Below are positions 1 through 26,876 of a stretch of DNA of 26,876 bases, piece after piece (position 1 is the stretch's first letter; each line of letters opens with the position of its first letter). The position numbers and the translations under genes are program-made. The stretch comes from a virus: positions 1 to 26,876 of IMG/VR virus record IMGVR_UViG_3300025810_001404; one strand, given 5' to 3'. The notes under the pieces are model-generated. The model searched no databases. It worked only from the letters and a program-made list of their open reading frames with translations, and was not told where the DNA came from.

Positions 1-1
1 T

Positions 2-244
2 AGTATCGTAGATAGCCATGCCAGCAGTCACACTACCTCCCGGCGAGTTAATATAAAGTGAGATATCTGCATCACTGTTTTCGCTTTCTAAGTATAGCAA
101 CTGTGCTACGATAAGATTAGCCATTTGATCGTGTACTTCTCCTTCTAAAAGGATAACACGATCACGTAGCAATCTACTGTAAATGTCATAACTACGCTCA
201 CCACGACTTGTTTGTTCTAAAACCATTGGTACTAATGATGCCAT
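2..244 (-). CDS. clpP: ATP-dependent Clp protease proteolytic subunit ClpP, N-terminal part (cut by window edge)
   Basis: The 81 visible codons start [20 protein letters not shown] and continue through [14 protein letters not shown] and [19 protein letters not shown]. These are the N-terminal axial-loop region, the first strand and the SPGG oxyanion-hole motif of bacterial ClpP, a serine protease that forms a double heptameric barrel and is fed by ClpX or ClpA. The catalytic Ser, His and Asp lie beyond the window, so activity cannot be judged. The ATG at 244 has an AGAGGAA ribosome site in the end of the upstream gene, 2 nt away, so the two are probably co-transcribed. ClpX and ClpS are encoded 5-7 kb away on the same strand. 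In some phages a ClpP-like fold serves as prohead protease, but this N-terminus looks like cellular ClpP. Confidence 0.93.
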
Positions 245-246
245 TT

Positions 247-519
247 TTATTCCTCTATTAATTGATATTCAATTTCTGTACAGCCTTTGCGATCAGACCA
301 CCAATCGGGTTCATAATCTTCAACGCATTCTGCTTCAGCAATTCTTTCCCAGCAAAAGTCATCTTTTTCATCGTCACCGGTTGATCCTTCTAAAAGGTAC
401 TGTATAAGTTCTTCTTCGGTAACCTTTTCATTACCTTCCCAATCTTTTGTAGACGCACACATAGTTTTTTTAATAAAAACTCTATGCCATTCTTCTTGTA
501 CAAAATTTATTTCTGCCAT
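247..519 (-). CDS. small acidic phage protein, paralogue of the protein at 11869-12177
   Basis: Ninety residues, strongly acidic, function not recognised. The start at 519 has an AGGAG ribosome site. The N-terminus carries EEWHRV and the C-terminus [15 protein letters not shown]. The protein at 11869-12177 has SEWHQV and MWTERKGGYDVTYDL in the same order and spacing, so the two appear to be paralogues. It is the first gene downstream of a sigma70-like promoter (544-572) and is followed after 2 nt by clpP. Whether it acts with ClpP, for example as adaptor or inhibitor, is unknown; the idea rests only on adjacency. Confidence 0.8.
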
Positions 520-543
520 GTTAACTCCTAAGTTATTTTTAAT

Positions 544-572
544 ATAATACTATACTGATAAATCAAAGTCAA
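544..572 (-). promoter_or_regulatory. sigma70-like promoter for the small acidic protein and clpP
   Basis: On the minus strand TTGACT (567-572) and TATTAT (544-549) are separated by exactly 17 bp. The -35 box overlaps the stop of the upstream gene. Transcription would start near 537 and leave a short leader containing the AGGAG of the gene starting at 519. Confidence 0.65.
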
Positions 573-1474
573 ACAATTTGGATATTAGTTACCCGCTGTC
601 TGTCTCTAATCCCCTCAACTATTTCTTTGGGTGACAAATATGTGTCTATAGTTGCTAATGGTATATTACCCGGTCTATTATATGGATGACTATATTCATA
701 TCTAGCATCGTAAAATTCTTTGTTTTCGTCATAGTGACGTTTATATAGTTTACGCATTTCTAACCAACTAGTCTGTGATGATTGAAAATAACGTATAACA
801 AAGTCACTAGCATAATGTCTGAATGGTTTGTATGCTTCATCCGAGATATGATGATCATCATCAATTGACAAGTCTTGTAATGTTTTTCCGATCTCTACGT
901 ACAATAGATATACAGTTCCAAATATATAAAAATCTTCAAACTCGTTGTAATCTTCTAAATCTAATGTACGTGCTTCAGGACCTCGGGGCATGTCGTAATA
1001 TGTAACTAAATGGGTCGGGAGCATTTTGCGTACAGTACCTTCTGCCATTGCTTCGCAACGATGCACTTCTAAATTTAGTTGACCTAATGCACGTTGAACT
1101 TTTTTAGGTGCACTCTGAAAGAACTCATGTGGCTCGTTCAGCATGCCGTGATAGACCTCAAATATATGATGCAGATAGTTTAACGTGTCTTGGTCTATTG
1201 TGTCGTATAATCTTTTTTCTATAAATCCGGGTTTGTATGTGTTAATAATGTCTATGCAATTATTAATAGCATTAATTGCTTTAATCTTTTCTATTTCCAA
1301 CGTATCAAATCCATACATGCGTTCTGGATCGTCTATAGTATACTTTTTTATAGATTCATCTAATAGTGCGGCCCACTTTTGTGCAATGGGCGTTTCATAA
1401 ATGCGAAAGTGCAATGTGAGTGGTTCATAATTTCCAGTGACACTGGAGTACTCTATCGATAGGTGTTTATACAT
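569..1474 (-). CDS. unknown phage protein, 301 aa
   Basis: No family recognised. It is a soluble, mostly helical-looking protein rich in Tyr, Asp and Glu, with no signal peptide, membrane segment or obvious catalytic motif. The N-terminus contains LTLHFRIYETPIAQKWAALL. It starts 15 nt after the stop of the nuclease gene and is the last gene of the run 3483-569, so it is probably co-transcribed with the 519-aa protein and the nuclease. No strong ribosome site precedes the ATG at 1474. Confidence 0.75.
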   Translation of the reverse strand: MYKHLSIEYSSVTGNYEPLTLHFRIYETPIAQKWAALLDESIKKYTIDDPERMYGFDTLEIEKIKAINAINNCIDIINTYKPGFIEKRLYDTIDQDTLNYLHHIFEVYHGMLNEPHEFFQSAPKKVQRALGQLNLEVHRCEAMAEGTVRKMLPTHLVTYYDMPRGPEARTLDLEDYNEFEDFYIFGTVYLLYVEIGKTLQDLSIDDDHHISDEAYKPFRHYASDFVIRYFQSSQTSWLEMRKLYKRHYDENKEFYDARYEYSHPYNRPGNIPLATIDTYLSPKEIVEGIRDRQRVTNIQIV

Positions 1475-1489
1475 AACTGTATTTAAGAC

Positions 1490-1915
1490 TTAATCAGTCC
1501 AGGATTCTTTTTTGCCGCCGTCGTATGGTCTAGCATGACCTTCATCAACTAACATTTGACAAATACTTTTACCGTCTTCTGTAAAAGGTATGCCTAAAAT
1601 TCTACCATATTTTCCTTTACCCAAAGATTGTACTTTGATTTTGCCTTTGCAAATTTCTTTAAGTCTGGCTTTGGCGGCTAATCCTAATTTCTTTTCTTCT
1701 TTGTTTCTAGTTCTGCTTTCTGGAGTATCGATGCCTGCTAATCTTACTCTTTGATTAGACATTAAAACGTTAAAGCCCAAATCAAACGTAACATCAATTG
1801 TATCACCATCAACAACTTTTTCTAACTTGCATTCGTAAATATAGGGTTCTACTTCTTTGTTTTGTATATTAATAGGTGTAGTGCCTATTCCAAATTCGTC
1901 ATTTTTTTCTGCCAT
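1490..1915 (-). CDS. staphylococcal nuclease (SNase/thermonuclease) domain protein
   Basis: A 141-aa SNase-like OB-fold nuclease. Ca2+-dependent members hydrolyse DNA or RNA to 3'-phosphates. Visible landmarks are VVDGDTIDV with Asp36 and Asp38, VRLAGIDTPES with Arg58, Asp63 and Glu66, and KYGRILG with Arg105. These match the catalytic Arg35/Glu43/Arg87 set and calcium ligands of the family. There is no signal peptide, so the protein acts inside the cell or in the virion. A good ribosome site (AGGAA) precedes the ATG at 1915. It sits between two unknown genes in the run 3483-569. A role in host DNA breakdown, or as a virion-packaged nuclease, is inference. Confidence 0.9.
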   Translation of the reverse strand: MAEKNDEFGIGTTPINIQNKEVEPYIYECKLEKVVDGDTIDVTFDLGFNVLMSNQRVRLAGIDTPESRTRNKEEKKLGLAAKARLKEICKGKIKVQSLGKGKYGRILGIPFTEDGKSICQMLVDEGHARPYDGGKKESWTD

Positions 1916-1923
1916 GTTTATTC

Positions 1924-3483
1924 CTATTTACGTTTTGATCTTCCAACTCCAGTTGTTGGTTCAGGTTTTTTAAAAATGTCAGTGACTTCTTTGCTTCCAC
2001 CTTTAGTTATTTTCTTTGCTTGTTTCTTTATGTCACCTTTTGACATAATGGCGTCATCTTTTGTGTCACCTTCGTCCGGTTCAGCAATAACAGTTTTGGG
2101 CGCAGTGTTTGCTAACTTAAATGAAAATCCACCTTTAGTAGGATCAGTTGCACCTGACTTAGATTCTAATGTAATTTTACCTTCAAGTTTAGCAGGCCAT
2201 TGCGTAGCAAATGACATAACTTTAGGACCTTTCTTTGTAGATACGTCAGCATACTGCTGTATAAAGTTCATGTCTAAAATTTCTAAAATAACACTTTGAA
2301 ACTCTGGTAATGCGCCGCCCTCGTTGACTGCTTCCATTACTGCTTTCTTAACTACATAAGTTAATTTGCCGCCGTCACTAGATGGCGCTTTAAAATCTGT
2401 GCTTTCCCATAAACTAGCATATTTAGGCATATCTATAGGTGTCGATGTTTTGAATGCTTTTAAACTTTCGTTAACTTCAGCAATCGTACTGTCTTTCCAA
2501 GGTAGGTAAGGTACAAATTCTTTTGGCACTGCATCAGGTACGTATCGTGCCAAGATGTTCATAGCGTAGAATACTTGCGAAACTGTCTTAGGCGTTGGGA
2601 GAGGCGCATCTGATTGACATATATCAATAAACTTGATAGATGCCTCATAATCAGGATTCTCTTTTAGATGATCAGGAACTTTTAGTCCACTAATACTTGG
2701 CGGAGCTCCGCCGCCTTTTCCTTTACTTGAGATATTAATAGTGTGATTCGTAGTCTTATTTTGGATAGCCGCAAAACTGTCAGCAATGTTATTGTTAGCG
2801 GCACTTGGGAAGTTAATAGTTAAATCACTAACGGCCCCACCCAACCATTCTTCAAAACTTCTGCGTCTTGGAAAACGTGATGTACCTACAATCAATGCTA
2901 ATACACCTAAATATTCACCTGCGTAATCGTGTATAGAAGAACGGACTTTAGCAGGAACATCTTCTGGTATAATCGGGTTTTTACCTTCTAAGATTTCGAT
3001 AGCCATTTGTATAACAATTTTACCATACTCGGTAGAATTGAGTACTTCGTTATTGATAATTTCTGATCCTAATTCTCCTGCAGGAATATCTCTATCTGTA
3101 ATTCCTATTTGTGAAGGCTTAAGTAGTGCAGTTTCTTTACCGACTTCTTCTGCTGAATCTGGAGTACCGACCGCGGCTTGACCTCCCAAATCTGCTGTCT
3201 TTAATAATTTACTGAGGGCAATTTCGTCACCGCTAGTCAAACGCATTTTTAATGTGCCTTTGAATTGGTCTTCGTCTTTTAATCCCTGAAATCTGTCTGC
3301 TTCTGCGGGGTCGGCTTTAACTTCTTCTCTGTCTACTGTATAGAAAGAGTCACCATTGCGGATCATGTCTATGAATTTTTCAAACCTAGACTGATATTTG
3401 TTTATTTGGCTAGCACTTAGAGTAACATCTTCAGCAATAAAAGATAAAGAGTCGATCAGGCTACGATAATTTGCATTCTCCAT
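1924..3483 (-). CDS. unknown 519-aa late protein, possible capsid-targeted protein
   Basis: Function not recognised. The N-terminus, MENANYRSLIDSLSFIAED, resembles the capsid-targeting peptides of T4 internal proteins, which end in a hydrophobic-x-Glu cleavage site. The middle has RFPRRRSFEEWLGG, then ADSF and INISSKGKGGG, vaguely reminiscent of a restriction-endonuclease-like core. The C-terminal 60 residues are Lys-rich and end in GVGRSKRK. A GATAAATA motif lies only 5 nt upstream of the ATG and there is no Shine-Dalgarno, so the message may be leaderless. It is followed 8 nt later by the SNase-like gene. A packaged DNA-binding or nuclease-associated protein would fit, but this is inference. 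Confidence 0.8.
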   Translation of the reverse strand: MENANYRSLIDSLSFIAEDVTLSASQINKYQSRFEKFIDMIRNGDSFYTVDREEVKADPAEADRFQGLKDEDQFKGTLKMRLTSGDEIALSKLLKTADLGGQAAVGTPDSAEEVGKETALLKPSQIGITDRDIPAGELGSEIINNEVLNSTEYGKIVIQMAIEILEGKNPIIPEDVPAKVRSSIHDYAGEYLGVLALIVGTSRFPRRRSFEEWLGGAVSDLTINFPSAANNNIADSFAAIQNKTTNHTINISSKGKGGGAPPSISGLKVPDHLKENPDYEASIKFIDICQSDAPLPTPKTVSQVFYAMNILARYVPDAVPKEFVPYLPWKDSTIAEVNESLKAFKTSTPIDMPKYASLWESTDFKAPSSDGGKLTYVVKKAVMEAVNEGGALPEFQSVILEILDMNFIQQYADVSTKKGPKVMSFATQWPAKLEGKITLESKSGATDPTKGGFSFKLANTAPKTVIAEPDEGDTKDDAIMSKGDIKKQAKKITKGGSKEVTDIFKKPEPTTGVGRSKRK

Positions 3484-3488
3484 GCATA

Positions 3489-3496
3489 TATTTATC
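3489..3496 (-). promoter_or_regulatory. late-type -10 motif GATAAATA before the 519-aa protein
   Basis: Minus-strand GATAAATA resembles the T4 late promoter TATAAATA. With the usual distance to the start site, transcription would begin at or next to the ATG at 3483. Confidence 0.45.
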
Positions 3497-3501
3497 GTAC
3501 T

Positions 3502-4005
3502 TTAACACTTAGACAAAGTTTGGTATTGAAACCACTTTTTAATTCTGTGTGCTGTTTTTAAGTTTAAACCATGACGATCTAATTTTGTTTTATGCTTAAA
3601 GAAACTAGGTCCATGCGACATAATTGGTTCTTTTCCTTGGGCACATCTTTTTGGTCCGTCAATGTCCCATTGGTATTGATGTACCATTTCATGTGCTAGG
3701 GTATCGATAAACCACTGCCTACAAAACCATTTCTCGCTTAATAAAATTTCACAATTCGATCTGGTTTTATATTGTTTTGGATGCCAAGTTGTAGCCTGGC
3801 ACAAACCCCAGTAAGTTCTTTTGTTTACAGTTTCAATAACAGGTCTAATTAGTCTACCTTGAAATAATGCAGTGTTTAGTACATTATATGTTTGGACAAT
3901 TTCTTTTTGAGTTGGGCGAAATACAAACCTTTTTTGTTTGGTGATTGAAGGTAAGTCCTCGTTCATCCATTCCCTTAGTTGCCGTCTGGCTTCTTTGGGT
4001 TCCAT
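3502..4005 (-). CDS. SprT-like zinc metalloprotease
   Basis: 167 aa. The zinc motif HEMVH (His105, Glu106, His109) lies in IDTLAHEMVHQYQWDIDG, followed by SHGPSFFKHKTKL, where His131 is the likely third ligand. This is the SprT/Spartan domain layout. Cellular Spartan proteases digest proteins crosslinked to DNA; bacterial SprT is poorly understood. The N-terminus (QTYNVLNTALFQGRL) matches the start of the SprT domain. No C-terminal zinc ribbon is present, so this is the bare protease domain. An AAGGAG ribosome site precedes the ATG at 4005, and a TTGATA-17-TAGAAT promoter lies further upstream. Clearing DNA-protein crosslinks during replication is the likely role, by family inference. Confidence 0.85.
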   Translation of the reverse strand: MEPKEARRQLREWMNEDLPSITKQKRFVFRPTQKEIVQTYNVLNTALFQGRLIRPVIETVNKRTYWGLCQATTWHPKQYKTRSNCEILLSEKWFCRQWFIDTLAHEMVHQYQWDIDGPKRCAQGKEPIMSHGPSFFKHKTKLDRHGLNLKTAHRIKKWFQYQTLSKC

Positions 4006-4054
4006 TTTAGATTCTCCTTTCGGTTCTTGTAATAGAATAGTCTCTAAATTATTT

Positions 4055-4083
4055 ATTCTACTACTTACTTAATCCTTTATCAA
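4055..4083 (-). promoter_or_regulatory. sigma70-like promoter for the SprT-like gene
   Basis: Minus-strand TTGATA (4078-4083) and TAGAAT (4055-4060), 17-bp spacer. An AATAAATA late-like motif overlaps the -10 box, so the gene could be read both early and late. Confidence 0.55.
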
Positions 4084-4117
4084 GTCACTTGGAAAAAGAT
4101 GTTGGTTACTGCACACA

Positions 4118-4126
4118 GATAAATAC
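4118..4126 (+). promoter_or_regulatory. late-type promoter motif GATAAATAC for the plus-strand pair
   Basis: GATAAATAC lies 26 nt upstream of the ATG at 4153, with an AAGGAG ribosome site between them. The same ATAAATAC core precedes the other plus-strand gene (25061-25069). It resembles the T4 late -10 element recognised by the phage sigma factor gp55. Confidence 0.6.
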
Positions 4127-4152
4127 TACGAACTCATAAAAAGGAGAAACAA

Positions 4153-4413
4153 ATGAGCGAATCTGAAATTTTGGGACTAGCCGTCGTACTTGCATTTGTT
4201 GCATTTGCAGGATGGCACGTCTTTAAGGGTAAAAGCGAATCTTCAAGTGGTGGCGGATCTGCTCCAGCAGAACCAGTAGCACCTGTTGCTAAAAAAGCAC
4301 CGGCTAAAAAGCCAGCCGCAAAAAAGACACCTGCTAAAAAACCTGCTAAGAAGCCCGCACCTAAAAAAGCACCTGTTAAAAAAGGTACAAAAAAATTAAC
4401 TGTAGCCAAATAA
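4153..4413 (+). CDS. membrane-anchored Lys/Ala/Pro-rich protein
   Basis: 86 aa. Residues 6-22 (ILGLAVVLAFVAFAGWH) form one membrane segment. A short Ser/Gly linker follows, then about 40 residues of repeating KKAPAKKPA units like the tails of histone H1 and bacterial H1-like or HU-extended proteins. The protein would place a highly basic tail on one face of the membrane; by the positive-inside rule this is the cytoplasm. An AAGGAG site precedes the ATG. It is the first gene behind a late-type motif. Options are a membrane tether for DNA, a holin-like lysis protein, or a virion DNA-binding protein; sequence alone does not decide. The long open frame on the opposite strand is a by-product of the repeats. 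Confidence 0.85.
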   Translation: MSESEILGLAVVLAFVAFAGWHVFKGKSESSSGGGSAPAEPVAPVAKKAPAKKPAAKKTPAKKPAKKPAPKKAPVKKGTKKLTVAK

Positions 4414-4426
4414 GTAGGCTGCCAAC

Positions 4427-5158
4427 ATGATAGAGATTGGGTTTGATGTAATCAGTGACCTTAAATTAGAACCTAATGATAATTTTAATTGGGAAGGTAA
4501 ACCTACAAGTTTGTACTGTCTATTAAGCGGAAACGTTAGTTCTAATTTGCATACACTAACACAAACTCTTGCTCATCTTAGTAAATTGTATCAAGGGGTA
4601 TTTTTTGTTCCTGGCGAACTAGAATATAAAGGCGTTGATAATATTAATCAACGAACTCAGGAGTTACTTAGTATTTCTGAGCAAATTCCCAATGTAGCAA
4701 TGCTACATCACAATGTTATTATTGTTGATGGCGTTGCTGTTATGGGTTCTTGTTGCTGGGAAACTGCACATGAGCCCGGGAAATCTATTTCTATTGATGA
4801 TTTAAAATTTTATCAATATCGTTTAGATGATATGGGTTTCCTACATCAAACTATTGAAAAATTACAGCGCCACGGTGATGTTAGAAAGATTATTGTAATC
4901 ACTAATGCTGTTCCAAATCCTAATTGTTATTTTGGTCAAGTGCCAGAATATTCACAATTACAGGCGCCAGTTGACACTATACTAAATTCAGACACAGAAG
5001 CAAAAGTTTCTCATTGGGTATATGGTTCATATGGAAAACCAGTAGAAGCAACTCTACTGGTACCGAGAAAGAATGATATACTTGCTCTTACAAATCCACT
5101 AACAGATAAATCTGACGTTAAAAACTACTACGCAAAAAGAATTTCTGTTTCAATTTAA
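4427..5158 (+). CDS. calcineurin-like phosphoesterase fold protein with lost metal ligands (pseudoenzyme)
   Basis: 243 aa. The order of motifs follows the metallophosphoesterase fold, but each metal site is altered. SDLKLE (Asp11, Lys13) replaces SDLHLE; SGNVSSN (Asn36) replaces GD(I/V); VPGELEYKG (Glu64, Leu65) replaces PGNHE; VITNAVPNP (Asn160) replaces the THxxP motif; and WVYGSYGKP (200-203) replaces WxxGHTH. The scaffold hydrophobics around these sites are kept, so the fold is probably intact while two-metal catalysis should be lost. It lies 13 nt after the Lys/Ala/Pro-rich gene and probably shares its late transcript. Its stop overlaps the clpS stop, which converges from the other strand. 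A structural or binding role is likely. Confidence 0.75.
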   Translation: MIEIGFDVISDLKLEPNDNFNWEGKPTSLYCLLSGNVSSNLHTLTQTLAHLSKLYQGVFFVPGELEYKGVDNINQRTQELLSISEQIPNVAMLHHNVIIVDGVAVMGSCCWETAHEPGKSISIDDLKFYQYRLDDMGFLHQTIEKLQRHGDVRKIIVITNAVPNPNCYFGQVPEYSQLQAPVDTILNSDTEAKVSHWVYGSYGKPVEATLLVPRKNDILALTNPLTDKSDVKNYYAKRISVSI

Positions 5159-5463
5159 GCCTCTGCTTCTACTTTAATTTGTAGCGGATATCCTCTAGAC
5201 CTAGCGTCTAAGGTTACTTCAATACCTTTTTGTTCTGCAACTTCATAGGGTAATACGGCAACGATTGCACTCCCTTGATCATGGATATCAGTAGTAATTT
5301 GACTTGCAGTATCTGGGTTGTAACTAAAATACGAACATAATGATTCTACTACAAACTCCATAGTAGTCACTTCATCATTAATATAAATCACACGATATAA
5401 TGGTGGCTCTTGTAGTGCGTAGTTTGGTTTAATCTTCTGTTCTGTATCAAATTCTGCGGACAT
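5155..5463 (-). CDS. clpS: ClpS, adaptor of Clp protease (N-end rule)
   Basis: 102 aa, the normal family length. PPLYRVIYINDEVTTMEFVV matches the ClpS core that binds N-terminal Leu, Phe, Tyr or Trp; the Asn-Asp pair and Met of that pocket are present. The conserved helix follows as IHDQGSAIVAV. Cellular ClpS delivers N-degron substrates to ClpA and inhibits SsrA-type degradation by ClpAP. No clpA is in this window; only clpX and clpP are. A strong AAGGAG site precedes the ATG at 5463. A hairpin (5490-5515) separates it from hsp20. Its last codon overlaps the convergent gene ending at 5158. Confidence 0.95.
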   Translation of the reverse strand: MSAEFDTEQKIKPNYALQEPPLYRVIYINDEVTTMEFVVESLCSYFSYNPDTASQITTDIHDQGSAIVAVLPYEVAEQKGIEVTLDARSRGYPLQIKVEAEA

Positions 5464-5480
5464 GTATTACTCCTTGTATG

Positions 5481-5526
5481 ACTTAATGAAAGTGCGGCCT
5501 TTTACAACCGCACTTAATTATTAAGT
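5481..5526 (-). terminator. hairpin between hsp20 and clpS, possible terminator
   Basis: Core stem AAGTGCGG (5490-5497) pairs with CCGCACTT (5508-5515) around a 10-nt loop. It is extended by ACTTAAT (5481-5487) pairing with ATTAAGT (5520-5526). There is no long U-tract, so it may only attenuate, or protect the hsp20 mRNA 3' end. Confidence 0.55.
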
Positions 5527-5536
5527 TTCTATTATA

Positions 5537-6004
5537 TTATTTAGCAGATTTAATTGCAATCTTTCTGGGTAGTAATTCCTCAGGAATTTTGCGATGTAAT
5601 TTAATAGATAGAATACCATCTTTCATTGCGGCTCCGTCTACTTCAACATGATCTGCTAAAGTAAATGAACGTGCAAATGATCTTGCACTGATGCCACGAT
5701 GTAGATACTCAGGCTCTACTTTGTCCTCAGTCACATCTTTGGGTTGTTGCACACTGCTAACAGTGAGTTGGTTCTTTTCAATTTCGATTTCAATATCGTC
5801 TTGTTTAAACCCAGCAACAGCCAATTCGATTACATACGAATCTTCAGACTCTTTGATGATATTGTAGGGAGGATAATTCTCCTTGCCTGCAATAGATGCA
5901 ATACGATTGAACTCGTCAAAGACTGAATCGAAACCGATGCCAAATTTGTGAATTGAAGGAATGTCTAAAGAATTTAGACGTAAGGTTGGAATATTGCTTG
6001 TCAT
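5537..6004 (-). CDS. small heat-shock protein, IbpA-like Hsp20
   Basis: 155 aa. The alpha-crystallin domain runs from about residue 42 to 140: YPPYNIIKESEDSYVIELAV opens it, AGFKQDDIEIEIE follows, and EYLHRGISARSFARSFTL is the hallmark of the proteobacterial IbpA/IbpB class. The C-terminal PRKIAI carries the I-x-I-type tail that docks into neighbouring subunits. Such chaperones hold unfolding proteins for refolding or degradation. An AAAGGAGAA site precedes the ATG at 6004 and is masked in a ROSE-like hairpin (6017-6028 region; see separate entry). A GATAAATA late-type motif lies at 6089-6096. Neighbours clpS and clpX support a proteostasis role. Hsp20 proteins also occur in cyanophages and other marine T4-like phages. 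Confidence 0.95.
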   Translation of the reverse strand: MTSNIPTLRLNSLDIPSIHKFGIGFDSVFDEFNRIASIAGKENYPPYNIIKESEDSYVIELAVAGFKQDDIEIEIEKNQLTVSSVQQPKDVTEDKVEPEYLHRGISARSFARSFTLADHVEVDGAAMKDGILSIKLHRKIPEELLPRKIAIKSAK

Positions 6005-6011
6005 GTTATTT

Positions 6012-6028
6012 CTCCTTTAATAAGCAAG
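6012..6028 (-). promoter_or_regulatory. ROSE-like RNA thermometer hairpin masking the hsp20 ribosome site
   Basis: In the minus-strand mRNA, TTGCTT is followed by loop ATTA and then AAGGAG, the Shine-Dalgarno of hsp20. Pairing gives U-G, U-A, a G-G opposition, C-G, U-A and U-A. A U(U/C)GCU strand facing the Shine-Dalgarno with a G-G pair is the defining feature of ROSE thermometers, which control ibpA/hsp20 genes in proteobacteria. Two further hairpins (6038-6058, 6058-6085) precede it, as in multi-hairpin ROSE leaders. Confidence 0.5.
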
Positions 6029-6037
6029 ATTAAATGT

Positions 6038-6058
6038 TGGTCCCTAATTAGGCGACCA
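6038..6058 (-). promoter_or_regulatory. leader hairpin A of hsp20
   Basis: TGGTC (6038-6042) pairs with GACCA (6054-6058), and CCT (6043-6045) with AGG (6050-6052), around AATT, with one bulged base. It lies between the late-type motif and the ROSE-like hairpin. Confidence 0.5.
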
Positions 6059-6085
6059 TGTGATAAGAAACCTATCTTAACACAT
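6058..6085 (-). promoter_or_regulatory. leader hairpin B of hsp20
   Basis: ATGTG (6058-6062) pairs with CACAT (6081-6085), and TAAGA (6064-6068) with TCTTA (6075-6079), separated by an A-A mismatch, loop of 6. A transcript begun from the GATAAATA motif at 6089-6096 would start at about this hairpin. Confidence 0.5.
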
Positions 6086-6088
6086 ATC

Positions 6089-6096
6089 TATTTATC
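6089..6096 (-). promoter_or_regulatory. late-type -10 motif GATAAATA for hsp20
   Basis: Minus-strand GATAAATA sits between the cloverleaf (6099-6197) and the hsp20 leader hairpins. It would give a leader of roughly 80 nt ending in the ROSE-like hairpin. Confidence 0.45.
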
Positions 6097-6098
6097 AT

Positions 6099-6197
6099 TT
6101 GTTTACAGTAGGTACGCAAAACCTAGGGGAGTATTATTGAGTCTTTACAATAAGTCCGTTGCCCTAGATGAACCTATCCTCTTTCATCTGTAAACAA
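6099..6197 (-). ncRNA. putative structured RNA with cloverleaf fold between bS21 and hsp20
   Basis: A perfect 10-bp closing stem (TTGTTTACAG at 6099-6108 with CTGTAAACAA at 6188-6197) encloses three arms with almost no unpaired junction bases. Arm 1 is TAGGT/ACCTA (6109-6113 with 6121-6125, loop 7). Arm 2 is GGG/CCC (6126-6128 with 6162-6164), then TTATTG/CAATAA (6134-6139 with 6148-6153, loop 8). Arm 3 is ATGAA/TTCAT (6168-6172 with 6183-6187, loop 10). An AATAAATA late-type motif lies upstream for minus-strand reading. It lacks tRNA features (no D-loop GG, no TTC T-loop, no CCA-like end). The strand is inferred from flanking genes; a DNA cruciform or protein-binding site is an alternative. 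Confidence 0.55.
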
Positions 6198-6222
6198 TAT
6201 ATGTTTATTATAAAACAATAGA

Positions 6223-6230
6223 TATTTATT
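6223..6230 (-). promoter_or_regulatory. late-type -10 motif AATAAATA before the cloverleaf
   Basis: Minus-strand AATAAATA lies about 26 nt upstream of the closing stem of the cloverleaf, so a transcript would begin a few bases before it. The surrounding AT-rich sequence (6198-6272) holds no gene. Confidence 0.35.
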
Positions 6231-6272
6231 ATATATGATCGAATTATAAAATTTCAAGTAAATTGGATAAAA

Positions 6273-6560
6273 TTAATATTTTCTTTTGCGACTTAACAAT
6301 TCTTTAGAAACACGTGTTTTTTCACGTTTCTTTGCCATCGCTTTTGCAACTTTTCTTTTTTGTGTTGGTTTTTCGTAATACTCTCTATCTCTAAGTTCTT
6401 GCATTAACCCTGAATTAGAAATTTTCTTTTTGAGTTTTCTTAGGGCTTGATCAACATTACCGTCAATGACTATTACTTTATTACCAAACACCCGTGGTGT
6501 TTGTTCTTTAGGTTTGCGTTGAAAGGTTTTCTTGTATTTTTGATTTCTGTTATAACTCAT
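6273..6560 (-). CDS. rpsU: ribosomal protein bS21
   Basis: 95 aa against about 70 for cellular bS21. The core from residue 28 on, VIVIDGNVDQALRKLKKKI, then RDREYYEKPTQKRKVAKAMA and a Lys/Arg-rich tail ending RKRKY, matches bS21 across its length. The extra 27 N-terminal residues are basic and Gln/Asn-rich. bS21 sits by the anti-Shine-Dalgarno of 16S rRNA and aids initiation. A phage copy could replace the host protein and bias initiation toward phage mRNAs (inference). The ATG overlaps the clpX stop in ATGA, implying translational coupling. A GATAAATA motif inside clpX (6598-6605) could add a separate late start. Confidence 0.93.
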   Translation of the reverse strand: MSYNRNQKYKKTFQRKPKEQTPRVFGNKVIVIDGNVDQALRKLKKKISNSGLMQELRDREYYEKPTQKRKVAKAMAKKREKTRVSKELLSRKRKY

Positions 6561-7756
6561 AAAAGACTTTTTGGCTGTAATGTCAATTCCTTATTGATAT
6601 TTATCTCTGTGATTCCTTTTTTACGATATTTTACAGAATTAAACATATGAGGCATCAGCACACGTTCTACTTCGCTTTGTAATCCACGTGCCCCGATTTT
6701 TGAAGTCATACAGTTTATAACCATTTCTTCTATTGCGTCATCGTCAAACGACAAATCAATTTCGTCAATCTTAAACAAATGCTTGTATTGGTCAATAAAG
6801 TTATTTTTAACTCCGGTTAATACTTTGATTAATTCAGTTTTTGTTAGTTCTTCTACACATATATTAGTAGAAAATCTTCCAATAAATTCTGGTATCATTC
6901 CATATTTTATTAGGTCGTCTGGTTTTAAATCATCACAGTTTATTATGCTGTTTTCTTTTAATTCGGAACCAAATCCAATAGAAGTGCCAGTTGTTCTATT
7001 TTTAACAATAGTTTCTAGTCCTGAAAAGGCGCCCCCTGCAATAAACAATATATTGCTAGTATCTAATTCAATTAGGGGTTCCTGTGGGTGTTTACGTTTA
7101 CCCATTTGCGGTATACGTGCAATAGTACCTTCAACCATCTTTAGAAGTGCTTGCTGAACGCCCTCTCCGCTTACGTCACGTGTTATAGACGTACTCTCAC
7201 TCTTACGTGATATTTTATCTATTTCGTCTATAAAGATGATTCCTTGCTGTGCTAGTTCGGCATCGCCGCCTGCTTTTGATAGTAGCATACTCAGCATGTT
7301 TTCAACATCTTCTCCTACGTAACCTGCTTCTGTTAAGTTTGTAGCATCTGCTACAACAAAAGGTACATTAAGATATTTGGCTACTGATTTGGCTAACAAA
7401 GTTTTACCGCAACCAGTAGGTCCAATTAAGAGAACATTTGCTTTTTGTATTTGCAAATCCCCTTCTGGTGGATTGTATACCCTTTTGTAATGGTTTGCAA
7501 TTGCAACACTAAGGACCATTTTTGCTTTGTGTTGGCCAACAACATATTTGTCAAGGTGACGTAAGATATTATAGGCGTCAATAGTTTTTGGCGCTTTCTT
7601 TTTTGTAGTTTTTTCAGTTTTTTCTTCGTCTATTAATTCCTGACACAGGACGACACAATCAGAACAAATTGCTACGTCTTCACCTACAATAAGTTTTGTT
7701 ACCGCGTCTTTGTGATTGCCACAAAAAGAGCAGTTTTGATTTTTATTATCTGCCAT
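6557..7756 (-). CDS. clpX: ATP-dependent Clp protease ATP-binding subunit ClpX
   Basis: 399 aa, close to the cellular length of about 420. Domains in order: N-terminal zinc-binding domain (Cys9, Cys12, Cys31, Cys34), Walker A GPTGCGKT (112-119), pore loop GYVGED (145-150), Walker B IIFIDE (173-178), the RKHPQEP pore-2 region, the IGF loop that docks on ClpP (260-262), sensor region IPEFIGR, and sensor 2 in KIGARGL. All parts needed for unfolding and ClpP docking are present, so it is probably active. It follows the FlgT-like gene by 20 nt in an operon begun by the promoter at 9501-9529, and it overlaps bS21 by 4 nt. It should pair with the ClpP encoded at the window start or with host ClpP. 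Confidence 0.97.
6598..6605 (-). promoter_or_regulatory. late-type -10 motif GATAAATA inside clpX, upstream of bS21
   Basis: Minus-strand GATAAATA lies 37 nt upstream of the bS21 start, inside the last codons of clpX. It could allow bS21 to be made late without clpX. The motif may also be there by chance in AT-rich coding DNA. Confidence 0.3.
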
Positions 7757-7776
7757 TATAAAGTTCTTTTACTGTA

Positions 7777-8715
7777 TTAGGGACAAGTTTTACTTGATAA
7801 AACCCTAAGTTGTATCTGCGACATGTCGTCCAGTTTGGTATATATTTCTGAGGATATAGGAACCGAGATATAATTCTCAACCCACCGATCATATACTTTT
7901 ACCCCATTACTTTTACTTCTATATAACAGTGAGCGACTATCCCAACCGACACCATTCTTATAAAAAATGTTTTGTACACACGTATTTAGCAAGGTCGTAG
8001 TATGCAAACTAGTAATGGTTATTTCGATAAAGTCCGCATTAGACATGTGATTAGTTATCAATTTTATTAGTTGCTGGTCATCGAAATACAATATATCATT
8101 GTCACCAAAATTAAAATACAGGTTAGATTTTTGGGGAATTGCAAACAGACTTAACAATTCATGCAACGCATTAAGGTATTCTGGCTTCCAAGATAGTGTA
8201 TAAGGAATCTGTAAATACATATTTCTGTTGCTGTCTAATACTATAGAGTATTCGTTGGCATCAACTCTTATTGCATCAGTAGGAAAATATTTTAGTGTAT
8301 TGTTTACTAAACGATCACCGTCGATTAATGATCGCCTGTAATAGTCTATTTGTGTTTTGATGTTTTTACCGTTAAACTGTTGAATGTTGTCTGACTTGCT
8401 TAGTAAAAAATTTTTTAAGACAGAACTTGCAACAGTAACGTCCATTTCTAATTTCCATATTCCGTTTGTTTCTTCTTGCGAAATAATGGTGTAATCAGTT
8501 ATGTAACCTGCACTATAACTTAAGATTTGGTTGTGAGTCAATTCTCTATCAACCACAAATCTTTCAGTATCAATAATAATGCCTATTTCATGGTCTATTG
8601 CTTTTTTAAATGCTTGTTGCTGGGCTAATTCAAAAGAACTAGCCTCCCCAGTAACTACTAGTGCATGTACTGGGAAGGCTACAAGAATGAAAACTACCCC
8701 TAGTATAGTTCTCAT
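7777..8715 (-). CDS. exported protein with FlgT N-terminal-like domain
   Basis: 312 aa. Residues 1-18 form a signal peptide (hydrophobic ILGVVFILVAFPVHA followed by LVV). Residues 20-110 read VTGEASSFELAQQQAFKKAI, then an Ile-rich stretch, then WKLEMDVTVASS, the pattern of the FlgT N-terminal / LPP20-like domain of exported envelope proteins. The rest is not recognised. The gene starts 9 nt after the lipoprotein gene and ends 20 nt before clpX, so it belongs to the promoter 9501-9529 operon. Flagellar function is unlikely in a phage; action at the periplasmic side of the envelope is inferred from the signal peptide. Confidence 0.75.
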   Translation of the reverse strand: MRTILGVVFILVAFPVHALVVTGEASSFELAQQQAFKKAIDHEIGIIIDTERFVVDRELTHNQILSYSAGYITDYTIISQEETNGIWKLEMDVTVASSVLKNFLLSKSDNIQQFNGKNIKTQIDYYRRSLIDGDRLVNNTLKYFPTDAIRVDANEYSIVLDSNRNMYLQIPYTLSWKPEYLNALHELLSLFAIPQKSNLYFNFGDNDILYFDDQQLIKLITNHMSNADFIEITITSLHTTTLLNTCVQNIFYKNGVGWDSRSLLYRSKSNGVKVYDRWVENYISVPISSEIYTKLDDMSQIQLRVLSSKTCP

Positions 8716-8724
8716 TGTACACTC

Positions 8725-9462
8725 CTATCGAAAAAGAGGCGCTAATTGATTTGTAATGCTTTCTGCTCTATCTTTACTCCAAATAGCAGTTACTTGTAGT
8801 AATTGATCATCTTTTTGATCTACTTCAAATACAATGCCCCTCTGAACAGTTTGAGACGATCCTCTGACTTGTGTCTGTAAATTACGTACAGTGTCATTAA
8901 CATTAGAACGTACAGCAAAGTTCATGTTTGGTGTACTAGAATCAACAGTAGGTGAGGGTACTTCAGCAGAAGTTACTCCAATTACAGATCGTACATTGAA
9001 TCCTCCACCTGTTTGTGTACCGGTACCTGCAATAGGGTTTCGATACGTATCATCTGCTTTTTCAACGTTTTGCACCATAAGGTCAACTACTCGTTCAGTA
9101 GTAATTTCTTCGTTGATAAACCTAGAAATCAAACCTTGTGCTTCCATTTGACCAACCTGAAACGCATTGAAGCCGTCAAAGTTGCTTCCACCATTAGATG
9201 GCACAGTTACAGTTGCTTCAATATCTGTGATAACAGATTCTTCGCATGATAGACCCATTGAAGGGAACCAATCTCTATCAATGCACTCCCAGTTGACTCG
9301 GATACCGTCGTCTTCAAAATAGGTACTTAGTTTCTGTCTGGTAATTGCAGTAGTTTTTGGAACATCCACACTGTCTGCATTTTTACCCCCGAATAGTGAA
9401 CAACCGGTCATCACAGTAGAGGCTGCAACTAGGGTGATCACAGTTTTCATTACTCGCTTCAT
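8725..9462 (-). CDS. lipoprotein of unknown function
   Basis: 245 aa. The N-terminus MKRVMKTVITLVAASTVMTG is a lipoprotein signal with cleavage before Cys21 (MTGC). The mature part begins SLFGGKN. The body has Asp/Glu-rich and Gln/Asn-rich segments, an extended Gly/Ser/Pro region and a C-terminal DQKDDQLLQVTAIWSKDRAE. No family recognised. A strong AGGAGG ribosome site precedes the ATG at 9462. It is the first gene of the operon lipoprotein, FlgT-like, clpX, bS21. It may sit on the inner or outer membrane of the infected cell; +2 Ser would favour the outer membrane by the E. coli rule. Confidence 0.8.
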   Translation of the reverse strand: MKRVMKTVITLVAASTVMTGCSLFGGKNADSVDVPKTTAITRQKLSTYFEDDGIRVNWECIDRDWFPSMGLSCEESVITDIEATVTVPSNGGSNFDGFNAFQVGQMEAQGLISRFINEEITTERVVDLMVQNVEKADDTYRNPIAGTGTQTGGGFNVRSVIGVTSAEVPSPTVDSSTPNMNFAVRSNVNDTVRNLQTQVRGSSQTVQRGIVFEVDQKDDQLLQVTAIWSKDRAESITNQLAPLFR

Positions 9463-9500
9463 ATTTCCTCCTAACAGGATAAATTAATTACTACTGTATT

Positions 9501-9529
9501 AGTATATAAAGATATGAAAAAAGAGTCAA
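9501..9529 (-). promoter_or_regulatory. sigma70-like promoter of the lipoprotein-FlgT-like-clpX-bS21 operon
   Basis: Minus-strand TTGACT (9524-9529) and TATACT (9501-9506) with a 17-bp spacer, directly after the upstream stop at 9547. The AGGAGG of the first gene lies about 25 nt downstream of the -10 box. Confidence 0.65.
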
Positions 9530-9546
9530 GTAATTTTGGGTAAAAT

Positions 9547-11556
9547 TTACCCGTTTTGTGCGGTTTGTTGAGATAAAAGATATTCTTCGATTTCAGCCTT
9601 TTCCTTTTCGGATAAAAGGTCCAAATCATATTCGCCCGTCTCTATTTTTGCAACTAGGTATTTGATATATTCTTCATCAAAGATATACGTTTGTGTATTT
9701 TCTTTGTTGATCTCCATCCACTTATGGCCTTCAAATTTATAGACACGATTTGGCATTTGATCAACTCTTACAAAGATATCACCTTTTGTTGCTAATTTAG
9801 GAAACTCTGTTCCAAATCCAGTACTGATTCCTTCGTCATCGTCAATCTTTAAAAACAAATCTGGATGCTGTGTTTTTAATGCATCTTTATGTATTTGTTT
9901 ACCTTCTAAGTCAATGATATAATCAGAACCTAAAACCTTTTGATAGGTTTTACCATCAGTTGGTAATTTACCATCTGACGGTAATAGTGAATCGGCTGTT
10001 AAGTCAAGCACTTCAACGTTTACTTCTGGTTCAGGCTCGGGTTCCGGCTCACTCACCAAGATATTTTCATCCGAGACTTCTTCCTCTGCTGAAATTTTTG
10101 GAGGGTTTTCAGCGTACCAATCTTCAAATGCTTTTCTAGTTTCGTCTATCTTATCTTGTAATGCACTAAAATCTAGTTCAGGGTCTCTTAGTTGTTCATC
10201 TTCTTCAAGTTTTTCATGGATAGCCATATTATATGGTTGTTTTGGGCTTGCACTTTCCATCATTGCGGTAGCCGCATCGTCTACAGCACTGGGTAGATCA
10301 TTTGCATTTGATTTAGGTTCAGGCTTTCCCAGGCCGTCGGGCCCTTCTGGATCATCTTCTGGCTTGAATGTGAATCCAAATTTCTTTCTATGAAATTCAA
10401 ATGTGTATTGTGATGCAATCAACAACAATACAGCAAGAGGGTCAAACACAAAGATAATTACAATAATAACCCATCTAACCGCTTCTTCTAATAAATTGTT
10501 GTCTGCTTCTTCCCCATAAATAAATTCTGCGATATATTTTACAGGACCGACTTCTGCCTCTAACATACGGTATTGAGATTCTAATACTGCCTTTTCCTCA
10601 CGTACTGTACCCATTTGGTTTTGTTCGGTTTGTACTAAACTTTCTAATTCATCAATACGTTGATCAACGTCATCTGTTTTATTAGTAGTGTCTGCACGTA
10701 ATTCATCAATGCGTGTAACCAAACGATTGACTTGTGTTGCATATCTTTCATCAATATCACTTAGATTGGTGTTTAGTGTGTTATTGATATTTCTAATCTC
10801 ACGTTGAGCAGAACTTGCAACACTAAGTTCTTGGTCTTCAATAGACTTGACTCTGACATCATATGTTTCGTTGGCTGCCGTAACTGCATTAGTATACAAC
10901 TGTGTTTGATTATTAAGCAATCCACCTGTATTATATTTTTCTGCGGCTTCAAGTGCCTGTTCACGTTGTCTGACTGCGGCTTCTAAATCTTGTGTTTTTC
11001 TATTGCCGGCTTGTTCTAACCTTGTATTTTGTTGGGCAATTTGTTCTTGTGCTAATTCACGTTCTCTTTCTTTATCTGTATCAATTCTAGCATATAAATC
11101 GTTTAACTCGTTTTGTGTGCTAGTTAAAATAGAGTCAACTCTAAAGTCTCCTCCACCGTTAAGTAAACGATCCAATTCTTCATTCCAACGATCTACCCTA
11201 GATTGACTACGTGCTAAGTTTTCTTCTAGTGTTTGAATTTGAGCGGTTTGTTCAGTACTCATACTAGTTTGTTCAATGTGGGCTTTAGATAAGAATCCAA
11301 AAATACCCATACTAGTAATAAACATTAGTATTAAAACTGCTATACTAAGGTAGCCTTTTAACCACCATTTGGCTTGTTCCCAATATCTATGTAGCCACAC
11401 TGCTGTAACTAGTTTTGCTGTTTCTAACACGCCGCCCATGATAATAATTGGTATAACGGCCGCGGCGAATATTGCGGCAAGACCTGATACTGAATAATAT
11501 ATGGCAACCGCACTGATAGTCAGTGCCGTCAACATTGTTAAATATGCTAAAAACAT
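9547..11556 (-). CDS. large membrane protein with long coiled coil
   Basis: 669 aa. Hydrophobic segments occupy about residues 2-50 and 69-90, then a long charged coiled coil (about 95-355, rich in Gln, Glu, Arg and Leu heptads), another membrane region (WVIIVIIFVFDPLAVLLLIA), an acidic Pro/Glu linker with a run of EP pairs, and a C-terminal globular part containing KGDIFVRVDQMPNRVYKFEG. The last part looks like a small repeated module seen in marine phage structural proteins. A CTAAATAC late-like motif (11593-11600) precedes it, and it ends 18 nt before the promoter at 9501-9529. Possible roles are a tape-measure-like or membrane-interacting protein; neither is proven. Confidence 0.8.
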   Translation of the reverse strand: MFLAYLTMLTALTISAVAIYYSVSGLAAIFAAAVIPIIIMGGVLETAKLVTAVWLHRYWEQAKWWLKGYLSIAVLILMFITSMGIFGFLSKAHIEQTSMSTEQTAQIQTLEENLARSQSRVDRWNEELDRLLNGGGDFRVDSILTSTQNELNDLYARIDTDKERERELAQEQIAQQNTRLEQAGNRKTQDLEAAVRQREQALEAAEKYNTGGLLNNQTQLYTNAVTAANETYDVRVKSIEDQELSVASSAQREIRNINNTLNTNLSDIDERYATQVNRLVTRIDELRADTTNKTDDVDQRIDELESLVQTEQNQMGTVREEKAVLESQYRMLEAEVGPVKYIAEFIYGEEADNNLLEEAVRWVIIVIIFVFDPLAVLLLIASQYTFEFHRKKFGFTFKPEDDPEGPDGLGKPEPKSNANDLPSAVDDAATAMMESASPKQPYNMAIHEKLEEDEQLRDPELDFSALQDKIDETRKAFEDWYAENPPKISAEEEVSDENILVSEPEPEPEPEVNVEVLDLTADSLLPSDGKLPTDGKTYQKVLGSDYIIDLEGKQIHKDALKTQHPDLFLKIDDDEGISTGFGTEFPKLATKGDIFVRVDQMPNRVYKFEGHKWMEINKENTQTYIFDEEYIKYLVAKIETGEYDLDLLSEKEKAEIEEYLLSQQTAQNG

Positions 11557-11592
11557 TAGGGTGTACCTTTCCTTTTATATAATTTCATACTA

Positions 11593-11600
11593 GTATTTAG
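11593..11600 (-). promoter_or_regulatory. late-like motif CTAAATAC for the coiled-coil membrane protein
   Basis: Minus-strand CTAAATAC lies 36 nt upstream of the ATG at 11556, in a 68-bp gap holding no sigma70-like box. CTAAATA resembles the late -10 variant described for T4-like cyanophages. Confidence 0.35.
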
Positions 11601-11624
11601 TGTATAACATGGCCCTAAAGTCTA

Positions 11625-11876
11625 CTATTTAAATAAATCAGGAAACAAATGCCCATATGTCTTAATAAACTCGTTATATTCCATAACAAGTTTGCGTGGG
11701 ATGCCTGGACCTTGTTTAGTTTGATAAAACACAAACGGTCTAATTCCCCCGTCATAGTCTCGCATTTTAACTTCGACTACTTCAAGGGAATCACCGTCTG
11801 CAAATGAGTATTTCGACCCTACTAGATTTTTTGGAACCTTACGTTGCCACTCTTCGGGCCATTCTACATTACTCAT
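11625..11876 (-). CDS. small conserved phage protein, 83 aa
   Basis: Starting at the ATG at 11876 the protein begins MSNVEWPEEWQRKVPKNLVG and has the conserved-looking core KQGPGIPRKLVMEYNEFIKT. A longer frame begins with GTG at 11912, but the ATG overlaps the stop of the upstream gene by 8 nt, as is usual in this genome. Function not recognised. It is the last gene of the ligase operon. Confidence 0.75.
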   Translation of the reverse strand: MSNVEWPEEWQRKVPKNLVGSKYSFADGDSLEVVEVKMRDYDGGIRPFVFYQTKQGPGIPRKLVMEYNEFIKTYGHLFPDLFK

Positions 11877-12177
11877 CTGTTTTGTTTGCTGGCTCCCAAT
11901 TGATTGGAGCACTCAACTCTAAATCTAAATCGTAAGTGACATCGTAGCCGCCCTTTCGCTCCGTCCACATGTCCTCTCTGTCAAACTCCCAATCGAAATC
12001 TTCAGCATCATCTATAACTTCTTCAACCAGCGTATTGCCTTCCATAATAGAATCATAAACTTGATTAATTTCTTGTTCATTCTTTTCCGGATAAACACTT
12101 TTTAGAAGTTCTTTGCTCAGTTCAACTGAATATCGTAATTCAACTTGGTGCCATTCGCTTTTAATAATTCTTGCCAT
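11869..12177 (-). CDS. small acidic phage protein, paralogue of the protein at 247-519
   Basis: 102 aa, strongly acidic. N-terminal SEWHQV and C-terminal MWTERKGGYDVTYDL match EEWHRV and [15 protein letters not shown] of the protein at 247-519. It lies in the ligase operon, 3 nt after the Cys-motif peptide gene. The family looks like a small modulating protein rather than an enzyme; function unknown. Confidence 0.8.
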   Translation of the reverse strand: MARIIKSEWHQVELRYSVELSKELLKSVYPEKNEQEINQVYDSIMEGNTLVEEVIDDAEDFDWEFDREDMWTERKGGYDVTYDLDLELSAPINWEPANKTDE

Positions 12178-12180
12178 AAA

Positions 12181-12351
12181 TTAAAACCCTGAAGTCATGT
12201 GTACATAACTGTCTTTGCATTCTGATAATTCTTCGCCACAGACACAAAACTTTTCTTCTTCAATTGTAGGAGCTCCTACAATATCTCTAACTTGATCTTC
12301 AGTTAATGGTTTGCGAATACTCAAACTGTTTAATTCTTTCATTACATCCAT
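12181..12351 (-). CDS. 56-aa protein with Cys motif (putative zinc-binding)
   Basis: A short reading frame between the ligase and the acidic protein: start ATG at 12351 with AGGAGA, stop TAA at 12181. Its C-terminal half reads EEKFCVCGEELSECKDSYVH, with CxC-x(6)-C (Cys36, Cys38, Cys45) followed by His51, consistent with a single small zinc site. It starts 9 nt downstream of the ligase stop and ends 3 nt before the next gene, so it fills the gap exactly. A 20-bp palindrome (12263-12282) lies within it. Function unknown. Confidence 0.75.
   Translation of the reverse strand: MDVMKELNSLSIRKPLTEDQVRDIVGAPTIEEEKFCVCGEELSECKDSYVHMTSGF
12263..12282. repeat. 20-bp perfect palindrome
   Basis: ATTGTAGGAG followed directly by its reverse complement CTCCTACAAT, inside the 56-aa gene. 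The nine-base arm ATTGTAGGA recurs with its complement in the hairpin at 18938-18960. Confidence 0.7.
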
Positions 12352-12360
12352 AATTTTCTC

Positions 12361-13785
12361 CTATTTGTCGTCCCTAAATCTTACAAATCTAGGGAACCTT
12401 AAACTATATGTACCATCTTGGTTCTGAGTGATTACATCGCAAAGTACCTCAGCAGTACGGCCTATAATACTATTTTGATCAGTCCAGTAACTATTACGAT
12501 CTGCATCGCTAAAACCAGACCCAACATTAACACTAATATGTTTTCCGTCATCAACGCCCTCACATACTAATGCACCCAAACGTCCTTTGTTTCTGCCAGT
12601 ACCTTCTTCTAGTCTTACTACTTCTAAGTCAACTGTAATCGTAGGCTTCCACTTCATCCAATGTACATTTCTGCTACATTCATAGGGTGCCTCTAGTTCC
12701 TTAATCATAATACCTTCAAAGCCTGCTGAGACTTGGGTATTTGCATATGATTGCAATTGCTTTTGTCCTTCATCTGTATCTAAATCTACAATGATGTGAG
12801 GTAGCAACTCTACGTTGGGCAATTGCTGAACTAGAGGTCTTATGTTCTCTAAGACTTCTACTCTTTTTCTAAGTTGGGCGTTACAATGACCCATACTAAA
12901 TTCATTAAGTGGCATGATATCAAAAATATTAAAAACTGAATCAGTAGCCTGCACGTTTTCTTTTCTACGTGCTTGTCTCATAAGTTCTTGGAAGGTATTA
13001 CCAATCACTTCACCGTCTAATACATAACCTTTTTTAATGTTGCTACCTAATAGTGGACCCATTAATGAACAAAGTTTTTTTGCATTTTCTGCAATCTGTT
13101 CTTCAATGTGTGTAAAGTTTTCAAACACTTTACCATTACGTGAATAACAAGTTACAACGGGTGTCGGTGTTGAAGTGTCAACAGTCATAATAACACGCAC
13201 ACCATCTAGTTTTGGCTCAATGCGTTTTTTACCTGCCATTTCAGGTCTGTTTTCTGAATTGGTTGCAAGTTGACATTTAAATACTGGCACAACATAATCT
13301 GTGCCCTTAAGAATTTTATTCAGTGTGGTTACTGAAATACCTGCTCGTAAATCTCTACGAATAACAGGCGCACAAAATAGATTCCATTCTGCATCATTGA
13401 ATCTAACAGCCATTTCTTCGATTGCTTCTTGCGCCGCATTACCAGTCAATTCTCTGTTGGCTAGTAGTGCTAACAATGCTTTAAAGTCTGTCCAGGGATT
13501 TTCTTCTGCAAAACAATTGTCTTCGATTTCAGTTGGTCTATGAACAGACACGGTGCGTTGCCCTGTATCTTCATCTACAATAATTTCTGAGGTAGTAGAT
13601 GTTTTATTAGGGACTTGACGTACACCAAAAGTTACGTATGTGTTGTAGCAAAGAGTAGCCAGTTCTAAAAACGTTGCGGCTTCTGCATTGCCCTGCTGTG
13701 CGGCTTCTAGTGTATTACGCAACACATCTTCTTTGTGAAGCCTAGAATCGCTTTCTTGTAACGATAAGATTATTCTTGCAGACAT
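12361..13785 (-). CDS. ATP-dependent DNA ligase (T4 gp30-like)
   Basis: 474 aa, near the 487 of T4 gp30. Motif I is KLDGVR with nucleotidyl-accepting Lys192; motif III is in GYVLDGEVIG; motif IV is FEGIMIKEL; motif V is HWMKWKP. An OB-fold C-terminal domain follows (LEVVRLEEGTGRNKGRLG through the end). The N-terminal 185 residues form the helical DNA-binding domain. It seals nicks in phage DNA during replication and repair. A strong TTGACA-17-TATAAT promoter (13809-13837) lies upstream with AGGAG at the start, so early expression is likely. It is the first gene of the operon ligase, Cys peptide, acidic protein, 83-aa protein. Confidence 0.97.
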   Translation of the reverse strand: MSARIILSLQESDSRLHKEDVLRNTLEAAQQGNAEAATFLELATLCYNTYVTFGVRQVPNKTSTTSEIIVDEDTGQRTVSVHRPTEIEDNCFAEENPWTDFKALLALLANRELTGNAAQEAIEEMAVRFNDAEWNLFCAPVIRRDLRAGISVTTLNKILKGTDYVVPVFKCQLATNSENRPEMAGKKRIEPKLDGVRVIMTVDTSTPTPVVTCYSRNGKVFENFTHIEEQIAENAKKLCSLMGPLLGSNIKKGYVLDGEVIGNTFQELMRQARRKENVQATDSVFNIFDIMPLNEFSMGHCNAQLRKRVEVLENIRPLVQQLPNVELLPHIIVDLDTDEGQKQLQSYANTQVSAGFEGIMIKELEAPYECSRNVHWMKWKPTITVDLEVVRLEEGTGRNKGRLGALVCEGVDDGKHISVNVGSGFSDADRNSYWTDQNSIIGRTAEVLCDVITQNQDGTYSLRFPRFVRFRDDK

Positions 13786-13808
13786 ACTAACTCCTAATGT
13801 AAAACATT

Positions 13809-13837
13809 ATTATACAAAATAACAGAGGTAATGTCAA
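13809..13837 (-). promoter_or_regulatory. consensus sigma70-like promoter of the ligase operon
   Basis: Perfect consensus on the minus strand: TTGACA (13832-13837), 17 bp, TATAAT (13809-13814), preceded by GGC. The -35 box overlaps the stop of the small membrane protein gene upstream. Start site predicted near 13802. Confidence 0.85.
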
Positions 13838-14007
13838 GCCTCAGGCGTATAATTTTGGATCCATAAAATCATAGCATCAAATCCTTCTTGTAGTTTTCCA
13901 ACCCCCCACATTATTTCACGTTCTACGGCTCCGGAGCCGCCGTCTATAAATGCAAAAGTTAGATATCCAAAGACAAATCCGACCATTAAATAAAACAATG
14001 CCTTCAC
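13834..14007 (-). CDS. small membrane protein with GTG start
   Basis: 57 aa from GTG at 14007. The start overlaps the upstream TGA in GTGA and is preceded by GGAGG. Residues 3-21 (ALFYLMVGFVFGYLTFAFI) form one membrane segment; the rest, IDGGSGAVEREIMWGVGKLQ onward, is amphipathic. Function unknown. It is the last gene of the operon starting at 16338, and its stop lies under the -35 box of the ligase promoter. Confidence 0.7.
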   Translation of the reverse strand: MKALFYLMVGFVFGYLTFAFIDGGSGAVEREIMWGVGKLQEGFDAMILWIQNYTPEA

Positions 14008-14444
14008 ACTTCCTCCACTGTTATGGGACCACTAAAGTAACATTCCATGTCAGCAGAGTCCCAACCATTATCAAAAAACCAACCAGAACCTTCTTCCATA
14101 ACTTCTTCTTCAAAGGCTTCTAGTTCCTCATCAGATTTAGAAGTTACGCCTGAGAAGTCCCAGTCGTCCCAACATCCGTCCCAAGATTCGATAAATTCGT
14201 TTTCTTGGAATTCATTTGGGTGCAATACATCTTCCCAATCTTCAGATTGAGCATCCATTAACTGGTCTACTTCTTCCTGATCTTGGGGAGTAATTTCCCA
14301 AGTACCAGAACGCCAACCTGTTTCGTATTTGATACTATCACCGGTTTGACCTTCATAGTCTTTAAATTCTTCGATTTCAACATAAGACTTTTTCCACTTA
14401 TTAGTGATAGAATAAGTTTTGCCAATTTCTACTTGTACTGTCAT
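14004..14444 (-). CDS. acidic Trp-rich phage protein, 146 aa
   Basis: Very acidic, with the N-terminal part VEIGKTYSITNKWKKSYVEI and a C-terminal half rich in Asp, Glu and Trp (SWDGCWDDWDFSG, GSGWFFDNGWDSADMECYFSG). Similar acidic Trp/Asp-rich proteins occur in marine T4-like phages; the function is not known. It follows the oxygenase gene by 17 nt and overlaps the small membrane protein by 4 nt. A nucleic-acid mimic is conceivable from charge alone, but is not shown. Confidence 0.8.
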   Translation of the reverse strand: MTVQVEIGKTYSITNKWKKSYVEIEEFKDYEGQTGDSIKYETGWRSGTWEITPQDQEEVDQLMDAQSEDWEDVLHPNEFQENEFIESWDGCWDDWDFSGVTSKSDEELEAFEEEVMEEGSGWFFDNGWDSADMECYFSGPITVEEV

Positions 14445-14461
14445 TTTTTCTCCTTATTGGA

Positions 14462-15001
14462 TTAATAAGCCCAAATATTTAATGAATACCTTGTGCCGTC
14501 TATCACTGGCTTAACTTCATGTGGATACATAAAGTTGCTAGGAAAGATTGCACAATCACCCTTTTTAAGTAATACATCTTTGTCCAAGACTAATGTATTA
14601 CCACCAATAAACTCATCATTCAGTAAGGCTATCATTGTTAGTACAGGATGCTCTCTGTCAATACCATGATCAATGTGACTTCTCATGCCCACGCCTTCTG
14701 TATATTTGTTAATTCTAATAGAATCCCATTGACTAATCAATTGAATTGGGTTATTTTTTGGACCAAATAACAAACTGTATTTTCCAAACACACTTATTAA
14801 TTTGGGAGATATTTTGCTTTCCAATAGAGGATCGGCATCACAAACTAATATATCGTCAATTTCTTCTACTGACCCAGCCTTTGTATTAGTAGTGTGCCAT
14901 TTATGCTGGCGCCACGTGTAACCGTGGGCCTTGTTAACAATATCATCACACTCTTGTGAAGTAAAAAGATTGGTGACAAAAACGTAATCACTAAGATTCA
15001 T
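14462..15001 (-). CDS. 2OG-Fe(II) oxygenase
   Basis: 179 aa from the ATG at 15001; the TTG further upstream is less likely. The iron ligands are His109 and Asp111 in SHIDHG and His161 in YPHEV; Arg171 in GTRYSLNIW binds 2-oxoglutarate. EFIGGNTLVL precedes the last half of the jelly-roll and KKGDCAIFPS is the usual GD..FP turn. This is the prolyl-4-hydroxylase-like branch, with many members in T4-like marine phages. Substrate unknown (protein side chains or nucleic acid bases). It overlaps the end of the upstream gene by 11 nt. Confidence 0.88.
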   Translation of the reverse strand: MNLSDYVFVTNLFTSQECDDIVNKAHGYTWRQHKWHTTNTKAGSVEEIDDILVCDADPLLESKISPKLISVFGKYSLLFGPKNNPIQLISQWDSIRINKYTEGVGMRSHIDHGIDREHPVLTMIALLNDEFIGGNTLVLDKDVLLKKGDCAIFPSNFMYPHEVKPVIDGTRYSLNIWAY

Positions 15002-15668
15002 GTTTAGGACCGGTATCAACTTTTACTCTATTAAATTGAGTTTGTGTACCGTCATCGGAAACACGATGTTGTTTTACAGTACCTCTAATTTTAATAGACA
15101 AACCGGGTTTAGGGTTGATATTAGCACTTGCAAAGTATAAAACTTCCTCATTGGGAGTAACGCAAGTGGTATAGTAAACACCCCATTTTTGCGAATAAAC
15201 AGATTTAAGAACCTCTACAGTAAGGTCCATTCTTTCACCGATCTTACCAAGTGTTTTGTTATTATTAAGACTTCGGATCCTGCGATTCTGTGCATCACGT
15301 ACAATAGCCTTAGCATAAACACCAGGAAGACTTGCAATAACAGCAAGATCATACGTGGTGTCGATACGCTCCTTTTGTGCAACCTCTCCGGCGCTTTTAT
15401 CAAACTCTGACATATACTCACCAGAGATCATTTTGAAAACTAAACCTTGAAAGTATTGGCGAACTTTAGCACCATCGTGCTTATCTCTGAGTGCTAAACG
15501 GGCATGTGGCTCCCCAAGATACCGAAGCATTAACTGCCTATTGGTTATGGTTTCTTTACCATTGTCCCAATGATTTTTGTTAAGATAACGACCATTGATA
15601 CGCTGGGCTTTGGCGGCCGCCGCCCAAACATCATTTGCAGAAAAATCGAAAGGTGTAAACTTAGCCAT
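14991..15668 (-). CDS. unknown phage protein with OB-fold-like C-terminus
   Basis: 225 aa. Residues 1-130 are helical and basic (SANDVWAAAAKAQRINGRYL). The C-terminal 80 residues have alternating strand-like segments ending GLSIKIRGTVKQHRVSDDGT then QTQFNRVKV, which looks like an OB-fold. This would fit nucleic-acid binding, but no family is confirmed. It lies 3 nt after the 83-aa protein gene at 15923-15672 and overlaps the oxygenase gene. Confidence 0.8.
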   Translation of the reverse strand: MAKFTPFDFSANDVWAAAAKAQRINGRYLNKNHWDNGKETITNRQLMLRYLGEPHARLALRDKHDGAKVRQYFQGLVFKMISGEYMSEFDKSAGEVAQKERIDTTYDLAVIASLPGVYAKAIVRDAQNRRIRSLNNNKTLGKIGERMDLTVEVLKSVYSQKWGVYYTTCVTPNEEVLYFASANINPKPGLSIKIRGTVKQHRVSDDGTQTQFNRVKVDTGPKHES

Positions 15669-15671
15669 TTG

Positions 15672-15923
15672 TTAGTCCCACTGCTTAAAGTTTTGCATTG
15701 ACTCGTTAAACTCAAACCCTGCCATGTATGCTTCAATCTCGGCAGGGGTCATGTCTTTTTCTTTGACTTGCTCACCATTGCCTGTACCTTCGGGCCAGTA
15801 GTGAGGAAATTGACCTCGCTGATAATAACTGTCAGCACTGCCCCTATCAAAAGGGCTACCGTGAAAACTTGGGTAACGAATGCCGTTGTACTCGGTTGTT
15901 TTTTGGCTATCATCTAAATACAT
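15672..15923 (-). CDS. small phage protein, 83 aa
   Basis: Begins MYLDDSQKTTEYNGIRYPSF and contains SPFDRGSADSYYQRGQFPHY, a Tyr/Pro/Gly-rich segment, then a charged C-terminal helix with EIEAYMAGFEFNE. Small proteins with the DRGSADSYY-type motif are common next to replication genes in marine phages; their role is unknown. GGAG lies 8 nt before the ATG; the upstream stop is 1 nt away. Confidence 0.75.
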   Translation of the reverse strand: MYLDDSQKTTEYNGIRYPSFHGSPFDRGSADSYYQRGQFPHYWPEGTGNGEQVKEKDMTPAEIEAYMAGFEFNESMQNFKQWD

Positions 15924-15924
15924 C

Positions 15925-16338
15925 CTACATGCTCCAGTAAGTTTCAGTTAATGGATCACAACAACCGCCAACTTGACTTAGTGGCAGGGTAACAGTGATT
16001 TCTTTACCAGTACCTGGTGCTCTACCAGTTCTAGTGACCATAGGCTCAACATACTCGTCAACATGAACGATTTCATAACTAGATGCAAATTGCTTGTGCA
16101 TACGCTTGAACTGAGGTTCAGTAGCATCACGGTATGCGTTGTACATCGGCGCATGATAGTCAGGCTTGCCTTGTGCAAGACACTCATCTACCTGATCAAA
16201 AGCCTTTTGATAGTACTTAACAGTACGGGTGATACCTGCTTTAGCGGCACTTGCAGTTTTGTAAACGGTAGACTGCCATGAACGTCTGTTGGGCTCTCTG
16301 TGAATACCGTTGTTTGTTGTGTCAATGATATAATACAT
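15925..16338 (-). CDS. unknown phage protein, 137 aa
   Basis: The ATG at 16338 is chosen: it has GAGAGGAAA upstream and lies in the leader of the promoter at 16369-16397; a TTG further up is unlikely. Sequence begins MYYIIDTTNNGIHREPNRRS, with a mid-section rich in Lys, Ala and Tyr and a Cys pair near the end (GGCCDP). No family recognised. It is the first gene of a six-gene operon reaching to 13834. Confidence 0.75.
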   Translation of the reverse strand: MYYIIDTTNNGIHREPNRRSWQSTVYKTASAAKAGITRTVKYYQKAFDQVDECLAQGKPDYHAPMYNAYRDATEPQFKRMHKQFASSYEIVHVDEYVEPMVTRTGRAPGTGKEITVTLPLSQVGGCCDPLTETYWSM

Positions 16339-16368
16339 AAAATTTCCTCTCTGTGTCAATATGTATAT

Positions 16369-16397
16369 ATTATCTCACCATTCTACCCAAATGTCAA
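16369..16397 (-). promoter_or_regulatory. sigma70-like promoter of the six-gene operon
   Basis: Minus-strand TTGACA (16392-16397), 17 bp, GATAAT (16369-16374), preceded by GGC. Start site predicted near 16362, about 24 nt before the ATG, with the ribosome site in between. Confidence 0.75.
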
Positions 16398-16442
16398 GCC
16401 TTTTTTGCATGTTTTTTTAACTTTTTTGCCGTTAAAAATCAA

Positions 16443-16769
16443 TCACTTATCCTTTTTTGGGTCAAATTTTGAGTCAACAAGACGCAATTTTGGCTTCATT
16501 CTGATGATTTTTTCTGCTTCCCTTAGTCCTTTTATACCCGTTTCCTTTTGCTTTGGTTTAGGAACATATGCGTCATTAGCAGACAAGTCTGGTCTTGATA
16601 ACGTAGCAATCTCTTTGGCTAAAAGTTCCATCATAAATCTGACATCTTCTTTGTCATGCTGAGGAATTTCTTGCATCCATTTAGCAACAGCATCAAAGCC
16701 GTCGTTATGGAGAAGTTGCCCAATCCATGCTAGATTACCTTTATATCTACCTTCGTTTAATATGCTCAT
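16443..16769 (-). CDS. unknown phage protein, 108 aa, likely leaderless
   Basis: Begins MSILNEGRYKGNLAWIGQLL and has a helical first half and a basic tail (KLRLVDSKFDPKKDK). No family recognised. There is no ribosome site before the ATG; the -10 box (16776-16781) is only 6 nt upstream, so the mRNA should start at or beside the ATG. Confidence 0.75.
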   Translation of the reverse strand: MSILNEGRYKGNLAWIGQLLHNDGFDAVAKWMQEIPQHDKEDVRFMMELLAKEIATLSRPDLSANDAYVPKPKQKETGIKGLREAEKIIRMKPKLRLVDSKFDPKKDK

Positions 16770-16775
16770 TGTTCT

Positions 16776-16804
16776 ATCTTACTTCTTTTGTTAGTTAATG
16801 TCAA
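16776..16804 (-). promoter_or_regulatory. sigma70-like promoter giving a leaderless message
   Basis: Minus-strand TTGACA (16799-16804), 17 bp, TAAGAT (16776-16781), preceded by GGC that overlaps the stop of the lipoprotein gene. Predicted start site coincides with the ATG at 16769. Confidence 0.65.
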
Positions 16805-16806
16805 GC

Positions 16807-18573
16807 CTAGTCCGAGAATACAGGATCATATTGATCGTGGACTCCAGTCCACCAGTACTTTAAAATATTTTCTGCTGGCTTGCCTCTAATAGATTGTGAA
16901 ATTTCTGGAAATCCTTCTCTAACTGAGGGGATATCTTTTTCTTGTGATGCACGTTGCAATGACGGCGTCAGCCAATAACTACAACTAGGTTGAATTCCTG
17001 CAATAGTCCAAGATGTTTGTAGACTAATTGCTTGCAATACCCCTTCATAAAAAACTGCTTGCCTAGAAAAGTCAATTGCTTCTCTAGTAACAGGAAGTTG
17101 AACACATTTTGGATCGGAATATCCTTCAATAGTTCCCGGAGTACAAAATCCATCTTCCATCCAACCGCGATAGGGAAAAAACTCTGTGCTTTGTGACACG
17201 ATTTGAAAGACTACAGGCACATCTTGTGATGTAGAATAACTGCCTTTGGGTTTCTGACCGTCGTGACCAAAGAAATTATTATAAGACCTCTCCATATCTT
17301 CTAATAATCTGTCTCTAATGAGTTCTACGGTCATTGATTTGTTTTCTTCTGCGTCTCTGATAAACCCACCAAACGACTTTTGAATAATGTCTACTTTTTC
17401 TAACACACGCCAATCATTCCAAATGGGTCCGTCACCTATCCAAATTTCTCCGCTAAATTTTGACCTGATAACATCAATAGCCTCTGATACTCTTGTCATC
17501 CAGTGATCACGCAATTCAACTTGTGCTTGCGAATCATTAGGTATTTCACCATCTACTCCACAAAAGCATATCCACATTGCACTCCAATCAACAGAAAGGG
17601 CATCGATCCCGATTTGTTCTCCCCACTCTGCTGTTTCTAACATTAAGTTTTCATGTGCATCCCACATTCTATCAATTAATGCATGATCTACTCTTGCGCC
17701 TTGACTGAAAGGAAACAACCAGCGATCATACTTATCCAATGGCATAAATTGCCAAACGTAGTGAACCTCAACTCCATAGTCATGGGCTGTTTTGACAATG
17801 TATTCGATAGTTTTTTTGGATATGTGCCACCAAGCATCTTCTAATACCCAAAGATCAGCATTAGCATTTTCCCAATAACCGAAATTATAGATAGTAAGTG
17901 AATTTGCCCCGGTTTCTGCAAGTTCCATTATAGTCATACGATAATGTAATTTAACATATTCTTCTTTTGTACAATTCTCTGCCCAAGACGAACTGTGACG
18001 AGAATAATTGTCGTATACCCATTCTAAACTAAAATCTTTTAACCCCATGTCTCGTAACCAATGATTAGGTAACGTGTTGCTGGGATAAGGTATGTCCAGT
18101 GGACCCATATATCTTTCTGGGAATGCAGTAGAGTGTGGAGTAGTGCATGAACCTTCTGTATACGGATCATCAACATCTACGTATACAGATGCAACTGCTT
18201 GTCCATTACCGTCACAAGTTAAACGAAATTGGTATTGTTTTTCTTGCGTAACTTTAAATTCTTCAGTACCTGATGTATCTTTACTTCCTTGCCAATCTAC
18301 ATTGGCAGTACAGGATGTAGCATCAGTTGTAGCCCATGTAAGGGTGACATATTCATTAACTTTGGCAGACGTTGGTGTTACAGTAAATGAAGTAATTTGA
18401 GGCGCCGGCGTATTATTGGAACTACTGCTTCCGCTTCCACCGCCAGTGCTGGCTCCTACAACAGCCGCACCTACGTTAGTGCTTCCACCGCCCCCGCCGC
18501 ATGCGGCTAATACGCAACTGCAACATATGATAATAAGATACTTTTGTATCAGAGGAAATGTGTTAGTAACCAT
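16807..18573 (-). CDS. lipoprotein with Ig-like domain and glycosidase-like (TIM-barrel) region
   Basis: 588 aa. Signal and lipobox (LIIICCSCVLAAC) lead to CGGGGG and a Gly/Ser-rich linker. Residues about 55-135 (ITSFTVTPTSAKVNEYVTLTW and on) form an Ig-like domain with a Cys pair. From about 150 to the end the sequence (WLRDMGLKDFSLEW; NSLTIYNFGYW; VEVHYVWQFMP; GIDALSVDWSAMW; GEIWIGDGP) has the strand-helix rhythm and Trp/Asp/Glu-rich strand ends of a glycoside hydrolase TIM barrel. The exact family cannot be fixed by eye. It has its own sigma70-like promoter (18609-18637) and AGGGA ribosome site. It would be displayed on the host envelope; a polysaccharide target is inference. Confidence 0.7.
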   Translation of the reverse strand: MVTNTFPLIQKYLIIICCSCVLAACGGGGGSTNVGAAVVGASTGGGSGSSSSNNTPAPQITSFTVTPTSAKVNEYVTLTWATTDATSCTANVDWQGSKDTSGTEEFKVTQEKQYQFRLTCDGNGQAVASVYVDVDDPYTEGSCTTPHSTAFPERYMGPLDIPYPSNTLPNHWLRDMGLKDFSLEWVYDNYSRHSSSWAENCTKEEYVKLHYRMTIMELAETGANSLTIYNFGYWENANADLWVLEDAWWHISKKTIEYIVKTAHDYGVEVHYVWQFMPLDKYDRWLFPFSQGARVDHALIDRMWDAHENLMLETAEWGEQIGIDALSVDWSAMWICFCGVDGEIPNDSQAQVELRDHWMTRVSEAIDVIRSKFSGEIWIGDGPIWNDWRVLEKVDIIQKSFGGFIRDAEENKSMTVELIRDRLLEDMERSYNNFFGHDGQKPKGSYSTSQDVPVVFQIVSQSTEFFPYRGWMEDGFCTPGTIEGYSDPKCVQLPVTREAIDFSRQAVFYEGVLQAISLQTSWTIAGIQPSCSYWLTPSLQRASQEKDIPSVREGFPEISQSIRGKPAENILKYWWTGVHDQYDPVFSD

Positions 18574-18608
18574 GTGTGTCCCTGTGTGTAATAGTTTATA
18601 ACTCTATT

Positions 18609-18637
18609 ATATTACACAACTACAAAGGAAAAGTCAA
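18609..18637 (-). promoter_or_regulatory. sigma70-like promoter of the lipoprotein gene
   Basis: Minus-strand TTGACT (18632-18637), 17 bp, TAATAT (18609-18614), preceded by GGC. It sits directly behind the hairpin at 18654-18679, a terminator-then-promoter arrangement. Confidence 0.65.
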
Positions 18638-18653
18638 GCCTATTTTGCCCAAA

Positions 18654-18679
18654 AATATGCCCAGAAATCTGGGCATATT
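18654..18679 (-). terminator. terminator hairpin after the 51-aa protein gene
   Basis: AATATGCCCAGA (18654-18665) and TCTGGGCATATT (18668-18679) form a perfect 12-bp inverted repeat around AA. On the minus strand the stem ends in T residues (five in a row including stem bases). It lies between the stop of the 51-aa gene and the next promoter. Confidence 0.7.
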
Positions 18680-18704
18680 GATTTGTTTCTAAAGGACTGA
18701 TCTA

Positions 18705-18860
18705 TTAGCCGATTGATGCCAAAGAATGCACAATGATGAACAAACTTGTTGCGCCTAATGCTACCATACTAACATTTTCGCAAAACTGTCCATCGCACCT
18801 CTCAAGCCAACTAATCAAACCGTTTACTTTGCCTCTTGTGAGGTTTATAATTGCGTTCAT
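18705..18860 (-). CDS. 51-aa membrane protein
   Basis: ATG at 18860 with GGAGA upstream, stop TAA at 18705. Sequence MNAIINLTRGKVNGLISWLE is followed by a short Cys-containing link (RCDGQFC) and a hydrophobic C-terminus (VSMVALGATSLFIIVHSLA). One membrane segment. It stands alone between a hairpin upstream (18938-18960) and the terminator at 18654-18679. Function unknown. Confidence 0.65.
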   Translation of the reverse strand: MNAIINLTRGKVNGLISWLERCDGQFCENVSMVALGATSLFIIVHSLASIG

Positions 18861-18937
18861 AAGTCTCCGTGTGTCTATCTGTTTGCAAGGATTTGTGATT
18901 GTATTTTTGGTATTTTAAATTACGTAAAATATACTCA

Positions 18938-18960
18938 CATTGTAGGACCCTCCTACAATG
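18938..18960. repeat. 10-bp-stem hairpin in the gap before the 51-aa gene
   Basis: CATTGTAGGA, loop CCC, TCCTACAATG. It follows the stop of the glycosyltransferase-like gene (18988) on the minus strand and could end that operon, though the T-tract is weak. The rest of the gap 18861-18987 is AT-rich, with an AATAAATA late-type motif near 18963-18970. Confidence 0.6.
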
Positions 18961-18987
18961 ACTATTTATTCCTTATATACAAAAGTG

Positions 18988-20178
18988 TTACTTTTTATAT
19001 AGAGTGTTACGGATGTTACTTTCGTACTCGACCCAATATTCTACTCTTTGGTTGTTTGCAACTAGTCTGGACCAAATATTCCTTTTAAGTTTACTGAGAG
19101 ATTCAGTTGTAGGATATGTTTGTTGAAAATTATGCATTTGTTGCACGACAAAATCTTTACGTTGTTCATAGGGCAATGAATCATAACTATGGTCAATTAT
19201 ATCATCAAAAACATCAAATCCCAAATCACGTACAAGTTGTACGGTTCCGGGTGATGCGTGCCAAAGGGGTATTTGGTGCCATGCAAATGCTTTAAAAGTT
19301 TTTTCACTCAAATTGATAGGTTGACTATCTAGCTCCATTGTTTCACAAACAACGTTTACGGCATTCGTATAAAATATATGATGCCCGTCTGTGTGAACCA
19401 TAATATCATCGGTGGCAGTTTTACCATCTACATACACCGGCCATTCATACGGAGAAAATAATTCTTCATAATTAACAATTTCTTCTAATTGTGTTGTTTG
19501 GTTGGATTCCGAATCTGATGACAAATTAGAATCTAAGGAATCTTTTGGATTAGCAATTATTATAGGTTTTCTTGTAATGAACGATGCTACATTGTCAATA
19601 ATGGATCCGCAAGATGCCCTAAGAATCTCAGGATAAAATCCTGCATCAAACAAACTTTTTACAAATAAAACTCTTGCTTTAGACGGTCTTCTGGCTAAGG
19701 CAATAAAATGTTTTTCATATTGAATCTTAAACCAGTCTATATTTTTTTGTTGTAAGTCAGTATACCAGTCGTTGAGAATGATACATGTTGTAGGGTGAAA
19801 ATCTATCTGTGCATATTTGCTTTCTGCCGGGTCAAATATTGAATTAGACTCAATAACAATTTTTTTAAATTTTTTAGACCAATCTTTTAAGACATTGTTT
19901 ATACTTACATGGGGCATAAACCATTCGTCTCTAGCATCAATGATTAAAGTCCAGTCTGATAAATTAGAAACTCCCCATTCTCTTAACAAGGATTCAAAGA
20001 CTTTTTTAATTGTAATTTGATCAACTGGAGCGTGATATAATCCCCCTGTTTTTACTGGTTGGATTAAAGTAAGATAATTGACGAGGAAAACTTTCTTTTT
20101 TGAATTTAGTGCGTATCCAGGTGCTCTATATGTAAACTCTCCCAGCAAGTCAGTTATCATATTTGTACTCTTGGGCAT
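18988..20178 (-). CDS. glycosyltransferase-like phage protein
   Basis: 396 aa. No signal peptide. The C-terminal third contains INLSEKTFKAFAWHQIPLWH and SPGTVQLVRDLGFDVFDDII, the pattern seen in exostosin-like / putative glycosyltransferases of large DNA viruses and marine phages, where the Glu-Lys and following Gly/Pro turn would contact the nucleotide sugar. The N-terminal part (VFLVNYLTLIQP; WTLIIDARDEW) could be an alpha/beta domain. The start is ATG at 20178 or 20160; both overlap the upstream gene and neither has a clear ribosome site. Sugar and acceptor unknown; modification of virion proteins or DNA bases is possible. Confidence 0.6.
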   Translation of the reverse strand: MPKSTNMITDLLGEFTYRAPGYALNSKKKVFLVNYLTLIQPVKTGGLYHAPVDQITIKKVFESLLREWGVSNLSDWTLIIDARDEWFMPHVSINNVLKDWSKKFKKIVIESNSIFDPAESKYAQIDFHPTTCIILNDWYTDLQQKNIDWFKIQYEKHFIALARRPSKARVLFVKSLFDAGFYPEILRASCGSIIDNVASFITRKPIIIANPKDSLDSNLSSDSESNQTTQLEEIVNYEELFSPYEWPVYVDGKTATDDIMVHTDGHHIFYTNAVNVVCETMELDSQPINLSEKTFKAFAWHQIPLWHASPGTVQLVRDLGFDVFDDIIDHSYDSLPYEQRKDFVVQQMHNFQQTYPTTESLSKLKRNIWSRLVANNQRVEYWVEYESNIRNTLYKK

Positions 20179-20584
20179 CTAAGTAGTCACGTAAAGTGCC
20201 ATATATAGTCATCATCATTGCTGTTTGATGGTCGAATACTTTTATGTAGGGTTCTCTGTTTTCGCCATTTACTCGGTATACACCAAGATAATATGGACAT
20301 TTAATTTTTTTAATTAATTCTGATACAAATGCCTCGGGCGCAATAATTTTTCTGCGTTTAGTTTTCTTATCAGATTCTAGTCCTAATGGAAAATTCCAAG
20401 AGGATATATTGGCTTCAGTAAACGCTTTAAGTCCTACATCCGATAATCGAAGACCTTGGCCACCCCTACCTGTCAACCACCAATCAAAAACTACATTACC
20501 AATTGGAACTGAATGCCACTTACATCTAGGTAGTTCTTTTAGTACTGCTTGTGTAATTTCTTCTTTTGATCTAGGAGACATCAT
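20150..20584 (-). CDS. unknown phage protein, 144 aa
   Basis: N-terminal helix SPRSKEEITQAVLKELPRC, then GGQGLRLSDVGLKAFTEANI (wing- or helix-turn-like), a Lys/Arg stretch and PYYLGVYR followed by IKVFDHQTAMMMTIYGTLRD. Proteins of this layout are common in T4-like marine phages; role unknown. Overlaps its upstream neighbour by 14 nt and its downstream neighbour by 11-29 nt. Confidence 0.78.
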   Translation of the reverse strand: MMSPRSKEEITQAVLKELPRCKWHSVPIGNVVFDWWLTGRGGQGLRLSDVGLKAFTEANISSWNFPLGLESDKKTKRRKIIAPEAFVSELIKKIKCPYYLGVYRVNGENREPYIKVFDHQTAMMMTIYGTLRDYLDAQEYKYDN

Positions 20585-20870
20585 CGGGATATACTGTGCG
20601 TCCCGAACTCATAAAGACAACTGTAAATTTATCCGTTTTAAATTGTGCATTTAATTTACGACACAAATTTCTAGCGTGACCTGGATTTGAAAAACTAGTC
20701 TTTTTGTATTTAGGAGCCGCATCGTTTGCTAGATAATGAGAGGACTTTAGGTTGATAGGTTGGTCATTATAGAACACTGCCCAAATACCTGCGGCTTCTA
20801 TAATTTGATCACACTTGTAGGTGTCTTTATCGACAAACTCAAGTATTACTGACGGTTGGGTTCTACTCAC
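20571..20870 (-). CDS. unknown phage protein, 99 aa, GTG start
   Basis: The start is GTG at 20870, overlapping the upstream TGA in GTGA, with an AAAGGGGG stretch upstream. Central part SNPGHARNLCRKLNAQFKTD, C-terminus KFTVVFMSSGRTVYPDD. Small alpha/beta protein; no family recognised. Confidence 0.75.
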   Translation of the reverse strand: MSRTQPSVILEFVDKDTYKCDQIIEAAGIWAVFYNDQPINLKSSHYLANDAAPKYKKTSFSNPGHARNLCRKLNAQFKTDKFTVVFMSSGRTVYPDDVS

Positions 20871-21070
20871 TTAAAACCGCCCCCTTTAACCTGTACTGTA
20901 ATAACTTCTTCATTCTTTTTATCTTCCTTCGATAACTCATGCAAGTCTGCTAACAACTTGCTGATATCGTCACGCAACCCTCGGGCCTCGCCAATTGGCA
21001 AGACAATGCTCGTAGTCTGCTTACCTTCTATTGCTGACATTTTATCAATAAACGATTTGATATGTAGCAT
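20867..21070 (-). CDS. unknown small phage protein, 67 aa
   Basis: Sequence MLHIKSFIDKMSAIEGKQTT, then SIVLPIGEARGLRDDISKLL and a charged helix, ending VQVKGGGFK. A GATAAATA motif (21081-21088) lies 10 nt before the ATG, and no ribosome site is seen, so a very short or absent leader is possible. It also lies 5 nt after the upstream gene, so read-through is likely as well. Confidence 0.7.
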   Translation of the reverse strand: MLHIKSFIDKMSAIEGKQTTSIVLPIGEARGLRDDISKLLADLHELSKEDKKNEEVITVQVKGGGFK

Positions 21071-21075
21071 TATAT

Positions 21076-21540
21076 CTATATATTTATCTGAATTTTTGCT
21101 TCTTCTTTGGTTTTATATGGACCTAAATACGGATAACGTTGAATAAAAATATACTTAGGACAGAACATTACTTGGTTTACACCGTTATGTTCTACTACAA
21201 ACCAACCTGCCGCATGGAAACATTTGCTTTTTCTAGTTTTTGTAAAAACATGTAATCCTCGTTTAACGTCAAAAACTGAATTGTAAGTTCTTGCTGTTGT
21301 AGGATATTCAGGATAAGGAACTGCTACTTCTGTTTTAGATTTTTCTTGTGATAAGAATTTGATTTTGGTTTTCTTTTCAATTTCTTTGGTGTTTGTAAAT
21401 TGATAAAAACTACCTTGCAATTCTACACCAAATCCTGCGTGGTTAGCACAGACGTTTCCTACTTTCTTTTCGCCGTCAGTTAAAATCCAAAACTGACCGT
21501 CATTGACGGGTTTAGCATAAAGTTCTACTTCTAATATCAT
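21076..21540 (-). CDS. unknown phage protein, 154 aa
   Basis: The ATG at 21540 has AGGAGATCAA upstream and is preferred to the ATG at 21558. Sequence begins MILEVELYAKPVNDGQFWIL; the middle has VPYPEYPTTARTYNSVFDVK and the end HAAGWFVVEHNGVNQVMFCP then a Tyr-rich PKYIFIQRYPYLGPYKTKEE. Proteins of this kind are frequent in T4-like marine phages; function not known. Confidence 0.78.
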   Translation of the reverse strand: MILEVELYAKPVNDGQFWILTDGEKKVGNVCANHAGFGVELQGSFYQFTNTKEIEKKTKIKFLSQEKSKTEVAVPYPEYPTTARTYNSVFDVKRGLHVFTKTRKSKCFHAAGWFVVEHNGVNQVMFCPKYIFIQRYPYLGPYKTKEEAKIQINI

Positions 21541-21554
21541 TTGATCTCCTGTAA

Positions 21555-22178
21555 TCATAGTTCTTCCCAATAAAACAATTGAACAAGTCTTCCTGTTTCG
21601 TCAGTGTCTCCAAACGTGGGTCCTGGAGCATGAAACATATCAGCCCTGTATACAATTAATCTATTGTATACAAAATAAGATACCAATTCTTTTTGCCATT
21701 GATTTGGGTCATCAGATCCAAAATTCAAAATACTTTTGATATCTTGTTTGTCTGTGAGGTACGACTTATTTAACATTGTGTTTTTATAAAAAATCGTGCC
21801 TTCAATTTCTTGTGTAGTAGGAGTAAGATAAAGTACTCCTGCCCACTTGTTTTTATCGTTTATTGTTTGCCCGTCTGCATGAATCTTATGTGGAGATTCT
21901 TTGTCAGTTGTCTTACTTAAACGAAACTTAGCATGTTCAAGGGATTGCAAGGGTATAACATTTTTCCCTGTAAACTTTGCTATAGTTGATTCTAAATTAT
22001 ATTTAGGCCCGGGCAAACATTTTGCAGTAGTCATTTTTCCTTGCCAAGGAGCATTGCCGTTTGGAAATCCCTCACTTACTTGTTCTGGATGCCAACCTAA
22101 TGCACCATTAATAACGCGGTTTCTTATTTCATCTGGGTTTTCCCAAAAATCGTCAATAAAGAAAAATGCGTTAGCCAT
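21555..22178 (-). CDS. 2OG-Fe(II) oxygenase-like protein
   Basis: 207 aa from the ATG at 22178. Begins with the family-typical FFFIDDFWENPDEIRNRVIN. Candidate iron ligands are His100 and Asp102 in HKIHADG and His183 in MFHAPGP; Arg197 in TGRLVQLFYW would bind 2-oxoglutarate. This differs from the oxygenase at 14462-15001 and belongs to another branch. Substrate unknown. It overlaps the exonuclease stop by 8 nt and is co-transcribed with it. Confidence 0.82.
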   Translation of the reverse strand: MANAFFFIDDFWENPDEIRNRVINGALGWHPEQVSEGFPNGNAPWQGKMTTAKCLPGPKYNLESTIAKFTGKNVIPLQSLEHAKFRLSKTTDKESPHKIHADGQTINDKNKWAGVLYLTPTTQEIEGTIFYKNTMLNKSYLTDKQDIKSILNFGSDDPNQWQKELVSYFVYNRLIVYRADMFHAPGPTFGDTDETGRLVQLFYWEEL

Positions 22179-23178
22179 CAACTAAACTGCCTTTGTATGG
22201 TGTATTTAGCCATTTGCCGTAACTGTCTGCTTGATCACTAATTCTATTAAGTTCATACTTGCCACAAAAACGCATAAAATGTACACCTACTTGAGGTATG
22301 TCATTGTTAGTACGCAGACCTGTTTTGATATGATTATCGACTTGATCCTTGACAGCATCGGGCTGGGCATTAAGATCAATCAATGTGCGATTACGTTCAT
22401 AGTCATCACGTACTCTATGCTCTACACCGTCATGGTCAACCCAGCGTTGCAACATAATGTTGTTCCAATTAAAACCGCCTTTCTCTTTGTCTTCCCACGC
22501 TTCTAGCAAACCTGTTTTGTTTTTTGTTCCCTTCTTGCGTACACCGGGATATGCACTGAATACGTTGTCAGTAGCGTCACCTCGCATACACTTTTCAAAC
22601 AGCAAATATGCAGGGTCTTCCAACAGTTTGACTTCACCTGTCTTTTTGTCTTTGATAGGACGATCCTTATCGTCAAAGTATCCATCAATAGTAATAAACT
22701 GATTAGATACACCATTGTACTGATGTACGTTAGTTGCAAGTAACTGTAAATAGTCAGTGTCAGATGAGCAAATAATATGATCATCCTTAGGATGCAATGA
22801 AATGAACCTAGCAATCAAGTCATCTGCTTCTGCTTGAGGATCACGCAACACACTACAGTTAGTCTTTTCTTTAAGATACGTAGTAAAAGTTTCATATGTC
22901 TCCCAGAACATTTTATTTTCTTCTAGTTCTGCTTCAGTCATTGCTTGTTCGTTGAGTTTACGATTGGCTTTGTAAGGTGTGTAAAAGTCTTTACGCCAAC
23001 TGCGACCCTCTAAACAAAACACAACGTGATCGATACCAAAACGTCTTACTGCTGAATTGACTGACCCAAACATCAAATGCAACGCCATACCGATCTTTTC
23101 CCACGTGTCACTACTGCGACTGGCAACGTGACGGGCACGGAAAAACGTGTTAGCAGTGTCAATTAGTGCGTATCTCAT
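22171..23178 (-). CDS. 5'-3' exonuclease / FEN family (T4 RNase H-type)
   Basis: 335 aa from the ATG at 23178, which has GGAG upstream; a longer frame to 23244 runs through the promoter and is rejected. Metal-site acids: Asp in ALIDTANTFFRARH, the helical arch region CLEGRSWRKDFYTPYKANRK, EADDLIARF, SSDTDYLQLL, and GDATDNVFSAYPGVRKKGT, the helix-hairpin-helix region. It removes RNA primers or 5' flaps during lagging-strand synthesis, working with the ligase at 12361-13785. A sigma70-like promoter (23216-23244) and a GATAAATA motif (23193-23200) both lie upstream. Confidence 0.93.
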   Translation of the reverse strand: MRYALIDTANTFFRARHVASRSSDTWEKIGMALHLMFGSVNSAVRRFGIDHVVFCLEGRSWRKDFYTPYKANRKLNEQAMTEAELEENKMFWETYETFTTYLKEKTNCSVLRDPQAEADDLIARFISLHPKDDHIICSSDTDYLQLLATNVHQYNGVSNQFITIDGYFDDKDRPIKDKKTGEVKLLEDPAYLLFEKCMRGDATDNVFSAYPGVRKKGTKNKTGLLEAWEDKEKGGFNWNNIMLQRWVDHDGVEHRVRDDYERNRTLIDLNAQPDAVKDQVDNHIKTGLRTNNDIPQVGVHFMRFCGKYELNRISDQADSYGKWLNTPYKGSLVDG

Positions 23179-23192
23179 GTAGACTCCATAAT

Positions 23193-23200
23193 TATTTATC
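23193..23200 (-). promoter_or_regulatory. late-type -10 motif GATAAATA before the exonuclease
   Basis: Minus-strand GATAAATA, 14 nt before the ATG at 23178 and downstream of the sigma70-like promoter, so the exonuclease operon could be read in both phases. Confidence 0.35.
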
Positions 23201-23215
23201 AAATAATATGACACT

Positions 23216-23244
23216 ATTATACGCAAAATATACGTATATAGCAA
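23216..23244 (-). promoter_or_regulatory. sigma70-like promoter of the exonuclease operon
   Basis: Minus-strand TTGCTA (23239-23244), 17 bp, TATAAT (23216-23221), preceded by GGC. It lies just after the stop of the YggX-like gene and should drive the genes from 23178 down to 18988. Confidence 0.7.
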
Positions 23245-23268
23245 GCCTTTTGTGAAACTTTGGGTAAA

Positions 23269-23631
23269 TTAATCTATAATTGACGTAGTATCGTCTGGTG
23301 GTTGGGGAACAAATTGTTGTACCGGATCAATCGTTGCCGGAGCAACATACCCTTCTGCTTGGGCAACTTCTTTGTTATCAAAGTATTTTAGCATTTCATC
23401 TACAAGGAACTTGCGATTCTCTGCTATAGATAAGTCTAGTCTGCGTTCATTAATTAGGGTAGTCTGATGATCTTTCCAAGCATCAAATGCTTTTTGGGAC
23501 ACGGTTTCCATAAGTTCTTTGCCTTGTGGTCCTGGCAACGGCGGAACCTTCATTGCTGGAAGGTCTTTTTGATATTTTTTGCAAAAAACTGTATCGATCA
23601 TGTTATTTGTATTTAATAGTCCGTCGTGCAT
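23269..23631 (-). CDS. YggX-like Fe(II)-trafficking protein
   Basis: 120 aa. From residue 13 the sequence follows bacterial YggX: DTVFCKKYQKDLPAMKVPPL (conserved Cys17), PGPQGKELMETVSQKAFDAW, KDHQTTLINERRLDLSIAEN, RKFLVDEMLKYF, EGY. YggX protects Fe-S enzymes and handles labile iron in bacteria. The C-terminal 28 residues (Pro/Thr/Gln-rich) are extra. The start at 23631 overlaps the upstream stop in TAATG and has GAGG in place; an internal ATG at 23601 is closer to the normal YggX start but has no ribosome site. It is the last gene of the UvdE operon. Confidence 0.82.
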   Translation of the reverse strand: MHDGLLNTNNMIDTVFCKKYQKDLPAMKVPPLPGPQGKELMETVSQKAFDAWKDHQTTLINERRLDLSIAENRKFLVDEMLKYFDNKEVAQAEGYVAPATIDPVQQFVPQPPDDTTSIID

Positions 23632-24035
23632 TAACTTACCTCGGTAAACCCATCACCTAAATCTTTTGATTGTACTACTCTCATTTCTGCTCCGGTGATA
23701 GGATCTCTATTTTCAGGATCTGCTTGATCCTGTTCATAAACTTCTAGTGCAATATTTCTACACACAGTTTGGAACCAACGCTCAACAATCTCGTTGTCAG
23801 TATCGTCGGCTTTCATTTTATAGCCTGCTTTAACTAGATTTAACAAGAACTTATCGTTCCAGTCTAAATCAAAAGAACCGTTACCTACATTACTAGGGTC
23901 TACATCAACTCGCATAATTGCAACATAGGGTTCGTTGTTTTTTGTTGCCTGTTCTTTAGGAGTTAACTTTTTCTGTTTTGGTTGTGTTTTAGGCGGTTCC
24001 TTCTTTTTGAATATATTCTTTATGCCTTCAAACAT
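23631..24035 (-). CDS. conserved phage protein, 134 aa
   Basis: Begins MFEGIKNIFKKKEPPKTQPK, a basic flexible lead, then PYVAIMRVDVDPSNVGNGSF, DLDWNDKFLLNLVKAGYKMK, WFQTVCRNIALEVYEQDQAD. The middle pattern is common in T4-like marine phages; function unknown. AGAGG lies before the ATG at 24035, which overlaps the UvdE stop by 8 nt. Confidence 0.78.
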   Translation of the reverse strand: MFEGIKNIFKKKEPPKTQPKQKKLTPKEQATKNNEPYVAIMRVDVDPSNVGNGSFDLDWNDKFLLNLVKAGYKMKADDTDNEIVERWFQTVCRNIALEVYEQDQADPENRDPITGAEMRVVQSKDLGDGFTEVS

Positions 24036-25059
24036 TATTTTCCTCTTTTATGTATGTATCATACAATTTGATGCTGGCTAAATTTTTTGCTTTAGACTCG
24101 CACATAATGTCGGCCCACTCGTTGTGTGACACAGCCCACTGATTGACAGCATCGTTCCAATAGAAGTCAGAATGGGCACGTAGTTTTTGCTTTTTGTGTC
24201 CTGATTCTAACAGCATATTAAGATCAGGAGTGACAGTAGTATCGTGGTCAACAAGATAATCCTCACGTGATACAGAGTAATGCATAGCAGGACGTACACC
24301 ACGCCAACTGTCTATCACACGTTTGATTCTGTCGTCCTGTGGCTGGATGTATTCGCCTTCCTTGACCCAGTGATGATGTATGTCTAGCACCAGAGCGAGA
24401 TCGTCCACGAGTTCGAGGCTTGCGTCAAGTCCCCATGACATTTCATCATTTTCGATTGTGATTGTGTTGCGTGCCTCGGGGGTAAGTCTGCCGAGAACGT
24501 CTTTGATACCTTGGGGACCATTACGTCCTGAGATGTGTACATTGATTTTGAAGTCCTGAAACTGCTTGCCGTAGCCCATTGCCCGTGCCATATCCACATG
24601 ATACTCAAACTCCTTAATACTATTATTTACTATATTAGGGTTATCTGATGCAAGAACAGTAAATTGACCCGGGTGAAACGACAAACGTACATCGTTAGCA
24701 CGTGCAAAGTCACCGATAGGTGCAAATAGGCGCTCCATTTCGTTGCGAACATCGGGTAACTTGTAAAAGTACGCCCAGTCATCGTGTGTGTAACCTGTCA
24801 TCATGTCACTAGTAAGACGTACCATACGTAGTGCAGGGGGCAGTGTAGCCACTTGTTTAACTAGATTAAATGTGTTAGTAATGTTTTTAGTCATTACTTC
24901 CAGCATTTTATCTTCTGCTTTGTCACGGTTATTACGCAACCATGTTAGTGTTGTGCCTCCAGTGTTGAGACCCTCGACAGAGACAATACCTTTCTTAGGG
25001 TCGTCTTCAACCCACTTACAAGCAAAGCCTATCCTTTTAATGTTGTTATTGAAAACCAT
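24028..25059 (-). CDS. uvsE: UV damage endonuclease, UvdE/UVDE family
   Basis: 343 aa. TIM-barrel endonuclease that nicks 5' of UV photoproducts. Landmarks: KRIGFACKW at the start, RMVRLTSDM, RLSFHPGQFTVLAS (metal-binding His), HISGRNG, TIENDEMSW (Glu ligand), LVLDIHHHWV (Asp/His cluster), and RPAMHYSVSREDY. All metal-site motifs are present, so it is likely active and gives photoproduct repair in sunlit water (inference). No ribosome site precedes the ATG at 25059. A promoter (25125-25153) lies inside the divergent gene upstream. Confidence 0.93.
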   Translation of the reverse strand: MVFNNNIKRIGFACKWVEDDPKKGIVSVEGLNTGGTTLTWLRNNRDKAEDKMLEVMTKNITNTFNLVKQVATLPPALRMVRLTSDMMTGYTHDDWAYFYKLPDVRNEMERLFAPIGDFARANDVRLSFHPGQFTVLASDNPNIVNNSIKEFEYHVDMARAMGYGKQFQDFKINVHISGRNGPQGIKDVLGRLTPEARNTITIENDEMSWGLDASLELVDDLALVLDIHHHWVKEGEYIQPQDDRIKRVIDSWRGVRPAMHYSVSREDYLVDHDTTVTPDLNMLLESGHKKQKLRAHSDFYWNDAVNQWAVSHNEWADIMCESKAKNLASIKLYDTYIKEENNV

Positions 25060-25060
25060 G

Positions 25061-25069
25061 CATAAATAC
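25061..25069 (+). promoter_or_regulatory. late-type promoter motif CATAAATAC for the Gp88-family gene
   Basis: CATAAATAC lies 28 nt upstream of the ATG at 25098. The same core precedes the other plus-strand unit at 4118-4126. Confidence 0.55.
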
Positions 25070-25097
25070 TCTATATATTGTTGGAACTAACGTAACC

Positions 25098-26804
25098 ATG
25101 AATGACATACGAAACATATTAGACATACTAACAGAAAATGCGGTTGAGGTCAAGCCCAATTTACCCATAACTGAAGGTAATCCGGGAGAAACATCAGATT
25201 TAGTTAAATCAAATGCTCCCTTCTATGCACATTCAGAACAAACATTAGACAAAATGATTGCTGGATGGGAAGTAGAAACGCTAGATCAATTCTTACGTGA
25301 TGCGGGTATTCGACCAGATTATGAAGAATACAACAAAGAGGAAGTTCCCGAAGACGAAGAAATTAACGAGTTTTGGACTAACCCTCCCCCAAAACCAAAA
25401 CAACCTGATTTACCGTTTGGTGGTGAAAAAGAGTGTGATCAATGCTGGGGAGACGGTACAGATTTTGATCAAAATTATGACGTAGTTACTTGTCCCAAAT
25501 GTGGCGGCACAGGTAAAACGAAAGTAACTACTGAGGGTGAATGGGACTCAAGCAAGCACCCACCTGCTGTACCATACAGAAAAAGTGTTCAAAAAGATTT
25601 AGACGACAGAATTTGGAATGCAAAACCTCCAATTAAAAAAGATAAAAATAAAGCATCTGACGATGTTGAACGTGAAAGACGTTGGAAAGATACTATCAAA
25701 ACAGATGTAGACGAAGCAATCAAAGGTGCTCAAACTAAGCCTTTTCCAGAAGATGAATTATCAGCGTATTTGGACAGAATTTTAGCAAAAGATAAAACTA
25801 AACTAGACAAATACAAGAAGCCTTATATTCATAGAAGTAATGCAATGGACCTTATTCCCATTGTAGACCAAGAAGGTAACAAGTACGATCTTAAAAAACT
25901 TGCTAAAGACATCACTGAAAGACCTAAAAAATTGCTTAAGCAAAACGAAAAGATGCAACACAGTGATGGCACAGTAAACATATTTTATAATGTGGGTCTT
26001 CCTGCTCTAACAGGATTGGGTTATGATGAAGAAAAGAAAGAATTCATCATTATTAATACATGCCCGGGAGCAGGCGAATGTAAGACATTTTGCTATGCTA
26101 TGAAAGGTGGGTATGTTCAATGGAAGGCAACATCACTTTCACAAACAAGAATCTTAAACTTTTTGTACAATGATCCTCAAGGATTCATGGACCAATTATC
26201 TGATGAAATTGATGCTGAAAAACGTAAAGGCGATGCAAAACAAAAGAAACATAAAGTCACTATACGTTGGCACGATGCAGGAGACTTCTTTTCACCTGAA
26301 TATTTAGACATGGCTTATAAGTTAGCAGCCACTCACCCAACTGTTGATTTCTATGCTTATACTAAAATGGCTGACGTAGCAGGCGCCACACAAAATCGTC
26401 CACCTAACTTTTTAATTAACTTCTCAATGGGTGCTAGGAGAGCAGAGCAAAAAAGAGTTGATTTTGGTACACAAAAACACTCTATTGTTGTTCCAAGAGA
26501 ATTGTTCACCGATCTAATTCAAAAAGACGGGAACAAACTTATTAAAGATGAAAAGGGTAAAATTCAGTGGAATAATGAGCAAGACTGGGAAACATTTAAA
26601 CAACGTCTAGCCGCAAAATATTCTATCCAACCTGATTCAATTATCAGTTATGAAGAAATGATGGAGAAGCCTTTAGGCGGCGCCCACGCAGACGGTGATA
26701 GAAACTTTAAACGTGATCTTTGGAACGTTGTAGTTGCACCCGGTGACGGGGACGATTCTGCTAACCGAGCAGATGTATTAGGTACGTATCTACTGATGCA
26801 CTAA
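25098..26804 (+). CDS. Gp88-family protein with DnaJ-type zinc motif
   Basis: 568 aa. The N-terminus MNDIRNILDILTENAVEVK resembles the capsid-targeting peptides of T4 internal proteins. A zinc motif follows: CDQCWGDG (Cys113, Cys116) and CPKCGGTG (Cys132, Cys135), the CxxCxGxG pair of DnaJ. After a charged linker, residues about 285-568 match the phage Gp88 family: TCPGAGECKTFCYAMKGGYV, SQTRILNFLYND, VTIRWHDAGDFFSPEYLDMA, DFYAYTKMADV. The biochemical role of Gp88 is not established; its three-Cys cluster suggests metal binding. It is the only gene here transcribed alone on the plus strand from a late-type motif. A divergent early promoter overlaps its first codons. Confidence 0.85.
   Translation: MNDIRNILDILTENAVEVKPNLPITEGNPGETSDLVKSNAPFYAHSEQTLDKMIAGWEVETLDQFLRDAGIRPDYEEYNKEEVPEDEEINEFWTNPPPKPKQPDLPFGGEKECDQCWGDGTDFDQNYDVVTCPKCGGTGKTKVTTEGEWDSSKHPPAVPYRKSVQKDLDDRIWNAKPPIKKDKNKASDDVERERRWKDTIKTDVDEAIKGAQTKPFPEDELSAYLDRILAKDKTKLDKYKKPYIHRSNAMDLIPIVDQEGNKYDLKKLAKDITERPKKLLKQNEKMQHSDGTVNIFYNVGLPALTGLGYDEEKKEFIIINTCPGAGECKTFCYAMKGGYVQWKATSLSQTRILNFLYNDPQGFMDQLSDEIDAEKRKGDAKQKKHKVTIRWHDAGDFFSPEYLDMAYKLAATHPTVDFYAYTKMADVAGATQNRPPNFLINFSMGARRAEQKRVDFGTQKHSIVVPRELFTDLIQKDGNKLIKDEKGKIQWNNEQDWETFKQRLAAKYSIQPDSIISYEEMMEKPLGGAHADGDRNFKRDLWNVVVAPGDGDDSANRADVLGTYLLMH
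25125..25153 (-). promoter_or_regulatory. sigma70-like promoter of the UvdE operon, inside the divergent gene
   Basis: Minus-strand TTGACC (25148-25153), 17 bp, TAGTAT (25125-25130), with the extended GGGCTTGAC shared with other promoters here. It lies within codons 10-19 of the plus-strand Gp88-family gene and would give UvdE a leader of about 59 nt. Confidence 0.6.
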
Positions 26805-26811
26805 ATCTTCA

Positions 26812-26840
26812 GAAGGACCTCTAGCGGATAAAGGTCCTTC
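26812..26840 (+). terminator. hairpin after the Gp88-family gene
   Basis: GAAGGACCT (26812-26820) pairs with AGGTCCTTC (26832-26840), 9 bp, loop 11. It starts 7 nt after the stop. No T-tract follows, so termination is uncertain; it may protect the mRNA end. The remaining 36 bases of the window show no gene. Confidence 0.5.
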
Positions 26841-26876
26841 ATGTAACTTGATGTTCCCTCTAAAACATTAACTGGC

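Follow-up and report, generated by a model that had tools for sequence, protein, structure and literature searches.

The hsp20 locus and its leader

The window, that is, the whole stretch of DNA analyzed here, is a 26.9-kb virus record carrying phage-type proteostasis genes. A cluster of these within 8 kb (window 2-7756) encodes a ClpP-like fragment, an SprT-like protein, ClpS, Hsp20, ribosomal protein S21, and ClpX (Table 1). The structured element described below stands before hsp20 only in this cluster. Elsewhere in the window, a 588-aa lipoprotein-like open reading frame (16807-18573, minus strand) has no Pfam match.

Table 1. Features of the hsp20 leader and of the neighboring genes in the window
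Feature	Position	Strand	Basis or remark
T4-type late promoter motif GATAAATA	6089-6096	minus	Sequence; transcript start expected a few bases downstream
hsp20 leader	6005-6093	minus	
5' hairpin (AUGUG ... CACAU), clade specific	6058-6085	minus	Folds; common to close relatives L001-L014
Hairpin 1 of the ROSE-like element, UGGUC-(G6053 bulge)-CCU-AAUU-AGG-GACCA	6038-6058	minus	Folding and covariation across phages
Anti-Shine-Dalgarno (anti-SD) strand CUUGCUU with conserved bulged G6025 (UUGCUU, 6027-6022)	6022-6028	minus	Conservation and pairing
Hairpin 2, putative sensing helix, UCUU-(G)-CUU / AAG-GAGA, loop AUUA (6021-6018)	6011-6029	minus	
Shine-Dalgarno (SD) sequence AAGGAG, predicted to be sequestered by hairpin 2	6012-6017	minus	Sequence
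hsp20 start AUG	6004-6002	minus	
Full extent of the match to covariance model R1	5999-6059	minus	65.3 bits, E 1e-10
hsp20, small heat-shock protein, 155 aa, predicted regulated gene	5537-6004	minus	Pfam HSP20, E 1.4e-19; PHROG 432 Hsp20, E 4.8e-44
clpS	5155-5463		
Ribosomal S21 gene	6273-6560		
clpX	6557-7756		
ClpP-like fragment	Window edge		Identified by eye

Read 5' to 3', the leader runs from the motif GATAAATA through a first hairpin (6085-6058), a second hairpin (6058-6038), and a linker to CUUGCUU, the loop AUUA, the SD sequence, and the AUG. An earlier note, made from the sequence of the window, had located UUGCUU, AUUA, the SD sequence, the two upstream hairpins, and the late-type motif correctly, all on the minus strand. 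The window contains a single TTGCTTN{2,8}AGGAG, compared with 0.09 expected by chance, and the leader folds more stably than shuffled versions of itself (z about -2.5 to -3.0). Among 146 elements, 83 have TAAATA within 25 nt upstream of hairpin 1, mostly 4 to 5 nt before it, compared with 10.5 expected; this placement makes the structured leader the probable starting point of late transcription.

The additional 5' hairpin, which has the conserved loop GAUAGGUUUC, is restricted to the clade of the window (L001-L011 and L014), so that the leader has three hairpins in that clade; its closing pair changes from A-U to G-C in some relatives. Upstream, at window 6100-6196 (minus strand), about 145 nt are absent from the close relatives L001-L014. 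This stretch lies between the leader and a promoter-like CTTGAAA...TATAAT...ATAAATA (near 6220-6262) and contains a perfect 9-nt inverted repeat (TGTTTACAG at 6196-6188 and CTGTAAACA at 6108-6100) with nested stems. No conservation was found for this multistem region, and its stability is no greater than that of shuffles.

Pairing of the anti-SD strand with the SD sequence

The supported register of hairpin 2 consists of the pairs U6029-A6011, C6028-G6012, U6027-A6013, and U6026.G6014, the bulged G6025, and then C6024-G6015, U6023-A6016, and U6022-A6017. It was compared with the pairing proposed in the earlier note, a G-G opposition flanked by U-A and C-G pairs, across 177 leaders selected by protein similarity. 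The three outer pairs of the bulged-G register are canonical in 100% of these leaders, whereas the bases that correspond in the G-G register are canonical in just 32%, 55%, and 10%; the G-G opposition was accordingly rejected, the bulged-G register fitting all 177. The U or C of U(U/C)GCU always lies opposite G, and the G of the anti-SD strand (G6025 in the window) is invariant in alignment A1.

Most of the helix is invariant, and the covariation test was confined to its variable position, the pair formed by the base immediately 5' of U(U/C)GCU and the base immediately 3' of AGGA. This pair is canonical in 177/177 leaders (C-G in 97, G-C in 51, A-U in 28, and U.G in 1), with the G-C state belonging to an S-WAM2-like cyanophage clade and the A-U state to a pelagiphage clade. 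Placed on the protein tree, the pair changed state three times; in two cases both sides changed in a compensatory way, and the third was a change from C-G to U.G in a single leader. These data support a predicted pairing of UUGCUU with the SD sequence around one bulged G, in the same local UGC/GG form as that seen in hairpin 1. The many phage leaders supply naturally occurring covariation that pins down the pairing register at the SD sequence in a ROSE-type helix. In one hsp20 leader (L170:3195-3254), hairpin 1 appears as a perfect stem that lacks the bulged G, and the bulged G is retained in the SD helix.

Conservation and covariation of hairpin 1

Hairpin 1 has a characteristic form, consisting of a stem, a single bulged G, an inner stem beginning with C, and a loop. 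This exact bulged-G hairpin was found upstream of TTGCT or TCGCT in 148 of 158 elements (94%) compared with 5% of shuffled sequences. On a MAFFT alignment of 56 diverse leaders, both sides of the pairs had changed in 95 cells, compared with 31.8 for shuffles (none of 500 reached the observed value) and 11 to 37 when the pairing was slid along the alignment, though kinship among the sequences means that these figures are not probabilities. The covariation was confirmed on a model-based alignment of 49 elements, and for several pairs between four and six of the standard pair types are represented. RNAalifold alone, run on the MAFFT alignment A1, recovered hairpin 1 and did not recover hairpin 2, a result that counts against the thermometer reading; A1 misplaces the 3' arm in several rows. 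Related leaders show strong covariation in hairpin 1 and compensatory change of the SD helix in two clades. The earlier note held that its proposal would fall if TTGCT opposite the ribosome site were neither conserved nor covarying, and the motif proved to be near-universally conserved.

Distribution among phages and association with chaperone genes

A scan of viral contigs with the Hsp20 protein of the window yielded 80 relatives. In these, an hsp20 with a leader of its own almost always has CTTGCTT a short distance ahead of the SD sequence. Three further protein-only scans using cyanophage and pelagiphage Hsp20 produced 123 nonredundant leaders; all but one (122) show U(U/C)GCU ahead of the SD sequence, and nearly all have a visible hairpin 1. 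In four contigs (L056, L058, L061, and L073), the element precedes an upstream dnaK and is absent at hsp20, because hsp20 there directly follows another gene, dnaK.

Construction of covariance model R1 excluded the window, its closest relatives, and every dnaK element. The model recovered the window element at the score given in Table 1 and also found the excluded dnaK leaders, with scores of 33 to 60 bits, and the groES leader, with 36 bits. Matches were found in 17 of 18 whole phage records, and the inspected matches at E < 0.001 in phage records all precede hsp20 or dnaK.

TTGCT lies within 16 nt upstream in 154 of 478 nonredundant AGGAG-ATG sites, a proportion inflated by the fact that the loci were partly found by the TTGCTT pattern. 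These TTGCT-bearing sites precede hsp20, dnaK, or groES, except for five (L121, L130, L182, L089, and L144), and representative dnaK and groES products were confirmed by Pfam. The sites in L121, L130, and L182 have no hairpin and appear to be due to chance. TTGCT before the SD sequence is essentially confined to chaperone genes, and this confinement is not a product of the TTGCTT search pattern. Good copies of the element in L089 (2798-2859, minus strand) and L144 (4155-4212) precede small genes of 90 and 65 aa, the products of which match no Pfam or PHROG family and look phasin-like by eye. L115 has an element ahead of a rubredoxin gene (2231-2286) and, before the hsp20 downstream of that gene (2396-2459), a further CTTGCTT that faces the SD sequence and has no normal hairpin 1.

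The element was read directly in cultured phages, namely, Methylophilales phage Melnitz-3, phage C48C1, the Sinorhizobium jumbo phage Phosso, Synechococcus phages S-WAM2, S-MbCM100, S-CAM3, S-PM2, S-RIM2, and S-SM2, phage Syn1, Prochlorococcus phages P-HM1 and P-RSM3, and Pelagibacter phages HTVC103P and HTVC115P. Pseudomonas phage PA5oct has the variant CUUGCG, and direct reading found the element absent from two Vibrio phages and from S-TIM5. The annotated GTG start of hsp20 in P-HM1 (NC_015280.1, 238-708) falls inside the element, and the true start is likely the ATG after CTCGCTATAACAGGAGA; the annotated start of hsp20 in S-CAM3 is downstream of the likely true ATG.

Relation to the ROSE families and to bacterial leaders

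The earlier note had suggested a search with the ROSE covariance model, and here the window fell below every Rfam ROSE threshold. Rfam searches of the window at the gathering cutoff and at E values up to 10 returned no ROSE match, neither to RF02523 (ROSE_3; cutoff, 43 bits) nor to RF00435 (ROSE; cutoff, 45 bits), which counts against the thermometer reading. A preQ1-II riboswitch match in the window (16.4 bits, E 4.5, against a cutoff of 47 bits) and weak snoRNA and freshwater-2 matches were judged to be chance. ROSE_3 matched several relatives below its cutoff, namely, Melnitz at 34.1 bits (E 7e-4), C48C1 at 26.8, L124 at 26.1, and a dnaK leader (L083) at 23.9. As a positive control, the Pseudomonas-type ibpA in OQ572409.1 ("Pseudomonas phage Y7") scored 69 bits against ROSE_3; this is an unverified phage record that looks like host DNA.

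Short ROSE-like elements are defined by two hairpins, of which hairpin 1 is stable and hairpin 2 presents U(U/C)GCU opposite the SD sequence; in the Pseudomonas ibpA leader, deletion of a conserved G (deltaG39) locks hairpin 2, and hairpin 2 alone confers the heat response (PMC3669281). Compared with the published definition (PMC3669281), the window leader has U(U/C)GCU (UUGCU, 6027-6023) imperfectly paired with the SD sequence in the 3'-proximal hairpin. Its number of hairpins falls within the described two to four, with the 5' ones stable (hairpin 1 and the clade-specific hairpin); it lies in the 5' untranslated region of a small heat-shock gene, with the element reaching the AUG; and the conserved G that weakens the anti-SD helix corresponds, by sequence, to the bulged G6025. 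The ROSE-type signature that had been noticed before hsp20 is thus supported by the agreement of architecture and motif with published short ROSE-like thermometers (PMC3669281). Judged by sequence comparison, the element is a real and widespread phage variant of the ROSE-like class.

Bacterial genomes were scanned with a profile made from a four-protein Hsp20 alignment. Bacterial contigs with a related Hsp20 also carry ROSE-type leaders, three of which score above the Rfam ROSE cutoff. Reyranella-type sequences have a classical ROSE element (RF00435) above the cutoff, and other bacterial contigs match R1. A DNA comparison with E. coli ibpA gave no match. The bacterial ROSE-type leaders make it plausible that the element and the gene were acquired together from a proteobacterium, as the earlier note had supposed of a host; the phage and bacterial Hsp20 proteins are intermixed in a tree with weak deep support, which leaves the direction and number of transfers unsettled.

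In the open literature, to which the search was limited, no paper was found that places an RNA thermometer on a phage chaperone gene, in keeping with the earlier note, and papers on phage small heat-shock proteins, the Melnitz phage, and cyanophage noncoding RNAs make no mention of the element. The lambda cIII leader is the known phage thermometer and is of unrelated form (PMC4166951).

Possible function of the leader

The comparisons reveal a conserved, covarying leader predicted to pair with the SD sequence in phage chaperone mRNAs, gene specific and resembling ROSE. We consider it probable that the hsp20 leader is a phage-borne, short ROSE-like RNA thermometer. Judging from the motif, transcription from the late promoter would begin immediately ahead of the folded region, where hairpin 1 may act as a stable scaffold with its conserved bulged G. 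Hairpin 2 would pair CUUGCUU with AAGGAG in a helix weakened by one bulged G, so that translation of hsp20 should be low at ordinary temperature and rise once heat opens the hairpin. The presence of the element before dnaK and groES in other phages suggests that it acts as a general chaperone leader.

Nearest-neighbor energies of the isolated hairpin 2 are consistent with such melting (-3.8 kcal/mol at 15°C, -2.5 at 25°C, and -0.9 at 37°C), and its two-state melting temperature is about 44°C, compared with 46°C for the Pseudomonas core. Standard folding energies nevertheless lend the thermometer no independent support, and two further results count against it. In full-ensemble folding, the SD sequence was neither less accessible nor more temperature dependent than in 72 control phage leaders, and AAGCAA (5999-5994) in the coding region offers UUGCUU (6027-6022) a competing partner, a pairing that would leave the SD sequence free. 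Heat-dependent melting and translational control of hsp20 are inferred, and a thermal function of the phage ROSE-like leaders is likely.

A tentative alternative is that the element serves mainly as a binding site for Hsp20, which would repress its own leader until unfolded proteins titrate it away, temperature acting only indirectly, by analogy with E. coli IbpA. At one position of a G-I-A/S-x-R-x-F segment, the residue is arginine in 94 and lysine in 10 of 104 phage Hsp20 proteins; we take this position to be that of R93 in E. coli IbpA. The IbpA proteins of E. coli, Cedecea, and Vibrio repress their own 5' untranslated regions through the conserved arginine R93 (PMC10474464). Autoregulation would also accommodate the elements before dnaK and groES, which Hsp20 could repress in trans, and the plain thermodynamics, which give no sharp thermal switch; however, melting already explains the conservation of hairpin 2, and the arginine is common in proteobacterial small heat-shock proteins generally. 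Binding of Hsp20 is putative and is compatible with a thermometer rather than exclusive of it, and the thermometer family is possibly also sensed by Hsp20 itself.

It is improbable that the leader is a constitutive structure that senses nothing, with hairpin 1 protecting the transcript end and UUGCUU merely setting the basal level of translation. Hairpin 1 is stable and located at the predicted 5' end, and hairpin 2 is weak in isolation, as such a role would have it, but the bulged G beside the SD sequence is exactly conserved in many lineages, which fits regulation better than a generic stabilizer, as do the restriction to chaperone genes and the kinship with known ROSE elements.

We regard as very unlikely a bistable switch in which UUGCUU would choose between the SD sequence (off) and AAGCAA (on). 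AAGCAA (5994-5999, minus strand) lies in codons 2 to 4 of hsp20, and similar complements of UUGCUU occur in Hsp20 genes starting MVSK or MVTSK (L090, L098, L185, and L194). The 6-nt complement is present in the window, in L001, and in these four, and the minimum-free-energy structure that includes the coding region uses this pairing. Complements of at least 5 nt occur in 20% of element-bearing genes, against 10% of controls, so that most members have no coding partner for UUGCUU and the feature belongs to a clade rather than being conserved in the family.

A chance resemblance or an artifact of SD conservation has a negligible probability, for although the SD sequence itself constrains the bases facing AAGGA, TTGCTT is near invariant even though ribosome binding does not require it, and the variable pair compensated in every leader, the frequency of hairpin 1 over shuffles, its covariation, and the detection by held-out R1 refute it.

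Nearly the same ROSE-like leader stands before chaperone genes in many viruses of aquatic bacteria, which probably use it to adjust their chaperone output to temperature or to damaged protein. A temperature-sensing leader on hsp20, if true, would tie water temperature directly to infection at the molecular level. More speculatively, several groups of aquatic phages (T4-like cyanophages, methylophages, pelagiphages, and jumbo phages) might possess an RNA-controlled heat-shock regulon of their own, in which the ROSE-like leader on hsp20, dnaK, and groES would set chaperone output by temperature and, through binding of Hsp20 to its own leader, by protein aggregation during virion assembly; we offer this as a doubtful extension.

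Comparison with known systems

The phage elements would share with the lambda cIII thermometer (PMC4166951) a phage RNA leader in which temperature-dependent structure governs access to the ribosome site, whereas cIII responds with the opposite sign (its translation falls at high temperature), has an unrelated structure, and serves the choice between lysis and lysogeny rather than a chaperone. IbpA self-repression (PMC10474464) likewise involves the leader of a small heat-shock mRNA with a sequestered SD sequence, and the arginine is mostly kept in phage Hsp20, for which binding is hypothesized.

Classical ROSE elements (RF00435; Bradyrhizobium and other proteobacteria) also precede small heat-shock genes and have the U(U/C)GCU anti-SD sequence in the 3'-most hairpin, but they comprise three to four hairpins in about 90 nt, whereas a phage element has two, with a third in the clade of the window. 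The Pseudomonas ibpA thermometers (RF02523, ROSE_3; PMC3669281) differ in having a σ32 promoter, whereas the phage gene is under a late-type promoter. The phage hairpin 2 is A/U rich, shorter, and without the clamping lower stem predicted in Pseudomonas, the phage sequence is under the Rfam cutoff, and the element is also found on dnaK and groES. In other respects the phage leader resembles these short ROSE-like thermometers, with the same two-hairpin plan, a leader of about 60 nt, a small heat-shock gene downstream, a stable hairpin 1 of the GAUGCC...GGGUC form with a bulged G, and U(U/C)GCU opposite the SD sequence.
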